A program made the translations under genes and the position numbers. From assembly GCF_002163675.1 (NCBI RefSeq), contig NZ_CP019334.1:3391501-3455500 (forward strand): 64,000 bases of DNA, given 5' to 3'. The notes below the pieces were generated by a model, which worked only from the letters and a program-made list of their open reading frames with translations, had not been told where the DNA came from and made no database searches. Below, in pieces: positions 1-64,000 of this stretch (positions are counted from its first letter, which is position 1; each line of letters begins with the position of its first letter). The DNA comes from Polaribacter sp. SA4-12 (lineage in GTDB: Bacteria > Bacteroidota > Bacteroidia > Flavobacteriales > Flavobacteriaceae).

Positions 1-1057
1 TTTTTTCATCATCTTTTCCTTCTCCAAAAGAAATTGGTCCAGAATTAATAATTGTATTATTTTGAATGTCTACGTTTTTTACTTGGTCGTATCTGTTTAA
101 AGGTGAATTTGGCACTCCATTCATAACAACAATTGATCCTCTGTAACCATCTCCAGTTAATCCTATTAAAAAGTTATTTCTTACAATATGACCTTGGTTT
201 ATAACTCTAATTCCTCCTGTTTTAGAAACTCCATTTCCTATAAAAACATTTCGTTCTACTAATGCATTATTTCCATGTCTAAGTGTTAAAGTCCCTTTAC
301 TTTCAACAAATAAATTGTCTCTAAAAATATTATCACAAGATTTGTTTGATACAATTTCTATTTCTCCATCACAATTTGCAAAAACATTTCTTTCTACTAA
401 TGTTTTAGATGATTTCTTTGAGTTGGCACTTGTACCAATTCTAATTGTTTCTCCACCATTTTTACCTAAATCTGGTCTTGGCCCAAAAAGGTTATTGTCT
501 ATTCTATGATTGTTTTCTAAATGTTCTTCTCCTTTTAACCAAACGACTAAAGTTGTTCCTTCGCTTATTTTACCTGTGAAATTATTGTGATCTACTCTGT
601 TGTTTTTACCCCAAAGATCTACCCAATGGTCTTTTAATTCTGTTTCTGTATTATAATAGGATATAGTTGAATTGGTAAAACGACAATTGTTTGCAAATGT
701 TTTTGAGTCTTTTCTAAATTGTACAACAGATTTATATTCTGTATTTCCGTCTTTAAACCAAAGACCTCCTACAATTATATACTCTCCATAAATATTTAAA
801 GTAGAATTACCCGAAATAATTACTTTACCAGCAGTTTCTGCCTTAATTAAAATAGGATTTCCTTCTTCTCCTTTTCCATAAGCGTTTAATTTAACATCTT
901 TCCAAACGCCATTTTTTAGTACAATAACAGCACCAGCTTTTGCAGATTTAATTGCGTTATTATACTCTGTAATGTTTGAGACTAAAATCTCTTGAGCATT
1001 TGTTTTAGATATTGTAAAAGCTAAAATTGCTACAAGTGTTAATACTATTTTTTTCAT
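1..1057 (-). CDS. polysaccharide lyase family 6 (alginate lyase / chondroitinase B type), 3' part outside window
   Basis: The reading frame starts at an ATG at 1057 and stays open to base 2, giving 352 codons, so the C-terminus lies outside the window. The first 21 residues form a signal peptide (hydrophobic core, then NAQ), which implies export. Repeated short beta-strand motifs such as NNRVDHNNF and LVERNVF indicate a right-handed parallel beta-helix. The family 6 core motifs are clear: NGGETIRIG near 200, CDGEIEIVSNKS at 229-240 and LTLRHGN at 257-263. The spacing E232-x-E234-x4-K239-x20-R260 matches the calcium-binding glutamates and catalytic Lys/Arg of Pedobacter chondroitinase B. Alginate is the likelier substrate in a marine flavobacterium, but this is inferred. 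Tandem palindromes lie about 60 bp upstream. Confidence 0.9.
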   Translation of the reverse strand, partial: MKKIVLTLVAILAFTISKTNAQEILVSNITEYNNAIKSAKAGAVIVLKNGVWKDVKLNAYGKGEEGNPILIKAETAGKVIISGNSTLNIYGEYIIVGGLWFKDGNTEYKSVVQFRKDSKTFANNCRFTNSTISYYNTETELKDHWVDLWGKNNRVDHNNFTGKISEGTTLVVWLKGEEHLENNHRIDNNLFGPRPDLGKNGGETIRIGTSANSKKSSKTLVERNVFANCDGEIEIVSNKSCDNIFRDNLFVESKGTLTLRHGNNALVERNVFIGNGVSKTGGIRVINQGHIVRNNFLIGLTGDGYRGSIVVMNGVPNSPLNRYDQVKNVDIQNNTIINSGPISFGEGKDDEK

Positions 1058-1118
1058 AAAAGAGAATGTAATATTGTTTTTTATTTAATACTTAATCAAA
1101 AAGAAAACCAAAATTTAA

Positions 1119-1143
1119 TTGGTTAACCAATTTGGTTAACCAA
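1119..1143. promoter_or_regulatory. tandem perfect palindromes, candidate operator of the lyase gene
   Basis: Two identical 12-bp palindromes TTGGTTAACCAA (1119-1130 and 1132-1143) are separated by one base, so their centres are 13 bp apart. They lie 62-86 bp upstream of the lyase start on the minus strand. Direct repetition of a perfect palindrome suggests cooperative binding of a dimeric repressor. The GGTTAACC core resembles GntR/FadR-type sites, but that assignment is inference. Confidence 0.65.
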
Positions 1144-1230
1144 ATGTACGGATATTTATTTAATAAAAAAATAGTGGAGTATTTTGAAGGTGAAAAAGCC
1201 TTTATTTTTTTGAGAATATTTGATGCAAAA

Positions 1231-1266
1231 AAAAACCTTTAGAATTAAATTTCTAAAGGTTTTTTG
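1231..1266 (-). terminator. terminator of metK
   Basis: The inverted repeat AAAACCTTTAGAA / TTCTAAAGGTTTT has a short loop. Read on the minus strand it is followed by a run of T. It begins about 20 bp past the metK stop codon. A-tracts on both sides could make it bidirectional. Confidence 0.85.
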
Positions 1267-1286
1267 AAAGTATAAAAAAGATTCTT

Positions 1287-2543
1287 TTACAATTTAAAAG
1301 CTTCTTTTATTGTGTTTACATAATCTAATTTTTCCCAAGTAAAAGTTTCTACTTCTTCAGAAACAGTTTCTCCCATAGGGTTTGTAAATGTAACTGTTTT
1401 TATTTCTGGAGTTCTTCCCATGTGACCATAAGCAGCAGTTTCAGAATAAATAGGAGTTCTTAATTTTAAGCGTTTTTCAATAAAGTAAGGACGCATATCA
1501 AAAATAGATTCTACTATTTTACTAATTTCTCCATCAGATAAATCTACTTTAGAAGTATTGTACGTTTCAACATTAATACTTGTTGGTTTTGCAACACCAA
1601 TTGCATAAGAAACCTGAACTAAAACTTCTTTACAAAGTCCTGCAGCAACTAAATTCTTCGCAATATGTCTTGTTGCATATGCGCCAGATCTATCTACTTT
1701 AGAAGGATCTTTTCCAGAAAAAGCTCCTCCACCATGAGCACCTTTTCCACCATAAGTATCAACAATAATTTTTCTTCCTGTTAAACCTGTGTCTCCATGA
1801 GGTCCTCCAATTACAAAAACTCCTGTTGGATTAATATGATATGTAATGTCGTTTGTAAATAATTTTTGAATGTGAGCGGGTAATTTTGCTACAACTCTTG
1901 GAATCAAAATTTCTACAATGTCTTTTTTAATCTTCGCTAACATTACTTCGTCAGACTTGTCAAAATCATCATGCTGAGTAGAAATAACAATCGCATCAAT
2001 TCTTTGTGGCACATTATCATCAGAATATTCAATTGTAACTTGACTTTTTGCATCTGGTCTTAAGTAAGGAATATCAGTATTCTCTCTTCTTAAAGCTGCT
2101 AATTCAATTAACAATCTGTGAGATAATTCTAAAGCCAAAGGCATATAGTTCTCAGTTTCATCTGTTGCATAACCAAACATCATTCCTTGATCTCCTGCAC
2201 CTTGATCTTCTGGGTTTGCTCTATCAACTCCTTGATTAATATCTGGAGATTGTTCATGAATTGCTGATAAAACTCCACAAGAGTTTCCATCAAACATGTA
2301 TTCTCCTTTTGTGTAACCAATTTTGTTAATTACATCTCTAGCAATTTTTTGAACATCTAAATATGTTTTAGACTTTACTTCTCCGGCTAAAAATACTTGA
2401 CCAGTGGTAACTAAAGTTTCACAAGCAACTTTACTTGTTTTATCGAAAGCTAAAAAATTATCGATTAAAGCATCAGAAATTTGATCTGCAACTTTGTCTG
2501 GGTGTCCTTCAGAAACACTTTCTGAGGTAAATAAATATGACAT
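1287..2543 (-). CDS. metK: S-adenosylmethionine synthetase
   Basis: This enzyme makes S-adenosylmethionine from methionine and ATP in the cytoplasm. The 418-residue product carries [15 protein letters not shown] near residues 11-25 (methionine and metal site), the [15 protein letters not shown] motif and the glycine-rich [19 protein letters not shown] phosphate-binding loop. It is about 30 residues longer than the 384-residue E. coli enzyme, as I recall for other Bacteroidetes. It is transcribed away from the metY series, so the end product of the locus is made from its own transcript. The leader contains a SAM-II-like aptamer, which points to feedback control by its product. Confidence 0.97.
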
Positions 2544-2684
2544 ATAAATCTTCTTTTATAATATTAAAAATGATTCCTTTATGAAATACATAAAGGTTTC
2601 CTTAAAATTTGTCTTTCCTGTGTAAACAGGAATCGAGAAAAATGAAAAGAGATTGCATTGGTCGCTAAAAGTAGTAGATAATTA
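2544..2684 (-). promoter_or_regulatory. metK leader: expression-platform segments below the SAM-II-like aptamer
   Basis: This is the part of the metK leader downstream of the aptamer. The RNA contains TTTAGC (plus-strand 2664-2669), complementary to the aptamer's GCTAAA (plus 2689-2694), and TGCAATC (plus 2651-2657), complementary to the aptamer core GATTGCA (plus 2731-2737). Either pairing would break the aptamer. Nearer the start codon, CCTTTATG / CATAAAGG and GATTCC / GGAATC can also pair. There is no obvious T-tract terminator. Alternative folding is an inference from complementarity. Confidence 0.5.
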
Positions 2685-2757
2685 CTGCTTTAGCATTTTT
2701 TGTTTCGGCTGATAAATCAGCGTCAGAGGTTGCAATCAGTTCAAATTTTTCCTCTAA
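2685..2757 (-). promoter_or_regulatory. SAM-II-like (SAM_alpha) riboswitch aptamer of metK
   Basis: On the minus strand the leader shows the SAM-II signature in order. Stem AGAGG (2755-2751) pairs with CCTCT (2729-2725). The loop contains AAATTTGAACTGATTGCAA. An A-rich strand AAACAAAAAATGCTAAAGC would form the pseudoknot. A perfect extra hairpin, GCTGAT-TT-ATCAGC, sits between stem 1 and the A-rich strand, where known SAM-II RNAs have a short link. SAM-II is known mainly from Alphaproteobacteria. The call rests on remembered consensus; a covariance-model search would settle it. Confidence 0.72.
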
Positions 2758-2766
2758 AATTCTGTG

Positions 2767-2774
2767 CAAAGTTA
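2767..2774 (-). promoter_or_regulatory. metK: -7 promoter element of metK
   Basis: TAACTTTG on the minus strand matches the Bacteroidetes -7 consensus TAnnTTTG. Transcription would start about 7 bp downstream, just before the SAM-II-like aptamer. No clear -33 TTG is visible. Confidence 0.6.
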
Positions 2775-2929
2775 CACTATAAATCTAAATATCATAACTT
2801 TTCGTAATAATATTTAATTATGGTATCATCAATAAAACAATGTTGACTGTTTGTAAATTAAGTGATAATTATAAAAGATATGCTTTTAATGTGATATTAC
2901 TATTTCTTAAAAAATAATTTTACTTTTGT

Positions 2930-2961
2930 TTGGATATTAAGTTTTTATGAACATATATTTG
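2930..2961 (+). promoter_or_regulatory. metY: promoter of the metY transcript
   Basis: TTG at 2930-2932 and TATATTTG at 2954-2961 are 21 bp apart, matching the flavobacterial -33/-7 pattern. The SAM-I riboswitch begins about 30 bp downstream. Confidence 0.7.
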
Positions 2962-2991
2962 CACTCACAAAGTTCAATAACTTATTGAAAT

Positions 2992-3112
2992 GTTATCAAG
3001 AAAGGTGGAGGGATTAGACCCGTTGAAGCCTTAGCAACCCTTTTCGTGAGGAAAAGAAGGTGCTAAATTCTACTTAATTTCAGATTCATTTATCAGAAAT
3101 TGGATAGATAAC
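2992..3112 (+). promoter_or_regulatory. SAM-I (S-box) riboswitch upstream of metY
   Basis: The canonical S-box core is present: ATCAAGAAAGG, then GGAGGGATTAGACCC, TTGAAGCCTTAGCAACC, and after a hairpin AAGGTGCTAAATTC. P1 is GTTATC (2992-2997) with GATAAC (3107-3112). P3 is CTTTTC / GAAAAG. P4 is the AATTTC / GAAATT hairpin just before the P1 3' strand. SAM-I switches turn methionine-pathway genes off when SAM is abundant. This one controls metY and probably the fused metX gene. Confidence 0.96.
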
Positions 3113-3305
3113 CCAAAAGCAATTACACATCCGTGTACTTGTATAATTCTTAATAACATTTTTCTAGTAAGTACATCAATAAACTTGATGCATTCGACTT
3201 TTGGTTTAATCGCAAATTGATTCACAATATGCAATATTGTGTTTCTTTTGAAAATGTCATTCATGTGAAAACAGGAATCTAAATTAACTCAAAAAAAATA
3301 GAAAA
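3113..3305 (+). promoter_or_regulatory. structured leader between SAM-I aptamer and metY, with terminator
   Basis: The 190-nt leader after the aptamer holds several perfect hairpins: CCAAAAG / CTTTTGG (long range), GTACTT / AAGTAC and CATCAA / TTGATG. It ends with CACAATAT-GCA-ATATTGTG (3223-3241) followed by TTTCTTTT, a plausible intrinsic terminator 57 bp before the metY start. A 64-codon frame on the opposite strand overlaps this stretch and is taken as chance. Confidence 0.6.
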
Positions 3306-4580
3306 ATGAGTACATTAAAATTAGCAACAAACGCATTACATGCAGGGCATGATGTAACAAAAAATGGAGGAACAAGAGCAGTTCCTATTTACCAAACATC
3401 ATCGTATGTTTTTAACAATTCAGAACATGCAGCAAATCTTTTTTCATTAAAAGAATTAGGTTTTATTTACACACGTTTAAACAACCCAACAAACCAAATT
3501 TTACAAGATCGTTTAGCATCTGTAGAAGGCGGAATTGGAGCTGTAGTTTTTGCTTCTGGTACAGCAGCAATTTCAACAGGTTTATTAACGTTATTAAAAG
3601 CAGGAGATCATATTGTAGCTTCTAGTAGTTTATATGGTGGTACTTACAATTTGTTAAGTGTTACTTTACCAAGATTCGGAATTACAACTACGTTTGTAGA
3701 TGCTTCAAATCCTGATAATTTTGCAGCTGCAGTTCAAGACAATACAAGAGCATTTTTTGTAGAATCTTTAGGAAATCCTAAATTAGATGTTTTAGATTTA
3801 GAAGCAATTTCTGTACATTCTAAAGCGGCAGAAGTTCCTTTTATTGTTGATAATACGGTTGCAACACCCGTTTTATTGAATCCTATAAAACATGGAGCGG
3901 ATATTGTAATTCATTCATTAACAAAATATATTGGTGGACAAGGAACTTCTTTAGGAGGCGCAATTGTTGATGCTGGTACTTTTAATTGGGCAAATGGAAA
4001 ATTCCCTGAATTTACAGAGCCTTCTGCAGGTTACCATGGTTTAAAATATCATGATGCCTTAGGTGCAGCAGCATTTACTTTTAAATTGATTTTAGAAGGA
4101 TTACGTGATTTTGGTGGCGCTTTAAGTCCAACAAATGCATTTAATATTATTCAAGGATTAGAGACTTTACCAGTTAGAATTAAACAACATTCAGAAAATG
4201 CTTTGGCATTAGCAACTTGGTTAGAAGCGCAAGAAGAAGTAACTTGGGTAAATTATCCTGGTTTAGAAAGTAGTAAATACAATGCATTAGCAAAAAAATA
4301 TTTACCTAAAGGACAAAGTGGAATTGTAACTTTTGGAGCAAAAGGTGGTTTTGAAGCTGCAAAAACAATTGCAGATAAAACAAAAGTATTTTCTTTATTA
4401 GCAAATATTGGAGATACAAAATCATTGATTATTCACCCAGCAAGTACAACGCACCAACAATTAGATGAAGCACAACAAGCAAGTGCGGGTGTGAGCCAAG
4501 ATTTAATTCGTTTATCTGTTGGTATTGAAGATTTAGAAGATTTAAAAGCAGATTTAAAAGCGGCTTTTTCAGAAATATAA
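3306..4580 (+). CDS. metY: O-acetylhomoserine sulfhydrylase (aminocarboxypropyltransferase)
   Basis: This PLP enzyme combines O-acetylhomoserine with sulfide to give homocysteine and acetate. The 424-residue product belongs to the Cys/Met metabolism PLP family. The lysine that binds PLP is K207 in HSLTKYIGGQGTSLGG. YTRLNNPTNQILQDRLA near 55-71 and the C-terminal HPASTTHQQL and LIRLSVGIEDLEDL stretches are typical of the acetylhomoserine-using branch. It has its own SAM-I leader and is followed by the fusion gene that makes its substrate. MetZ, 3.7 kb downstream, is a second enzyme of the same superfamily, so direct sulfhydrylation may be duplicated here. Confidence 0.94.
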   Translation: MSTLKLATNALHAGHDVTKNGGTRAVPIYQTSSYVFNNSEHAANLFSLKELGFIYTRLNNPTNQILQDRLASVEGGIGAVVFASGTAAISTGLLTLLKAGDHIVASSSLYGGTYNLLSVTLPRFGITTTFVDASNPDNFAAAVQDNTRAFFVESLGNPKLDVLDLEAISVHSKAAEVPFIVDNTVATPVLLNPIKHGADIVIHSLTKYIGGQGTSLGGAIVDAGTFNWANGKFPEFTEPSAGYHGLKYHDALGAAAFTFKLILEGLRDFGGALSPTNAFNIIQGLETLPVRIKQHSENALALATWLEAQEEVTWVNYPGLESSKYNALAKKYLPKGQSGIVTFGAKGGFEAAKTIADKTKVFSLLANIGDTKSLIIHPASTTHQQLDEAQQASAGVSQDLIRLSVGIEDLEDLKADLKAAFSEI

Positions 4581-4593
4581 AAATAGAATGATA

Positions 4594-4653
4594 ATGTCAG
4601 TTCGAGCGCAGTCGAGAACTAAAAACCTTTCGACTGCGCTCAAGGAGACATTT
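4594..4653. repeat. REP-like inverted repeat between metY and the metX fusion
   Basis: Perfect 12-bp arms GAGCGCAGTCGA (4604-4615) and TCGACTGCGCTC (4630-4641) are nested between a TGTCAG...AGACAT pair. It is much more G+C-rich than its surroundings. This sequence type is scattered between genes in many flavobacterial genomes. It has no T-tract and may stabilise the transcript's 3' end. Confidence 0.75.
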
Positions 4654-4669
4654 ACGAAATAAATAGAAA

Positions 4670-7600
4670 TTGAAAGATTTATTACAACATATTAAGATAA
4701 ATGATTTTACGACAGAAGCTGGTGCTTTAATTTCTGAAATGAATTTGAGTTATCATGTTTTTGGAAAAAAATTAGGTACAGCTCCTGTGGTATTAATCAA
4801 TCATGCTCTAACTGGTCACAGTAATGTTGCTGGTAAAGAAGGTTGGTGGCAAGATATTGTTGGTGATAAAAAAGCAATAAATACGGAAGTTTACACCATT
4901 TTATCTTTTAATATTCCAGGTAATGGTTTTGATGGTTTTCTAATTGATAATTATAAAGATTTTATTGCAAGAGACGTTGCAAGAATTTTTTTAGAAGGAT
5001 TATCAACATTAAATATTGATAAATTATTTGCATTAATTGGAGGTTCTTTAGGTGGAGGAATTGCTTGGGAAATGGTTGTTTTAAATAATAAATTGACAAA
5101 GCATTTTTTACCAATTGCAACCGATTGGAAATCTACAGATTGGTTAATTGCTAATTGTCAAATTCAAGAACAGTTTTTGGTAAATTCTAGTAATCCAGTG
5201 CATGATGCACGTATGCATGCCATGTTGTGTTACAGAACTCCAGAATCTTTTAAAGAACGTTTTCATCGATCTAAAAAAGACGATTCAGATATTTTTGACG
5301 TAGAAAGTTGGTTGTTGCATCATGGTAAATCTTTGCAAGAACGGTATCAATTATCTTCTTATAAATTAATGAATCAATTGTTAAAAACGATTGATGTTAC
5401 TATAGGTGGAAAAAAAGATATTGAAAACTTAGATAAGATTGATGCTAATATTCACATTATTGGTGTTGATTCTGATTTGTTTTTTACTGCGGAAGAAAAT
5501 AGAGAAACGCATAAAAAGTTAGCGTTAACAAAAGATAACGTTACTTATAATGAGATAAATTCGGTTCATGGACATGATGCTTTTTTGATGGAATATGATC
5601 AATTGCAGAAAATTATTGAACCTATTTTTAATAAAGATTACAGAGAAAAGAAGATGAAAGTTTTAAAATTTGGAGGAAAATCTTTGGCCAATGGTAAAGG
5701 ATTGGAAAATGCAATAGAAATTATTGCAAGTAAATATAAAGACGGAATAGAAATTACGGTTGTTGCCTCTGCAAGAGGGAATTCTACAAACGAACTAGAA
5801 GCAATTTTAGAAAAGGCAGCATCAAAAAAAGAATATAAATCAGAATTTGAAAAATTTAAAGAATATCAACTAGAACCTAATAATTCAGTTGATTTCTCTA
5901 AAGAATTTTCAAAACTAGAAACTATTTTTGAAGGTGTTTCTTTATTAGGAGATTATAGTCAGAAGATTAAAGATAAAGTTTTAGCTCAAGGCGAATTACT
6001 ATCTGTAAAGTTAATAGCTAGTTTACTAGAAAAGCAACATATTTCTGCAAATTCTGTAGATTCAAGATCTTTAATTATTACTGATGAAAATTTTGGAAAT
6101 GCACAACCTATTACTGCAGTTTCTAAAGAAAATGTAATTAGTTATTTTAAGAAAAATAAGAATACTATACATATTGTTTCTGGTTTTATTGCATCAAACA
6201 AAAAAGGAGAAACAACTACTTTAGGTAGAAATGGTAGTAATTATACAGCAGCTTTATTGGCGAATTATTTAGATGCTGATGAGTTGCAAAATTATACACA
6301 TGTAAGTGGCATTTTTACTGCAAACCCAGATTTAGTTGCAGATGCAAAAAAAATTGAACAATTATCATTTTCAGAAGCGAATGAATTGGCAAATTTTGGA
6401 GCAACTATTTTACACGCAAAAACAATTATTCCTTTATTAGAAAAGAATATAAATCTTCGAATTTTAAACACGTTTAATAAAGAAGATAGAGGAACTTTAA
6501 TAACCGCAGAATCATCAACAAAAGGAATTAAATCTATTTCTACGATTGATAATGTTGCTTTACTGAATTTTGAAGGTAGAGGTTTGTTAGGCAAAGTTGG
6601 TGTTGATGCTCGTATTTTTAAAACCTTAAGTGATCGAAATATTAGTATAAGTATTATTGCTCAGGGTTCTTCAGAAAGAGGAATTGGGTTAATTATTGAT
6701 GCAGATAAAGCACAAGAAGCAGTAGCTGCTCTTGAAAAAGAGTTTGAAAATGATTTTTATTCACAAGATGTTAATCAGATCTCAATTGTAAATAATGTTG
6801 CAGTAATTTCTATCATTGGTCAAGATTTAAGTGAGTTTCATCATCCTTATAATGCATTGATTAAAAACCAAATTGTACCTGTTTTATTCAATAATACGGT
6901 TACTGGAAAAAACGTGAGTTTGGTGGTCAAGAAAGACCAATTACACAAAGCTGTGAATGTAATTCACGGTCAGGTTTTTGGTGTTACTAAAAAAATTAAT
7001 ATTGCCATTTTTGGAAAAGGTTTAGTTGGCGGAACGTTAATTGATCAGATTATTGAAAACACACAATCTGTTTTAGAGAGAAGAAAGCTTCAATTAAATG
7101 TTTTTGCAGTTGCAAATTCTAAAAAAGTATTACTAAATAAAAACGGAGTTTCTAAAGACTGGAAAGAAAATCTTTTAGAAAATGGAGATTCAACTACTAC
7201 TGTTAATGATATAATATCATTTGCAAAAGAACATCATTTTGAAAATTTAATTGTGGTAGATAATACTGCAAGTGTCAAATTTGTCAGTAATTATATTCCT
7301 TTTATAGAAGCTGGTTTCGATTTGGTTTCTTGTAATAAAATTGCAAATACGTTATCTTTTGATTTTTACAAAGAAGTAAGATCAAAATTAAAAGAATACA
7401 AAAAGCAATATCTGTATGAAACGAATGTTGGTGCAGGTTTACCTTTAATTGATACCATTCGTTTATTACATGAATCTGGAGAAAATATCACTAAAATTAG
7501 AGGTGTTTTTTCAGGGAGTTTAAGTTACCTTTTTAATACATTTTCTGCTGAGAATGTTCCTTTTTCTAAAACATTACAAGAAGCAATTGATAAAGGTTTT

Positions 7601-8071
7601 ACAGAACCAGATCCGAGAGAGGATTTAGGTGGAAATGATGTTGCTAGAAAATTACTAATTTTAGCAAGAGAATTAGATTTAGAAAATGAATTATCAGAAG
7701 TTGAGATTAAAAATCTAATTCCGGAAAACCTAAGAAATGGTTCTGCGGATGAATTTCTAGGTAGATTAGAATTGTTAAATGATGAATATCAAACTTTAAA
7801 AGACAATCAAAAGCCAAATCACGTTTTACGTTATATTGGCGAATTAAGTGGAGATTTATCACAAAATAAAGGGAAGTTAGAAGTAAAATTAGTTTCCACA
7901 CCAGAAAGTACGCCATTAGGATCTTTAAAAGGTTCTGATGCAATATTTGAAATTTATACAGAATCTTATGGAGAACAACCAATTGTAATTCAAGGAGCAG
8001 GAGCAGGAGCAAGTGTAACCGCAAGAGGAGTTTTTGGAGATATTTTAAGATTAGCAAAACATAACAATTAA
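4670..8071 (+). CDS. metX-thrA: trifunctional fusion: MetX-like homoserine O-acetyltransferase + aspartokinase + homoserine dehydrogenase
   Basis: A single frame of 1133 codons starts at a TTG at 4670. Residues 1-328 are an alpha/beta-hydrolase MetX-like domain with nucleophile S126 in GGSLGGG, an acid in GVDSDLFF and histidine in HGHDAFL. A new start-like segment, MKVLKFGGKSLANG, begins at residue 329 and opens an aspartokinase domain (TLGRNGSNYTAALL; FTANPDL) with ACT regulatory domains. From about residue 774, homoserine dehydrogenase follows (IAIFGKGLVGG; NVGAGLPLIDTIR; GFTEPDPREDLGGNDVARK). The protein covers aspartate phosphorylation, semialdehyde reduction to homoserine and homoserine acetylation. 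Internal translation from the ATG at 5654 could also release a normal ThrA-like enzyme. The MetX domain is shorter than free-standing MetX. Confidence 0.92.
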   Translation: MKDLLQHIKINDFTTEAGALISEMNLSYHVFGKKLGTAPVVLINHALTGHSNVAGKEGWWQDIVGDKKAINTEVYTILSFNIPGNGFDGFLIDNYKDFIARDVARIFLEGLSTLNIDKLFALIGGSLGGGIAWEMVVLNNKLTKHFLPIATDWKSTDWLIANCQIQEQFLVNSSNPVHDARMHAMLCYRTPESFKERFHRSKKDDSDIFDVESWLLHHGKSLQERYQLSSYKLMNQLLKTIDVTIGGKKDIENLDKIDANIHIIGVDSDLFFTAEENRETHKKLALTKDNVTYNEINSVHGHDAFLMEYDQLQKIIEPIFNKDYREKKMKVLKFGGKSLANGKGLENAIEIIASKYKDGIEITVVASARGNSTNELEAILEKAASKKEYKSEFEKFKEYQLEPNNSVDFSKEFSKLETIFEGVSLLGDYSQKIKDKVLAQGELLSVKLIASLLEKQHISANSVDSRSLIITDENFGNAQPITAVSKENVISYFKKNKNTIHIVSGFIASNKKGETTTLGRNGSNYTAALLANYLDADELQNYTHVSGIFTANPDLVADAKKIEQLSFSEANELANFGATILHAKTIIPLLEKNINLRILNTFNKEDRGTLITAESSTKGIKSISTIDNVALLNFEGRGLLGKVGVDARIFKTLSDRNISISIIAQGSSERGIGLIIDADKAQEAVAALEKEFENDFYSQDVNQISIVNNVAVISIIGQDLSEFHHPYNALIKNQIVPVLFNNTVTGKNVSLVVKKDQLHKAVNVIHGQVFGVTKKINIAIFGKGLVGGTLIDQIIENTQSVLERRKLQLNVFAVANSKKVLLNKNGVSKDWKENLLENGDSTTTVNDIISFAKEHHFENLIVVDNTASVKFVSNYIPFIEAGFDLVSCNKIANTLSFDFYKEVRSKLKEYKKQYLYETNVGAGLPLIDTIRLLHESGENITKIRGVFSGSLSYLFNTFSAENVPFSKTLQEAIDKGFTEPDPREDLGGNDVARKLLILARELDLENELSEVEIKNLIPENLRNGSADEFLGRLELLNDEYQTLKDNQKPNHVLRYIGELSGDLSQNKGKLEVKLVSTPESTPLGSLKGSDAIFEIYTESYGEQPIVIQGAGAGASVTARGVFGDILRLAKHNN

Positions 8072-8241
8072 ACAAAGTATGCAGTTTTTAGTTGGCAGTA
8101 ATTCAGTCAAGAAAAAAAACTGATTGATAAAAGATAAAGAAACAAGAGAAAAGAGGCAAGAATCAAGAGAAAAGAATAAGGTTTTAGTCTTGATTCCTGT
8201 TTCTAAAAGCGATAGCGGTCTTGATTCTAAATAACAAAATA

Positions 8242-9408
8242 ATGAAAAAACATTTCGAAACAGAAGCAATAAGAAGTCAAACAGAAAGAAGTCAGTTTTC
8301 AGAACATTCTACACCATTATATTTAACATCGAGTTTTGTTTTTGATGATGCAGAAGACATGCGTTCATCCTTCGCAGAAGAAAAAGAGCGTAATTTATAT
8401 AGCCGATTTACAAACCCAAATACAACTGAATTTGTAGATAAAATTGTAGCTATGGAAGGAGCAGAGGCAGGTTATGCTTTTGCAACAGGAATGGCAGCTA
8501 TTTTTTCATCTTTTGCAGCTTTATTGAGTGCTGGAGATCATATTGTTTCTTGTAGATCTGTATTTGGATCAACGCATGGAATGTTTACAAATTATTTACC
8601 AAAGTGGAATATTGAGACTTCTTATTTTAAGGTTGATGAGGTAGATTTAATTGAAAGTTTAATCCAAGAAAATACAAAGGTTCTTTATATAGAAACTCCA
8701 ACGAATCCTGCTGTAGATATTTTAGATTTAGAGTTGATTGGAAAAATCGCCAAAAAACACAATCTTATATTTATTGTCGATAATTGCTTTGCAACACCAT
8801 ACATTCAGCAGCCAATTAAATTCGGAGCAGATTTAGTAATTCATTCTGCAACAAAATTAATTGATGGACAAGGAAGAGTTTTAGGAGGAGTAACAGTTGG
8901 TAGAGCAGATTTATTGAGAGAAATTTATCTTTTTGCAAGAAATACTGGTCCTGCAATGTCACCATTTAACGCTTGGGTATTGTCTAAAAGTTTAGAAACT
9001 TTATCAATTAGAGTTGAAAAACATTGTGAAAATGCTTTAAAAGTTGCCACTTTCTTAGAAGAGAATAAAAATGTAGAATTTGTAAAATACCCGTTTTTAA
9101 AATCACATCCTCAATATAAAGTAGCTAAAAACCAAATGAAATTAGGAGGGAACATTGTTGCTTTCGAGATTAAAGGAGGAATTGAAGCTGGAAGAAAATT
9201 TTTAGATAAAATAAAAATGTGTTCATTATCTGCTAATTTAGGAGATACAAGAACAATTGTAACGCATCCTTCATCTACAACACATGGTCGATTATCTGTA
9301 GAAGATCGTTTAGAGGTTGGTATTACAGATGGTTTAGTAAGAGTTTCTGTAGGATTAGAACATGCAGATGATATTATAGCAGATATTCAGCAAGCTTTAG
9401 AGTTGTAA
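8242..9408 (+). CDS. metZ: MetZ-type O-succinylhomoserine sulfhydrylase / trans-sulfuration PLP enzyme
   Basis: This is a PLP enzyme of the cystathionine gamma-synthase superfamily, 388 residues. The PLP lysine is K205 in HSATKLIDGQGRVLGG, a sequence typical of MetZ rather than MetB. YSRFTNPNTTEF at 53-64 and ETPTNPAVDI at 151-160 are family motifs. The ATG at 8242 is preferred over a TTG seven codons earlier because family members begin near MKKHFETEAIR. It probably uses O-acetyl- rather than O-succinylhomoserine here, given the MetX domain upstream, but this cannot be read from sequence. The 170-bp gap before it contains only A+T-rich intergenic repeat text. Confidence 0.87.
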   Translation: MKKHFETEAIRSQTERSQFSEHSTPLYLTSSFVFDDAEDMRSSFAEEKERNLYSRFTNPNTTEFVDKIVAMEGAEAGYAFATGMAAIFSSFAALLSAGDHIVSCRSVFGSTHGMFTNYLPKWNIETSYFKVDEVDLIESLIQENTKVLYIETPTNPAVDILDLELIGKIAKKHNLIFIVDNCFATPYIQQPIKFGADLVIHSATKLIDGQGRVLGGVTVGRADLLREIYLFARNTGPAMSPFNAWVLSKSLETLSIRVEKHCENALKVATFLEENKNVEFVKYPFLKSHPQYKVAKNQMKLGGNIVAFEIKGGIEAGRKFLDKIKMCSLSANLGDTRTIVTHPSSTTHGRLSVEDRLEVGITDGLVRVSVGLEHADDIIADIQQALEL

Positions 9409-9427
9409 TAAATACTTCAAAAATATA

Positions 9428-9474
9428 AAAGCGTGAATTATAGATTTTTAAATATCTGTGATTCATGCTTTTTT
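9428..9474 (+). terminator. terminator after metZ
   Basis: Inverted repeat AAAGCGTGAAT / ATTCATGCTTT (one G-T pair) with a 20-nt loop is followed by TTTTTT. It closes the metY-metX/thrA-metZ unit before the regulator gene. Confidence 0.75.
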
Positions 9475-9490
9475 AATTATAAAAGTTTAT

Positions 9491-9534
9491 CCTACTATTT
9501 TACTATGGTAATTACTTTTAATTATGTAATTTTG
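9491..9534 (+). promoter_or_regulatory. promoter of the Rrf2 gene with weak operator
   Basis: TAATTTTG (9527-9534) is a good -7 box only four bases before the ATG, so transcription would begin at or inside the start codon. This suggests a leaderless message. CCTACT-ATTTT-ACTATG (9491-9507) is an imperfect version of the CCTACT-N5-AGTAGG palindrome found upstream of the next gene, which suggests autoregulation. Confidence 0.5.
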
Positions 9535-9538
9535 TTTC

Positions 9539-9952
9539 ATGCTTTCAAAGAAAACAAAATACGGTATTAAAGCGCTTACATATTTAGCAAGACAAGAGAA
9601 CAGAACTCCTGTTTCTATTGCTACTATATCTAAAAGTGAAAATATTTCTTTAAAATTTTTAGAAAGTATTCTATTAACACTTCGTAAAAATGGTTTATTA
9701 GGATCAAAAAAAGGAAAAGGTGGTGGTTACTATCTTTTAAAAGAACCTAGTGACATTCAAATGACTGCAGTAATGAGAATCCTAGAAGGTCCAATTTCTA
9801 TGATTCCTTGTGTGAGTTTAAATTTTTATGAAAAATGTGATGATTGCCCAGATGAAAACGCTTGTGCTGTTCATAAATTAATGGCTCAATTACGAGATAG
9901 TTCATTAAAAATCTTTAGAAACACTACGCTTTCAGATTTGTGTAATTGCTAA
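9539..9952 (+). CDS. Rrf2-family transcriptional regulator
   Basis: This 137-residue protein has the Rrf2 winged-helix layout: LSKKTKYGIKALTYLAR at the N-terminus, a recognition helix around LKFLESILLTLRKNGLL and the wing GSKKGKGGGYYL. Cysteines C91, C100, C103 and C109 sit where IscR-type members bind an iron-sulfur cluster, although the spacing differs from IscR. CymR, the cysteine-metabolism member of Firmicutes, lacks such cysteines. Its place at the head of the sulfate-assimilation genes and the palindromes on both sides suggest that it controls them, sensing either cysteine supply or Fe-S status. The effector is unknown. Confidence 0.9.
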   Translation: MLSKKTKYGIKALTYLARQENRTPVSIATISKSENISLKFLESILLTLRKNGLLGSKKGKGGGYYLLKEPSDIQMTAVMRILEGPISMIPCVSLNFYEKCDDCPDENACAVHKLMAQLRDSSLKIFRNTTLSDLCNC

Positions 9953-10043
9953 AAACCGATCTTCTTATCTTATTAAATTGTATTCAATACTAAATCCTTG
10001 TAGTAATTGCGTATTCCTAATTTTTTCGCCTTTTTTTTATTAA

Positions 10044-10060
10044 TCTACTAATTCTATAGG
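10044..10060. promoter_or_regulatory. possible second, weaker Rrf2-type operator
   Basis: TCTACT-AATTC-TATAGG has the same 6-5-6 geometry as the perfect site at 10124-10140, with 5 of 6 and 4 of 6 matches in the half-sites. It lies about 50 bp upstream of the DUF2061-cysH promoter. Confidence 0.35.
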
Positions 10061-10110
10061 AATTAAGTAATTTTTAAGTTTTTATTTCGTCTACTTTTCT
10101 ATAAATAATG

Positions 10111-10140
10111 TATTTTTGCTTACCCTACTAAAGCAGTAGG
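10111..10140 (+). promoter_or_regulatory. promoter and palindromic operator of the sulfate-assimilation operon
   Basis: TATTTTTG (10111-10118) is the -7 box. The perfect inverted repeat CCTACT-AAAGC-AGTAGG (10124-10140) sits right on the expected transcription start, a classic repressor position. Rrf2 proteins bind dyads of about this size. The adjacent Rrf2 gene is the obvious candidate. Confidence 0.7.
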
Positions 10141-10165
10141 ATAATTATTTGAATTAATTTTTTTT

Positions 10166-10429
10166 ATGATTTTAGACCAAATCATTTTTAGCAAAAAAGC
10201 ATCTAGTAAAGGTTTTGAAGACGATAAAACTTCTGAAAAACCTTTACGAAGTGTATTGAAAGCTTTAAGCTGGAGAGTAGTAGGAACGATAGATACTTTA
10301 ATAGTGTCTTATCTTTTAACAGGTGAAATTGCCTTAGCGACATCTATAGCATCGGTAGATTTTTTAACAAAATTAGTTTTGTATTTCTTTCACGAAAGAA
10401 TATGGAATAAAATAAAATGGGGTAAGTAA
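10166..10429 (+). CDS. DUF2061 small membrane protein
   Basis: This 87-residue protein has the DUF2061 signature LKALSWRVVGTIDTLIVSYLLTG, a second hydrophobic stretch and HERIWNKIKWG at the end. Two transmembrane helices are likely, at about residues 36-50 and 55-73. DUF2061 genes are often found with sulfate-assimilation genes in Bacteroidetes. The molecular role is unknown. Its stop codon overlaps the cysH start, and it is the first gene behind the operator, so it is co-regulated with cysH. Confidence 0.88.
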   Translation: MILDQIIFSKKASSKGFEDDKTSEKPLRSVLKALSWRVVGTIDTLIVSYLLTGEIALATSIASVDFLTKLVLYFFHERIWNKIKWGK

Positions 10430-11043
10430 TGAGCTTAAACTTAGAGCAAATTAACGAAGAATTAAAAGGTAAAAGTCCGGCAGAAATTATTGCTTGGGCA
10501 GTTTCTTTTGCAAAAAATCCAGTAATTACAACAAACTTCAGACCTTATGAAGTTGCTATTTTAAAAGCAGTTACTGATGTGCAAAAAGATATAAAAGTGA
10601 TTTGGTGCGATACAGGTTATAATACTGTACAAACTTATAAGCACGCAGAAGAAATTATTAAAAAACTGAATTTAAACATTCATTTATATACACCTAAACA
10701 AACAGCTTCTCATAGAAATGTTGTTTTAGGAGTTCCGTCGGTAGAGGACCCAAAACACGTCCTTTTTACAGAGCAAGTAAAGTTAGAACCTTTTTCAAGA
10801 GCAATGAAAGAGCATCAACCAGATGTTTGGTTTACTAATCTAAGAAAAGGTCAAACTGCATTTAGAAACAGTATCGATATTGTTTCTCAAAGTAAAGACG
10901 GAATAGTAAAAGTAAGTCCATTTTATAATTGGACAGATGAAGAGTTAGATACTTATTTAGTCGAAAAAGATTTACCAAATGAGTTTACATATTTCGATCC
11001 AACAAAAGTAGAAAGTAACCGCGAATGTGGTTTACATATCTAA
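10429..11043 (+). CDS. cysH: phosphoadenylyl-sulfate / adenylyl-sulfate reductase, short form
   Basis: It reduces activated sulfate to sulfite using a thiol donor such as thioredoxin. The 204-residue product ends in the catalytic NRECGLHI motif. It has only one other cysteine (WCDTG) and lacks the two CC pairs that bind the Fe-S cluster of assimilatory APS reductases, so a PAPS-type enzyme is predicted. The usual SSFGxxS nucleotide loop reads TNFRPYEVAIL instead. No APS kinase domain is encoded in this window. The gene overlaps DUF2061 by one base and is followed 13 bp later by cysD. Confidence 0.9.
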   Translation: MSLNLEQINEELKGKSPAEIIAWAVSFAKNPVITTNFRPYEVAILKAVTDVQKDIKVIWCDTGYNTVQTYKHAEEIIKKLNLNIHLYTPKQTASHRNVVLGVPSVEDPKHVLFTEQVKLEPFSRAMKEHQPDVWFTNLRKGQTAFRNSIDIVSQSKDGIVKVSPFYNWTDEELDTYLVEKDLPNEFTYFDPTKVESNRECGLHI

Positions 11044-11056
11044 AAGACATATAATT

Positions 11057-11962
11057 ATGAGTCAAAAAATAATACAAGTAGATGCTTTAGAAAGTGAAGC
11101 AATTTATATTTTTAGAGAAGTAGTAGCGCAGTTTGAAAAACCTGTGTTGTTGTTTTCTGGAGGAAAAGACAGTATAACTTTAGTGCGTTTAGCACAAAAA
11201 GCATTTTATCCTGCAAAAATTCCTTTTCCATTAATGCATATTGATACTGGACATAATTTTCCTGAAACGATTGAATTTAGAGATCGTTTAGCAAAGGAAT
11301 TAGGTGTTGAGTTAATTGTAAGAGATGTACAAGACAATATTGATAGTGGTCGTGTAAAAGAAGAAACTGGTAGATATGCAAGTAGAAATATGTTGCAAAC
11401 AGAAACTTTATTAGATGCTATTGAAGAGTTTGGTTTTGATGCGTGTATTGGAGGAGCAAGAAGAGATGAAGAAAAAGCGAGAGCTAAAGAAAGAATTTTT
11501 TCTGTAAGAGATGATTTCGGACAATGGGATGAGAAAAACCAACGTCCAGAAGTATTTGATATGTTAAACGGACGTATTGATTTAGGTCAGAATGTACGTG
11601 TTTTTCCAATTTCAAATTGGACAGAATTAGATGTTTGGTCTTATATCGAACAAGAAAATATCGAAATCCCTTCAATCTATTTTGCACACAAAAGAAAAAT
11701 ATTTGTTCGTGATGGAATGATTTGGTCTGCAGATGATGCCGTTGTTTTTAGAGATAAAGAAGAAGAAGTAGAAGAAAGAATGGTTCGTTTTAGAACTGTA
11801 GGAGATATGAGTTGTACAGCAGCAGTTTTATCTGAGGCAGTTGACATTGCAAAAGTTGTTGAAGAAATTAGAGATTCTTCAATTTCAGAAAGAGGAGCAA
11901 GAATTGATGATAAGCGTTCTGAAGCTGCAATGGAAAAAAGAAAACAACAAGGTTATTTCTAA
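11057..11962 (+). CDS. cysD: sulfate adenylyltransferase subunit 2
   Basis: This is the ATP-sulfurylase catalytic subunit, making APS from sulfate and ATP with CysN. The 301-residue product has the PP-loop LLFSGGKDSITLVRLA and HIDTGHNFPETIEFRD. The C-terminal part contains the family's GDMSCTAAV and SERGARIDDKRSEAAME. The ATG at 11057 is preferred over one ten codons earlier, because CysD proteins begin near this point and the earlier ATG lies inside cysH. Confidence 0.95.
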   Translation: MSQKIIQVDALESEAIYIFREVVAQFEKPVLLFSGGKDSITLVRLAQKAFYPAKIPFPLMHIDTGHNFPETIEFRDRLAKELGVELIVRDVQDNIDSGRVKEETGRYASRNMLQTETLLDAIEEFGFDACIGGARRDEEKARAKERIFSVRDDFGQWDEKNQRPEVFDMLNGRIDLGQNVRVFPISNWTELDVWSYIEQENIEIPSIYFAHKRKIFVRDGMIWSADDAVVFRDKEEEVEERMVRFRTVGDMSCTAAVLSEAVDIAKVVEEIRDSSISERGARIDDKRSEAAMEKRKQQGYF

Positions 11963-11967
11963 AATAC

Positions 11968-12045
11968 TTTGGGCGTTTTAACGGGCTTTCCACTATATCT
12001 TTTTTTGAAAAAACAAAAAAAGGATGTCGTTTCAATCCCTAACGC
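11968..12045 (+). repeat. structured intergenic element, copy 1 of 3 (short form)
   Basis: The element runs from TTTGGGCGTTTTAACGGGC through CTTTCCACTATATC to GGATGTCGTTTCAATCCC and TAACGC. The ends GCGTT / AACGC pair, and ATCTTTTTTT...AAAAAAAGGAT forms an inner stem. Related copies are at 24630-24714 (opposite orientation, longer) and 50290-50363. It sits between cysD and cysN, so it is transcribed within the operon. Confidence 0.8.
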
Positions 12046-12150
12046 AACTATTTGCAAACACCTTACAGAATTTAAACGCTTTTGTAAGTATTAAAAAAGA
12101 ATACAAATTAAGCTAAAAGCCAAAGGCCAATAGCGAACAGCTGATAAAAA

Positions 12151-13398
12151 ATGAAAGTACTAAAAATAGCAACAGCAGGAAGTGTAGATGATGGTAAAAG
12201 TACCTTGATTGGTCGTATTTTATATGATACAAAATCATTGACTGACGATAAATTAGAAGCAATTGAAGAAAAAAGTAGACAACGTGGTTTCGATTATCTA
12301 GATTTTTCTTTAGCAACTGATGGTTTAGTTGCAGAGCGTGAACAAGGAATTACAATTGATGTAGCACATATTTATTTTTCAACTCCATCAAAAAGTTTCA
12401 TTATTGCAGATACTCCAGGTCATATTGAGTATACAAGAAATATGGTAACTGGTGCTTCAACTGCACAAGCTTCTATTGTTTTAATTGATGCAAGAAACGG
12501 GGTTATAGAACAAACTTACAGACACTTTTTTATCAATAATTTATTGAGAATTAAAGATGTTGTAATTGCCATAAATAAAATGGATTTAGTTGATTTTTCT
12601 GAGGAAAAATACAATGCGATTAAAGCAGAAATTGAATACATAGCAAGTAAAAGTGAATATAAAGGTCAGAATTTAACATTTATTCCAATGTCTGCTTTAC
12701 AAGGAGATAATGTTGTAAATAAATCAGAAAATACTCCTTGGTATAACGGTGATACATTAATGGATCACTTAGAGAAATTAGATGTAGAAGATATTAATGA
12801 TGCTTCTCAAACTCGTTTTCCTGTGCAAACAGTTATCAGACCAAAAACCGAAGAATACCACGATTTTAGAGGGTATGCAGGTAAAATTTATGGAGGAGAT
12901 TTATCCGTAGGAGATGAAATTGCTGTTTTACCTTCTCAAACAAAATCGAAAATTAAGACGATTAATTTCTTCGATAAAGAGTTTGAAACTGCAAAAAGAG
13001 GAAGTTCTGTTACAATTACTTTAGAAGATAATGTAAATGTAAGTAGAGGAGATATGTTAGTGAAAGTGAATGAAGAGCCAACAATTGCAAAACAATTAGA
13101 AGCAACTATCTGTTGGATGGATAAAGAACCTTTACAAGCATCACAAAAATATTACATCAAACATGGGGTAAATGATGCACAGGCAAAAATTACGCAATTA
13201 TCAAGTATCATTAAAACTGATTTTTCTGGAATAGAAGAAAATCCATCAGAATTAGTATTAAATCAAATAGGAGATATACAATTAAAATTAAGTAAACCAC
13301 TATTAGTAGATTCTTATAAAGACAATAAATCTAATGGATCTTTTATTTTAATCAATCCAAAAACGAACAATACAGTAGGAGTCGGTTTTATAAAATAA
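12151..13398 (+). CDS. cysN: sulfate adenylyltransferase subunit 1 (GTPase)
   Basis: This EF-Tu-like GTPase drives ATP sulfurylase. The 415-residue product has the P-loop GSVDDGKST at 10-18, switch region EREQGITIDVAH, DTPGHIEYTRNM and NKMD. It ends after the translation-factor beta-barrel domains, so it carries no fused APS kinase (CysC), unlike NodQ-type proteins. The 188-bp gap from cysD is occupied by the dispersed element and other repeat-like sequence. Confidence 0.95.
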   Translation: MKVLKIATAGSVDDGKSTLIGRILYDTKSLTDDKLEAIEEKSRQRGFDYLDFSLATDGLVAEREQGITIDVAHIYFSTPSKSFIIADTPGHIEYTRNMVTGASTAQASIVLIDARNGVIEQTYRHFFINNLLRIKDVVIAINKMDLVDFSEEKYNAIKAEIEYIASKSEYKGQNLTFIPMSALQGDNVVNKSENTPWYNGDTLMDHLEKLDVEDINDASQTRFPVQTVIRPKTEEYHDFRGYAGKIYGGDLSVGDEIAVLPSQTKSKIKTINFFDKEFETAKRGSSVTITLEDNVNVSRGDMLVKVNEEPTIAKQLEATICWMDKEPLQASQKYYIKHGVNDAQAKITQLSSIIKTDFSGIEENPSELVLNQIGDIQLKLSKPLLVDSYKDNKSNGSFILINPKTNNTVGVGFIK

Positions 13399-13444
13399 AT
13401 CAACTAACAAACTAGCCACCACAACCAACCACCAATATTAAACC

Positions 13445-15538
13445 ATGCAAACCTTTAGAACAGAAATAGAAAATCCAATTGTGGAGAGAGATATTATTGA
13501 ATTGGCAGATAAAATTGCTGCATTTAATAATCTACAAATAGATGAAGAAAAATTTAGAAGTTTACGTTTAGCAAGAGGAGTTTACGGTCAGCGTCAAGAA
13601 GGCGTACAAATGATTCGTATTAAACTTCCTTATGGTAAAGTAATGAGTAATCAATTACGAAGAATATCTGAAGTTTCAGACGAATATTCAAGAGGAAGAT
13701 TACATATTACTACACGTCAAGATATTCAGATTCATTATGTGGATTTAAATAGAACTCCAGAATTGTGGGCAGAATTAGAACGTGATGATGTTACGTTAAG
13801 AGAAGCTTGTGGAAACGTTGTAAGAAATGTTACTGCATCTGAAACTGCTGGAATTGATGTTGATGAACCTTTTGATGTTTCTCCTTATGCAGACGCATTA
13901 TTTAAGTTCTTTTTACGTAACCCAATTTGTCAAGAAATGGGACGTAAATTCAAGGTTTCTTTTTCTTCTACGGATGAAGATACTGGTTTATCTTATTTAC
14001 ATGATTTAGGATTTATTGCTAAAATTGAAAACGGAGTTAGAGGTTTTAAAGTGATGGTTGCAGGAGGATTAGGTTCTCAGCCAAGACATGCTGAAACGTT
14101 GTATGAGTTTTTACCTTCGGATAAAATTATTCCTGTAATGGAAGGGGTTTTAAGAGTTTTTGATCGTTTTGGAGAACGTAAAAGTAGAGCCAAAGCAAGA
14201 ATGAAATTCTTGTTAAAAGATATCGGTTTAGAGGCTTTTAGAAACTTAATTGAAGAAGAACAAAATGCAATTGAATTTAAAACGGTTGCTATTGATGCTG
14301 AATCTTATGTAGCATCAACACCAGTTTCAATTGAAGCTCCAGAAGTAGAAATTAAAGACCAAGCAGCTTTCGATTTGTGGAAATCAACAAACTTGATTCC
14401 TCAAAAGCAAGAAGGATATGTTGCAATCGGAATTAAAGTTTTATTAGGAGATTTTTATACTGATAAGGCACGTTTATTAGCAGGTTTAGTTGATAAGTAT
14501 GCAGCAGGAGAAATCCGTTTAACATTACGTCAAAATATTGTAATTCCTTTTGTGAAGGAAGATTTAGTGCCACTTTTCTATCAAGAATTAAAGAAATTAG
14601 AATTTGTAGAAGCAGGTTACAATAAAGCGGTAGATATTACAGCTTGTCCAGGTACTGATACTTGTAATTTAGGAATTTCAAGTAGTACAGGAATTGCAGA
14701 AGAATTAGAAAAAGTGATTGCTGCAGAATATCCTCAGTATTTGAAAAATGAAGATTTAGTTATAAAAATCAGTGGTTGTATGAATGCTTGTGGACAACAC
14801 AATATGGCAAACATTGGTTTTCAAGGAATGACTGTTAGAACTCCAGATAAATTAGTTGCACCAGCATTACAAGTTTTGTTAGGCGGAGGTAATTTAGGAA
14901 ACGGAAACGGAGCTTTTGCGGATAAAGTAGTAAAAGTACCAAGTAAAAGAGGTCCTGAAGCTTTGCGAAGAATTTTTAATGATTTTGAAGCGAATGGAAA
15001 CGGACAGCAATTTGTTGAATACTATAAAGAAAAAGGTGAAAAATATTTTTACGATTTCTTAAATGATTTACAAGATGTTACTAATTTAACTCAAGAAGAT
15101 TTTATCGATTGGGGAGAAGAAGAAAAGTATTTAAAAGAAATAGGAATTGGAGAATGTGCAGGTGTTGTTATCGATTTAATTGCCACTTTGTTTTTAGAAA
15201 GTGATGAAAAGATTGAAAATGCAAATGAAGCTTTCGGTAACGGAGTGTATTCTGGCGCTATTTATTATGCATATCAATCTATTGTTAATTCTGCAAAAGC
15301 ATCTTTATTAGCAGCAGAAAAGAAAACAAATACACACGCAAGTATTATTTCTCAATTCGATGAAGAATTTATTTCATCAGGAAAAATAGATTTAGGCACT
15401 TCTTTTGCTGATTTAATTTATCAAATCAATAAATTTGCGCCAACTGCAGAATTTGCTGAGAAATATATTAAAGATGCAGGTAGGTTTTTACAAGAAGTAA
15501 GAGCTTATAGAGAAGCAGAAACTTCTGTTGCACAATAG
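13445..15538 (+). CDS. sir: ferredoxin-type sulfite reductase with C-terminal HEPN-like domain
   Basis: It reduces sulfite to sulfide with six electrons at a siroheme-[4Fe-4S] centre. The cluster/siroheme cysteines are C401 and C407 (ACPGTDTCNLG) and C445 and C449 (SGCMNACGQH). RLHITTRQDIQIHYV at 85-99 and RLTLRQNIVIPF at 358-369 are the two duplicated substrate-binding segments. The family core ends near residue 555. About 135 further residues are all helical, and GVYSGAIYYAYQSIVNSAK resembles a HEPN domain. No NADPH flavoprotein subunit is nearby. Ferredoxin and its reductase are encoded 2.6 kb downstream, so ferredoxin is the likely donor. Confidence 0.92.
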   Translation: MQTFRTEIENPIVERDIIELADKIAAFNNLQIDEEKFRSLRLARGVYGQRQEGVQMIRIKLPYGKVMSNQLRRISEVSDEYSRGRLHITTRQDIQIHYVDLNRTPELWAELERDDVTLREACGNVVRNVTASETAGIDVDEPFDVSPYADALFKFFLRNPICQEMGRKFKVSFSSTDEDTGLSYLHDLGFIAKIENGVRGFKVMVAGGLGSQPRHAETLYEFLPSDKIIPVMEGVLRVFDRFGERKSRAKARMKFLLKDIGLEAFRNLIEEEQNAIEFKTVAIDAESYVASTPVSIEAPEVEIKDQAAFDLWKSTNLIPQKQEGYVAIGIKVLLGDFYTDKARLLAGLVDKYAAGEIRLTLRQNIVIPFVKEDLVPLFYQELKKLEFVEAGYNKAVDITACPGTDTCNLGISSSTGIAEELEKVIAAEYPQYLKNEDLVIKISGCMNACGQHNMANIGFQGMTVRTPDKLVAPALQVLLGGGNLGNGNGAFADKVVKVPSKRGPEALRRIFNDFEANGNGQQFVEYYKEKGEKYFYDFLNDLQDVTNLTQEDFIDWGEEEKYLKEIGIGECAGVVIDLIATLFLESDEKIENANEAFGNGVYSGAIYYAYQSIVNSAKASLLAAEKKTNTHASIISQFDEEFISSGKIDLGTSFADLIYQINKFAPTAEFAEKYIKDAGRFLQEVRAYREAETSVAQ

Positions 15539-15553
15539 TAATAAAAGAAAAAG

Positions 15554-16324
15554 ATGAGTATTAAAACACCAAAGTTAACAGTTGTAGGAGCTGGACCTGG
15601 AGATATAGATTTAATCACTGTAAAAGCTATTAAAGTTTTAAAAACTGCAGATGTAGTTTTGTATGATGCTTTGGTAAATGAAGAGTTATTAGAGTATATC
15701 AATCCAGAAGCCGAACAAGTTTTTGTAGGAAAACGAAGAGGGTGTTATAAATATCAACAAGAACAAATAAACGAATTGATTGTTGCTCGAGCAAAATCGA
15801 GTGGACATGTAGTTCGTTTAAAAGGTGGAGATCCATTTATTTTTGGTAGAGGTGCTGAAGAAATGGAGTATGCCGCAAGTTTTGGTTTAGAGGTTGATGT
15901 TGTTCCAGGAATTTCATCATCATTAGCAGTAGCTGCTTATCAAAATATACCATTAACAAAACGTGGAAGTGCAGAGAGTTTTTGGGTAATTACAGGAACT
16001 ACTAAAGATCATAAAATATCGAATGATATTGAATTGGCTGCAAAGTCAAATGCGACTGTAGTTGTTTTAATGGGAATGAGTAAGTTGCCACAAATTGTAA
16101 AATTGTTTCAGGCTGAAGGAAAAAATAATTTACCTGTAGCAATTATTCAAAGAGGAACAACTTCTAGAGAAAAACTAGGAATCGGAACTGTAGATACTAT
16201 AGAGAGTATTGTTGCTGAAAAGGAATTGAAAAATCCTGCAATTATTGTGTTGGGAGAAGTTGTAAAACATCGTCAAGCAATTTTAGATATTAAGCTGCAA
16301 TATGCAAACGAGTTAAACGGATAA
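15554..16324 (+). CDS. cobA: uroporphyrinogen-III C-methyltransferase
   Basis: It methylates uroporphyrinogen III twice with SAM to give precorrin-2, the first step to siroheme for the upstream sulfite reductase and to cobalamin. The 256-residue protein shows the SUMT motifs VGAGPGDIDLITVKA near 12-26, LKGGDPFIFGRGAEE and VVPGISSSLAVAAY. Only the methyltransferase domain is present; the dehydrogenase/chelatase half of CysG is the next gene, five bases downstream. Confidence 0.95.
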   Translation: MSIKTPKLTVVGAGPGDIDLITVKAIKVLKTADVVLYDALVNEELLEYINPEAEQVFVGKRRGCYKYQQEQINELIVARAKSSGHVVRLKGGDPFIFGRGAEEMEYAASFGLEVDVVPGISSSLAVAAYQNIPLTKRGSAESFWVITGTTKDHKISNDIELAAKSNATVVVLMGMSKLPQIVKLFQAEGKNNLPVAIIQRGTTSREKLGIGTVDTIESIVAEKELKNPAIIVLGEVVKHRQAILDIKLQYANELNG

Positions 16325-16328
16325 TTTT

Positions 16329-16907
16329 ATGGAAAGAAATAATTTATATCCTATTTTTTTAAAAACCAAAAATCTAAATGTTTTAATAGTTGGAGGAGGT
16401 TTTGTTGCTGAAGAAAAATTAACTTTCTTATTAAAATCAAGTCCAGATGCTAAAGTTTTAATGGTTTCACCTTTGTTTAGAGAAGGAACTATTGAATTGG
16501 CAAAAAAAGGGTGTGTTACTTTAGTTGAAGATGTATATCAGAAAAAATATTTACAAGGAAGACATATTGTGGTTGCAACTACAGATATTCCAGAAGTAAA
16601 TGTACAAGTTTGGAAAGATTGTAGAGCAGAAGCAAAATTGGTAAATGTTGCTGATAATCCACCTTATTGCGATTTTTATATGGGAGGTATTGTAACCAAA
16701 GGAAACGTAAAAGTGGCAATTTCTACAAACGGAAAATCGCCAACAACAGCTAAAAGATTACGTCAATTTTTTGAGGATGTTATTCCTGAAAATGTAGATG
16801 ATTTGGTAAAGAATTTAAACGAGTTTAGAAAAACAATAAAAGGAGATTTCGAACAAAAAGTAGAAACATTAAACGAATTCACCAAAGGATTAATAGAGAA
16901 AAAATAA
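16329..16907 (+). CDS. precorrin-2 dehydrogenase / sirohydrochlorin ferrochelatase (Met8p/CysG-N type)
   Basis: This 192-residue protein carries the NAD-binding VLIVGGGFVAEEKLTFLL near 17-34 and the NVADNPPYCDFYMGGIVTKGNVKVAISTNGKSP block typical of the siroheme synthase N-terminal half. It oxidises precorrin-2 and may insert iron. With cobA directly upstream it forms a two-gene version of CysG. It lies just before a repeat-filled gap of 160 bp. Confidence 0.92.
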   Translation: MERNNLYPIFLKTKNLNVLIVGGGFVAEEKLTFLLKSSPDAKVLMVSPLFREGTIELAKKGCVTLVEDVYQKKYLQGRHIVVATTDIPEVNVQVWKDCRAEAKLVNVADNPPYCDFYMGGIVTKGNVKVAISTNGKSPTTAKRLRQFFEDVIPENVDDLVKNLNEFRKTIKGDFEQKVETLNEFTKGLIEKK

Positions 16908-17034
16908 TGTCATTGCAAATAGAGTGAAGCAATCTATAATTTTAATTTAGATCTTTCGACTTCATTTTATTTCGCTCAAAATGACACCAAACTGTCATTT
17001 CGAACGAAGCTTTAGCGTAGTTGAGAAATCTCAG
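16908..17034. repeat. pair of REP-like intergenic repeats (TGTCATT...GAAGC type)
   Basis: Two partial units lie head to tail. One begins TGTCATTGCAAA...GAAGCAATCT and is closed by AATGACA (16978-16984). The other begins TGTCATTTCGAACGAAGC and ends GAGAAATCTC. The same family recurs at 48132. The second unit can be read in frame into the reductase gene as a false N-terminal extension. Confidence 0.7.
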
Positions 17035-17067
17035 CAAAAATTTAAGAAAATAAGAATTACAAACAAG

Positions 17068-18123
17068 ATGATTACAACAGATATACTAATTATTGGAGCA
17101 GGACCAACAGGATTATTTACAATTTTTGAAGCTGGTTTATTAAAATTAAAATGTCATTTAATTGATGCATTACCACAACCTGGAGGGCAATGTTCTGAAA
17201 TTTATCCAAAGAAACCTATTTATGATATTCCTGCATATCCAGAAATTTTAGCAGGAGATTTAACGCATAAATTAATAGAGCAAACAAAGCAATTTGAACC
17301 TGGTTTTACATTAGGAGAAAGAGCTGAAACGATAGATAAACAAGAAGATGGTACTTTTATTGTTACAACTAATAAAGGAACAAAACACCATGCTAAAATT
17401 GTTGCGATTGCTGGAGGTTTAGGTTCTTTTGAACCAAGAAAACCAGTAATTCCAAATATTTTAGATTTTGAAGATAAAGGTGTTGAGTATATTATTAAAG
17501 AGCCAGAATTTTATAGAAATAAAAGAGTTGTAATTTCTGGAGGTGGAGATTCTGCTTTAGATTGGGCTGTATTTTTATCTAATGTTGCTTCTGAAGTAAC
17601 TTTAATTCACAGAAGAAACGAATTTAGAGGAGCTTTAGATTCAGTTGAAAAAGTACAAGAGTTAAAGGATTTAGGAAAAATCAGAATGATTACTCCAGCA
17701 GAAGTAAAAGGAATTATTGGTACTGATAAAGTAACAGGTGTTTCTGTTGAGAAAAAAGGCGAAGATGCTTTTGTTGTTGATACAGATCACTTTATTCCTT
17801 TGTTTGGATTATCTCCAAAATTAGGTCCAATTGCAAATTGGGGATTAGAAATTGAGAAAAATGCGATTAAGGTAAATAACGCTTTAGATTATCAAACAAA
17901 TATTCCAGGAATTTACGCTATTGGTGATGTTAATACATATCCAGGGAAATTAAAATTGATTCTTTGTGGTTTCCACGAAGCTACTTTAATGTGTCAAAGT
18001 GCATATAAAAGAATCTTCCCGGATAAAAAATATGTAATGAAATATACTACAGTTGGTGGTGTAGAGGGTTTTGATGGTACAAAGAAGGAAGCACCAAAAG
18101 CAGTTGTAAAAGCAATTCAATAG
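17068..18123 (+). CDS. thioredoxin-reductase-like ferredoxin-NADP+ reductase
   Basis: This 351-residue FAD/NADPH flavoprotein has DILIIGAGPTGLFTIFEA for FAD, VVISGGGDSALDWAVFLS for NADP and GIYAIGDVNTYPG at the C-terminal FAD contact. It lacks the CxxC disulfide of thioredoxin reductase, which marks the YumC-type ferredoxin reductases. The start at 17068 is chosen because the 29 codons before it are repeat sequence. It very probably passes electrons to the ferredoxin encoded next, and from there to sulfite reductase. Confidence 0.9.
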   Translation: MITTDILIIGAGPTGLFTIFEAGLLKLKCHLIDALPQPGGQCSEIYPKKPIYDIPAYPEILAGDLTHKLIEQTKQFEPGFTLGERAETIDKQEDGTFIVTTNKGTKHHAKIVAIAGGLGSFEPRKPVIPNILDFEDKGVEYIIKEPEFYRNKRVVISGGGDSALDWAVFLSNVASEVTLIHRRNEFRGALDSVEKVQELKDLGKIRMITPAEVKGIIGTDKVTGVSVEKKGEDAFVVDTDHFIPLFGLSPKLGPIANWGLEIEKNAIKVNNALDYQTNIPGIYAIGDVNTYPGKLKLILCGFHEATLMCQSAYKRIFPDKKYVMKYTTVGGVEGFDGTKKEAPKAVVKAIQ

Positions 18124-18145
18124 TAAGTTTTTTGTTAGGTTTACG

Positions 18146-18153
18146 TAACTTTG
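18146..18153 (+). promoter_or_regulatory. -7 promoter element of the ferredoxin gene
   Basis: TAACTTTG matches TAnnTTTG. It would give an internal start for the ferredoxin-cysE-cysM segment. It also overlaps a TTG at 18151, which argues against that codon as the ferredoxin start. Confidence 0.5.
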
Positions 18154-18180
18154 CAGACAATATTAATAAAAGAAGGAATA

Positions 18181-18510
18181 GTGCAAGACATAAATATTAA
18201 AATCACAGACAGAAACGGTGAAACTCACGAAGTTGTAGCGCCTACAGATATGGCAATGAATCTTATGGAAGTTGTTCGTTCATACGAATTAGCAGAAGAA
18301 GGAACAATTGGTGTTTGTGGAGGAATGGCAATGTGTGCTTCTTGTCAATGTTATGTGACTTCAGAAACTGAATTACCAGAAATGTCTGATGATGAAGATG
18401 CAATGTTAGCAGAAGCTTTCAATGTAGAAGATAATAGTAGATTAGGTTGTCAAATACAAATGACACCTGCAATGGAAGGATTAGAAGTAATATTAGCACC
18501 AGAATCGTAA
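18181..18510 (+). CDS. [2Fe-2S] ferredoxin
   Basis: This 109-residue plant/adrenodoxin-type ferredoxin has cluster cysteines in GVCGGMAMCASCQCYV and a later GCQI. The chosen start is GTG at 18181, preceded by AGAAGGAAT. An in-frame TTG at 18151 lies inside the -7 box and would not be in the transcript from that promoter. Acidic stretches (SDDEDAMLAEAFNVED) suit docking to basic partners. It is the probable electron donor to sulfite reductase and is followed by cysE after 8 bp. Confidence 0.9.
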   Translation: MQDINIKITDRNGETHEVVAPTDMAMNLMEVVRSYELAEEGTIGVCGGMAMCASCQCYVTSETELPEMSDDEDAMLAEAFNVEDNSRLGCQIQMTPAMEGLEVILAPES

Positions 18511-18518
18511 GGGCTAGA

Positions 18519-19277
18519 ATGAAAGAAACAGAACAAATAGTAGCGTTTAAAAACTACAGTATGTGTTTAAGGGATGCTGTAGGTAATTTTACCAAACAAT
18601 TAATTAATAATTTGTTTGATGTAAATCATTTGTCTGAAAGTGGCCCAGAAACAAGACTTAAATTTTTAAGAATTTTAGAAAGATTATCTGTTGAAAACGG
18701 AGAAGGTTTGTGGAATGATTTTGAAGATTCTTTTGTTACTATTAGAACAAAATTAGATTTAGATGCAGCTGCTGCTGAAAAAAATGATCCTGCTGCAAAA
18801 AGTTTGGAAGAAGTTTATTTAGCGTATCCTGGTTTTTATGCAATTGCTGTACATCGTTTAAGTCATCAATTATTACAATTAGAAGTTCCTGTTTTACCCA
18901 GAATGATGAGTGAATTTGCTCACAGTTCTACAGGTACAGACATTCATCCTGGAGCAGAAATAGGAGATTCATTTCATATAGATCACGCAACAGGAATTGT
19001 TATTGGAGAATCTGCCATTATAAAATATAATGTGCAAATTTTTCAAGGAGTAACTTTAGGAGGTATTCAAGTAAAAAAGAGTTTAGCATCAACAAAAAGA
19101 CATCCAACAATTGAAAGTGGTGTTGTTATTTATGCAAATGCAACCATTTTAGGAGGTGATGTTGTTATAGGAAAAAACTCTGTAATAGGAGCTAATGTCT
19201 GTATTACTGAATCGGTTCCAGAAAATTCGATTGTTACAGTTCAATCAGAAAATAATATTTTTCAAAAAAGAAATTAG
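18519..19277 (+). CDS. cysE: serine O-acetyltransferase
   Basis: It acetylates serine with acetyl-CoA to give O-acetylserine for CysM. The 252-residue product has a helical N-terminal domain and the left-handed beta-helix of hexapeptide repeats (DIHPGAEIGDSFHIDHATG; VIGESAIIKYNVQIFQG; GVVIYANATILGGDVVIG). The catalytic His-Asp elements are in IDHATGIVIG. The ATG at 18519 is preferred because it begins just after the ferredoxin stop. It ends 4 bp before cysM, so the two are probably translated together. Confidence 0.93.
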   Translation: MKETEQIVAFKNYSMCLRDAVGNFTKQLINNLFDVNHLSESGPETRLKFLRILERLSVENGEGLWNDFEDSFVTIRTKLDLDAAAAEKNDPAAKSLEEVYLAYPGFYAIAVHRLSHQLLQLEVPVLPRMMSEFAHSSTGTDIHPGAEIGDSFHIDHATGIVIGESAIIKYNVQIFQGVTLGGIQVKKSLASTKRHPTIESGVVIYANATILGGDVVIGKNSVIGANVCITESVPENSIVTVQSENNIFQKRN

Positions 19278-19281
19278 AAAT

Positions 19282-20175
19282 ATGAAAACTAAAAGTATCA
19301 TAGATTTTGTAGGAAACACACCTTTGGTGGAAGCTCAAAATATTTTTCAAAAAGAAGGAGTTACCTTATTGTTAAAACTAGAAGGGAATAATCCTGGAGG
19401 AAGTGTTAAAGATAGAGCAGCTTATAATATGATTTCTGAAGCTTTAAAAAGAAAAAATATTAGAAAAGGAGATACTTTAGTTGAAGCAACTAGTGGAAAC
19501 ACTGGTATTGCATTAGCTTTAATGGCAAAAGTGTTGGGTGTGAATATGGTACTTACAATGCCAGAAAACTCAACGATTGAAAGAGTAAAAACAATGCGTG
19601 CTTATGGTGCTGAAGTAATTTTAACTCCTGCAGATAAAGGTATAGAAGGTTCTATCGATTATGCTTTAAAATTAAAATATAAGAAAGGATATTTTAGATT
19701 GAATCAATTTGATAATACAGATAATTCTAAAGCACATTATAAAACGACTGGACCAGAAATTTGGAGAGATACTGAAGGAACTGTTACTCATTTTGTTTCG
19801 GCAATGGGAACAACAGGAACTATAATGGGAGTTTCAGATTATTTAAAAGAACAAAATAAAGACATTAAAATTGTTGGAGCTCAACCTAAAGATGGTGCTA
19901 AAATACCGGGTATTAGAAAATGGCCAGAAGAATATTTACCAGCAATTTTTAATAGAAATAAAGTTGATGAAGTATTAGAAGTTAGTGAAGAAGAAGCTAA
20001 AGCTATGACACAAAGGTTGGCTGCTGAAGAAGGTATCTTTGCAGGAATGAGTAGTGGAGGTTCTGTAGCAACTGCATTAAAAGTAGCAAATTCTATAGAT
20101 AAAGGAGTAGTAGTAGCAATCATTTGCGATAGAGGAGACCGTTATTTATCATCAACATTATTCGAAAAAGAATAG
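19282..20175 (+). CDS. cysM: cysteine synthase B (O-acetylserine sulfhydrylase)
   Basis: It forms cysteine from O-acetylserine and sulfide. The 297-residue PLP enzyme has the Schiff-base lysine in NPGGSVKDRAAY, the phosphate/ligand loop EATSGNTGIALAL and GMSSGGSVA near 245. Its length and TMPENSTIERVKTMRAYGAEV are typical of CysM. The start at 19282 matches family N-termini (MKTKSIIDFVGNTPLV); the longer upstream frame overlaps cysE. It is the last gene before the metH riboswitch. Confidence 0.94.
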   Translation: MKTKSIIDFVGNTPLVEAQNIFQKEGVTLLLKLEGNNPGGSVKDRAAYNMISEALKRKNIRKGDTLVEATSGNTGIALALMAKVLGVNMVLTMPENSTIERVKTMRAYGAEVILTPADKGIEGSIDYALKLKYKKGYFRLNQFDNTDNSKAHYKTTGPEIWRDTEGTVTHFVSAMGTTGTIMGVSDYLKEQNKDIKIVGAQPKDGAKIPGIRKWPEEYLPAIFNRNKVDEVLEVSEEEAKAMTQRLAAEEGIFAGMSSGGSVATALKVANSIDKGVVVAIICDRGDRYLSSTLFEKE

Positions 20176-20249
20176 ATTTTACAAATACACTCTACAAATA
20201 AAAAAATAATCCTTTTCTTTGTAGTTCAGTTCATAAACTTATTGATACC

Positions 20250-20374
20250 GTTATCACGAAAGGTAGAGGGATTAGACCCGCTGAAGCCTTAGCAACCCAT
20301 TTCGTTAAGAAATAAAGGTGCTACATTCTACAGATTATCTTGAACAAGTTTCATTAATTAATCTGACAGATAAC
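20250..20374 (+). promoter_or_regulatory. SAM-I (S-box) riboswitch upstream of split metH
   Basis: The core matches the metY switch almost base for base: TTATCACGAAAGGTAGAGGG, ATTAGACCC, CTGAAGCCTTAGCAACCC, AAAGGTGCTACATTCTAC. P1 is GTTATC (20250-20255) / GATAAC (20369-20374). P4 is CAGATT / AATCTG. Only 49 bp separate it from the ATG. A small hairpin TTGATA-AAAA-TATCAA (20405-20420) ends three bases before the start, and its GATAA could compete for the P1 5' strand, so control may act on translation. That last point is inference. Confidence 0.95.
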
Positions 20375-20423
20375 AGCGAAAATTTCACTTTTCCTGATGA
20401 CATATTGATAAAAATATCAAAAA

Positions 20424-21425
20424 ATGTCAAACATATATAAAGCTTTACAAGAACGAATTTTGGTTTTAGATGGTGCCATGGGTACTATGCTACAAGCCTA
20501 TAAATTTACGGAAGAAGATTTTAGAGGAGAACGCTTTAAAGATTATCCAACTCCATTACAAGGGAATAATGACTTGTTATCAATTACGCAACCAGAAGCA
20601 ATTAAAACGATTCATGGTAAGTATTTTGAAGCAGGTGCAGATATTATAGAAACCAATACTTTTTCTGGAACTACAATTGCAATGGCAGATTACCAAATGG
20701 AAGATTTGGTATATGAACTAAACTATCAATCTGCAAAAATTGCAAAAGAAGTTGCCGTTGAATTTACGGAGAGAGAACCTCATAAACCTCGTTTTGTAGC
20801 AGGTTCAATAGGTCCAACAAATAGAACTGCAAGTATGTCTCCAGATGTAAATGATCCTGGTTATAGAGCAGTTACTTTCGATGAATTAAGAATTGCTTAC
20901 AAACAGCAAACAGAAGCTTTAGTTGATGGTGGAGTTGATTTACTTTTAGTAGAAACGGTGTTTGATACTTTAAACGCAAAAGCAGCTTTATTTGCTATTG
21001 AAGAAGTAAAAGACGAAAGAAATATTGATATTCCTATAATGCTGAGTGGTACAATTACTGATGCTTCCGGAAGAACATTATCTGGACAAACAGCAGAAGC
21101 ATTTTTAATTTCTGTTTCACACATACCTTTATTAACTGTTGGTTTTAATTGTGCTTTAGGAGCCAATTTATTACAACCGCATTTAGAAGCAATTGCAAGT
21201 AAAACTGACTTCGGAATTTCTGCACATCCAAACGCAGGATTACCAAATGCTTTTGGAGAATATGATGAAACTCCAGAAGAAATGGGAGAGCAAATTGAAG
21301 AGTATATGAAAAAGGACTTAATCAATATTATTGGAGGTTGTTGTGGTACAAGTCCTGCACACATTAGAGAAATAGCAAATGTTGCAGCAAAATATAAACC
21401 AAGACAGCATTCAGAAAAACATTAA
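20424..21425 (+). CDS. metH: methionine synthase, homocysteine-binding half
   Basis: This 333-residue protein is the N-terminal homocysteine module of cobalamin-dependent methionine synthase. The zinc thiolates are C243 (GFNCALGAN) and C306-C307 (GGCCGTSPAHI). LDGAMGTMLQ at 15-24 and ETNTF at 76-80 are family motifs. The methyl-carrier modules are encoded separately 290 bp downstream. This split arrangement is known in Bacteroidetes. It is the first gene behind the SAM-I switch. Confidence 0.95.
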   Translation: MSNIYKALQERILVLDGAMGTMLQAYKFTEEDFRGERFKDYPTPLQGNNDLLSITQPEAIKTIHGKYFEAGADIIETNTFSGTTIAMADYQMEDLVYELNYQSAKIAKEVAVEFTEREPHKPRFVAGSIGPTNRTASMSPDVNDPGYRAVTFDELRIAYKQQTEALVDGGVDLLLVETVFDTLNAKAALFAIEEVKDERNIDIPIMLSGTITDASGRTLSGQTAEAFLISVSHIPLLTVGFNCALGANLLQPHLEAIASKTDFGISAHPNAGLPNAFGEYDETPEEMGEQIEEYMKKDLINIIGGCCGTSPAHIREIANVAAKYKPRQHSEKH

Positions 21426-21433
21426 GCTTAGAG

Positions 21434-21715
21434 ATGATATTAGAAGTAGCCTTATTAAATGTAAAGAGAGGTCTTTCTGAGGATTTTGAAAATAATTTCA
21501 AAAAAGCAGAACGTATTATTTCTTCTATGAATGGATATATTTCTCATCAATTAAAGAAATGTTTAGAACAAGAAGATAAGTATATTTTATTAGTCAATTG
21601 GGAAACAATTGAAGATCACGAAATCGGATTTAGAAAATCTGATGAATACCAACAATGGAAAGAATTGTTACATCATTTTTATGAACCTTTTCCAACTGTA
21701 GAACATTATAAATAA
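21434..21715 (+). CDS. ABM-fold small protein (antibiotic biosynthesis monooxygenase family)
   Basis: This 93-residue protein has the dimeric alpha+beta barrel pattern of the ABM family: [13 protein letters not shown], a helix, [25 protein letters not shown] and a C-terminal helix with [13 protein letters not shown]. Family members include heme-degrading and quinone monooxygenases and many proteins of unknown role. It sits between the two metH halves, 8 bp after the first and overlapping the second by one base, so it is co-expressed with methionine synthase. Whether it helps cobalamin or oxidation protection is unknown. Confidence 0.8.
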
Positions 21716-24390
21716 TGAAGATAAAGCAAACAAAATATATGAAATTGTCTGGTTTAGAACCTTTGGTTTTAAACGAGAATAGCAATTTTATTAATGTAGG
21801 AGAAAGAACGAATGTTGCAGGATCTAAAAAATTCTTACGTTTAATAAAAGAAGAAAAATTTGATGAAGCTTTAGATGTTGCTAGACATCAAGTAGATGGT
21901 GGAGCGCAAATTATCGATATTAATTTTGATGATGGTTTAATTGATGGAAAAGAATCAATGGTTCGTTTCTTGAATTTAATTGCTGCAGAACCAGATATTT
22001 GTAGAGTTCCAATTATGATTGATAGCTCTAAATGGGAAATCATTGAAGCTGGATTAAAGGTTGTACAAGGTAAGTGTGTTGTAAATTCAATTTCTTTAAA
22101 AGAAGGAGAAGAAAAATTTATTTGGGAAGCAAAACAAATAAAGCGATATGGTGCCGCTGTAATTGTAATGGCTTTTGATGAAACTGGTCAAGCAGATAAT
22201 TACGAAAGAAGATTAGAAATAGCCAAACGTTCTTACGATGTTTTGGTAAATAAAGTTGGCTTTGCATCCGAAGATATTATTTTTGATTTAAATATATTCC
22301 CAGTTGCAACAGGAATGGATGAGCATAGAAGAAATGCCATCGATTTTATTGAAGCAACACGTTGGGTAAGACAAAATTTAGAAAATGTTTCTGTAAGTGG
22401 AGGTGTAAGTAACGTATCATTTTCTTTTAGAGGAAATAACGGAGTTCGTGAAGCAATGCACACTGTGTTTTTATATCATGCAATTCAAGCAGGTATGAAT
22501 ATAGGAATTGTAAATCCTGCAATGTTAGAAATTTACGATGATATTCCTAAAGATTTATTAGAACATGTAGAAGATGTTATTTTAGATAGAAGAGAAGATG
22601 CAACTGAACGTTTATTAGATTTTGCTGAAACAGTAAAAGGATCTAAAGTTGGTAAAACAGCAGATTTATCATGGAGAGAAAATCCTTTACAAGATAGAAT
22701 TACACACGCTTTAGTAAAGGGAATTGATGCCTTTATTATTGAAGATATAGAACAAGCGAGACAAGAAGCAGCTGCACCAATTGAAGTTATTGAAGGCAAT
22801 TTAATGACGGGTATGAATGTGGTTGGAGATTTATTTGGAGCAGGAAAAATGTTTTTACCTCAGGTTGTAAAATCTGCTCGTGTAATGAAAAAAGCTGTAG
22901 GATATTTAAATCCGTTTATTGAAGCAGAAAAAGGAGATAAACAAGAACCTGTTGGTAAAATATTAATGGCGACTGTTAAAGGTGATGTTCATGATATTGG
23001 TAAAAATATTGTAAGTGTAGTATTGGCTTGTAATAATTATGAAATTGTAGATTTAGGTGTCATGGTTCCGCCAGAAAAAATCATTGAAGCAGCAATTAGA
23101 GAACGTGTAGATGCTATTGGATTATCAGGGTTAATTACACCTTCTCTTGATGAAATGGTATACTTAGCAAAAGAAATGCAACGTCAAAATTTTGAAGTTC
23201 CATTATTGATTGGAGGAGCAACGACTTCTAAAGCGCATACTGCTGTTAAGATTGATACGCAATATAATAAAGCGGTTGTTCATGTAAATGATGCATCTAG
23301 AGCAGTAACTGTCGTTGGTGACTTATTAAATAAGAAAACATCACATGAGTATGTTGCTAAAATGAAAAAAGATTATGATGAATTTAGAACTAAGTTTTTA
23401 AAACGAGGTAAAGAAAAATCATACGTTTCATTAAATGAAGCACGTAAAAGAAAATATAAAATTGATTGGCAAACATCAGAAATTGTAAAGCCAAAAGAAT
23501 TAGGGATTCAGACTTTAGAACAATTAAGTTTAAAAGAATTAGTTCCGTTTATAGATTGGAGTCCGTTTTTTAGAAGTTGGGATTTACATGGTAAATTTCC
23601 AGCTATTTTAAAAGATAAGGTTGTTGGTGAACAAGCAACAATCATGTATGATGAAGCACAAGCAATGATTAAAGAAATTATTGCCAAACAATTGTTGAAA
23701 CCAAAAGCAATTTTTGGTTTGTTTGAAGCAAATACTGTAAATGACGATGATATTTCGATTCAGAAGAAAGGAAAAGAGATTGCTATTTTTAGAACTTTAC
23801 GTCAGCAATTAAAAAAGAGAGAAGGAATACCAAATATTGCATTGTCAGATTTTATTGCTCCAAAAGAAAGTAATAAAACAGATTATATGGGTGCTTTTTG
23901 TGTAGGTATTTTTGGCGCACAAGAATTAGCAGATTCTTATAGAGATAAAGAAGACGATTATAATGCAATTATGGCGCAAGCAATTGCAGACCGTTTTGCA
24001 GAAGCAATGGCCGAATATTTACATAAGCAAATTAGAATTAAACATTGGGGTTATGGTGTTGATGAAGAGTTAACTAATGATGATTTAATTAAAGAAACTT
24101 ATAAAGGAATTCGTCCTGCACCAGGATATCCTGCGTGTCCAGATCATTTAGAAAAAGAAACAATTTGGGAATTGTTAGATGTTGAAAAACAAATAGGAGT
24201 TAAGTTAACAGAAAGTATGGCAATGTGGCCAGCAGCTGCAGTATCTGGATATTATTTTGGAAACAAAGAAGCTAAATATTTTGGTTTAGGTAAAATTACA
24301 GATGATCAAGTTACAGATTATTCAACAAGAAAAGGAATTACAAAACAAAAAGCGAGAAAGTGGTTACACCCAACGCTTGCTGAAGAATAA
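21715..24390 (+). CDS. metH: methionine synthase, folate/cobalamin/activation half
   Basis: This 891-residue protein carries the pterin-binding domain ([14 protein letters not shown] at 27-40), a helical cap, the B12-binding domain with D424-V-H426-D-I-G429, and the SAM-dependent reactivation domain ([15 protein letters not shown] near 800). H426 is the lower cobalt ligand. It works with the separate homocysteine module to methylate homocysteine from methyltetrahydrofolate. The start overlaps the stop of the ABM gene. A second ATG nine codons in (MKLSGLEPL) is an alternative. Confidence 0.96.
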
Positions 24391-24393
24391 GAT

Positions 24394-24630
24394 ATGAAAT
24401 TTATAGAATTACATTTAGGAAGTTATATTATTTCTCATGGTTATGATAAAAATAACAACGAGATAATAGTTCACATTCCTGCAGATAATTTTGCGAAGAA
24501 ACTAATTGCAGTTTCACGAATTAAATCTTTAAGTGAAAAATATGTTCTAACCGATTATGTAGATGGAAGATGGATCTATTGGGAATATAAAGAAGATTTT
24601 GAAGAAGTGAAAAAGTTACTAAACAAGTAG
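24394..24630 (+). CDS. hypothetical protein, 78 residues
   Basis: I do not recognise this protein. It starts three bases after metH and is likely co-transcribed. It has alternating beta and charged segments (FIELHLGSYIISHGYD; NEIIVHIPADNFAKKLIAVSRI; DGRWIYWEYKEDFEEVKKLLNK), no signal peptide and no membrane segment. The pattern looks like a small soluble alpha+beta domain. Its stop codon runs straight into the dispersed element. Confidence 0.65.
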   Translation: MKFIELHLGSYIISHGYDKNNNEIIVHIPADNFAKKLIAVSRIKSLSEKYVLTDYVDGRWIYWEYKEDFEEVKKLLNK

Positions 24631-24714
24631 CGTTAGCGATTGAAACGGCATCCTTTTTGCCTTTTCAGCAAAAAGATATAGTGAAAAGCGCGACCCTTTT
24701 GGGGAACGTCCAAA
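24630..24714 (-). repeat. structured intergenic element, copy 2 of 3 (long form, reversed)
   Basis: On the minus strand it reads GGACGTTCCCC, AAAAGGGTCGCGC, TTTTCACTATATCTTTTT, a loop, then AAAAAGGATGCCGTTTCAATC and GCTAACGC. It contains a segment (CCCCAAAAGGGTCGC) missing from the other two copies. The boundary is exact against the preceding gene, whose TAG stop overlaps the element's first base. Confidence 0.8.
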
Positions 24715-24784
24715 AAATAAAATACAATAATAACACAAAACACCCGCAACAGTTTCTCTCCTTTGGAGGGATTAAGGGAGGCTT
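24715..24784 (+). promoter_or_regulatory. leader of metF with repeat-derived ribosome binding site
   Basis: TCTCCTTTGGAGGGATTAAG and GGAGGCTT directly precede the ATG. The GGGAGG is an unusually strong Shine-Dalgarno sequence for this phylum. The CTCCTTTGGAG dyad belongs to another common flavobacterial intergenic repeat. Confidence 0.4.
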
Positions 24785-25741
24785 ATGAAAGTTACAGATC
24801 ATATTAAAAATGCAAACGGTAAAACGTTATTTTCTTTTGAAGTAATACCGCCAAAAAAAGGAAAAAATATTCAAGATTTATATAATAATATAGATCCATT
24901 AATGGAATTTAATCCACCTTTTATAGACGTAACAACTTCTAGAGAAGAGTATGTTTATTTAGATAAAGGAAACGGACTTTTAGATAAAAGAATTACTAGA
25001 ATGCGTCCTGGAACTGTTGGTATTTGTGCTTCTATTATGCATAAATATAAGGTAGATGCTATTCCGCATTTATTGTGTGGTGGTTTTACAAAAGAAGAAA
25101 CAGAATATGTTTTGGTAGATTGTCATTATTTAGGATTAGATAATGTGATGGCTTTGCGTGGAGATTCTATGAAAGATGAGCCATATTTTAAGCCCGTTAA
25201 AGGAGGAAATGCTTTTGCTACGGAATTGGTGGATCAAATTTCGAATTTAAATCGTGGTAAATATTTACATGATGATGTAAATGTCGAGCATCATTCAGAT
25301 TTTTGTATTGGTGTTGCAGGATATCCAGAAAAACATATGGAAGCTCCGTCTTTAGTATCAGATTTAAGACGTTTAAAGGAGAAAGTTGATGCTGGTGCCG
25401 ATTATGTGGTAACTCAAATGTTTTTTGATAATAATAAATATTTTGAGTTTGTAAAAGCGGCAAAAGAAATAGGAATTAATGTGCCAATTATACCGGGAAT
25501 TAAACCAATTGCAGTTAAAAGACATTTGCAAATATTGCCTCAGGTATTTAAAATAGATTTGCCACAAGATTTAATTGATGCTGTAGATGGTTGTAAAGAC
25601 AATAAAGCGGTAAGGCAAGTTGGTATTGAGTTTGCGATACAGCAATCTAAAGAGTTAAAAGCAGCAGGAGTTCCTGTTTTGCACTATTATTCTATGGGTA
25701 AAAGCGATAATGTACAAGCGATAGCTTCTGAGTTATTTTAA
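24785..25741 (+). CDS. metF: 5,10-methylenetetrahydrofolate reductase
   Basis: This FAD enzyme makes the methyltetrahydrofolate used by the MetH proteins. The 318-residue product has FSFEVIPPKKGKNIQDL at the N-terminus (the catalytic glutamate is in SFEV), VMALRGD near 122, CIGVAGYPEKH, and TQMFFDNNKYFEF with PIIPGIKPI. It is the last gene of the methionine series and is followed by a strong terminator. Confidence 0.96.
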   Translation: MKVTDHIKNANGKTLFSFEVIPPKKGKNIQDLYNNIDPLMEFNPPFIDVTTSREEYVYLDKGNGLLDKRITRMRPGTVGICASIMHKYKVDAIPHLLCGGFTKEETEYVLVDCHYLGLDNVMALRGDSMKDEPYFKPVKGGNAFATELVDQISNLNRGKYLHDDVNVEHHSDFCIGVAGYPEKHMEAPSLVSDLRRLKEKVDAGADYVVTQMFFDNNKYFEFVKAAKEIGINVPIIPGIKPIAVKRHLQILPQVFKIDLPQDLIDAVDGCKDNKAVRQVGIEFAIQQSKELKAAGVPVLHYYSMGKSDNVQAIASELF

Positions 25742-25789
25742 AACGTACGATTTATATAAACTATCCTTTTTGTAATAATGGGGAGTTGA

Positions 25790-25848
25790 AATAAGAATTC
25801 ATTAAAAAAGAACATTTGTTTGTCGCTTTTTTAATGAATTTCTTATTT
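25790..25848 (+). terminator. terminator after metF
   Basis: Long inverted repeat AATAAGAATTCATTAAAAAAG / CTTTTTTAATGAATTTCTTATT with a 15-nt loop. It closes the sulfur superlocus. Confidence 0.75.
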
Positions 25849-25894
25849 GTACTTATAAGTAGTATTTATAGACAAATAAGAAAAAGTAATTTTT

Positions 25895-25930
25895 TTGAAA
25901 ACTACAAAATAAATAAAATGATTACTTTTG
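25895..25930 (+). promoter_or_regulatory. trxA: promoter of thioredoxin
   Basis: TTG at 25895-25897 and TACTTTTG at 25923-25930 (TAnnTTTG). The spacing of 25 bp is slightly long. The start codon lies 38 bp beyond the -7 box. Confidence 0.5.
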
Positions 25931-25968
25931 TATTTCAAAACTGAAATAACAAATTAAAAATATAAAAA

Positions 25969-26286
25969 ATGGCATTAGAAATTACAGACGCAAACTTTGA
26001 GGAATTAGTATTAAAATCTGACAAACCAGTATTAGTTGATTTTTGGGCAGCATGGTGTGGACCATGTAGAATGGTAGGGCCAATTGTTGATGAAATTCAT
26101 GCAGAGTATGATGGTAAAGCTATTGTTGGTAAAGTAGATGTTGATGCTAATCAGGAATTTGCAGCAAAATATGGCGTACGTAATATACCAACTGTTTTAA
26201 TCTTTAAAAATGGTGAAGTTGTAGATAAACAAGTAGGTGTTGCACCTAAAAATGTTTACACTGGTAAAATTGATGCTGCTATATAA
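25969..26286 (+). CDS. trxA: thioredoxin
   Basis: This 105-residue cytoplasmic thioredoxin has the active site WAAWCGPCRM near residues 27-36 and the cis-proline segment NIPTVLIFKNGE. It could reduce CysH and other thiol enzymes, which makes its place next to the sulfur genes sensible. It has its own promoter and terminator and so forms a single-gene unit. Confidence 0.96.
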   Translation: MALEITDANFEELVLKSDKPVLVDFWAAWCGPCRMVGPIVDEIHAEYDGKAIVGKVDVDANQEFAAKYGVRNIPTVLIFKNGEVVDKQVGVAPKNVYTGKIDAAI

Positions 26287-26311
26287 ATAGTATTTACATT
26301 TTAAATAAGAT

Positions 26312-26342
26312 AAAGGTTTGGCTAACGTCAAACCTTTTTTTA
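26312..26342 (+). terminator. terminator after trxA
   Basis: AAAGGTTTG-N8-CAAACCTTT followed by TTTTT, a textbook intrinsic terminator. Confidence 0.9.
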
Positions 26343-26364
26343 TTTTTAGTACTTTGGTACTAGA

Positions 26365-26808
26365 ATGATGAAAAGAATCTTGTTTTCAATAATTGCTTCT
26401 CTAGGATTTATTTGCGACGAAATGTTGACATTTGAATATGTTTGTGATTATCCTGAATTAGGACCAAGATTTTATGGTTTTCCTTTTATACAAGAAACTA
26501 ATAGTTCTTGGGTTTTTTCTATGTCCGGAGATATCTATATTCTGGGCTTTATTGGGAATTTTATTTTTTGGGCGCTATTTTTTTTTGGTGTGACGCTATT
26601 TTTTAGAAATGTAAAAAACAGGTTCTTAAATATTTTAATTAAAATTCTAGGATGGTCTGTTGTTACTTGGTCTGTATTTGTAGCTTTTTTATATTTTGGA
26701 GCGATTGATTGGAGATTTGAATTTACACATGATAATTTTAAAATGAATTATTATGAACAAGATATTAAATGTGATAGAAGTTTTATTTTTAGTAAATACA
26801 ATAAATAA
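26365..26808 (+). CDS. hypothetical membrane protein
   Basis: I do not recognise this 147-residue protein. It has a hydrophobic N-terminus (ILFSIIASLGFICD), two strong membrane helices around residues 57-78 and 88-112, and a polar C-terminal tail of about 35 residues. It is 3 bp upstream of the aminopeptidase lipoprotein gene, so the two are probably co-expressed. Confidence 0.7.
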   Translation: MMKRILFSIIASLGFICDEMLTFEYVCDYPELGPRFYGFPFIQETNSSWVFSMSGDIYILGFIGNFIFWALFFFGVTLFFRNVKNRFLNILIKILGWSVVTWSVFVAFLYFGAIDWRFEFTHDNFKMNYYEQDIKCDRSFIFSKYNK

Positions 26809-26811
26809 TAT

Positions 26812-29373
26812 ATGAAATATTTTTTAGCCTTATCTGTTTTTTTAGTTTTGATATTTTCTTGTGATAAACAAGAGAATAAACTAAAATTAGAAAAAGGAAT
26901 CTCTTTTGAATTAGCTAAATATAGAAAACAACAAATTACTGATGTTGTTTATAATTTGGATTTTAAAATTCCGAAAGAAAAAGAAAACCCTATTGCTTCT
27001 AAACTAGCACTTAATTTTACTAATAAGGATTTAAAAAATGATGTGTTTCTTGATTTTAATGAAGAAGCCTCAAAACTAAAATCAATAAAAGTAAATGGAG
27101 AAACGTCAGAGATAAATCATCAAAAAGAACATATTATAATTGATAAAAAACTGTTGGTTTTAGGAGATAACTCTATAGGATTTTTTTTTGATGCGGGAGA
27201 GAAATCATTGAACAGAAACGAAGAGTTTTTATATACATTATTAGTACCTGATAGAGCAAGCACCTTGTTTCCTTGTTTTGATCAACCAGATATAAAAGCC
27301 AATTATAATTTAAGAATTACAGCTCCAAAAGATTGGAAAGTTTTGTGTGGTGCTTTTGAAGAAAGTAGTTTAGAAATAGATGGTTTTGTAGAACATACTT
27401 TTAAAGAAACAGATTTAATTAGTACTTATTTATTTTCATTTGTTGCTGGCAAGTTCACCGAAGAAATTAAAAACCCAGGAGCGTTTGATATGCGCTTTTT
27501 ATATAGAGAAAATAATACAGAAAAGATTACAGAAAGTGTTGATGAGGTGTTTAGTATTCATCAAAAAGCAATTGATTTTTTAGAAGAATACACTAAAGTT
27601 AAATTCCCTTTTCAAAAAATGGATTTTGCTGCAATTCCGCCTTTTCAATATGGAGGAATGGAACATGTTGGTGCAATTCAATACCGACAATCTTCATTGT
27701 TTTTAGATAAAAATGCCACACAAAATAGAAAGTTGAGTAGAGCAAAATTAATTGCCCACGAAACATCGCATATGTGGTTTGGAGATTTGGTTACCATGAA
27801 ATGGTTTAATGATGTTTGGATGAAGGAAGTGTTTGCAAATTTTATGGCAGATAAAATTATGAATCCTGTTTTTCCTGAAGTAAATCATGATTTAAACTTT
27901 ATGATGACTCATTATCCAAGTGCGTATTCAGAAGACAGAACAAAAGGAACAAATGCAATTCGTCAGTATTTAGGAAACCTAAAAAACGCTGGTTCTTTAT
28001 ACGGAAGAATCATTTACAACAAAGCGCCAATTATGATGCGTCAGTTAGAATATCTATTAGGAGAAGAACCTTTTAAAGAAGGTATTCAAGAATATATAAA
28101 AACCTACTCAAACTCAAATGCAGATTGGAATGAACTTGTTTCAATTTTGGATAAAAAATCTCCTGGAAATATTAAAAATTGGTCTGATGTTTGGGTGAAT
28201 TCATCTGGAAGACCTGTTTTTTATGAAGAAATTGAGTTGAATGACATGGGAAATGTAACGAAGTTTATTGTTCATCAAAAAGCAGAAGATGGTTCTGATA
28301 AAATTTGGACACAATCCTTTAAAATTAAATTGATAGATAAAAGAGGATATCAGAAAATCATTAACCTGAAAAACATGGGAAAATCTTTTGATATTACATC
28401 AGCAATAAAAGATTTTAAACCTGGTCAGGTTTTATATAACACAAACGGATTTGGTTATGGTGTTTTTCCAATTTATAAAGATGAAATTAATACATATAAA
28501 GATATTGATGATGCCGTTTCTAGAGGATACCAATTTATTAATTTATATGAGAATATGTTGAATGGAGAAGTTACTCCATTAGAAACATATCAAGTGTATT
28601 TAAATGCGATTAAAGTTGAAAGAGACGAATTGATTACAAATTATTTGTCAGGTAGAATTCAAACAATTTTCTGGACTTTCTTAAATGAGGATGAACAAAA
28701 CAAAATTCAAAAGAATACTGAAAATCAAATTGATACACTTTTAGGAAAAGAGTTACCAAAAAATATTAAAAAAACGTTGTTTAGATTGTATCAGTCTATT
28801 GCAATTTATGATGAAGGAAAAGGAAATTTATATCAAATTTGGAAAGAAAATAAAAAAATTAAGAATCTCTTTTTAAATGAGAATGATTTCACTTCGTTAG
28901 CAATGAAATTGGCAATTTTTAAGCATTCAAAAGCAAAAGAAGTATTAGAAGAACAACAAGTTAGAATTTTAAATTCAGACAGATTAGAGCGTTTTAAATG
29001 GTTAATGCCTTCACTTTCTAGTGATGAAAATGTGAGAGATAGTTTTATGAAATCGCTTTTGCAAAAAGAAAATAGAGAAAAGGAGTCTTGGGTGCAAACT
29101 GCGTTGAGTAATATTCATCATCCATTAAGGCAAAAGTCATCAGCAAAGCATTTAAAATCGATTTTAGATAAACTTGAAGAAGTACAATTAACGGGCGATA
29201 TTTTTTTCCCAAAAGGATGGTTGGCTAGTTCTATTGGAAACTATTCATCTAAGGAAGCAAATGATATCTTAAATCAATTTTTAGAGGATAACCCAAATTA
29301 CAGTCCAATCTTATTAAAAAAATTATTTCAAACTACTGATAATTTAACAAGAGCTCAAAATATTAAAAAATAG
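26812..29373 (+). CDS. M1-family zinc aminopeptidase, lipoprotein
   Basis: This 853-residue protein starts with a lipoprotein signal (ALSVFLVLIFSC, Cys 17), so it is probably anchored in an envelope membrane. The zinc site is H316-E317-x2-H320 with E339 (HETSHMWFGD...MKEVF). The substrate motif reads GGMEH in place of the usual GAMEN. A tricorn/LTA4-like N-terminal beta domain precedes the catalytic domain and a helical C-terminal domain follows. It should remove N-terminal residues from imported or envelope peptides. Confidence 0.93.
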   Translation: MKYFLALSVFLVLIFSCDKQENKLKLEKGISFELAKYRKQQITDVVYNLDFKIPKEKENPIASKLALNFTNKDLKNDVFLDFNEEASKLKSIKVNGETSEINHQKEHIIIDKKLLVLGDNSIGFFFDAGEKSLNRNEEFLYTLLVPDRASTLFPCFDQPDIKANYNLRITAPKDWKVLCGAFEESSLEIDGFVEHTFKETDLISTYLFSFVAGKFTEEIKNPGAFDMRFLYRENNTEKITESVDEVFSIHQKAIDFLEEYTKVKFPFQKMDFAAIPPFQYGGMEHVGAIQYRQSSLFLDKNATQNRKLSRAKLIAHETSHMWFGDLVTMKWFNDVWMKEVFANFMADKIMNPVFPEVNHDLNFMMTHYPSAYSEDRTKGTNAIRQYLGNLKNAGSLYGRIIYNKAPIMMRQLEYLLGEEPFKEGIQEYIKTYSNSNADWNELVSILDKKSPGNIKNWSDVWVNSSGRPVFYEEIELNDMGNVTKFIVHQKAEDGSDKIWTQSFKIKLIDKRGYQKIINLKNMGKSFDITSAIKDFKPGQVLYNTNGFGYGVFPIYKDEINTYKDIDDAVSRGYQFINLYENMLNGEVTPLETYQVYLNAIKVERDELITNYLSGRIQTIFWTFLNEDEQNKIQKNTENQIDTLLGKELPKNIKKTLFRLYQSIAIYDEGKGNLYQIWKENKKIKNLFLNENDFTSLAMKLAIFKHSKAKEVLEEQQVRILNSDRLERFKWLMPSLSSDENVRDSFMKSLLQKENREKESWVQTALSNIHHPLRQKSSAKHLKSILDKLEEVQLTGDIFFPKGWLASSIGNYSSKEANDILNQFLEDNPNYSPILLKKLFQTTDNLTRAQNIKK

Positions 29374-29374
29374 C

Positions 29375-30295
29375 ATGAATTTATCCGAAGTTAAATCTGC
29401 AGAAATTAAAAATCTAGACATACTTGCAAAACAAGTAGTAGAAGGTTTTATTACAGGGATTCATAAAAGTCCGTTTCATGGTTTTTCTGTAGAATTTTCT
29501 GAGCATAAATTATATAACAAAGGAGAAAGTACTCGCCATATAGATTGGAAATTATTTGCAAAGACAGAGAAGTTATATACTAAGAAATATGAGGAGGAGA
29601 CTAATTTACGCTGTCATATTATAATAGATAACTCTGCATCTATGCATTATCCTGTTGTAAAGAAGCAAACAATAGATAATTTGAATAAAGTTGGTTTTTC
29701 TGCAATTGCAGCTGCTTCTTTAATGGAAATTTTAAAACGACAAAGAGATGCTGTAGGTTTAAGTATTTATTCTGATACTTATGAATATTATGCTCCTGAA
29801 AAAGGAAGTGATCGTCATAGAAACATGTTATTACATCAGTTAGAGCAATTGTTAGTTTCGGAATCTAAGGCATCCACAGAAACGTATAAATATTTGCATG
29901 AAATTGCAGAAAAAATACATAGACGCTCTTTAATTTTTGTTTTTACTGATATGTTTCAGCCAAATAAAGAAAATGATGCTCTTTTTGAAGCTTTAAAACA
30001 TCTTAAATTTAATAAACATGAGGTGGTTTTGTTCCATACGTATGATGGAGAAACAGAATTTAACTTCAATTTTGACAATTCTCCAAAAAAGTTTGTTGAC
30101 GTTGAAACTGGGGAAGAAGTAAATGTTTACGCAGAAAATGTTCAAGAAAAGTATAAAGAATTGGTTGGTGATTATTTTAAAGATTTGAAAAATAAATGTT
30201 TACAATATAAAATCGATTATATTCCTGTAGATATTCATAAAGGATATAATGAGGTTTTGACTTCTTATTTAATTAGTAGAAAAAAAAATAAATAA
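29375..30295 (+). CDS. DUF58 / von Willebrand A-like protein
   Basis: This 306-residue protein has the DUF58 signature SPFHGFSVEFSEHKLYNKGE followed by STRHIDWKLFAKTEKLYTK, and a MIDAS-like IDNSASMHYP segment near 85-94. Such proteins usually pair with MoxR AAA+ ATPases in envelope or stress complexes; no MoxR gene is visible here. It starts one base after the aminopeptidase stop, so the two form an operon with the membrane protein. Confidence 0.88.
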   Translation: MNLSEVKSAEIKNLDILAKQVVEGFITGIHKSPFHGFSVEFSEHKLYNKGESTRHIDWKLFAKTEKLYTKKYEEETNLRCHIIIDNSASMHYPVVKKQTIDNLNKVGFSAIAAASLMEILKRQRDAVGLSIYSDTYEYYAPEKGSDRHRNMLLHQLEQLLVSESKASTETYKYLHEIAEKIHRRSLIFVFTDMFQPNKENDALFEALKHLKFNKHEVVLFHTYDGETEFNFNFDNSPKKFVDVETGEEVNVYAENVQEKYKELVGDYFKDLKNKCLQYKIDYIPVDIHKGYNEVLTSYLISRKKNK

Positions 30296-30358
30296 TTTTT
30301 TTATTTTATGTTTGCATATGTAAAAATACATTGTATATTTGCAACCGCTTAAAGCAAC

Positions 30359-30432
30359 GGTCTGGTAGTTCAGTTGGTTAGAATACCTGCCTGTCACGCA
30401 GGGGGTCGCGGGTTCGAGTCCCGTCCAGACCG
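30359..30432 (+). tRNA. tRNA-Asp (GUC), copy 1
   Basis: This 74-nt cloverleaf has acceptor GGTCTGG / CCAGACC, anticodon stem CCTGC / GCAGG with loop CTGTCAC (anticodon GTC), T arm GCGGGTTCGAGTCCCGT and discriminator G. CCA is not encoded. A TATATTTG promoter box lies 18 bp upstream. Confidence 0.97.
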
Positions 30433-30435
30433 CGA

Positions 30436-30464
30436 AAATCACTTCATTTATGAAGTGATTTTTT
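30436..30464 (+). terminator. terminator of tRNA-Asp copy 1
   Basis: AATCACTTCA-TTTA-TGAAGTGATT followed by TTTTT. Confidence 0.93.
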
Positions 30465-30625
30465 CGTTATAAGACTTTTGTTTAAGTAGTGTTTAATAAA
30501 AATTGTGGATTAACATCAAGATTTTCTGGTGTTTAGGTTTGGCGTTAAAAGTTTTACAATCTAAATAGAAAAAAATCTATGTTTGTATTAAAATCTATGT
30601 TATATTTGCAACCGCTTAAAGCAAC

Positions 30626-30699
30626 GGTCTGGTAGTTCAGTTGGTTAGAATACCTGCCTGTCACGCAGGGGGTCGCGGGTTCGAGTCCCGTCCAGACCG
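30626..30699 (+). tRNA. tRNA-Asp (GUC), copy 2
   Basis: Identical in sequence to the tRNA at 30359-30432, with the same upstream TATATTTG and downstream hairpin. Confidence 0.97.
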
Positions 30700-30702
30700 C
30701 GA

Positions 30703-30731
30703 AAATCACTTCATTTATGAAGTGATTTTTT
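30703..30731 (+). terminator. terminator of tRNA-Asp copy 2
   Basis: Same AATCACTTCA / TGAAGTGATT hairpin and T-tract as copy 1. Confidence 0.93.
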
Positions 30732-30933
30732 CGTTATAAGACTTTTGCTTTATCTTATATAAGAATATTGGATTTAGTCTAGAAGTTATTTTGCTTTAAC
30801 ACTTGTTTTACTGTGGTTAAGGGATATTTGCTAAAAGTAAAATTCTATACTCCGTTTATCTATAAGATGATTCCATTTATCGGGAAATTATATCCACCAA
30901 TCGAAAACTAAAATTTTAAGTCCAATTCCAATC

Positions 30934-31057
30934 TATATTTGCAGTCTAGTTATGTTAATAGTTCATAACTATGGGTTAATTAAAGTTAGCAATCGTAAGT
31001 TGGGGGATTTATAGATTGAATCAAAAAAAGCTGATATTTTATATCGGCTTTTTTTTA
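30934..31057 (+). ncRNA. candidate small RNA of about 100 nt
   Basis: A -7 box TATATTTG (30934-30941) predicts a start near 30948. A terminator AGCTGATAT-TTT-ATATCGGCT plus T-tract ends at 31057. Between them is no plausible reading frame, but there is a perfect hairpin AGTTATG-N9-CATAACT at the 5' end. The family is not recognised. It is not a tRNA, and it is shorter than 6S RNA or tmRNA. Confidence 0.45.
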
Positions 31058-31150
31058 TGCTTAAATTTTAAAGAGCAAAAGAATAAATTATTTTTTTGCT
31101 CTTTAAGTTCTTGAAAGTTGCTTTATTTTTTTTGTAGTTGTTATTAAAAT

Positions 31151-31554
31151 TTAATGAACGATAATTTTTTTCTCATAATTTTATTTAAGTTTTTAGCAAC
31201 TATTATATATATTCCATTTTTTGTGTTTCATTGGGTGTTTTCGTAAAAAAAACGAACATTAGATGAAGAGAAGTTTAAACCTTCTTCTGTTTCAGAAACT
31301 ATTTTTAGTTCTCCTTTTTCATCCATTTTGTATTCTTAAAAAGAAATATTGTAAACAGCTGTGTCTTTACCAATGTTTACAAGTGTTAATTTTTTAATTT
31401 TAACTTTGCCGTCAAAAACGACACGCTTAGGGTAAAATACTAGATTTCCTTGTGCTGTTATGGGGTTTATAGTTGTAATTAAAAAAACAATAACCAATAT
31501 GCATCTAAACACTTGTGTATAGAATGAAAATTTTTTTTTCTCTGAATTCATCAT
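31151..31554 (-). pseudogene. broken PapD-like chaperone N-terminus joined to a sorting-domain-like tail
   Basis: The frame starts at 31554 with a signal peptide (ILVIVFLITTINPITAQ), followed by LVFYPKRVVFDGKVKIKKL and TLVNIGKDTAVYNISF, like the first strand region of Bacteroidetes PapD-like periplasmic chaperones. A TAA stop follows, then the same frame continues with EYKMDEKGELKIVSETEEGLNF, a second stop and NGIYIIVAKNLNK...KKLSFIKF, resembling the end of a type IX secretion sorting domain. The normal chaperone would be more than twice as long, so an internal deletion is likely. Confidence 0.65.
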
Positions 31555-31636
31555 AATAGTAGGATATTAAATTAGAAAAAAATAAAAAAAACTAAATACC
31601 TAGTTGAATAAGATATTTAGTTTTTTGATTACTTAT

Positions 31637-32152
31637 TTAGTTGTAGGCAACAGTAACATTAAAAGTACCAGTATTATCACCTGCCAATTGATCTGATGCA
31701 ACAGTTAATGTAGCACCTACCAAAATTGTATTACTTCCAGAAGTAATAGTAGAAGTTGCGTTTGGACTACTTACAAAGTTATTAACAACATATCAGTTGC
31801 ATCTGCTAATGACAATTTAGCAACATCATTAAGTGGTAATGTAATAGCGTAGGAATAGCCTTCTTCACCAGATACTGTAAAATTTGCTGCTTGAATTGGA
31901 CCTAACTGCGTTCCGGATTTCATTGCATCAGTAATAGTTCTGACACTATTAGTTGTTACTGTCACGCTTCAAGCACCTTTAATAATATCATCAAATATTA
32001 AATCTTGACCTGCTGTAATACTGATAGGTGCAATAATCGTACACGATGAGTTATTCGATGCTGTAGCTGTAGTCTTTGCTATTAAATTGTTTGAAAGCCC
32101 TGTTATCATGCCGATGACGAATAAGTAAAGGATTATTTTTCTTATAAGATGT
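31637..32152 (-). pseudogene. DUF4402-domain protein gene, inactivated
   Basis: On the minus strand a signal-like segment (KIILYLFVIGMITGLSNN) leads into APISITAGQDLIFDDIIKG, then an in-frame TGA (31969-31971), then TVTTNSVRTI, FTVSGEEGYSYAITLP, a frameshift near 31785, and FVSSPNATSTITSGSN with the ending VGATLTVASDQLAGDNTGTF-NVTVAYN-stop. These are DUF4402 hallmarks. DUF4402 genes often sit beside PapD-like chaperones, as here. One nonsense mutation and one frameshift make it a pseudogene. Confidence 0.75.
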
Positions 32153-32391
32153 AAAAATTATTAGTCAAAATTAAACTTGCTAAAAATATATTTATGAATT
32201 TTAGATAAATTCAAGATCATTTTTTTCCTAGTGTACATCTAAATTAATTAATAATAGAGAAGGAGTAAGGTGAATCTGAAATCTTATGATTTACAAAGTG
32301 TTCGTTTAATTATTGATTATGCAGAGATAGAAAGATAATTGAAATTTTGATTAGTGAATTTCAATTTGTCGCGTCGGTATTGTAAGTATCA

Positions 32392-32426
32392 AAAAAAAAC
32401 CGTAACAAATTAATGTTACGGTTTTT
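32392..32426 (-). terminator. terminator of the tRNA-Gly/tRNA-Leu unit, copy A
   Basis: AACCGTAACA / TGTTACGGTT hairpin with T-tract on the minus strand. Confidence 0.9.
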
Positions 32427-32427
32427 G

Positions 32428-32513
32428 TACTGAAGGCGGGACTTGAACCCGCACGGCCATTACTGACCACTGGATTTTAAGTCCAGCGTGTCTACCAATT
32501 CCACCACTTCAGC
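32428..32513 (-). tRNA. tRNA-Leu (UAA), copy A
   Basis: On the minus strand it has acceptor GCTGAAG / CTTCAGT, anticodon stem CTGGA / TCCAG with loop CTTAAAA (anticodon TAA), a long variable arm typical of tRNA-Leu, T loop GTTCAAG and discriminator A; 86 nt. Confidence 0.96.
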
Positions 32514-32533
32514 ATGGTATTTTTATTGAATAG

Positions 32534-32605
32534 AGCGAAAGACGAGATTTGAACTCGCGACCCCCACCTTGGCAAGGTGATGCTCTACCCCTGAGCTACT
32601 TTCGC
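32534..32605 (-). tRNA. tRNA-Gly (GCC), copy A
   Basis: On the minus strand it has acceptor GCGAAAG / CTTTCGC, anticodon stem CACCT / AGGTG around TGCCA (anticodon GCC), T loop GTTCAAA; 72 nt. It precedes tRNA-Leu by 20 bp in the same transcript. Confidence 0.96.
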
Positions 32606-32661
32606 AGTCGTTATTTTCTAATTTGAACTTTGTAATAACTCACTTATTTATTAAGTGGCTG

Positions 32662-32669
32662 CAAATATA
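32662..32669 (-). promoter_or_regulatory. -7 promoter element of tRNA cassette A
   Basis: TATATTTG on the minus strand, about 57 bp before tRNA-Gly. Confidence 0.7.
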
Positions 32670-32791
32670 GTAAGTTAAAAGCATTCCTAATAGTAATATC
32701 TATAAATTTTTTAAAAGGATAGTTTAATTTATAATTCAAGCTTATTGTTTGGTAGCGGATTTCAATTTGTTGTACTTGTCTTTTTATACAT

Positions 32792-32825
32792 AAAAAAAAC
32801 CGTAACAAATAAATGTTACGGTTTT
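32792..32825 (-). terminator. terminator of the tRNA-Gly/tRNA-Leu unit, copy B
   Basis: Same AACCGTAACA / TGTTACGGTT hairpin as copy A, differing by one loop base. Confidence 0.9.
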
Positions 32826-32827
32826 CG

Positions 32828-32913
32828 TACTGAAGGCGGGACTTGAACCCGCACGGCCATTACTGACCACTGGATTTTAAGTCCAGCGTGTCTACCAATT
32901 CCACCACTTCAGC
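32828..32913 (-). tRNA. tRNA-Leu (UAA), copy B
   Basis: Sequence identical to copy A; anticodon TAA. Confidence 0.96.
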
Positions 32914-32933
32914 ATGGTATTTTTGTTGAATAG

Positions 32934-33005
32934 AGCGAAAGACGAGATTTGAACTCGCGACCCCCACCTTGGCAAGGTGATGCTCTACCCCTGAGCTACT
33001 TTCGC
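32934..33005 (-). tRNA. tRNA-Gly (GCC), copy B
   Basis: Sequence identical to copy A; anticodon GCC. Confidence 0.96.
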
Positions 33006-33062
33006 AGTCGTTATTTTCTAATTTGAACTTTGTAATAATCCCCTTATTTCCTAAGTGGGGTG

Positions 33063-33070
33063 CAAATATA
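33063..33070 (-). promoter_or_regulatory. -7 promoter element of tRNA cassette B
   Basis: TATATTTG on the minus strand, about 57 bp before tRNA-Gly. Confidence 0.7.
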
Positions 33071-33277
33071 GTAAGTTTTATACATCTGGCAAATATTTTT
33101 TAATTTTTTTTCAAATTAATTAATTTTAGTAAAAAGAGGGCTCTTTTTTATAAGTCAAAATCAGTTATATTTATATCTAATTTAACGAATTAGCTTTATT
33201 TATATAGTATATATAAATAATTGAAATATCATTGTAAAGTCTAAAATTATCTGTTCTTTTGTTATTCATTTTTAAGT

Positions 33278-34180
33278 ATGTTTCAAAAAAATAATTTTCT
33301 TTTTTTAGTATTTGTGTTTTTATATTTAGGGATAGTAGCATAAGAAAATCAGTTTACGAATATTAAAAAGATTACTATTTCTGATAGTTTAGTTCATAAT
33401 GGTGTTGCCTCTGTTCTTAAAGATAGCAATGGTTTTCTATAGGTTGGTACTTATGAAGGGATTAATAACTATGAAGGTTAAAAACTAACTACTTTTAAAA
33501 ATAATATAGATATTATTACTGTGGATGAAGATTATATAAGAACTATTAGTTATCATAATAGCGGAAAAAAAGTACGATTAAACGCCTTGCTAAATGTTAG
33601 TAAAAAAGTAAATAGCTTAGGAATTAGATTTAGTCTTAAAAATAAGTTTTCTTATAATGCAGCAAATTCAGTGATAAATTTTGAGTTGAATAATGTTGTT
33701 TCAAAAGATTATTTAGTAAGTTTTATGGTTCAAAATAATAGAAAAAGAAGAGTGGATTTAAAAGCAGGTGCAACCTATAAAATAAATAACACTAGTTTCT
33801 CTATAGAGAATAATCAAGATAGGCAATTTACGAACCAAAAGTATTTTGGGATGATAGATTTTGATGTTTCTAAAAGATTAAATATTAATACACAGTTTTA
33901 TTATATTATCTATATTGATAATGGTTTTTCTATTCAACAAGAAATACCAATTTGGAATGCAGCAATGTCATATTCCTTATCAAAAAACAACAATATTATA
34001 AAGTTAGTTTTAATAGACTTGCTAGATAAAAATATTGATGTTTATAGAAGAAGTACCTTAAACTATTTCGAAGAAACCAATCTTCAGAGTTTAGGGCGTT
34101 ATGTCGTGTTAAGTTATACTTATAAATTAAATTCGGGTAATAAAAGAAGTAAAAAGACTAAAAGGGATAAAAAGAAATAA
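33278..34180 (+). pseudogene. chimeric pseudogene: hybrid two-component sensor N-terminus fused to an outer-membrane beta-barrel C-terminus
   Basis: One frame from the ATG at 33278 to 34180 is interrupted by three stops: TAA at codon 22, TAG at codon 55 and TAA at codon 68. Reading through, codons 1-75 give a signal peptide and a regulator-propeller repeat (NGVASVLKDSNGFL-stop-VGTYEGINNYEG). The TAG stands where the repeat always has Trp. From about codon 82 the sequence changes to a beta-barrel end of TonB-receptor/OMP_b-brl type (FSIENNQDRQF; LGRYVVLSYTYKLNSGN, then a Lys-rich tail). A large deletion has probably joined a polysaccharide-locus sensor to a receptor gene. Translation of the open part from 33521 is possible but unlikely to be functional. 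Confidence 0.75.
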
Positions 34181-34390
34181 TAATTAAGTTTATTTCTTTA
34201 AGTAGTAATTAATTTACTCATAAATACATTTATAAAAACAAACGTTTCTCTTTTATTATTCAAATTTACATTATCTAAGAGTAAATTATTAACAATAATA
34301 AAGGGTTCGTAAAATTGTTTTAACAATTCTATTTTTAAGTCTATTTCTATTTACTAGCTCTATTAAATTAGAATAAGAAATAAAAAAAAA

Positions 34391-34651
34391 CATGATTTTT
34401 TGTATTTTGAAATTCAAGAAGGTAGAAGTGTAAAAGGCTTTAAGCAAGCAACTTGTTTTGGAAAATGGAAAGCAGTTAGAATGAGTGACAATTATCACAC
34501 AGAATTGTATGATTTATCTTTAGATTTATACGAGTAAAATGATGTTTCAAAAAAGCATCCAGAATTGGTAAAGAAAGCCAATAAAATTTCAAAAATAGAG
34601 AGCGTGAAAAATCTACATTTTCCTTTTTCAGGAGGTGTTTTTAAAAAATAA
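34391..34651 (+). pseudogene. C-terminal remnant of a sulfatase
   Basis: Read-through from 34391 gives HDFLYFEIQEG, CFGKWKAVRMSDNYHTELYDL, SLDLYE, a TAA, then NDVSKKHPELVKKANKIS and ending HFPFSGGVFKK. This is the standard C-terminus of S1 sulfatases (GKWKAVR...ELYDLSxD...HPE). The catalytic N-terminal domain is gone and one internal stop is present. It ends three bases before an intact sulfatase gene that is not closely similar in this region. Confidence 0.75.
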
Positions 34652-34653
34652 TT

Positions 34654-36183
34654 ATGAAATCAATAAAATTTATTACTCTTAGTTTTTCTGTAGCTTTTAC
34701 ATTTTTATCATGTAAACAAACATCAGAAAAAGTTGCTCAAGGAACAGTTAAAAATCAACGCCCGAATATTATTTGGATTATGGCAGAAGACATGAGTACA
34801 GATCTAGAGACGTATGGAATGCCAAATGTAAAAACTCCGAATTTAAATAAAATGGCTTCAGAAGGTATTCGTTTTGATAATGCTTTTGTAACCAATCCTA
34901 TTTGTTCTCCTAGTAGATCTGCAATGATGGTGGGGACACATCAAGTTATAACAAACTCACACAACCACAGAAGTAATAGAAACACTCCTTTAGATTCTCA
35001 ATTTAAACCATTTACAAAATTGTTAAGAGACGCTGGTTATACTACCATTTTAGGAAACCATTCAGTAATGAAAAAAGGTAGAAAAATTGATGTAAACTTT
35101 AAGCACAAACCTATTGGTAATTGGAATGGTAAAACAGAATTTGGCTTATTTGACAAGTTTGATACTTTTGAAAAAGAAGACCAACCATTTTTTGCGCAAA
35201 TTCAATTAGCGGTTACTCATAGAGGTGATTGGTGGAATGAAGTTAGAGAAAAATCGAAACACCCCGTAGATCCTAAAACGTTGACTTTACCTCCTTATAT
35301 GGCAGATCATCCTGCAGTACGTTTAGATTGGGCTAAATATTTAGACCAAATTGAATACATGGATAACGAAGTTGGAATGATTTTTAAAGAATTAGAAGAC
35401 AAAAGTATGGCAGATAATACCATTGTTATTTTTATTGGTGATAATGGGCGTTGTAATATTCGAGGAAAAGGATATTTACAAGATTCAGGATTAAGAATTC
35501 CGTTTATAATGTATTATCCAAAACAATTTAAAGGAAATCAAGTGCGAAAAGAGGTTGTAAGTGCTACAGATATTACTGCTTCTATTATTGATTTTGCAGG
35601 ACTTGAGGTTCCTAGTTATATGACAGGAAAATCAATTTTTAATAAAAATTTCGATAGAAAATTTGCGTATGGAGCAAGAGATTTATGGGATGAAATTGAA
35701 GAAAAATCGAGAGCTGTAACTTCAGGCGAATGGTCTTATATTAGAAATGATAAACCAGAAGTTCCTTATGACGCACACCAAGCATATTTAGAATTTTACA
35801 GACCTGCTGTACATATTATGAGAAAAATGTACAAAGAAGGGAAATTAAATGAAGCTCAAAAACCATTTTTCGAACCTAGAAAACCAAAGGAAGAGTTGTA
35901 CAACTTAAAAGAAGATCCACATCAACTTCATAATTTAGCTTCTAATTCTGATTACAAAGATGTTTTAGAAAAGTTACGTGCTAAAACTTTACTTTTTGAT
36001 AAAGAAATGACTCCTGTGAGTACTGTTTATAATCCAAAACCTGTACCCGGACAACCTTTTATGAAATGGTTTGTAAAAGAATACCCTAAAGCTTATATAC
36101 AAATGAAAGAAGGAGTAGAAGTAGGAAGTAAAAAGTATAGTGGCATTTATAAAAAGCATTTGAAAACCAAAAAAAATAAATAA
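34654..36183 (+). CDS. S1-family sulfatase, lipoprotein
   Basis: This 509-residue protein has a lipoprotein signal ending at Cys 20 (FTFLSC), so it is probably attached to an envelope membrane. NIIWIMAEDMSTDLETYG supplies calcium ligands, and C84 in CSPSRSAMM is the residue converted to formylglycine. FIGDNGR holds further metal ligands. It removes sulfate esters from polysaccharide pieces. The neighbouring GH2 gene suggests a sulfated galactan or similar algal glycan, but the substrate cannot be fixed from sequence. It is separated from the GH2 gene by 10 bp. Confidence 0.93.
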   Translation: MKSIKFITLSFSVAFTFLSCKQTSEKVAQGTVKNQRPNIIWIMAEDMSTDLETYGMPNVKTPNLNKMASEGIRFDNAFVTNPICSPSRSAMMVGTHQVITNSHNHRSNRNTPLDSQFKPFTKLLRDAGYTTILGNHSVMKKGRKIDVNFKHKPIGNWNGKTEFGLFDKFDTFEKEDQPFFAQIQLAVTHRGDWWNEVREKSKHPVDPKTLTLPPYMADHPAVRLDWAKYLDQIEYMDNEVGMIFKELEDKSMADNTIVIFIGDNGRCNIRGKGYLQDSGLRIPFIMYYPKQFKGNQVRKEVVSATDITASIIDFAGLEVPSYMTGKSIFNKNFDRKFAYGARDLWDEIEEKSRAVTSGEWSYIRNDKPEVPYDAHQAYLEFYRPAVHIMRKMYKEGKLNEAQKPFFEPRKPKEELYNLKEDPHQLHNLASNSDYKDVLEKLRAKTLLFDKEMTPVSTVYNPKPVPGQPFMKWFVKEYPKAYIQMKEGVEVGSKKYSGIYKKHLKTKKNK

Positions 36184-36193
36184 CCCCAAACCA

Positions 36194-38533
36194 ATGAAAA
36201 TCAGTTTTAAAAATTTATTGAAGTACTCGTTTTTACTCTTTATAGCTGTTAATTTGGTTTCTTGTAAAGAAGCTAATTACGAAGCAAAAGAAAATTTTAA
36301 TAAAGATTGGAAATTTACAAAATTAAAAGAAACCACAACCTCAGATGATACTTTTAGTAAAACAGATTTTGAGGCATCTTCTTGGGAATCTGTAAGTTTA
36401 CCACATACAACTAATATAGAACCTCAGGTAGTTAATAATCAATGGCAAGGTGTTGCTTGGTACAGAAAAAGTTTTGATGTTCCTGTAGATCCATCAACAA
36501 AAAAAATATTTTTGGAATTAGAAGCAGCAATGAACTTTTCTAAAATTTGGATAAACGGGATTTTGGTTTCAGAACATCATGGAGGTTATTTACCAGTGAA
36601 AGTTGATATTTCAAAATATGTAAATAAAGGAGATAATGTAGTTGCTATTCGATTAGATAATACGGATAATAAAATTACAGGACCAAAACCATTAAAGAGA
36701 TTAGACTTTAATATGTATGGAGGTTTGTATAGAAATACGTGGTTGCATATTTCTGATAAAGTATATATTTCTGATGCTGTTTTAGCTAAGAAAGTAGCTG
36801 GAGGAGGAGTTTTTATTACGTATCCAAAAGTTTCTGAAGCTGTTTCTGAAGTAGCCGTTAAAACACATGTTATTAATGAAGAAAAAGTTGAAAAGGAGAT
36901 TAAAGTTGTTCAAAGTATTTTTTATGATGGAAAACTTGTAAAAGAAAAATCATCAACCAAAAAAGTAAACGCAGAGAGTGATCTTGAAATTAAAGAATTA
37001 TTTACTTTAAATGAAGCAAAATTATGGTCGCCAAAAAATCCTAATTTATATCATTTAGAAACGAAAGTTTTTATTGGAGAAAAAGAAGTTGACAAAAAAA
37101 CTACAAAATTTGGAATTAGAGAATTTACTTTTGATAAAGAGAATCAATTATATATCAATGGTAAAAAAACATTTTTACGAGGCGTAAATCGTCATCAAGA
37201 TTATCCTTTTGTTGGTTATGCTTTGTCTGATAATGCACAATATAGAGATGCTAAAAAGATAAAAGAAGGTGGTTTTAATTATATGAGATTATCACATTAT
37301 CCGCAATCTCCAGCATTTTTAGATGCTTGTGATGAGTTAGGTTTGGTTGTTGTTGATGCAATTATGGGATGGCAATTTTATAATGATACAGATGCTTTTA
37401 GAGAATATTGTTACAGATCTGCATCAGAATTAATTAGAAGAGATAGAAATAGACCTTCTGTTTTGGCATGGGAAGTTTCTCTAAATGAAACACAAATGCC
37501 AATTTATTTTATGGAAAAGTTAAATGCAATTGTGCATGACGAATATCCAGGAGAGAACGTATATTCTTGTGGTTGGATGGATGATGTGTATGATATTTAT
37601 TTACAAGCACGTCAACATAGAATTTTACATCCACATGAATTAAAAGACAAGCCTTATTCTGTTTCAGAATATGGAGATTGGGAATATCATTCTAAAAATG
37701 GAGGTTTAAATCAAGATAATTTACCAAATGATTTACGTGCAGAATTAAGTAGCCGTCAAGCAAGATCTAATGGTGAAAAACGATTGTTAAATCAGGCTTA
37801 TAATTTACAAGAATCACATAATGATAATTTAAATACAGTTGCTTTCTCAGACAGTTATTGGGTAATGTATGATTATAACAGAGGTTATCATCCAGATATT
37901 GAGCATTCTGGAATGATGGGTCTTTTTAGATTGCCAAAATTTGGATATTATTTTTATCAAAGTCAGAAAGATGTTAGTGAAGGAAACGTGTTAGAAATTG
38001 CAAGTTTTTGGAATAAAAAATCACCTCTAGATGTAAAAGTATTTTCTAATGCTGATGAAGTTAAATTGTTTTTGAATGATAAATTAATTGCTTCACAGAA
38101 ACCAGATCAAGATAAAAATACCAATAAATTAGAGCATCCACCATTTACATTTAAAATTCCTTCTTTTGAAGCAGGAACTTTAAAAGCGTTGAGTTTTATC
38201 AACGGAAAACAAATTTCTGAAGCTATTGTTAAAACAGCTAAAAAACCAACCAAATTAAAAATTTGGATAGATGAAAGTGGTAAGAAACCAAAATCAGGAG
38301 TTAACGATGTTGTGTTTTGTTATATAGCTGCTGTTGATGAAAACGGAACAGTAAATACAGATTATTCAGAAGAAATAAATATTACTTTAAAAGGTGATAT
38401 AGAAATTATGAACCCAGATGCTATAAAGGCAGAAGCAGGAATTGCAACTGCATTAATTAGAGTAGGTGAGTCTTTAAATGGAAGTGTTTCTGCAAAATCG
38501 AAAGACTTAAAGTCAGACAAGTTTTCTTTTTAA
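36194..38533 (+). CDS. glycoside hydrolase family 2 enzyme (beta-galactosidase-like), lipoprotein
   Basis: This 779-residue protein has a lipoprotein signal (LFIAVNLVSC). A GH2 sugar-binding jelly roll (WYRKSFDVP; FSKIWINGILVSEHHGGYLPV) is followed by an Ig-like domain and the TIM barrel. RGVNRHQDYPFVGYALSD is the family signature. The acid/base is E432 (EVSLNET) and the nucleophile E492 (SVSEYGDWEY). A DUF4982-like and a further Ig-like domain follow. It should act together with the sulfatase on oligosaccharides in the periplasm or at the surface. A terminator follows. Confidence 0.93.
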   Translation: MKISFKNLLKYSFLLFIAVNLVSCKEANYEAKENFNKDWKFTKLKETTTSDDTFSKTDFEASSWESVSLPHTTNIEPQVVNNQWQGVAWYRKSFDVPVDPSTKKIFLELEAAMNFSKIWINGILVSEHHGGYLPVKVDISKYVNKGDNVVAIRLDNTDNKITGPKPLKRLDFNMYGGLYRNTWLHISDKVYISDAVLAKKVAGGGVFITYPKVSEAVSEVAVKTHVINEEKVEKEIKVVQSIFYDGKLVKEKSSTKKVNAESDLEIKELFTLNEAKLWSPKNPNLYHLETKVFIGEKEVDKKTTKFGIREFTFDKENQLYINGKKTFLRGVNRHQDYPFVGYALSDNAQYRDAKKIKEGGFNYMRLSHYPQSPAFLDACDELGLVVVDAIMGWQFYNDTDAFREYCYRSASELIRRDRNRPSVLAWEVSLNETQMPIYFMEKLNAIVHDEYPGENVYSCGWMDDVYDIYLQARQHRILHPHELKDKPYSVSEYGDWEYHSKNGGLNQDNLPNDLRAELSSRQARSNGEKRLLNQAYNLQESHNDNLNTVAFSDSYWVMYDYNRGYHPDIEHSGMMGLFRLPKFGYYFYQSQKDVSEGNVLEIASFWNKKSPLDVKVFSNADEVKLFLNDKLIASQKPDQDKNTNKLEHPPFTFKIPSFEAGTLKALSFINGKQISEAIVKTAKKPTKLKIWIDESGKKPKSGVNDVVFCYIAAVDENGTVNTDYSEEINITLKGDIEIMNPDAIKAEAGIATALIRVGESLNGSVSAKSKDLKSDKFSF

Positions 38534-38553
38534 AAGTAAGCGTTTTAAGTAAA

Positions 38554-38587
38554 TAAAAAAGCATCCTAAAAATAGGATGCTTTTTTA
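38554..38587 (+). terminator. bidirectional terminator between GH2 and sod
   Basis: AAAAAAGCATCCTA-AAAA-TAGGATGCTTTTTT between two converging genes. Confidence 0.9.
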
Positions 38588-38650
38588 TTTATAAGTTTAA
38601 GTAAATTTACTTTTTTACTTATGAGTGAGATACTAAAAATGGCTGCGCCT

Positions 38651-39259
38651 TTATTTAGCTTCTGCGTAACGTCTTTCAATTTCGTTCCAGTTAATTACAT
38701 TAAAGAAAGCATCAATATAATCTGGTCTTCTGTTTTGGTAGTTTAAGTAGTAAGCGTGTTCCCAAACGTCTAATCCTAAGATTGGAGTTCCTCCACAAGT
38801 TACACCTGGCATTAATGGATTGTCTTGGTTTGGTGTAGAACAAACTTCTACTTTACCTCCTGGTAAAACACATAACCATGCCCAACCTGAACCAAACTGA
38901 GTTGCTGCAGCTTTAGAAAAAGCTTCAATAAAAGCATCTTTAGAACCAAAAGCAGCTTCAATAGCATCTTTTAATTCTCCAGATAAATAACCTCTATCAT
39001 TTGGGTTCATAACTGTCCAGAATAATGAATGATTATAAAAACCACCACCATTATTTCTTACTGCACCATTACTCATGTCTAAATTAGCAAGAATATCTTC
39101 AATAGATTTTCCTTCTAAATCAGTACCAGCAATTGCACCGTTTAATTTTGTTGTATATCCATTATGATGTTTACTATGGTGAATTTCCATAGTTCTAGCA
39201 TCGATATTTGGTTCTAACGCATCATAAGCGTATCCTAATTCTGGTAATTGAAAAGCCAT
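38651..39259 (-). CDS. sod: superoxide dismutase (Fe/Mn)
   Basis: This 202-residue cytoplasmic enzyme has metal ligands in [16 protein letters not shown] (His), NHSLFWTVM (His) and DVWEHAYYL (Asp, His). Whether it prefers iron or manganese cannot be read safely. It is a single gene, convergent with the GH2 gene. Confidence 0.96.
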
Positions 39260-39370
39260 TTTTTATGTTTTTAAAAGTTAGTATTGTTTTTACAACTGTA
39301 AAATTAACCATAAATGGACGGATTTACAAGAAGTTTACTTATTGATAATTTATTGCAGTATAAGAAAGAT

Positions 39371-40381
39371 TTATTCTCCGTATTTAAGCATAAATTCTTC
39401 CAATTCTTCAACCATATTTATACTACCACAAATAAATGGGACTCTTTGGTGTAATTCTGTTGGTTCTACATCCATAGTTCTTGTATACCCATCAGAAGAT
39501 TTACCATTTGCTTGTTCTGCAATAAAAGCCATCGGATTACATTCATACAATAAACGTAATTTTCCATTCGGGTTTCTAGATCCTTTTGGGTACATATAAA
39601 TACCACCTTTAATCATGTTTCTATGAAAATCAGAAACTAAAGAACCAATATATCTACTTGTATAAGGTCTGTCTCCTTCTTCTTCCTGACAATATTTAAT
39701 ATATTTTTTTACACCTAAAGGGAAATCCATATAATTTCCTTCATTTACAGAATACATAGTTCCATCTTCTGGAAATTCCATATTTGGGTGTGATAGATAA
39801 AAAGAACCAATTGCAGGGTTTAATGTAAAACCATTTACACCATCACCAGTTGTATACACCAACATTGTTGAAGTACCATAAACTACATAACCAGCAGCAA
39901 CTTGTTCACTTCCTTTTTGTAAAAAATCTTCTAATTGTACAGGTGTTCCAACAGGAGTTATTCTTCTATAAATAGAGAAAATAGTTCCTACAGAAACATT
40001 AACATCAATGTTAGATGAACCATCTAAAGGATCAATTAAAACAATATATTTATTTTGATGATTTTCATCAATACTATTAATGCTAATAAAACTATCTTCT
40101 TCTTCACTTGCAATACCACAAACAATATTTCTACGAGTTAAAGTCTGTATAAACTTATCATTCGCATAAACATCTAGTTTTTGTTGATCTTCACCTTGAA
40201 TGTTTGTGTCTCCAGCAGCACCAATAATATCTACCAAACCTGCTTTGTTAACTTCATGATTTACCACTTTTGCAGCTAATCGAATAGAGTTTAAAAGACT
40301 AGAAAGTTCTCCAGAGCTATATTTAAAAGCATGCTGGTTTTCTATAATAAATTCACCTAAAGTTTGTTTTTGTACACTCAT
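39371..40381 (-). CDS. fbp: fructose-1,6-bisphosphatase, class I
   Basis: This 336-residue gluconeogenic enzyme has the phosphatase metal site [20 protein letters not shown] near 117-136, ASEEED and the substrate loop [22 protein letters not shown]. It carries the [12 protein letters not shown] signature near the C-terminus. It is separated from sod by 111 bp with no strong terminator visible. Confidence 0.97.
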
Positions 40382-40510
40382 TCTATTTTATTATTGATGA
40401 TTTTTACAAATATCAAATTTTTTTTAACGTACTACAACGTTTTAGTTCTTTATTTTTTCTTCCAAAATTTAAACAAATCAAAAATAATTGTGTAAAATAT
40501 TTAATTATTT

Positions 40511-40538
40511 TTGGAGGATAGCAAAAAAACTATCTTTG
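40511..40538 (+). promoter_or_regulatory. promoter of the acetyltransferase-lysC unit
   Basis: TTG at 40511-40513 and TATCTTTG at 40531-40538, spacing 17 bp, fits the flavobacterial consensus well. Confidence 0.65.
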
Positions 40539-40555
40539 ACTAAAATTTAAGTAAT

Positions 40556-41035
40556 ATGGACTTTAAAGTAAGACTTGGCGAAGAGAAAGATATGCAATCT
40601 GTGTTTAATTTAATCACAGAATTAGCAGTTTTCGAAAAAGAACCTGAAGCTGTAGAAATTACAGTTGATGATTTAGTGAGAAACGGTTTTTCTGAAAATC
40701 CTAAGTTTAAGGTTTATGTTGCCGAACAAGAAAATACAATTATAGGTATTGCTTTGTTTTATGAACGTTTTTCTACATGGAAAGGAAGAACAATTCATTT
40801 AGAAGATTTAATTGTAACAAAAAGCAAACAAAAAATAGGTGCAGGAAAAGCTTTGTATACAGCTGTTTTAAAATACGCACTCGATAATAATTACAATAGA
40901 GTTGCTTGGGAAGTAATTGATTGGAATACCAATGCAGTAGATTTTTATAAAAGTACAGGAGCCACTTATTTAAATGACTGGTCTGTTGTACAAATGAACA
41001 AAGAAAATTTAGTAAAATTTATTCAAAATAGTTAA
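40556..41035 (+). CDS. GNAT acetyltransferase, diamine/thialysine type
   Basis: This 159-residue protein looks like the SAT1/SAT2 group of N-acetyltransferases: ELAVFEKEPEAVEITVDDL near 22-40, GIALFYERFSTWKGRTIHLEDL, the acetyl-CoA loop QKIGAGKALY and WEVIDWNTNAVDFYKSTGA. Substrates in that group are polyamines or lysine analogues; the actual one here is unknown. It ends one base before lysC, so the two are co-transcribed. Confidence 0.88.
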   Translation: MDFKVRLGEEKDMQSVFNLITELAVFEKEPEAVEITVDDLVRNGFSENPKFKVYVAEQENTIIGIALFYERFSTWKGRTIHLEDLIVTKSKQKIGAGKALYTAVLKYALDNNYNRVAWEVIDWNTNAVDFYKSTGATYLNDWSVVQMNKENLVKFIQNS

Positions 41036-41036
41036 A

Positions 41037-42290
41037 ATGAAGATTTTTAAATTTGGAGGAGCATCCGTTAAAGATGCAGAAAGTATAAAGAATGTAACTC
41101 GAATTTTACAGAGTGAAGGAACAGAAGATACAGTAGTTGTAATTTCTGCAATGGGGAAAATTACAAATGCTTTTGAAGAAGTTATAGATGCGTATTATAA
41201 TAAGACAGATAAATTATCAGATAACTTGGGTATTATTGAAGATTATCATAAAACGATAATAAATGATTTGTTTGATAAAGAGGATACTATTTACAAAGAA
41301 ATTGATATTCTTTTAGGTGAACTAAGCTGGTTTTTAGCAAGAAATACATCCCAAAGATATAATTATGTTTATGATCAAATTATTTGTTTTGGTGAGCTTT
41401 TATCAACTAAAATTGTAAGTGCTTATTTAACAAAAATAGGAATTGAAAATAACTGGTTTGATGTTAGAAATTACATAAAAACAGATAGTAATTATAGAGA
41501 TGCTAAAGTTGATTGGGATTTAACTCAGAAGATAATTAGTAATAAATTAGATGCTTCTAAACTAAACATTACTCAAGGTTTTATTGCAGCAAATGATACA
41601 GAGAATACAACTACGTTAGGTAGAGAAGGGTCTGATTATACCGCAGGAATTTTTGCGTATTGTTTAGATGCAGAAAACGTTACTATTTGGAAAGATGTAC
41701 CAGGTGTTTTAAATGCAGATCCAAGAGTGTTTACAGATACTACTTTGTTAGAGCAAATTTCTTATGAAGAAGCTATAGAGATGGCATTTTATGGAGCATC
41801 TGTAATTCATCCAAAAACGTTACAACCCTTAGAAAGAAAAGATATTCCATTATTAGTACGTTCTTTTGTAAACCCTAAAGAAGCAGGTACAAGGGTTTCT
41901 AAAGGAACAAGATTAGTGCCTTTTATTCCTTGTTTTATTGTAAAGAAAGATCAAGTTTTAGTTTCTATTTCTGCGCTAGACTTCTCTTTTATGGTAGAAA
42001 ACAATATCAGTTATATTTTTCAAAAACTACACGATTATCAGTTAAAAGTAAACTTAATTCAGAATTCTGCAATTAGTTTTTCTGTTTGTATTGATAATAA
42101 GTTTAATAAGTTTGATGCTTTTTACGACGAGTTAAAAAAGCAGTTTAAAATAGATGTTCAGAAAGAGGTAGACTTGTATACAGTTCGTCATTTTGATGAT
42201 AAAGCAGTTTTAAGTATTGAAGCAAAAGGAGAATCATTACTAACGCAAGTAAATAAAGAGACTATTCAGATCGTTTTGTCAACAAATTAA
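41037..42290 (+). CDS. lysC: aspartate kinase, monofunctional
   Basis: This 417-residue enzyme has MKIFKFGGASVKDAESIKN at the N-terminus, TTLGREGSDYTAGIFAYCL and the NADPRVFTDTTLLEQISYEEA segment. About 130 C-terminal residues form ACT regulatory domains. It is the second aspartokinase in the window; the other is inside the metX fusion. This copy may feed lysine and peptidoglycan precursors, but the division of labour is inferred. Confidence 0.93.
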   Translation: MKIFKFGGASVKDAESIKNVTRILQSEGTEDTVVVISAMGKITNAFEEVIDAYYNKTDKLSDNLGIIEDYHKTIINDLFDKEDTIYKEIDILLGELSWFLARNTSQRYNYVYDQIICFGELLSTKIVSAYLTKIGIENNWFDVRNYIKTDSNYRDAKVDWDLTQKIISNKLDASKLNITQGFIAANDTENTTTLGREGSDYTAGIFAYCLDAENVTIWKDVPGVLNADPRVFTDTTLLEQISYEEAIEMAFYGASVIHPKTLQPLERKDIPLLVRSFVNPKEAGTRVSKGTRLVPFIPCFIVKKDQVLVSISALDFSFMVENNISYIFQKLHDYQLKVNLIQNSAISFSVCIDNKFNKFDAFYDELKKQFKIDVQKEVDLYTVRHFDDKAVLSIEAKGESLLTQVNKETIQIVLSTN

Positions 42291-42343
42291 TATTTCGATA
42301 TTTGTTTTTTTAGTATGTTTGCAGTTCGCTTTAATTATAACGA

Positions 42344-44152
42344 ATGGCATTAGTAACATCTAAAGAAATTGCAAAAGCAATTGGTTTACATAAGCTTGGT
42401 TTTTTTGGAACTTTTATAGGATGGATTTTGTTAAGAATTCTGCGTATTTCCGCAGTTAATAAAATCTACGATAACAATAAAAATAAGTCTGATTTAGATT
42501 TTCTAAACGGTGTTTTAGACGATTGTAAGATTAAGTTTGAAATTCCAGAAGAAGATTTTAAAAGAATTCCAAAAGAAGGTCCTTTTATTACGGTTTCTAA
42601 TCATCCTTTAGGAGGTATCGATGGTGTTTTGTTATTAAAACTACTCGTCGAAAAAAGAGCAGATTATAAAATTATAGCCAACTTCTTATTACACAGGGTA
42701 GACCCTTTAAAGCCTTATGTAATGCCCGTGAATCCTTTTGAGGATAGAAAGGATGCAAAATCTAGTCTTGCAGGAATAAAAAATGCATTATTACATTTAA
42801 GAGAAGGGAAGCCTTTAGGTATTTTTCCCGCAGGAGAAGTTTCTACTTTTAAAGATGGTAAATTAAATGTAGATAAACCTTGGGAAGAAGGAGCAATTAA
42901 GTTGATAAAAAAAGCGAATGTTCCTGTAATTCCTATTTATTTTCACGCCAAAAACAGTCCTCTTTTTTACTTTTTAGCAAAAATTTCGGATACCTTAAGA
43001 ACTGCAAAATTACCTTCGGAGTTAATGTCTCAAAGAGGTAAAGTTATAAAAGTAAGAATTGGAAAACCGATTTCTGTAAAAGATCAAAATGAGTATAAAG
43101 ATATTCCTTCTTTTTATGAGTTTATCAGAAAGAAAACTTACATGTTGGCAAATCCTTTTGAGAAGGCGCATAAATTAATTTCTACTCAAAATATAAAGAT
43201 ACCTAAAAAAGCTGCAAAAAAAATAACAGCTCAACGAAGTACAGAATTATTTGTTAAAGAAGTAAATACTTTAAGAGAAGCTGAAGGACGTTTATTAGAG
43301 AGTAAAAATTACGAAGTATTTTTTGCAAATGCAAAAGATATTCCTAATTTATTACATGAAATTGGTAGGCTTCGTGAAATTACTTTTAGAGATGTTGGTG
43401 AAGGAACCAATAAAGAAATAGATTTAGATAAATTCGATAAATATTATCACCATTTATTATTGTGGGATAGACAAGCAAACCGATTAGCGGGTGCTTACAG
43501 AATGGGACTTGGTAAAGAAATTTATAAAAAATTGGGTATTAATGGATTCTATATACATACGCTGTTTAGAATAGAACCAGAATTACATCAAATGATGAGT
43601 AATACCATAGAAATGGGTAGAGCTTTTATTATTGGTGAATACCAGCAAAAACCAATGCCTTTATTTTTATTATGGAAAGGAATTGTACATGTTACATTGC
43701 GTTATCCAGAATATAAATATTTAATGGGTGGTGTTTCTATTAGTAATAAGTTTTCAGATTTCTCAAAATCTTTGATGATTGAGTTTATGAAATCTCATTA
43801 TTACGATCCATATATTGCGCAATATATTCATCCGAAGAAAGAATACAAGGTAAAATTAAAAGACGGCGATAAAGATTTTGTGTTTGATGCAACGAAAGCA
43901 GACATGCAAAAGTTCGATAAAATTATTGATGAAATTGAACCAGGAGCATTAAGAATTCCTGTTTTAATTAAAAAGTACGTAAAACAAAATGCACGTTTAG
44001 TGGCTTTTAACGTTGATCCTAAATTTAATAATGCTGTAGATGGTTTAATGTATATTAAAGTTGCGGATATACCAGATAGTACTGTAAAACCTGTGATGGA
44101 AGAATTTCAAGCAGAGTTAGAGCGAAAGGCTACAGAGTTGCAGAATAAGTAA
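42344..44152 (+). CDS. bifunctional aminolipid acyltransferase (PlsC-like + OlsB/GNAT-like)
   Basis: This 602-residue protein has an N-terminal glycerophosphate-acyltransferase-type domain (TVSNHPLGGIDGVLLLKLL near 84-102; GIFPAGEVSTFKDG) and, from about residue 300, an N-acyltransferase-like domain (EVFFANAKDIPNLLHEIGRL; YRMGLGKEI; LMGGVSISNKFSDFSKSLM). This order matches OlsF of Serratia and Flavobacterium johnsoniae, which makes ornithine lipid by N- then O-acylation. Glycine lipids are another option in Bacteroidetes. The acyl site reads H-x5-D rather than the usual H-x4-D. Confidence 0.85.
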   Translation: MALVTSKEIAKAIGLHKLGFFGTFIGWILLRILRISAVNKIYDNNKNKSDLDFLNGVLDDCKIKFEIPEEDFKRIPKEGPFITVSNHPLGGIDGVLLLKLLVEKRADYKIIANFLLHRVDPLKPYVMPVNPFEDRKDAKSSLAGIKNALLHLREGKPLGIFPAGEVSTFKDGKLNVDKPWEEGAIKLIKKANVPVIPIYFHAKNSPLFYFLAKISDTLRTAKLPSELMSQRGKVIKVRIGKPISVKDQNEYKDIPSFYEFIRKKTYMLANPFEKAHKLISTQNIKIPKKAAKKITAQRSTELFVKEVNTLREAEGRLLESKNYEVFFANAKDIPNLLHEIGRLREITFRDVGEGTNKEIDLDKFDKYYHHLLLWDRQANRLAGAYRMGLGKEIYKKLGINGFYIHTLFRIEPELHQMMSNTIEMGRAFIIGEYQQKPMPLFLLWKGIVHVTLRYPEYKYLMGGVSISNKFSDFSKSLMIEFMKSHYYDPYIAQYIHPKKEYKVKLKDGDKDFVFDATKADMQKFDKIIDEIEPGALRIPVLIKKYVKQNARLVAFNVDPKFNNAVDGLMYIKVADIPDSTVKPVMEEFQAELERKATELQNK

Positions 44153-44390
44153 TTTTTTTGAATGATTTGCTAACGTTAACACGAATATGCAACGTTTTTA
44201 ATGTTTTATACTCGTGAATATTGAAGTTATCAGATAACTATATTTTGCATACAACAGCAGGTATATCAGTTTTTAAATTTGATATAGTTTTCGCTTTTAA
44301 AAGAGTATGAAAATAGGTCTGTAAATTCTGTTACCCCTATTTATCATTACGTTTATATCTGCTTTAATTACTATTCGTTCTTTGTATATT
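44153..44390. other. intergenic gap, no gene seen
   Basis: The 238 bp are A+T-rich. ATATAGTTTTCGC at 44282-44294 recurs near 46290, upstream of the 118-residue membrane protein gene. No terminator or promoter is convincing. Confidence 0.5.
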
Positions 44391-45197
44391 CTAATGTTCT
44401 TTCCCCATTTCTATAGCTCTATTAAAAGCAGCAAAAGCGGCGTCCTTAATTAATTCGTTTACATTGTTATCTTCCATAGAATCTAACGCAGCACGTGTAG
44501 TACCACCTTTAGAAGCTACCTTTTCCATCCAAGAATTTGGAGATAAGTTAGATTGATTAAATAACTCTATGGCACCTGTAAATGTTTGACTCACTAAAAC
44601 AGAAGAATCGTTTTTTGAAAAGCCCATTTTTAAGGCTGCTTCCATCATACTTTGCATAAAGTAAAATACATATGCTGGTCCACTTCCTGAAATTCCTGTG
44701 GATGCATCAATAAGTTTTTCACTGCTTACTTCCATGGATTTACCAGTTGTATCTAATAAACTTTCTACAGTTAATTTTTCTATTCTAGATACTTCTTCTG
44801 AAGTTACATAAGAAGTTAAACCTTTACCAATTTGTGCTGGTAGGTTTGGCATTGCTCTTACTATTTTTTTTAATCCAGAATATTTTTTGATATTTTCGAT
44901 ATTAACACCAGCCATAATTGATACGATAACTTGACCTGGTTTTGTGAAGGATTTTAATGCTTTAAATAGGTTTTCTGCATGATATGGTTTTACTGCAATA
45001 AAGATAATGTCTGCTTTTGGTACGCAGTCTTCTAATTCCTTAAAGGCGTCAAAGTGAGATATTTCGTTTAATTCTTCTAGCTTTTCTGCAGATTTGTCTA
45101 AAACCATGATGTTTTTTTTCTTTAATAATCTAGATTTTGACATTCCTTGGGCATATGTTAGTCCCATGTTTCCTGCGCCAATTACTAATATTTTCAT
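44391..45197 (-). CDS. proC: pyrroline-5-carboxylate reductase
   Basis: It makes proline from pyrroline-5-carboxylate with NAD(P)H. The 268-residue product has MKILVIGAGNMGLTYAQGM at the N-terminus, FIAVKPYHAENLF, VRAMPNLPAQIGKG and the C-terminal signature GISGSGPAYVFYFMQSMMEA with TFTGAIEL. It is a single gene converging on the acyltransferase gene. Confidence 0.95.
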   Translation of the reverse strand: MKILVIGAGNMGLTYAQGMSKSRLLKKKNIMVLDKSAEKLEELNEISHFDAFKELEDCVPKADIIFIAVKPYHAENLFKALKSFTKPGQVIVSIMAGVNIENIKKYSGLKKIVRAMPNLPAQIGKGLTSYVTSEEVSRIEKLTVESLLDTTGKSMEVSSEKLIDASTGISGSGPAYVFYFMQSMMEAALKMGFSKNDSSVLVSQTFTGAIELFNQSNLSPNSWMEKVASKGGTTRAALDSMEDNNVNELIKDAAFAAFNRAIEMGKEH

Positions 45198-45864
45198 TTT
45201 GTTTGTATTAAGTGTTACTACTTATTTTAATTCTTATTTTGTCTTTTTCTTCTGTAATAAACGTATAACCACCTAAATTAGAAGTTTCATTTGCGGCATA
45301 TAAAAGCTATTTTAGGATGGCACTTTTTTCATTTTTACAATCTTCTAAATGTTCGTATAAAAATTTTTAAATTTTATTAATATTTAAGTATGACATCCTT
45401 GTAAAGGAGTCAAAAGTTTTAATGATCATTATATTTATTGATTTGATTTATCTAAAATGATAAATAATGATAAGCCGAAAAAAAGGTGTTAAACGGATTG
45501 GTTGTTTAATTTTAAAAAAAAAGAAGGTGTAAGTTTATAGATTGATTTCTAAAAACTTTTTACTAAAAATAGAATATTCTAAAATTATTCAGTTTTTGTA
45601 TCCTTGCTTACAAGTACGCAAAGGTACAAAAATGATACGCCACTGTCAAATTATATAGGTTTAATAAGGAAAAGTGGTTGCTTAAGTGTTTCTAAATGTA
45701 TCAGAAATTTTGAGGTTTGAGTTACTGAAATCTCGTTATTACAATCTGTATATTAGGTAACGAAATTGTTGTTTTAAGTTGTGCGTTCATCCGAAGAAAG
45801 AATACGAAGTATAATTATTTTAAGAGATCACATTGTAAATCTAGGGTTGAAATAATTTTATTTT
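45198..45864. other. 667-bp gap with degraded sequence and a minus-strand promoter
   Basis: TACCTTTG on the minus strand (plus 45619-45626) is a good -7 box pointing at proC and would give a leader of about 415 nt. Within it the minus-strand frame LLYAANETSNLGGYTFITEE ending KDKIRIKISSNT-stop just before proC, preceded by a stop and EHLEDCKNEKSAIL, looks like a decayed coding stretch. Near 45787 the plus strand repeats TTCATCCGAAGAAAGAATAC, which also lies inside the acyltransferase gene at about 43828. Nothing here is a confident gene. Confidence 0.4.
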
Positions 45865-46119
45865 TTATTTAGAAGGCTCTTTTGGTAGTGTTTTTAAGTT
45901 GTTGACATATCTAACTTCATTAAACGGTTTTTTGTGTTCTAAAACATCTAGTAATTCTATAGCCATATATTGACTCATAAATTGCTTAGATTCAGTTTTA
46001 CTGTATCCTAATTCAATTAATCTTTTATAAGTTATATTAGTTTCTTTTGGATTATTCTCTCTGATTTGATTCTCAATAATTTCAAAGATTTGATTTTTTA
46101 AAGGCTCGTTAGTTTTCAT
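45865..46119 (-). CDS. hypothetical protein, 84 residues
   Basis: This small, mostly helical, charged protein contains NITYKRLIELGYSKTESKQF, IELLDVLEHKKPFNEVRYV and NLKTLP. I recall similar unnamed Bacteroidetes proteins with a 'YxRL...GYS..EA...ILDVL......FNEERYV..L..LP' pattern. Function is unknown. It has no signal peptide or membrane helix. Confidence 0.7.
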   Translation of the reverse strand: MKTNEPLKNQIFEIIENQIRENNPKETNITYKRLIELGYSKTESKQFMSQYMAIELLDVLEHKKPFNEVRYVNNLKTLPKEPSK

Positions 46120-46317
46120 TTTTTTTAGTTTTTATCTATAAATAAATAATGATAATAGGTTTCGGTATTTTTAATAATATAATTACCAAAACAAGTTTAA
46201 TATACGTAGCGAAGTTATTGGTTTTAAGTTTAAAAACAAATCAATTATTTATAAAACATGACAAAAATGCAGACTTTTTCATTTGGTATAGTTTTCGCGT
46301 TTAATAGTTAAAATTGT

Positions 46318-46325
46318 TATTTTTG
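46318..46325 (+). promoter_or_regulatory. -7 promoter element of the membrane protein gene
   Basis: TATTTTTG, 28 bp before the start codon at 46354. Confidence 0.45.
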
Positions 46326-46353
46326 TGCAAGCAATAATTTAAAATAAAAGAGT

Positions 46354-46710
46354 ATGAAAACATTTTTAAAAATTTTATTAACGGCTTTAGCAGTAATTGT
46401 TTTAGCTAATATTTTACCCGGAATTTCAGTAGCAGGTTATACTTCTGCAATTATTGTTGCAGTAGTTATTTCGTTATTGAATATGTTTGTGCGTCCACTT
46501 TTAATCTTTTTTACTTTGCCAGCAACCATAGTTACTTTAGGTTTATTCTTATTTGTAATTAATGCGTGTATAATTTTATTAGCAGATAAATTAGTAGATG
46601 GTTTTGCCGTTGAGGGATTCTTCTGGGCACTATTATTCAGTGTTTTACTGTCCATTTTTAGATCGGCATTATTTTCATTGCTAAAAGAAGACAGAAAAAG
46701 CATTAATTAG
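46354..46710 (+). CDS. YvlD-like / phage-holin-family-4 membrane protein
   Basis: This 118-residue protein is almost entirely four transmembrane helices (ALAVIVLANILPGISVAGY; SAIIVAVVISLLNMFVRPLL; TLPATIVTLGLFLFVINACI; FWALLFSVLLSIFRSALF). The NMFVRPLLIFFTLPATIVTLG core is characteristic of the PF04020 family, labelled phage holin but chromosomal and of unknown function in most bacteria. Confidence 0.88.
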   Translation: MKTFLKILLTALAVIVLANILPGISVAGYTSAIIVAVVISLLNMFVRPLLIFFTLPATIVTLGLFLFVINACIILLADKLVDGFAVEGFFWALLFSVLLSIFRSALFSLLKEDRKSIN

Positions 46711-46744
46711 TAAACAACGAACCTGAAATAGAAGTGTTTAAGAT

Positions 46745-46774
46745 TTGTGAAATCAATTAAAATGATTAATTTTG
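46745..46774 (+). promoter_or_regulatory. tig: promoter of trigger factor
   Basis: TTG at 46745-46747 and TAATTTTG at 46767-46774, spacing 19 bp, matching the Bacteroidetes consensus. Confidence 0.7.
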
Positions 46775-46807
46775 CAGTCGATTTTTTCAAGATAAAAGAA
46801 CAAATAA

Positions 46808-48130
46808 ATGAATATTACAAAAGAAAACATAGATGCGTTAAACGCAGTTGTAAAAGTTGATATCGTTGCTGATGATTATCAAGCAAAAGTAGCAGAGTTA
46901 TTAACAGATTACCGTAAAAAGGCTGATGTTCCTGGTTTTAGAAAAGGGCACGTGCCAATGGGAATGATTAAAAAGCAGTATGGTAAATCTATAATGATAG
47001 ATGAAGTTAACAAGCTTTTACAACAATCTTTAAATAAATTTTTAGCAGACGAAAAATTAGACATTTTAGGAAATCCTATTCCAAGAATGACTGAAGATTT
47101 TAATTGGGAAGCAGAAGTATTTTCTTTTGAATTCGAATTAGGTTTAGCACCAGTTTTCGATGTAGATTTAAAAGCTAAAGAAAAAGTAACTCAATATAAC
47201 ATTGTTGCAACAGAAGAATTACTTGACGAAGAAGTTAAAAATCTTCAAACTCGTTATGGTAAAATGGTTCCTTTAGAGGAAGCTACTGAGAAATCAAATG
47301 TAACTGGTACTTTTGTAAATGAAGAAAGCGAAATCAACAAAAAATCTACTTTTATTGTAAGCGACCTTAACGGGGAAGCAAACCAAAAGTTAGTTGTTGG
47401 AGCTAAAGTTGGTGATGTTATTGAATTAGATACTAAAGGATTATTTGAAGATGCTCATAGATTAGAGCACATTTTAGGTGTTTCTCATGAACAAACTCAC
47501 GGTTTAGATGTAAAAGTTTCTTTCACTGTAGAAGAAGTTACTAAAACTGAATTAGCAGATTTAGATCAAGAATTATTTGATAAATTATTTTCTGACGGAA
47601 GTATTACGACTGTAGAATTATTAAAAGAAAAAATTAAAGAAGATGCTGAAAAGCAATTCTTACAACAAGGAGATCAACAATTATTAAATGCAATTACTGA
47701 GCATTTAGTTGAAAACACAAAATTTGATTTACCAGCAGCTTTCTTAAAGAAATGGTTAAAAACTGCAGGTGAAAAAGAATTATCTGAAGAAGAAGCTACT
47801 GCTGAATTTGACAAATCTGAAAAAGGTTTACGTTATCAATTAATCGAAGGAAAGATTATGAAAGATAATGATCTTAAATTAGATTATGCAGAATTGGTAG
47901 CATATGCTAAAGGATTTATCCGTACGCAAATGGCTCAATTTGGTAACATGAATCCAGAAGAAAAAGAATTGGATGATATTGCTGGTAGAATCTTACAGAA
48001 CCAAGAAGAAGCTCAAAAATTACAATCTCAATTAATGAGTCAAAAATTATTGGCTTTTTACAAAGAGAATATGAGTTTTAAATCTAAAGAGCTTTCTTAC
48101 GAAGACTTTATTAAAGAGGTATATAAATAA
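46808..48130 (+). CDS. tig: trigger factor
   Basis: This 440-residue ribosome-associated chaperone has the N-terminal ribosome-binding signature VPGFRKGHVPMGMIKKQYG near 41-59. A diverged FKBP-like middle domain and a long helical C-terminal chaperone domain (MAQFGNMNPEEKELDDIAG) follow. It lies upstream of clpP and clpX, the order seen in many bacteria. Confidence 0.95.
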   Translation: MNITKENIDALNAVVKVDIVADDYQAKVAELLTDYRKKADVPGFRKGHVPMGMIKKQYGKSIMIDEVNKLLQQSLNKFLADEKLDILGNPIPRMTEDFNWEAEVFSFEFELGLAPVFDVDLKAKEKVTQYNIVATEELLDEEVKNLQTRYGKMVPLEEATEKSNVTGTFVNEESEINKKSTFIVSDLNGEANQKLVVGAKVGDVIELDTKGLFEDAHRLEHILGVSHEQTHGLDVKVSFTVEEVTKTELADLDQELFDKLFSDGSITTVELLKEKIKEDAEKQFLQQGDQQLLNAITEHLVENTKFDLPAAFLKKWLKTAGEKELSEEEATAEFDKSEKGLRYQLIEGKIMKDNDLKLDYAELVAYAKGFIRTQMAQFGNMNPEEKELDDIAGRILQNQEEAQKLQSQLMSQKLLAFYKENMSFKSKELSYEDFIKEVYK

Positions 48131-48131
48131 T

Positions 48132-48198
48132 TGTCATTGCGAGGAACGAAGCAATCTGTATAATTAAATAGATATTGCCTTATTTTTCATAACGACAA
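48132..48198. repeat. REP-like repeat after tig
   Basis: TGTCATTGCGAGGAACGAAG followed by CAATCTG, a common dispersed flavobacterial repeat, closed by an imperfect reverse arm TTTCATAACGACA. It is related to the units at 16908-17034. Confidence 0.7.
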
Positions 48199-48205
48199 GA
48201 AATAG

Positions 48206-48236
48206 AAAACCTGAATTGTTAGATTCAGGTTTTTTT
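48206..48236 (+). terminator. terminator after tig
   Basis: AACCTGAAT-TGTTAG-ATTCAGGTT followed by TTTTT. Confidence 0.9.
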
Positions 48237-48311
48237 AGCGACCAACTGAAACAAAAGAGTAAGAAATAGTTCTTATATTTACAGTATTAAACTTAAAACA
48301 AAATCACGAAA

Positions 48312-48974
48312 ATGGATTACGGAAAAGAGTTCGAAAAATACGCAACAAAACATCAAGGATTAAATAGCACATATTTAGGTAAAATTACAAGTAGTTTAAC
48401 GCCATATATTATGGAAGAGCGTCAAATGAACATTACTCAAATGGATGTTTTCTCTCGTTTAATGATGGATAGAATTATCTTTTTAGGAACAGGAATTAAC
48501 GATCAAGTAGCAAATGTTATTCAAGCGCAATTATTGTTTTTAGAAAGTGTAGATGCTAATAAAGATATTTCAATTTACATTAATTCTCCAGGAGGAGGAG
48601 TTTATGCAGGTTTAGGTATTTATGATACAATGCAGTTTATAAAGCCAGATGTTGCAACAATTTGTACAGGTATGGCAGCTTCAATGGGAGCAGTTTTAAT
48701 GTGTGCAGGTGCAAAAGGAAAACGTTCTGCGTTACCTCACTCTAGAGTTATGATTCACCAACCTTTAGGTGGTGCTCAAGGTCAGGCTTCAGATATTGAA
48801 ATTACAACTAGAGAAATTTTGAAATTGAAAGATGAATTATATGCAATTATTGCAAATCATTCAGGACAAACTATAGAGAAAGTGCATAACGATTCTGATA
48901 GAGATTATTGGATGAAAGCAGATGAAGCAAAAACTTACGGAATGATTGATGAAGTTTTAGCAAGAAAACAATAG
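48312..48974 (+). CDS. clpP: ATP-dependent Clp protease proteolytic subunit
   Basis: This 220-residue serine protease has the nucleophile in [14 protein letters not shown], the histidine in [11 protein letters not shown] and [17 protein letters not shown]. It forms the proteolytic barrel used with ClpX, encoded 73 bp downstream. That gap holds only TTAGTTG-type repeat text. Confidence 0.97.
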
Positions 48975-49047
48975 TTGTTAGTTGTTACTTTTTAGTTGTT
49001 GGTTTATTGCCAATAACCAAAAAACGATCAACCAAAAACCAAATTAA

Positions 49048-50283
49048 ATGTCGAAAGAAGAAAATTTAGAATGTTCGTTTTGCGGACGAAAAAAAGCAGA
49101 AACTGACTTGCTAATTGCGGGTATGGATGCACATATTTGTGATAAATGTATAGAACAAGCATATGGAATTGTTCAGGAAGAAGTTTCTGAATCAAAATCT
49201 AATGGTTTGTCTAAAGATTTAATGATTAAGAAACCTTTAGAAATTAAAGGGTTTTTAGATCAATATATTATTGGTCAAGATGAAACAAAAAGAGCAATGG
49301 CTGTTGCTGTTTACAATCATTACAAGCGTTTATTGCAAGAAGAAAGTGAAGATGATGTAGAGATAGAAAAATCTAATATTATTTTAGTAGGCGAAACAGG
49401 TACAGGAAAAACCTTAGTAGCAAAAACAATTGCAAGAATGCTAAACGTACCTTTTGCAATTGTTGATGCAACTGTTTTAACACAAGCAGGTTATGTTGGT
49501 GAAGATGTAGAAAGTATTTTAAGTAAACTTTTGCAAGCAGCAGATTATGATGTAGAAAAGGCACAAAGAGGTATTATTTTTATTGATGAAATTGATAAAA
49601 TTGCCAGAAAAGGTGATAACCCTTCTATAACAAGAGATGTTTCTGGAGAAGGAGTACAACAAGCTTTATTAAAATTATTAGAAGGAACTGTTGTTAATGT
49701 TGCACCTAAAGGTGGAAGAAAACATCCTGAGCAAAAATTTATTGAGGTAGATACCAAAGAGATTTTATTTATTGCTGGTGGAGCTTTTTCTGGAGTTGAA
49801 AGATTGATAAGCAAACGTTTAAATATGCAAGCTGTAGGTTTTAGCGCGTCTTTAGATGAAGATAAAATAGATGAAGAAAATTTGTTGCAATACATTATTC
49901 CATCAGATTTAAAAGCATTTGGATTAATTCCTGAAATTATTGGTCGTTTGCCAGTGTTGAGTTATATGAATCCTTTAAATGCTATAACGTTAAGGTCAAT
50001 TTTAACAGAACCTAAAAACGCTATAATTAAGCAATATGCTAAGTTATTTACAATGGATGATGTTAACTTTTCTATTGAAGAGGAAGCTTTAAATTATATT
50101 GTAGAAAAAGCAGTAGAATATAAATTAGGAGCAAGAGGTTTACGTTCTTTATGTGAAGCTATTTTTACAGATGCTATGTTCGATTTACCAAGTTCTGATG
50201 AAAAAGAATTTGTTGTAACCAAAGATTATGCAGAAGCAAAATTGACAAATACAACATTGAAAAAACTAAAGACAGCTTCTTAA
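49048..50283 (+). CDS. clpX: ATP-dependent Clp protease ATP-binding subunit ClpX
   Basis: This 411-residue AAA+ unfoldase has the N-terminal Cys4 zinc domain ([10 protein letters not shown]...[10 protein letters not shown]) intact. Walker A is GETGTGKTL, Walker B is [17 protein letters not shown] is a pore loop and [12 protein letters not shown] follows in the small domain. It delivers substrates to ClpP. The intact zinc ligands contrast with DnaG, the next gene. Confidence 0.97.
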
Positions 50284-50289
50284 AATATT

Positions 50290-50363
50290 TTGGGCGTTTT
50301 AACAGGCTTTCCATTATATCTTTTTGTGAAAAACAAAAAGGATGCCATTTCAATCCTTAACGC
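50290..50363 (+). repeat. structured intergenic element, copy 3 of 3 (short form)
   Basis: TGGGCGTTTTAACAGGCTTT, CCATTATATCTTTTT, then CAAAAAGGATGCCATTTC, AATCCTTAACGC. It is nearly the same as copy 1 (11968-12045). It directly follows the clpX stop. Confidence 0.8.
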
Positions 50364-50415
50364 AAATTGCGAACTAAAGGAAGAAGTTCATAAAAACAAC
50401 TTTTAGAATTTATAC

Positions 50416-50450
50416 AAACCTCAAAGGTTTTTAAACCTTTGAGGTTTTTC
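50416..50450 (+). terminator. terminator after clpX
   Basis: AAACCTCAAAGGTTT-TT-AAACCTTTGAGGTTT with following T residues. Confidence 0.88.
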
Positions 50451-50521
50451 ATTTTAGAAATTTTCAAAGAATGAATGTTCTAATTCTTATCTTTGTTTTC
50501 ACTTTCAAATAAATTTAATTA

Positions 50522-52540
50522 ATGATATTAAGAAGTACCATAGACCAAATTTTCGAAACTGCAAGAGTAGAAGAGGTTATTGGTGAATTTGTTCAGCTTA
50601 AAAAAGCAGGAAGTAACTTTAAAGGATTAAGTCCTTTTACAGATGAAAAATCACCATCTTTTATGGTGTCTCCAGTAAAACAAATCTGGAAAGATTTCTC
50701 TACGGGAAAAGGAGGGAACTCAGTTTCATTTTTAATGGAACATGAGCATTTTTCATATCCAGAAGCATTAAGGTGGTTAGCCAAAAAGTACAATATAGAA
50801 ATTGAGGAAACTGAGCAATCATCTGAAGAGAAAGAACAGATGAATGAAAGAGAAAGTATGTTTATGGTATCTAATTTTGCCAAAGACTATTTTCATGATT
50901 TAATGCTCAACTCTAATAAAGGAAAGGCAATAGGATTATCATATTTTAAAGAACGAGGTTTTACAGACGAAACAATCAAAAGGTTCGAACTAGGATATTG
51001 TATTGATGAATGGGATAATTTTACAAAAGGAGCTTTAGCAAAAGGATACGATTTAAAATACCTTGCTTCAACAGGTTTAACAATTGTAAAAGAAAATAAG
51101 CAATTCGACCGTTTTAAAGGCCGTGTAATGTTTCCTATACATTCTATGTCTGGTCGTATTTTAGGTTTCGGAGGACGTATTTTAACTGCGGATAAAAAAG
51201 CAGCTAAATATTTAAATTCACCTGAAAGTGATATTTACCACAAGAGTAAAATTCTTTATGGATTATATCAAGCTAAAAAAGAAATTGCAAAACAAGACAA
51301 TTGTTTTTTGGTGGAAGGTTATACAGATGTAATCTCTTTTAACCAATCTGGTGTAGAAAATGTGGTAGCTTCTTCTGGTACCGCTTTAACGTCAGATCAA
51401 ATAAGATTGATAAATAGACTTACCAAAAACATCACGGTTCTTTTTGATGGTGATGCAGCGGGAATAAGAGCTTCCATTCGTGGTATCGATTTAATTCTAG
51501 AACAAGGAATGAACGTAAAAGTAGTTCAATTCCCTGATGGAGAAGATCCAGATAGTTTTGCGAAATCAAATTCAAATGCTGAATTAAAACAGTATTTAGA
51601 AGATTCAGCACAAGATTTTATCAACTTTAAAGTTTCACTTTTATTAAAAGATTCTAATAACGATCCTATAAAAAAAGCAGGTGTTATTAGAGATATTGTT
51701 AGCAGTATTTCTAAAATACCAGATGGAATACAACGTGAAGTTTATGTACAGGAATGTGCAAGAGTTATGGATATTTCTGAGCGAGTATTGTTTAGTGAAT
51801 TAGCTCAGTTATTAAAGAAAGGTGCCCAAGAGAAAAATAAAACAAACAGACAGCAAAATAGATCACAACAAGATCCAAACGAGCCACCACCAGAATATTT
51901 TATGAACCAAGAACAAGCTCAAATGGGCTTGGTTAAAGGTGGACCAGTTTCTAGTCAAAAAATTGATCAACTTAGTATTCTTGAAAATGAAATTATTAAA
52001 ATTTTACTCTTATATGGAAATGAGCAAGTAGAATTTATCGAGGAGATAGTTAGTGTTGATGAAGAGGGTAGAGAACAATTTGGAACAAGAAAGTATGAAA
52101 ACACTGTGTCTGCAGAAATTTATGTGCATTTACATGAAGATGAAATAGAGTTTTCAAATATTCTTTTTCAGGAGATTTATACAGAAATTATTCATCAATT
52201 AAACCAATTAGAAAAATTAGATATTGATGGTTTAATCAACCATAAAAATACAGATATATCTACAATTGTAACTTCTATTTTAATGGAAAAAGAAAACCCT
52301 AGTCGTCAGTTAAGTGATTGGGAAGGTCAAAACATAGAAGTGAAGTCTGTTTTAGATGTTTTGGCAAAAGATGTAAATGATGTTGTTTATAATTTAAGAA
52401 GAGTTTTAATCGGAGAGAAAATTGAAGAATTGATGAATGAAGCAGTTAAAGATCAAAGTGCATCAATAGATTTAGAGGTAATTAGAAACTATACAAACTT
52501 GAAGATGAGACTTTTCGAAAAGTTAAATAGAGTTGTCTAA
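50522..52540 (+). CDS. dnaG: DNA primase lacking zinc ligands
   Basis: This 672-residue primase synthesises replication primers. The Toprim domain is clear (FLVEGYTDVISF near 263; FDGDAAGIRAS). The N-terminal domain keeps the DnaG frame (GLSPFTDEKSPSFMVSPVKQ then IWKDFSTGKGGNSVSFLMEH), but the zinc ligands of CPFH and CFGC are replaced, giving SPFT and DFSTG. The C-terminal helicase-interaction region is present but diverged. I believe this loss is shared across flavobacteria, which would need an alignment. Confidence 0.94.
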   Translation: MILRSTIDQIFETARVEEVIGEFVQLKKAGSNFKGLSPFTDEKSPSFMVSPVKQIWKDFSTGKGGNSVSFLMEHEHFSYPEALRWLAKKYNIEIEETEQSSEEKEQMNERESMFMVSNFAKDYFHDLMLNSNKGKAIGLSYFKERGFTDETIKRFELGYCIDEWDNFTKGALAKGYDLKYLASTGLTIVKENKQFDRFKGRVMFPIHSMSGRILGFGGRILTADKKAAKYLNSPESDIYHKSKILYGLYQAKKEIAKQDNCFLVEGYTDVISFNQSGVENVVASSGTALTSDQIRLINRLTKNITVLFDGDAAGIRASIRGIDLILEQGMNVKVVQFPDGEDPDSFAKSNSNAELKQYLEDSAQDFINFKVSLLLKDSNNDPIKKAGVIRDIVSSISKIPDGIQREVYVQECARVMDISERVLFSELAQLLKKGAQEKNKTNRQQNRSQQDPNEPPPEYFMNQEQAQMGLVKGGPVSSQKIDQLSILENEIIKILLLYGNEQVEFIEEIVSVDEEGREQFGTRKYENTVSAEIYVHLHEDEIEFSNILFQEIYTEIIHQLNQLEKLDIDGLINHKNTDISTIVTSILMEKENPSRQLSDWEGQNIEVKSVLDVLAKDVNDVVYNLRRVLIGEKIEELMNEAVKDQSASIDLEVIRNYTNLKMRLFEKLNRVV

Positions 52541-52642
52541 TGTTATTAAATTGTAAAAACAGGTGTTTTCCCCTATAGGTATAATAGACGTATTAATAGT
52601 TTTTTTGTATATTGCACTCGCTAAAAGAAAAATGCTCACAGT

Positions 52643-52774
52643 ATGAAAAGACTATTACAATTATTAAAAATTTTCCAATTATTTGTTTTATTACCATTTG
52701 AAATATCAAAAGGTTCGAAAAAAAGAGCTTATATGCGAATTAAAAAGATGATGGTTGCAGCAAACTTACTTTAA
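52643..52774 (+). CDS. small 43-residue protein, paralogue A
   Basis: MKRLLQLLKI-FQLFVLLPFE-ISKGSKKRAY-MRIKKMMVAA-NLL. A hydrophobic N-terminal half (residues 4-20) is followed by a strongly basic half. It closely matches the product at 52867-52998 (about 60% identity by eye, same length). TATATTGC at about 52607 may be its -7 box, and a perfect terminator follows. Function is unknown; insertion of the first half in the inner membrane is likely. Conservation of protein rather than DNA between the copies supports real coding. Confidence 0.7.
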   Translation: MKRLLQLLKIFQLFVLLPFEISKGSKKRAYMRIKKMMVAANLL

Positions 52775-52790
52775 TCAATTTATTTAAATA

Positions 52791-52835
52791 AAATTATAAA
52801 AAGTCACATATATTATATGTGACTTTTTATAATTT
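52791..52835 (+). terminator. terminator between the two small genes
   Basis: Near-perfect dyad: arms AAATTATAAAAAGTCACATA and TATGTGACTTTTTATAATTT around a few central bases. The flanking A and T runs make it work in both directions. Confidence 0.85.
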
Positions 52836-52866
52836 TAGTGTCTTATTAAGTAATAAGAAAATTTTG

Positions 52867-52998
52867 ATGAAAAAACTTATTCAATTACTTAAAATTATTT
52901 GCTTATTTATTCTTCTACCTTTTGATATTATTAAAGGCTCAAAAAAGAAAGCATCAGTTAGAATTAAGAAAATGATGATTTCTGCTAATTTACTGTAA
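52867..52998 (+). CDS. small 43-residue protein, paralogue B
   Basis: MKKLIQLLKI-ICLFILLPFD-IIKGSKKKAS-VRIKKMMISA-NLL. Shared with paralogue A are the QLLKI start, LLPF, KGSKK, RIKKMM and the NLL end. Changes are conservative (E to D, R to K, V to I). Its last 9 bp overlap the end of nadE on the other strand. The separating terminator suggests that each copy has its own transcript. Confidence 0.7.
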   Translation: MKKLIQLLKIICLFILLPFDIIKGSKKKASVRIKKMMISANLL

Positions 52999-53778
52999 AT
53001 CAGTAGGTATTTCACAAATAGGTATTGGCAACATTTTATGTTGGTTAATTCTATTTAGTCTTGAGTAAATTTTAAAAACATCATATTCTCTTCCAGAAAA
53101 ATCATCTTCAGATTTTCCTTTGTCTTGCATATTCATAGCCCATTCTAACTCATCATAAGAAGCTCCTATTTGATCTTCATCAGTTCTGCTGTCTCCAAAT
53201 AGCCCATCTGTTGGCGCTGCTTTTTGTATTGAATTTGGCACATTTAGATACGCTGCTAATTCATAAACTTCAGATTTCATTAAATCTGCAATAGGACTTA
53301 AATCTACACCTCCATCACCATATTTTGTGTAAAATCCAACTCCAAAATCTTCTACTTTATTTCCTGTTCCTGCAACTAAATAGCTATGTAAACCAGCTAA
53401 ATAGTATAGAGTAGTCATTCTTAGTCTAGCTCTAGTGTTTGCTAAAGATAAATCTACCTTTGGCGAAGGTTCTGCATTTGGAACAACATTTTTAAAATCT
53501 TCAAAAGTAGAAGTTAGGTCTACTCTTACATCAGAAACATTATCAAATTTATCTTTTAATTGAGTAATATGTTCTTGAGCTCTTGTAACTTGATTTTCTG
53601 CTTGATGAATCGGTAACTCTACACAAAGAGTAGGGAATCCTGTTTTTGCACATAATGTTGATGTTAAGGCAGAATCAATTCCACCAGAAACTCCAACAAC
53701 AAATCCTTTTACTTTTGCATTTTCAGCATAATCTTTTAACCACTTTATAATATGTTCTGCAACTTTTTCGGTCTTCAT
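52990..53778 (-). CDS. nadE: NH3-dependent NAD synthetase
   Basis: This 262-residue enzyme converts nicotinate adenine dinucleotide to NAD with ATP and ammonia. It has the PP-loop VVGVSGGIDSALTSTL near 26-41 and GTGNKVEDFGVGFYTKYGDGGVDLSPIADLMKSEV (split in the protein by no insert). There is no glutaminase domain. It is divergent from gldB, the same neighbourhood as in Flavobacterium johnsoniae. Confidence 0.95.
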   Translation of the reverse strand: MKTEKVAEHIIKWLKDYAENAKVKGFVVGVSGGIDSALTSTLCAKTGFPTLCVELPIHQAENQVTRAQEHITQLKDKFDNVSDVRVDLTSTFEDFKNVVPNAEPSPKVDLSLANTRARLRMTTLYYLAGLHSYLVAGTGNKVEDFGVGFYTKYGDGGVDLSPIADLMKSEVYELAAYLNVPNSIQKAAPTDGLFGDSRTDEDQIGASYDELEWAMNMQDKGKSEDDFSGREYDVFKIYSRLNRINQHKMLPIPICEIPTDLQ

Positions 53779-53831
53779 TGATAAACTATTTTAGTATTTT
53801 TATCGTTTTATATTTCTAATAGCAATATACA

Positions 53832-54797
53832 ATGTTTATGAGATTTTTTATAGTAGTTTTTTTAATTTTATTAAGCTTTCTTTCTTGCAAATCAGATAAT
53901 AAGGAGGTTACTGATGTCTCTCATATTGATGTAAATTTTTCAATAAAAAGATATGAGGTTGATTTCTATAAAGGACCTAAAGAAAACTTACCTTCTTTGA
54001 AGAATAAATACCCTTACTTATTTCCCAAATCATTTTCAGATAGTCTTGCTATAGCTAAAATGACAGATAAAGAAGAATTAGATTTATTTAATGAAACACA
54101 AAAGTTATATAGTGATGTTTCTGATTTAAAATCACAATTAACTTCACTTTTCAAACATATAAAATTTTATAACCCTAAATTTAGGTCACCTAATGTAACT
54201 ACTATGATTTCTAATATAAATTATGATAGTAGAGTAATTTATGCAGATAGCTTATTGCTTATTTCTTTGGATGTATATTTAGGAAAAGAACATAAATTTT
54301 ATGCAGATTATCCAAAGTATATAAAAGAGAATAACACAAACGAAAATATAATTGTAGATGTAGCAAATTCAATTACAGAAAATCAATTATTAACTCAAAC
54401 AAACAGAAGTTTTATAGGGAAAATGATTCATGAGGGAAAAAAAATGTATTTATTAGATATGTATTTACCTACTATTTCTGATAAATTAAAAATTGGTTTT
54501 TCAAAAGAAAAACTTAATTGGGCAATTACAAATGAAGAAGAAATTTGGAAGTATTTCATTGAAAGAAAATTATTGTTTAGCACAGATACAAAGTTGAATA
54601 AAAGGTTTTTAGACAATGCTCCGTTTTCTAAATTCTATTTAGAAGATGATAATCAATCTCCAGGAAAAATAGGAGTGTGGTTAGGATGGCAAATAGTGAG
54701 GTCTTATATGCAAAATAATGATGTATCTTTGCAAGAATTATTAATAATTGATTCAGAAGATTTATTCAAAAAATCAAAATATAAGCCTAAAAAATAA
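53832..54797 (+). CDS. gldB: gliding motility lipoprotein GldB
   Basis: This 321-residue protein has a lipoprotein signal (FLILLSFLSC). The body shows GldB features (KRYEVDFYKGPKENLPSLKN truncated here; KYPYLFP; RSFIGKMIHEGKKMYLLDMYLP; GKIGVWLGWQIVRSYMQNND). GldB is required for gliding in flavobacteria and is linked to the type IX secretion/gliding machinery. Two ATGs two codons apart are possible starts. The stop overlaps the gldC ATG. Confidence 0.93.
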   Translation: MFMRFFIVVFLILLSFLSCKSDNKEVTDVSHIDVNFSIKRYEVDFYKGPKENLPSLKNKYPYLFPKSFSDSLAIAKMTDKEELDLFNETQKLYSDVSDLKSQLTSLFKHIKFYNPKFRSPNVTTMISNINYDSRVIYADSLLLISLDVYLGKEHKFYADYPKYIKENNTNENIIVDVANSITENQLLTQTNRSFIGKMIHEGKKMYLLDMYLPTISDKLKIGFSKEKLNWAITNEEEIWKYFIERKLLFSTDTKLNKRFLDNAPFSKFYLEDDNQSPGKIGVWLGWQIVRSYMQNNDVSLQELLIIDSEDLFKKSKYKPKK

Positions 54798-55129
54798 TGT
54801 CAGTAAAACATAATTCGAAAATCAAATTTGAAATTGGTTTAGATGAAAACAAAGTACCAGAAGAAATTTCTTGGACAGCAAAAGAAGGAGGTATAAATAA
54901 TGAAGAGTCTAAAGCTATTATGATTTCTGTTTGGGATCATAAGAAAAAAGATACTTTGCGTATGGATTTATGGACAAAAGATATGCCTGTAGATGATATG
55001 AAGCAATTTTATCATCAAACTTTAGTTTCTATGGCAGATAGTTTTGAACGTGCAACAGATGATCAAAAAATGAGTGCAACAATGCGTGATTTTTGTGATT
55101 ATTTTGCGGAGAAGTTAGAATTGAAATAA
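54797..55129 (+). CDS. gldC: gliding motility protein GldC
   Basis: This 110-residue cytoplasmic protein has the family N-terminus KIKFEIGLDENKVPEEISW, then MISVWDHKKKDTLRMDLWTK and DMPVDDMKQFYHQTL. It enhances gliding in F. johnsoniae. It is translationally coupled to gldB (TAATG) and followed by a perfect palindrome. Confidence 0.94.
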   Translation: MSVKHNSKIKFEIGLDENKVPEEISWTAKEGGINNEESKAIMISVWDHKKKDTLRMDLWTKDMPVDDMKQFYHQTLVSMADSFERATDDQKMSATMRDFCDYFAEKLELK

Positions 55130-55180
55130 GAATATTAACATCAAGCTTAAATATTTAATACGGACTATTTAAGAATTGAA

Positions 55181-55240
55181 ATCACAGATAACAAAAGGCT
55201 GATCAATATTAATATTGATCAGCCTTTTGTTATCTGTGAT
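55181..55240. terminator. perfect 60-bp palindrome between gldC and the OmpA-family gene
   Basis: The 30-bp arms, ATCACAGATAAC-AAAAGGCTGATCAATATT and its exact reverse complement, meet with no spacer. The plus strand then runs into ATTCTTTTTTTTT, so it can serve as the gldC terminator. It is much longer than needed for termination. Confidence 0.85.
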
Positions 55241-55274
55241 ATTCTTTTTTTTTCTACTTATAACTTAACATCAA

Positions 55275-55310
55275 AAAAAGAGAGATTACAATTAAGTAAT
55301 CTCTCTTTTA
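55275..55310 (-). terminator. terminator of the OmpA-family gene
   Basis: AAAGAGAGATTAC-AATTAA-GTAATCTCTCTTT with a T-run on the minus strand. Confidence 0.85.
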
Positions 55311-55331
55311 TATTTATTTCAGTTTTATTAA

Positions 55332-56804
55332 TTAATCCAATGAACCTACTGGCTTAATTTCAACTCTTCTATTTAATTGTCTTCCACCTGCGTTACTATT
55401 AGAGAATTTTGGTCTTGACTCTCCGTAACCTTTAGATTCTAGCCTTTCACTAACAATACCTTGTTTTACCATGTATTTTCTTACACTAGCAGCTCTTCTT
55501 TGAGATAGATATAAGTTATATCTATCGCTATTTCTATCATCAGTATGACCTTCAATAACAAACTTAACATTTGGTATTTTCTTCATTAGGTTAATGATTT
55601 TATCAATAGTAGCAAATGATATATTTTTAATTTTGTCACTATTGGTATCAAAGTAAATGCTTGCAGCAAGTAATCCAATTTGTTGAGTAACATTTTCTGG
55701 CTTACCAACTTCTTGTTTAGGGCAACCTCTATTTTCAATTACACCAGGAGTGTTAGGACATAAATCTTCACCATCCATTATTCCATCTCCATCAGAATCT
55801 ATATTTAAAGGACATCCTTCATTAGAAATAGGCCCATATTTTAAAGGACACTTATCTTTATAGTCAGGTAATCCATCTTTATCAGAGTCAACAGGTTTAC
55901 CGTTTCCATAAACCATAACTCCTGCAGGAGTATTTGGGTCAATATCTAATTGATCCATTACACCATCTTTATCCGTATCAATAATTTTAAAACTATCTCC
56001 TTTACCATTATCATCACCCCAGATAGTAAATACTTTTTTCTTTCCTAATTTAACAACTACACCAATACTAGATACGAAGAATGTTTCCCAATCTTGTTTA
56101 TTAGAAATTGCAGCATCTAAATGATCTTCATAGTTAAAGTACATCCCAGTTCTAAACTCAAGGTCAACTCGTTTGCTTAACCTTCTTTTTAATCCAAATT
56201 GACCAGATAAATAGATTGAACTTGCTTGGTTAACACTATTTCTAGCAGGGTTAGTTCCAAAATCTGCATCTGGAATCTTCTCGTAAGAACCATCAGCTGA
56301 TCTACTATATAAAGCAGAATTATACGAGTGATAACCAACACCAAAATAACCAGCTGCATGATATTTACTAGCTGATGTTTGGTATAAATTTGTAAAACTG
56401 AAAATTAGATTTAATTCAGCTCCATAAGCTGTACCTTCAAATTTCATATCATCTCTAATAACAGTATTGTTAACATATAGAAGTTCATAAACATCTGAAA
56501 AATATTGAGCACCTCCAGAAATCTTTGAATAAGATACTTTTACCTCTAATCCCAATAATGGATTAAACATTTTATCTGCATGAGCAAAAAAACCGAAATT
56601 CCAATAATTAGTATCATCACTAGTACCAATAGAACGCATATCTCCATGCATTATAAAGTTACTGAAACCTGCACCAACAGCCCAACTATTACTGTTCTCT
56701 AAATCAATTCTGTTTCCGTAAGTGATTTCGTCAGTAGTAAATTGACCATAGGATTTAGCTGTGATTAAAGAGCTAAATAGAATAAATAAAAAAATTCTCC
56801 TCAT
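55332..56804 (-). CDS. OmpA-family outer membrane protein with TSP3 repeats
   Basis: This 490-residue protein starts with a signal peptide (FILFSSLITAKSYGQ). Residues of about 30-250 form an outer-membrane beta-barrel. Calcium-binding thrombospondin-3-type repeats follow (DTDKDGVMDQLD; DSDKDGLPDYKDKCP; DSDGDGIMDGEDLCP). The C-terminal OmpA peptidoglycan-binding domain has FVIEGHTDDRNSDRYNLYLS and LNRRVEIKP. It should link outer membrane and cell wall. A TACTTTTG promoter box lies 51 bp upstream. Confidence 0.93.
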   Translation of the reverse strand: MRRIFLFILFSSLITAKSYGQFTTDEITYGNRIDLENSNSWAVGAGFSNFIMHGDMRSIGTSDDTNYWNFGFFAHADKMFNPLLGLEVKVSYSKISGGAQYFSDVYELLYVNNTVIRDDMKFEGTAYGAELNLIFSFTNLYQTSASKYHAAGYFGVGYHSYNSALYSRSADGSYEKIPDADFGTNPARNSVNQASSIYLSGQFGLKRRLSKRVDLEFRTGMYFNYEDHLDAAISNKQDWETFFVSSIGVVVKLGKKKVFTIWGDDNGKGDSFKIIDTDKDGVMDQLDIDPNTPAGVMVYGNGKPVDSDKDGLPDYKDKCPLKYGPISNEGCPLNIDSDGDGIMDGEDLCPNTPGVIENRGCPKQEVGKPENVTQQIGLLAASIYFDTNSDKIKNISFATIDKIINLMKKIPNVKFVIEGHTDDRNSDRYNLYLSQRRAASVRKYMVKQGIVSERLESKGYGESRPKFSNSNAGGRQLNRRVEIKPVGSLD

Positions 56805-56854
56805 TTTAGTATGATTTTTGTTTTAAACAATTGGGGGGGAATTATTCATTCCTG

Positions 56855-56862
56855 CAAAAGTA
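56855..56862 (-). promoter_or_regulatory. -7 promoter element of the OmpA-family gene
   Basis: TACTTTTG on the minus strand, about 50 bp before the start codon. Confidence 0.6.
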
Positions 56863-56873
56863 TAATTTTTTTT

Positions 56874-57998
56874 TTAAAAATGCTTTATTTTATTAACAAT
56901 GTACTTGTAATCTTTTGGGTTATTTACAAAGTCCATTTCTGATACATCTATTATTAATAAATTCAAGCTTTTTTCAGTATTTATAAAGTTTTTATAACCA
57001 TTATGTATCTTTTTTAAATAGGAAGATTGAATACTTTGTTCATAATCTCTTCCTCTTTTTTGTATATTCTCTAAAAGTCGTTCTGTATTTTGAAACAAAT
57101 AGATATATAAGTCTGGTTTTGTAATTTCTTTGTACATTAAATCAAACATTTTTCTGTACAAGAGATATTCTTCCTTTTGCAAAGTTACCTGAGCAAATAT
57201 TAGAGACTTAAAAATATAATAATCTGAAACAATAAAGTTCTTAAATAAGTCGAACTGTGCTAAGTCATCGGTTAGTTGTTGATATCTGTCTGCCAAAAAA
57301 CTCATCTCTAAAGGAAAAGCATATCGTTCTTTGTCTTCGTAAAATTTTGGAAGAAACGGGTTGTCTGCAAAACGTTCTAATACTGTTTTGGCATTAAACT
57401 CATCTGATAGCATTTTTGCTAAAGATGTTTTACCTGCTCCAATATTCCCTTCAATAGCAATATAATTATATTTTTCAGAAATAGGAGTTGGTCTTTTTAA
57501 CTGACCATCTATTAAAGTTATCTCAGAAGAATCATCACAGTTTAGTAAACAAACAGAAATTTGAGTTTTTTCTATTGGATGAATAGTTGTTGGAGCTATT
57601 TCTGCTAATGGAATCATTACAAATTTTCGTTGTAACATTTTTGAATGAGGAACTATCAGCGTTTTTGAAAAGATAATTTCATCATCTAGCAACAAGATAT
57701 CTATATCAATATTTCTATTTTGATATCCTTCTTCATTAGAACGTAACCTTCCTAAATCATTTTCGATATCTAATAAAGAATTTATTAAAATTTCTGGTTG
57801 TTGATATGTAGAGACTTTAATACATATATTATAGAAGTCTTCTCCTTCAAAACCCCATGATTGAGTCTTGTAAATAGATGAAATTTTTTGAATACCACCA
57901 ATTCTATCATCAATTAAGTTAATAGCATTTTGTAGGTTTTCAAGTTTGTTTTCTTGATTTGTCCCTAAAGATAAATATGTAATACGTTGAATTTTCAT
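56874..57998 (-). CDS. folK: fusion: HPPK (folK) + deoxynucleoside kinase
   Basis: The 374-residue protein begins at the ATG at 57998 (MKIQRITYLSLGTNQENKLE). An earlier in-frame ATG adds 21 unlikely residues. Residues 1-155 are hydroxymethyldihydropterin pyrophosphokinase (SLGTN; QSWGFEGEDFYN; NRNIDIDILLLDDE; VPHSKMLQRKFVMIPLAEI). From about residue 176 a deoxynucleoside kinase follows (YIAIEGNIGAGKTSLAKML; ERFADNPFLPKFY; KRGRDYEQSIQ). It joins a folate-synthesis step and nucleoside salvage in one chain. It is encoded downstream of pnp on the same strand. Confidence 0.93.
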   Translation of the reverse strand: MKIQRITYLSLGTNQENKLENLQNAINLIDDRIGGIQKISSIYKTQSWGFEGEDFYNICIKVSTYQQPEILINSLLDIENDLGRLRSNEEGYQNRNIDIDILLLDDEIIFSKTLIVPHSKMLQRKFVMIPLAEIAPTTIHPIEKTQISVCLLNCDDSSEITLIDGQLKRPTPISEKYNYIAIEGNIGAGKTSLAKMLSDEFNAKTVLERFADNPFLPKFYEDKERYAFPLEMSFLADRYQQLTDDLAQFDLFKNFIVSDYYIFKSLIFAQVTLQKEEYLLYRKMFDLMYKEITKPDLYIYLFQNTERLLENIQKRGRDYEQSIQSSYLKKIHNGYKNFINTEKSLNLLIIDVSEMDFVNNPKDYKYIVNKIKHF

Positions 57999-58048
57999 AA
58001 AATGGTTACAAAGAAAATAAAAGCATTTTATATATAGGCTATAAACAA

Positions 58049-58079
58049 AAAAAATCGCCAAATTATTTTGGCGATTTTA
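58049..58079 (-). terminator. terminator of pnp
   Basis: AAAATCGCCAAA-TTAT-TTTGGCGATTTT hairpin with T-run on the minus strand. It lies between pnp and folK. Confidence 0.88.
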
Positions 58080-58101
58080 ATATCAATTTTAAAAAAAGAA
58101 T

Positions 58102-60333
58102 TTATTCTTCTTTTCTAGGTTCTCTTGGTTTTCTGTCATCACGTCCGCGATTATCTCTACCTCTGTTATTGTCTCTTCCACGAGTATTATCTCTTGGTGG
58201 TCTTTCAACAAATCCTTCTGGTTTTGGTAAAATAGCTTTTCTAGAAACTTTTTCTTTTCTAGTTCTTGGGTCTAAACCGAAATATTTTACATCTAAAATA
58301 TCTCCCATTTTCACAACATCTCCAACATTGTCTGTACGTTCCCAAGCTAATTCACTTACGTGTAATAAAACTTCGTTACCAGGAGCTTCAACATACTCAA
58401 CAACAGCACCAAAATCTAACATTTTGATTACTTTTACTTCGTACACAGAACCTTTCTCTGGTTTAAACATCATAGATTCAATTTTAGCAATTACTGCTTC
58501 AATTCCTTCTGGGTTTGTTCCTAAAATTTCAATGATACCTTCTTCAGTAACAGGGTCTTCTGTAATTACAATTGTAGTTTCAGTTTCTTTCTGTAATTCT
58601 TGAATATGTTTACCACCTGGTCCAATAAATGCACCAATTAAATCGTTAGGTATTCTTCTGTTAATCATTTTAGGAGCATGACCTTTTACTTCTTCATTTG
58701 GAGCAGTAATAGTGTCAGTTAATTTTCCTAAGATATGTAAACGACCATCACGAGCTTGTTTTAGTGCATTTACTAAAATTTCGTAACCTAATCCTTTTAC
58801 TTTAATATCCATTTGACAAGCAGTAATTCCTTCAGAAGTACCAGTTACTTTAAAGTCCATATCTCCTAAGTGATCTTCATCACCTAAAATATCAGATAAA
58901 ACTGCGTAACGATCACCATCAGAAATTAATCCCATTGCAATACCAGAAACTGGTCTAATCATTTGTACACCTGCATCCATTAAAGCCATTGTACCAGCAC
59001 AGACAGTTGCCATAGAAGAAGAACCGTTAGACTCTAATACTTCAGATACAACTCTTACTGTATAAGGACAATCAGCTGGAATCATTCCTTTTAATCCACG
59101 TTGTGCTAAGTTACCATGACCAACTTCTCTACGAGATGTTCCTCTTAATGGTCTTGCTTCACCTGTACAAAAAGGAGGGAAGTTATAATGTAAATAGAAA
59201 TTCTCTTCACCTTCGTAAGATGGCATATCTATTTTCATTGCATCTCTTGATGTTCCTAAAGTTACTGTCGCTAATGCTTGAGTTTCTCCACGAGTAAAGA
59301 TTGAAGAACCATGTACTGATGGTAAATAATCTACTTCACACCAAATTGGTCTAATTTCATCAGTCTTACGACCATCTAAACGTAAACCTTCTGCTAATGT
59401 TAATTCTCTAACTGCAGCTTTTTGAGATTTGTTGAAATATTTTCCAACTAACTCATCATATTCTGCTAATTCTTCTTCTGTAAATGAAGCTTTTAATGCT
59501 TCTTTTACTTCTGAAAAAGCAGTTGTACGCTCTACTTTAGAAGTTCCTTTTTTAGCAATTGCATAACATTTGTCGTAACAAAAGTCATTTATTTTTGCAG
59601 CTAATTCTTCATCTTCTCTTTCTCCTTCGTATTCTCTTGTTTCTTTCTTCCCAAATGCTTCTGCTAATCTTACTTGAGCAGCACACTGAACTTTAATAGC
59701 TTCATGAGCAAACTTAATTGCATCTGCCATTTCTTCTTCAGAAATTTCATCCATTTCACCTTCAACCATCATTACAGAATCTGCAGAAGCTCCAATCATC
59801 ATGTCGATGTCAGATTCTGCTAATTGTGCTCTGTTTGGGTTGATTACAAATTCTCCATTTATTCTTCCAACACGTGCTTCAGAAATAGGACATTCGAAAG
59901 GGAAATCTGATAATTGAATAGCTGCTGATGCTGCTAAACCTGCCATTGCATCTGGCATAACGTCTTCATCATGAGACATTAATTGTACCATTACTTGTAC
60001 TTCAGAATGATAATCTTTAGGGAATAATGGACGTAAAACACGGTCTACTAAACGCATTGTTAATACTTCACCATCACTTGGTCTTGCTTCTCTTTTAAAG
60101 AATCCTCCAGGATATCTTCCAGCAGCAGCAAACTTTTCTCTGTAATCTACCGTTAAAGGTAAAAAATCAACTGTTCCTGCTTTGTAGCTAGATACAACTG
60201 TACAAAGCATCATACATTTTCCTGATTGCACAACAACTGAACCGTGCGCTTGTTTCGCTAATTTACCGGTTTCTAATGAGATGGTTCTTCCATCACCAAG
60301 GTCTATAACCTCTCTAAATACTTTTGGAATCAT
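58102..60333 (-). CDS. pnp: polyribonucleotide nucleotidyltransferase
   Basis: This 743-residue exoribonuclease has two RNase PH domains ([20 protein letters not shown] near 79-98; [25 protein letters not shown] truncated in family motif). KH ([16 protein letters not shown]) and S1 ([20 protein letters not shown]) domains follow. The C-terminal 35 residues are rich in Arg, Gly and Asp ([18 protein letters not shown]), probably extra RNA-binding sequence. It follows rpsO, the usual neighbour. Confidence 0.96.
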
Positions 60334-60480
60334 AAATTTTAATTATAATTTTTAATTACTGTTTGTTGTTGTGTTGTTGTCTGTTGTTGCAATGGAAACA
60401 CAGAATTATTGTTGGTAACTCTGATCTTTTATAAGGTTTGCTGATGCTGTTACTATCAGACTTTTAAATTTGTTGTAATA

Positions 60481-60511
60481 AAAAAGAGGCACGTTTATAG
60501 AGCCTCTTTTT
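60481..60511 (-). terminator. terminator of rpsO
   Basis: AAAAAGAGGC-N11-GCCTCTTTTT on the minus strand. Confidence 0.88.
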
Positions 60512-60518
60512 GTAAGAA

Positions 60519-60788
60519 TTATTTTCTAATTCCTAATTCTTTAATAATTGCACGATATCTATTGATTTCCGTTTTCTTAAGATAATCTAATAAACTTTTA
60601 CGCTTACCTACTAACATTACTAATGAACGCTCAGTGTTGTAATCTTTACGATTTTTCTTTAAGTGCCCAGTTAAGTGGTTAATTCTGTGTGTAAATAATG
60701 CAATTTGACCTTCTGAAGAACCAGTATCGTTTTTTCCTTTACCGTGTTTTTCGAAGATGCTTTCTTTTACTTCTTTAGTTAAATACAT
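60519..60788 (-). CDS. rpsO: 30S ribosomal protein S15
   Basis: This 89-residue protein carries the S15 signature SEGQIALFTHRINHLTGHLK and SLVMLVGKRKSLLDYLKK. It binds 16S rRNA in the platform of the 30S subunit. A TATATTTG promoter box is at 60844-60851 (minus). It lies 185 bp before pnp, with a terminator between, so pnp is probably expressed partly by read-through or its own promoter. Confidence 0.97.
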   Translation of the reverse strand: MYLTKEVKESIFEKHGKGKNDTGSSEGQIALFTHRINHLTGHLKKNRKDYNTERSLVMLVGKRKSLLDYLKKTEINRYRAIIKELGIRK

Positions 60789-60843
60789 TCCAATATTATT
60801 TAAATGATTATTATGTATATCAATGATTGATTCATTGAAGCTG

Positions 60844-60851
60844 CAAATATA
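60844..60851 (-). promoter_or_regulatory. rpsO: -7 promoter element of rpsO
   Basis: TATATTTG on the minus strand, 55 bp upstream of the start codon. Confidence 0.65.
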
Positions 60852-60915
60852 TAATTATTTTTTTAAATAAAAACGCTACCAAAGTTCTTCTTTTATAGGT
60901 TTTTCTTTAAAAAGA

Positions 60916-60941
60916 ATAAAGCCAGCATTTGCTGGCTTTAT
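60916..60941 (-). terminator. terminator of accD
   Basis: ATAAAGCCAGC-ATTT-GCTGGCTTTAT, starting right after the accD stop codon. Confidence 0.85.
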
Positions 60942-60943
60942 GT

Positions 60944-61801
60944 TTATGCTCTAACGGGTATGTTTTGTATTAAATCTATATACAAATTAACTTGTTTCTT
61001 TAGGTTTTTACGTTCGTAAATTGCATCTAAGAAACCATGTTCTAATACAAATTCAGATTTTTGGAAACCTTCTGGCAAATCTTTACCAGTTGTATCTTTT
61101 ACAACTCTTGGTCCTGCAAAAGCAATTAATGCATTTGGTTCTGCTATATTAATATCACCTAACATTGCATAAGATGCTGTAGTACCTCCAGTTGTAGGAT
61201 CTGTACATAAAGAAATATAAGGAATATTAACTTCTGCTAATTGTGCTAGTTTTGCTGATGTTTTTACTAATTGCATTAAAGAAAGTGACGCTTCCATCAT
61301 ACGAGCACCACCAGATTTAGAAATCATTAAAAAAGGAATTTTGTTTTTTATTGAATAATCTATTGCTCTTGCTATTTTTTCACCAACAACAGAACCCATA
61401 GAGCCACCAATAAAAGCAAAATCCATAGCAGCAATTACGATATCTTTTCCAAGAGATTTTCCAACTGCAGTTCTAACAGCGTCATTTAGTTTTGTTTTTT
61501 CTTGAGCAGCTTTTAATCTGTCTGGGTATTTTTTTGTGTCTTCAAATTTTAAAGGATCTTTAGAGGTAAGATTTTTATCTAATTCTTTAAATTTATTTTC
61601 ATCAAAAAATAACTCAAAATATTCTTTACTTCCTATTCTTACATGATAACCATCTTCTGGACTTACATATAAGTTTCTTTTTAATTCTTCTGTATCTATA
61701 ATTTTTCCACTAGGAGTTTTGTACCATAAACCTTTTGGAGTATCTTTTTTATCTTCTGTAGAAGTCTGTATTCCTTTATCCGTTCTTTTAAACCAAGCCA
61801 T
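60944..61801 (-). CDS. accD: acetyl-CoA carboxylase carboxyltransferase subunit beta, zinc ribbon degenerate
   Basis: This 285-residue subunit transfers carboxyl from biotin to acetyl-CoA. The crotonase-like core is intact ([54 protein letters not shown]). The N-terminal region aligns with the zinc ribbon ([20 protein letters not shown] then [14 protein letters not shown]), but none of the four cysteines of CPxC...CPxC remains. The AccA partner is not in the window. Confidence 0.95.
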
Positions 61802-61920
61802 ACTAGTTGTTCTGTTTTATGTTGTTTCTATATCTATTTTTTAAAAATAGAATTTAAGTTAGAAATACAAATGTAAAAGTTTTTTCTTTAAAGTAACCTT
61901 TTTGATATCTAAAGTCATAA

Positions 61921-61955
61921 AAAAAGCACTTTGATTTAAATCAAAGTGCTTTTTA
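61921..61955 (-). terminator. terminator of the aldolase gene
   Basis: AAAAAGCACTTTGATTT / AAATCAAAGTGCTTTTT, a perfect dyad with A and T runs. Confidence 0.9.
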
Positions 61956-61975
61956 TTTATTTTAAATGATAACTT

Positions 61976-63043
61976 TTATAAAGTATCAACGTTGTTTAAA
62001 TCAGAAAAAGCTTGTTTTAAACGTGTTTTAAAAGTTAATTCACCTTCACGTAACCATTTTCTTGGATCGTAGTATTTTTTGTTAGGTTGGTCTGCTCCAT
62101 CAGGATTACCAATTTGAGTAGCTAAATAAGCTGCTTTACCTTGCATATAATCTCTAATTCCTTCTGTAAAAGCAAATTGTAAATCTGTATCAATATTCAT
62201 TTTTACAACACCATAACCAATTGCTTCTCTAATTTCTTCTAAAGTAGAACCAGAACCTCCGTGAAATACAAAATCGATATGGTTTTCTTCAACACCATAT
62301 TTTTTTGTGATAAATTCTTGAGAATTTTTTAAGATTTTTGGAGTTAATTTTACGTTTCCTGGTTTATAAACACCATGAACGTTTCCAAAAGCTGCAGCAA
62401 TTGTAAATTGAGGAGAAACTTTTAATAACTCTTCATAAGAATAAGCAACCTCTTCTGGTTGTGTGTATAATTTAGAATCATCTACATCAGAATTATCTAC
62501 ACCATCTTCTTCACCACCTGTAATACCTAATTCAATTTCTAAAGTCATTCCCATTTTACTCATACGAGCTAAATAAGTTTTACAAATAGCTATATTTTCT
62601 TCTAATGGCTCTTCAGATAAATCTATCATATGAGAACTATATAAAGATTTACCAGTTTCTGCAAAATGCTTTTCTGAAGCATCTAATAAACCGTCAATCC
62701 AAGGTAATAATTTTTTTGCTGCATGGTCAGTATGTAAAATTACTGGAACTCCATAAGCAACTGCTAATTCATGAATATGTTTTGCACCTGCAACTGCACC
62801 TGCGATAGCTGCTTTTTCACCTTCGTTAGATAATCCTTTACCTGCATTAAATTGAGCACCACCATTTGAAAACTGAATGATTACTGGAGCGTTTAAATCT
62901 CTAGCAGTTTCTAAAACAGCATTGATAGTATCAGATCCAATTACGTTTACTGCTGGTATAGCAAATCCTTTTTCTTTTGCATAGTTAAAGATAGCTTGAA
63001 CTTCTGTTCCAGTTGCAACACCTGGTTTTATATTATGACTCAT
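61976..63043 (-). CDS. fbaA: fructose-bisphosphate aldolase, class II
   Basis: This 355-residue zinc enzyme splits fructose-1,6-bisphosphate in glycolysis and works in reverse in gluconeogenesis. Motifs are VILHTDHAAKKLLPWIDGLL (catalytic Asp, zinc His), EIELGITGGEEDGVD, FGNVHGVYKPGNVKL and FVFHGGSGSTLEEIREA. Its length and order match class IIA. It has its own promoter (TACTTTTG, 63080-63087 minus) and terminator. Confidence 0.96.
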   Translation of the reverse strand: MSHNIKPGVATGTEVQAIFNYAKEKGFAIPAVNVIGSDTINAVLETARDLNAPVIIQFSNGGAQFNAGKGLSNEGEKAAIAGAVAGAKHIHELAVAYGVPVILHTDHAAKKLLPWIDGLLDASEKHFAETGKSLYSSHMIDLSEEPLEENIAICKTYLARMSKMGMTLEIELGITGGEEDGVDNSDVDDSKLYTQPEEVAYSYEELLKVSPQFTIAAAFGNVHGVYKPGNVKLTPKILKNSQEFITKKYGVEENHIDFVFHGGSGSTLEEIREAIGYGVVKMNIDTDLQFAFTEGIRDYMQGKAAYLATQIGNPDGADQPNKKYYDPRKWLREGELTFKTRLKQAFSDLNNVDTL

Positions 63044-63079
63044 GTTTTTTTATTTATTTTATTATCATTTATTACTCTT

Positions 63080-63087
63080 CAAAAGTA
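63080..63087 (-). promoter_or_regulatory. fbaA: -7 promoter element of the aldolase gene
   Basis: TACTTTTG on the minus strand, with a TTG about 22-24 bp further upstream in TTTTTTGTTTAC. Confidence 0.6.
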
Positions 63088-63148
63088 CTAAAAATACGTC
63101 TGAAAGTAAACAAAAAATAACGAAAACGTTATAGGCTTTTCTTTGTGT

Positions 63149-64000
63149 TTAAAAGGGGTAGTTGATTCCTATGTTGTAAACGGCATTGGCAAAATTGTAG
63201 TTTTTAAGCCATTTATTACCAGTTAAATAAGGTTCATACGTTTTAAAACCAACATCTAAACGAAGAATTAAAAAACTAAAGTCTAATCTTGCTCCAAAAC
63301 CACTACCAATAGCAATATCTTTTAATGAAGATGAACCTGTGAATTTTGCGTCGTCATCAACAAATTCTGAACCAGTAATGTCCCAAATATTACCTGCATC
63401 AATAAATAATGCACCTTTTAACTTACTAACCACATCAAATCTGTATTCTGCACTGGTTAAGAATTTAAGGCTACCTACATTATATTCTAAACCTGTATTG
63501 TTGCTTCCTGGACCTAGTTCATAAGTTTGCCACGCTCTAATATCATTAGAACCACCAGCAAAGTAACTTTTAGTAAAAGGTATATCAGAATTATCATAAG
63601 GGATAATTACACCTAAAAATGTTCTAAATCCGAAAACAGAGTTAGAGCCCAAATCCCAAAATTGCTTATATTCAATATCTGTTTTAAAGTATTGAGCTAA
63701 AGGTATTCTAGCAAATGTTTTTTTACCATTTGCATTTGTGTTTTTCGATATTAGCCCTAAAATGTTTCCAGAATTGGCAATTCTTGCTTTAAAAAATGAA
63801 AAGTTATTATCATTAAACTTTGTTTGATTATTATAGGTATAAGAATAAGCAAGAACAGGAATTAAGAAATCTGATGTTACAATATTATATCTATTTAATA
63901 TATTTAATGCTGTGTTGTATTCGTCTGAATTTGTTGCTTTAAAGCTAGTGTCAGCAGAAACTTTATTCATAAAGCTGATCGCTTCAGTTACTTGTTTGTC
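63149..64000 (-). CDS. BamA/TamA-like outer membrane protein, C-terminal part
   Basis: The minus-strand frame is open to the window edge; the internal ATG at 63970 is not the true start because ten more codons upstream are in frame. The 284 visible codons form a 16-stranded-barrel-type C-terminus of the surface antigen family: KSYFAGGSNDIRAWQTYELG (family GG...RG/RA turn), SAEYRFDVVSKLKGALFIDAG and GSGFGARLDFSFLILRLDVG. It ends in YNIGINYPF, an aromatic terminal residue typical for barrel insertion. TamA-like proteins of this kind in Bacteroidetes insert or export outer-membrane components. Confidence 0.88.
   Translation of the reverse strand, partial: DKQVTEAISFMNKVSADTSFKATNSDEYNTALNILNRYNIVTSDFLIPVLAYSYTYNNQTKFNDNNFSFFKARIANSGNILGLISKNTNANGKKTFARIPLAQYFKTDIEYKQFWDLGSNSVFGFRTFLGVIIPYDNSDIPFTKSYFAGGSNDIRAWQTYELGPGSNNTGLEYNVGSLKFLTSAEYRFDVVSKLKGALFIDAGNIWDITGSEFVDDDAKFTGSSSLKDIAIGSGFGARLDFSFLILRLDVGFKTYEPYLTGNKWLKNYNFANAVYNIGINYPF

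Follow-up and report, generated by a model that had tools for sequence, protein, structure and literature searches.

Two SAM riboswitch classes face each other between metK and metY in Polaribacter, with a covarying anti-aptamer strand in the long-loop SAM-II leader

The intergenic region between metK and metY of Polaribacter sp. SA4-12 harbors two unrelated SAM aptamer folds that face each other, one before metK on the minus strand and one before metY on the plus strand; Rfam matches bear out what an earlier note had read from this DNA. Downstream of the metK aptamer lies a complementary strand, and the outer part of this strand covaries with the 5' half of the aptamer across genera. We propose that the region encodes two separate SAM-sensing leaders, in each of which the aptamer would be set against a downstream complementary strand, and that SAM probably lowers expression of the gene behind.

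The window, that is, the whole 64-kb stretch under analysis, was scanned with Rfam at gathering thresholds, and positions 2544-3305 were scanned up to E=10. metK (1287..2543, minus) encodes an S-adenosylmethionine synthetase of 418 aa with the three S-AdoMet_synt domains (PF00438, PF02772, and PF02773), and its leader carries an aptamer of the long-loop SAM-II family RF01726 (2680..2760, minus; 57.7 bits, cut-off 44). The match covers model positions 1-60, with no P1 pair flagged as nonstandard. The description of this aptamer as SAM-II-like thus stands, but the family that had been named for it, RF00521, does not appear among the five Rfam matches that 2544-3305 gives up to E=10, and it is the sister family that scores well over its cut-off. 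An extra hairpin, GCTGAT-TT-ATCAGC (2708..2721, minus), lies in the long loop by sequence position, and five of its pairs form in the predicted fold. On the other side, RF00162 was found as expected, with a SAM-I aptamer at 2990..3114 (plus; 70.6 bits, cut-off 44.4) that covers model positions 1-108, the full length. It precedes a PF01053 gene (3306..4580, plus; 441 bits), which we take to be metY, a PLP enzyme of the O-acetylhomoserine sulfhydrylase type. The Rfam ends put 229 nt between the two aptamers, close to the 235 bp estimated before. Matches to FtrB, snoR77, and snR76 in the same region were far under cut-off and were discarded.

metY is followed by a metX-like hydrolase fused to aspartokinase/homoserine dehydrogenase (4670..8071, plus; PF00561, PF00696, and PF00742). 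The SAM-I aptamer that had been reported before metH was recovered as well (20248..20376, plus; 72.6 bits), 5' of a split metH (20424..24390, plus) made of a homocysteine S-methyltransferase part (20424-21425; PF02574) and a B12-dependent part (21715-24390; PF02965, PF00809, PF02607, and PF02310). Whole-genome searches gave one SAM-II and two SAM-I aptamers, and the targets, metK, metY, metX, and metH, belong to one pathway. The same window holds three Flavo-1 RNAs (RF01705) at 11975-12053 (minus), 24625-24699 (plus), and 50296-50379 (minus). Together with an S15-Flavobacteria RNA match, they fit a member of the Flavobacteriaceae.

The metK aptamer fits, at full length, the same model as the "SAM-II long loops" motif, which was listed in 2010 for "Bacteroidetes, marine" as RNA, cis-regulatory, switch (PMC2864571). 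In the passages of that paper drawn on here, neither an expression platform nor SAM-I co-location nor class exchange appears, and we note these for the present locus and its relatives. The same passages list the SAM-Chlorobi motif for Chlorobi (PMC2864571); we observed SAM-Chlorobi RNAs (RF01724) in two genomes from a different family within the phylum (L202, 2746-2833, minus, 70.5 bits; L204, 2757-2844, minus, 80.3 bits), about 110 to 120 nt 5' of the metK match. The matches before metY and metH are full-length SAM-I (S box) aptamers, and unlike the usual S box, the one before metY has the other SAM class as its partner across the spacer.

The fold of the SAM-II aptamer is conserved in relatives. 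In 132 aptamers (2 of 134 were skipped), the four P1 pairs are standard in 132, 132, 129, and 126 cases and the four pseudoknot pairs in 113, 131, 132, and 131. Two P1 pairs carry double substitutions (A-U to G-C and G-C to A-U), both of them in the same 5 aptamers out of 132, and the pseudoknot, which is nearly invariant, shows one. Covariation of P1 and pseudoknot is therefore modest, but the lack of any covariation in related metK leaders, which had been named as evidence against a SAM-II fold, is in substance not what was seen.

A box of the type TAnnTTTG, presumably the Bacteroidetes -7 box, stands 5' of each aptamer: TAACTTTG (2767..2774, minus) lies 6 nt from the SAM-II aptamer, and TATATTTG (2954..2961, plus) lies 28 nt from SAM-I. 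Comparison of 49 divergent spacers (37 from the genus and 12 from the family) placed such a box 4 to 10 nt 5' of SAM-II in all 49, against 2.6 expected from base shuffles, and 28 nt 5' of SAM-I in 20. Scanning 2544-3305 for sigma-70 promoters returned 9 sites, with 5.2 expected. With boxes in these places, transcripts would begin at the outer edges of the aptamers and would not overlap, so that the two leaders would be transcribed back to back, each from its own promoter. Past the metY box, directly 5' of the SAM-I P1, lies a palindrome, TTCAATAACTTATTGAA (2973..2989, plus), and a similar one is seen in the relatives whose divergent spacers were compared.

Lying on opposite strands with a promoter-like box 5' of each, the two aptamers do not form a tandem pair on one mRNA. 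Such tandem arrangements are known, SAM-II being found with SAM-V or with SAM-I/IV (PMC9481103). The present locus resembles them in bringing two SAM classes together, but the pairs in the passages of that paper drawn on stand in tandem before one gene, whereas here there are two diverging leaders or, in relatives, two genes on the same strand.

In the metK leader, the anti-aptamer strand (2636..2671, minus) comprises CTTTTAGC at 2664-2671, GCAATC at 2651-2656, and a U-rich tail. It can pair with GCTAAAG (2688-2694), GATTGC (2732-2737), and the P1 5' strand of the aptamer. The predicted fold of the window's own leader has a free energy of -26.6 kcal/mol (z -3.5), and 1 of 200 shuffles was as good. 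GCAATC opposite GATTGC recurs in 43 of 49 leaders of the genus, along with CTTTTAGC opposite GCTAAAG, and in many genera the complementary strand reads GTCAAATC versus GATTTGAC (a loose pattern picks it up in 48 of the 86 family leaders).

Covariation between this strand and the aptamer was measured by swapping strands between species. The leader set held 139 sequences with a metK start. The aptamer end could be parsed in 136 of them, removal of duplicates left 135, and the loop was obtained for 134; 48 genus and 86 family leaders entered the test, with 10,000 permutations, which leave relatedness in. Leaders of the genus paired better with their own strand than with swapped ones (-10.37 versus -9.83 kcal/mol; 1 of 10,000 permutations, and 0 of 10,000 in another run), and those of the family did so as well (-11.85 versus -10.52 kcal/mol; 0 of 10,000). 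Four controls that share the same relatedness (strand reversed, complemented, or reverse-complemented; loop reversed) showed no own-partner gain. It is the outer helix that carries the signal: it reached a shuffle P of ≤0.05 in 32/48 genus and 55/86 family leaders, while the window's own leader stood at P=0.09. The inner helix (GCTAAAG with CTTTTAGC) did so only in 2/45 and 10/54 leaders and was mostly no better than shuffles. In the predicted SAM-free fold, 46 of 48 genus leaders (23.3 expected) and 83 of 86 family leaders (54.7 expected) pair with 7 or more bases of the aptamer. When SAM is absent, the downstream strand would thus open the aptamer, in metK mainly at loop 1 and the P1 5' strand.

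The metY leader carries a comparable element. An anti-P1 strand, TCTTAATAACATTTT (3148..3162, plus), was recognized by duplex scoring as complementary to the 5' strand of the SAM-I P1, and it pairs with AAATGTTATC-AAGA of P1 through 13 pairs with one mismatch in 20 of 30 metY leaders (of 36 found, 6 were dropped). The best anti-P1 duplex had a shuffle P of ≤0.05 in 26 of the 30. In the window, an alternative site at 3183-3195 is slightly better (-9.6, against -9.2 for the common site in relatives). This strand is conserved and shows no covariation, as swapped partners pair equally well among the 30 leaders. In the absence of SAM, it would pair with the P1 5' strand and open SAM-I; in its presence, in either leader, the aptamer would fold, the strand would be released, and expression of the gene behind would most likely drop.

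The comparisons also bear on how the bound state would lower metK expression. Occlusion of the start codon by the switching strand was considered as a general OFF mechanism and rejected on the swap, accessibility, and duplex tests. The swap test of start-region occlusion was unsupportive (8,650 of 10,000 permutations in the genus and 573 of 10,000 in the family), the accessibility model had the start region less open when bound in just 27/48 genus and 49/86 family leaders, and strand-to-start duplexes reached a P of ≤0.05 in only 2/43 and 6/60 leaders. Pairing of the start region was above its own shuffle mean in 37/49 genus and 32/86 family leaders, and paired start-region bases exceeded shuffled ones in 20/48 and 49/86. 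With RNAalifold, neither of the two larger leader sets yielded a consensus structure for the OFF state. Nine small-genome relatives share a consensus hairpin, GUUGCUUU...AAAGCAA, whose end adjoins the start codon.

These results bear on the opposite logic, in which an intact SAM-II aptamer would act as an ON switch, SAM breaking the long SAM-free hairpin and raising metK expression. That hairpin is indeed the best-supported alternative fold, and the search in the genus yielded no OFF structure tied to the bound state. Nevertheless, we consider an ON switch very unlikely: on general reasoning, a SAM synthetase induced by its own product would amount to positive feedback, the hairpin next to the start codon in the nine small-genome relatives fits OFF logic, and in the window's model, binding makes the start region slightly less accessible (0.49 versus 0.54 when free).

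An OFF switch could also work by transcription attenuation, with the SAM-bound state leading to a terminator upstream of metK. Most SAM-II leaders of proteobacteria are predicted to work in this way; in the passages of PMC2258182 drawn on, the platforms of alpha- and betaproteobacterial SAM-II are classed mostly as terminators. A hairpin resembling a terminator (2596-2576, minus; 8 pairs, with AATCATTTTT as its tail) is indeed present in the window's metK leader, and the region has two terminator-like sites versus 0.2 expected. However, this hairpin is part of a REP-like two-hairpin repeat (2572..2634, plus, antisense to the leader), whose hairpin at 2576-2596 looks like a terminator whichever strand is read. 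Of the 50 genus leaders, just the 12 longest, with at least 107 nt from SAM-II to ATG, have room for such an insert, so most relatives would regulate, if at all, without it. By eye, other leaders lack a GC-rich hairpin followed by a U run, and the U-rich stretch of this genus lies in a helix of the SAM-free fold. The pairing of that stretch, which lies beside the aptamer, also led us to reject it as a terminator of the SAM-free state. Attenuation as the general output is therefore unlikely, and we favor OFF control at the level of translation or mRNA stability; this output is presumed here for most relatives, just as SAM binding and the OFF logic are presumed. Because of the terminator-like hairpin in the REP insert, attenuation stays a serious alternative for this species.

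A second copy of the REP-like repeat was found by BLAST in the metY leader (3219..3279, plus). The repeat is about 62 nt long with the core CATTCCTGTGAAAACAGGAATC and has 10 BLAST matches in the genome at E≤0.01, counting itself and the metK-leader copy; one genomic copy (L087) also lies close before an ATG. Since both leader copies share one DNA strand, the metK and metY mRNAs carry complementary stretches. We rejected this near-repeat as a special cross-talk element, as it is a dispersed REP-like repeat that is absent by eye from most relatives' leaders. Elsewhere in the window, tRNA genes lie inside direct duplications (30308-30750 and 32392-33058; a 267-nt unit 97% alike and a 176-nt unit 93% alike).

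A related case is Sinorhizobium meliloti metA and metZ, methionine genes under SAM-II control whose leaders likewise have competing folds (PMC9373788). According to the passages of that paper drawn on, metA uses a Shine-Dalgarno sequence and metZ a predicted terminator; most of the leaders compared here show no evident sign of either. The locus also departs from a 2007 survey which, in the passages drawn on, had no species with both SAM-I and SAM-II (PMC2258182). A SAM-I/SAM-II pairing is not described in the passages drawn on of PMC2704228, PMC6061858, PMC3101246, PMC6429828, PMC12121620, and PMC9870897, and in the freely readable article texts searched we found no description of the two classes co-located.

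Bacteria of the host group make little use of Shine-Dalgarno sequences, and in their genomes the two aptamer classes are regular companions. In a sample of 58 genomes of the genus, SAM-II was found in 51 and SAM-I in 54, and all 51 SAM-II carriers had SAM-I as well as metK directly behind SAM-II. True loss of SAM-II in the other seven was discarded: six had no metK match, and in one metK begins at contig base 1. The family sample (159 genomes) had SAM-II in 149 and SAM-I in 127, with both in 122, SAM-II only in 27, SAM-I only in 5, and neither in 5. Five of the ten genomes without SAM-II have metK with no RF01726 match at E≤0.1 in the 1,500 nt upstream of each, and since that upstream sequence is present, SAM-II looks truly absent there. 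In a phylum sample of completeness at least 90, SAM-II occurred in 45 of 296 genomes (41 over cut-off) and SAM-I in 248, and 42 of the 45 SAM-II carriers also had SAM-I (exceptions G364, G436, and G444). Searches of more than 40 genomes used stricter filters that drop weak matches, so these SAM-I and SAM-II counts are lower bounds. Carrying both classes is therefore ordinary in Flavobacteriaceae, and the earlier remark that their presence in one Bacteroidetes genome is unusual does not hold. The head-to-head arrangement is rarer than mere co-carriage: it was seen in 37 of 51 genus carriers, with 152 to 247 nt between the aptamers, and in 15 of 89 family loci (gaps of 125 to 309 nt in 12 loci and 674 to 687 nt in 3) scanned for an opposite-strand SAM-I within flanks of 900 or 1,500 nt, which miss wider gaps. 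The interest thus moves to the division of labor between the two classes, to their exchange at metY, and to the covariation-supported anti-aptamer strand.

The gene neighborhoods fall into three recurring layouts: divergent; collinear, SAM-II-metK-SAM-I-metY; and fused, SAM-II-metK-metY without SAM-I. Of the 90 family loci read, 89 had metK directly behind SAM-II (30 loci were given, and 60 more were picked in descending order of score with omissions, so that the weakest matches are underrepresented). In 20 stretches chosen from listed coordinates, the gene behind SAM-I in the divergent ones was metY (L248, L250, L251, and L252, with metY farther away in L254), metH (L246), or metX (L247 and L249). 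None of the query genes was found in L253, upstream of a G061 SAM-II. Among 11 same-strand picks, 10 had metK, a gap with SAM-I, and then metY 276 to 411 nt past metK; the exception, L236, had metX and no metY.

For the fused layout, metY was searched in 12 of the 27 SAM-II-only family genomes, mostly small and picked before the result. In three, the metY matches were only distant ones (best E values around 1e-39 to 1e-41). Eight of the other nine had SAM-II-metK-metY-metX, where the metK match either abuts that of metY or is separated from it by no more than 29 nt. In the ninth, G061, SAM-II directly precedes metY, and no metK match lies beside it. A second SAM-II was found before DUF6580-metH in G061, before QueF-DUF6580-metH in G138, and before QueF-DUF6580 and a PF01053 gene in G109, the QueF and DUF6580 domains being scanned in one genome each. 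Thus, in small-genome relatives (L207, L208, and L209), a second SAM-II lies 5' of QueF, a DUF6580 membrane protein, or both, with metH or a PF01053 gene next in line; as a guess, DUF6580 could be a transporter connected with the supply of methionine or B12.

It could be argued that metK and metY are merely neighbors, each keeping its own class, with no functional link between the two classes. In agreement with this, 14 of the 51 genus carriers are not head to head in their assemblies (several pairs lie on different contigs), and the divergent pair was seen within the flank in only the 15 of 89 family loci given above. On the other hand, metK and metY-metX stay together in several layouts, the aptamer spacings fall into narrow groups, and metY stands behind SAM-II in the fused layout, without SAM-I, in eight of the nine metY-bearing SAM-I-less genomes examined, the ninth having SAM-II directly before metY. 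We hold chance adjacency to be rather doubtful, although the arrangement of the loci gives it some weight.

Because metY is found behind SAM-I or, in the fused layout, behind SAM-II, the same genes come under either SAM class. In Polaribacter sp. SA4-12, metK would be under the long-loop SAM-II, metY(-metX) under SAM-I, and metH under the second SAM-I. Only tentatively, and short of counting it as probable, we suggest a two-threshold system in which SAM-II may tune metK and SAM-I may tune precursor supply (metY-metX and metH). Where metY is fused to the metK unit, SAM-I would have gone and SAM-II would have taken over metY, and in some genomes metH, as a class exchange; the SAM-II leader strand would act by invading the aptamer, with no evident Shine-Dalgarno sequence. 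The fused layouts thus offer a case of one gene under either riboswitch class, and the anti-aptamer strand is a testable candidate for the expression platform of long-loop SAM-II.
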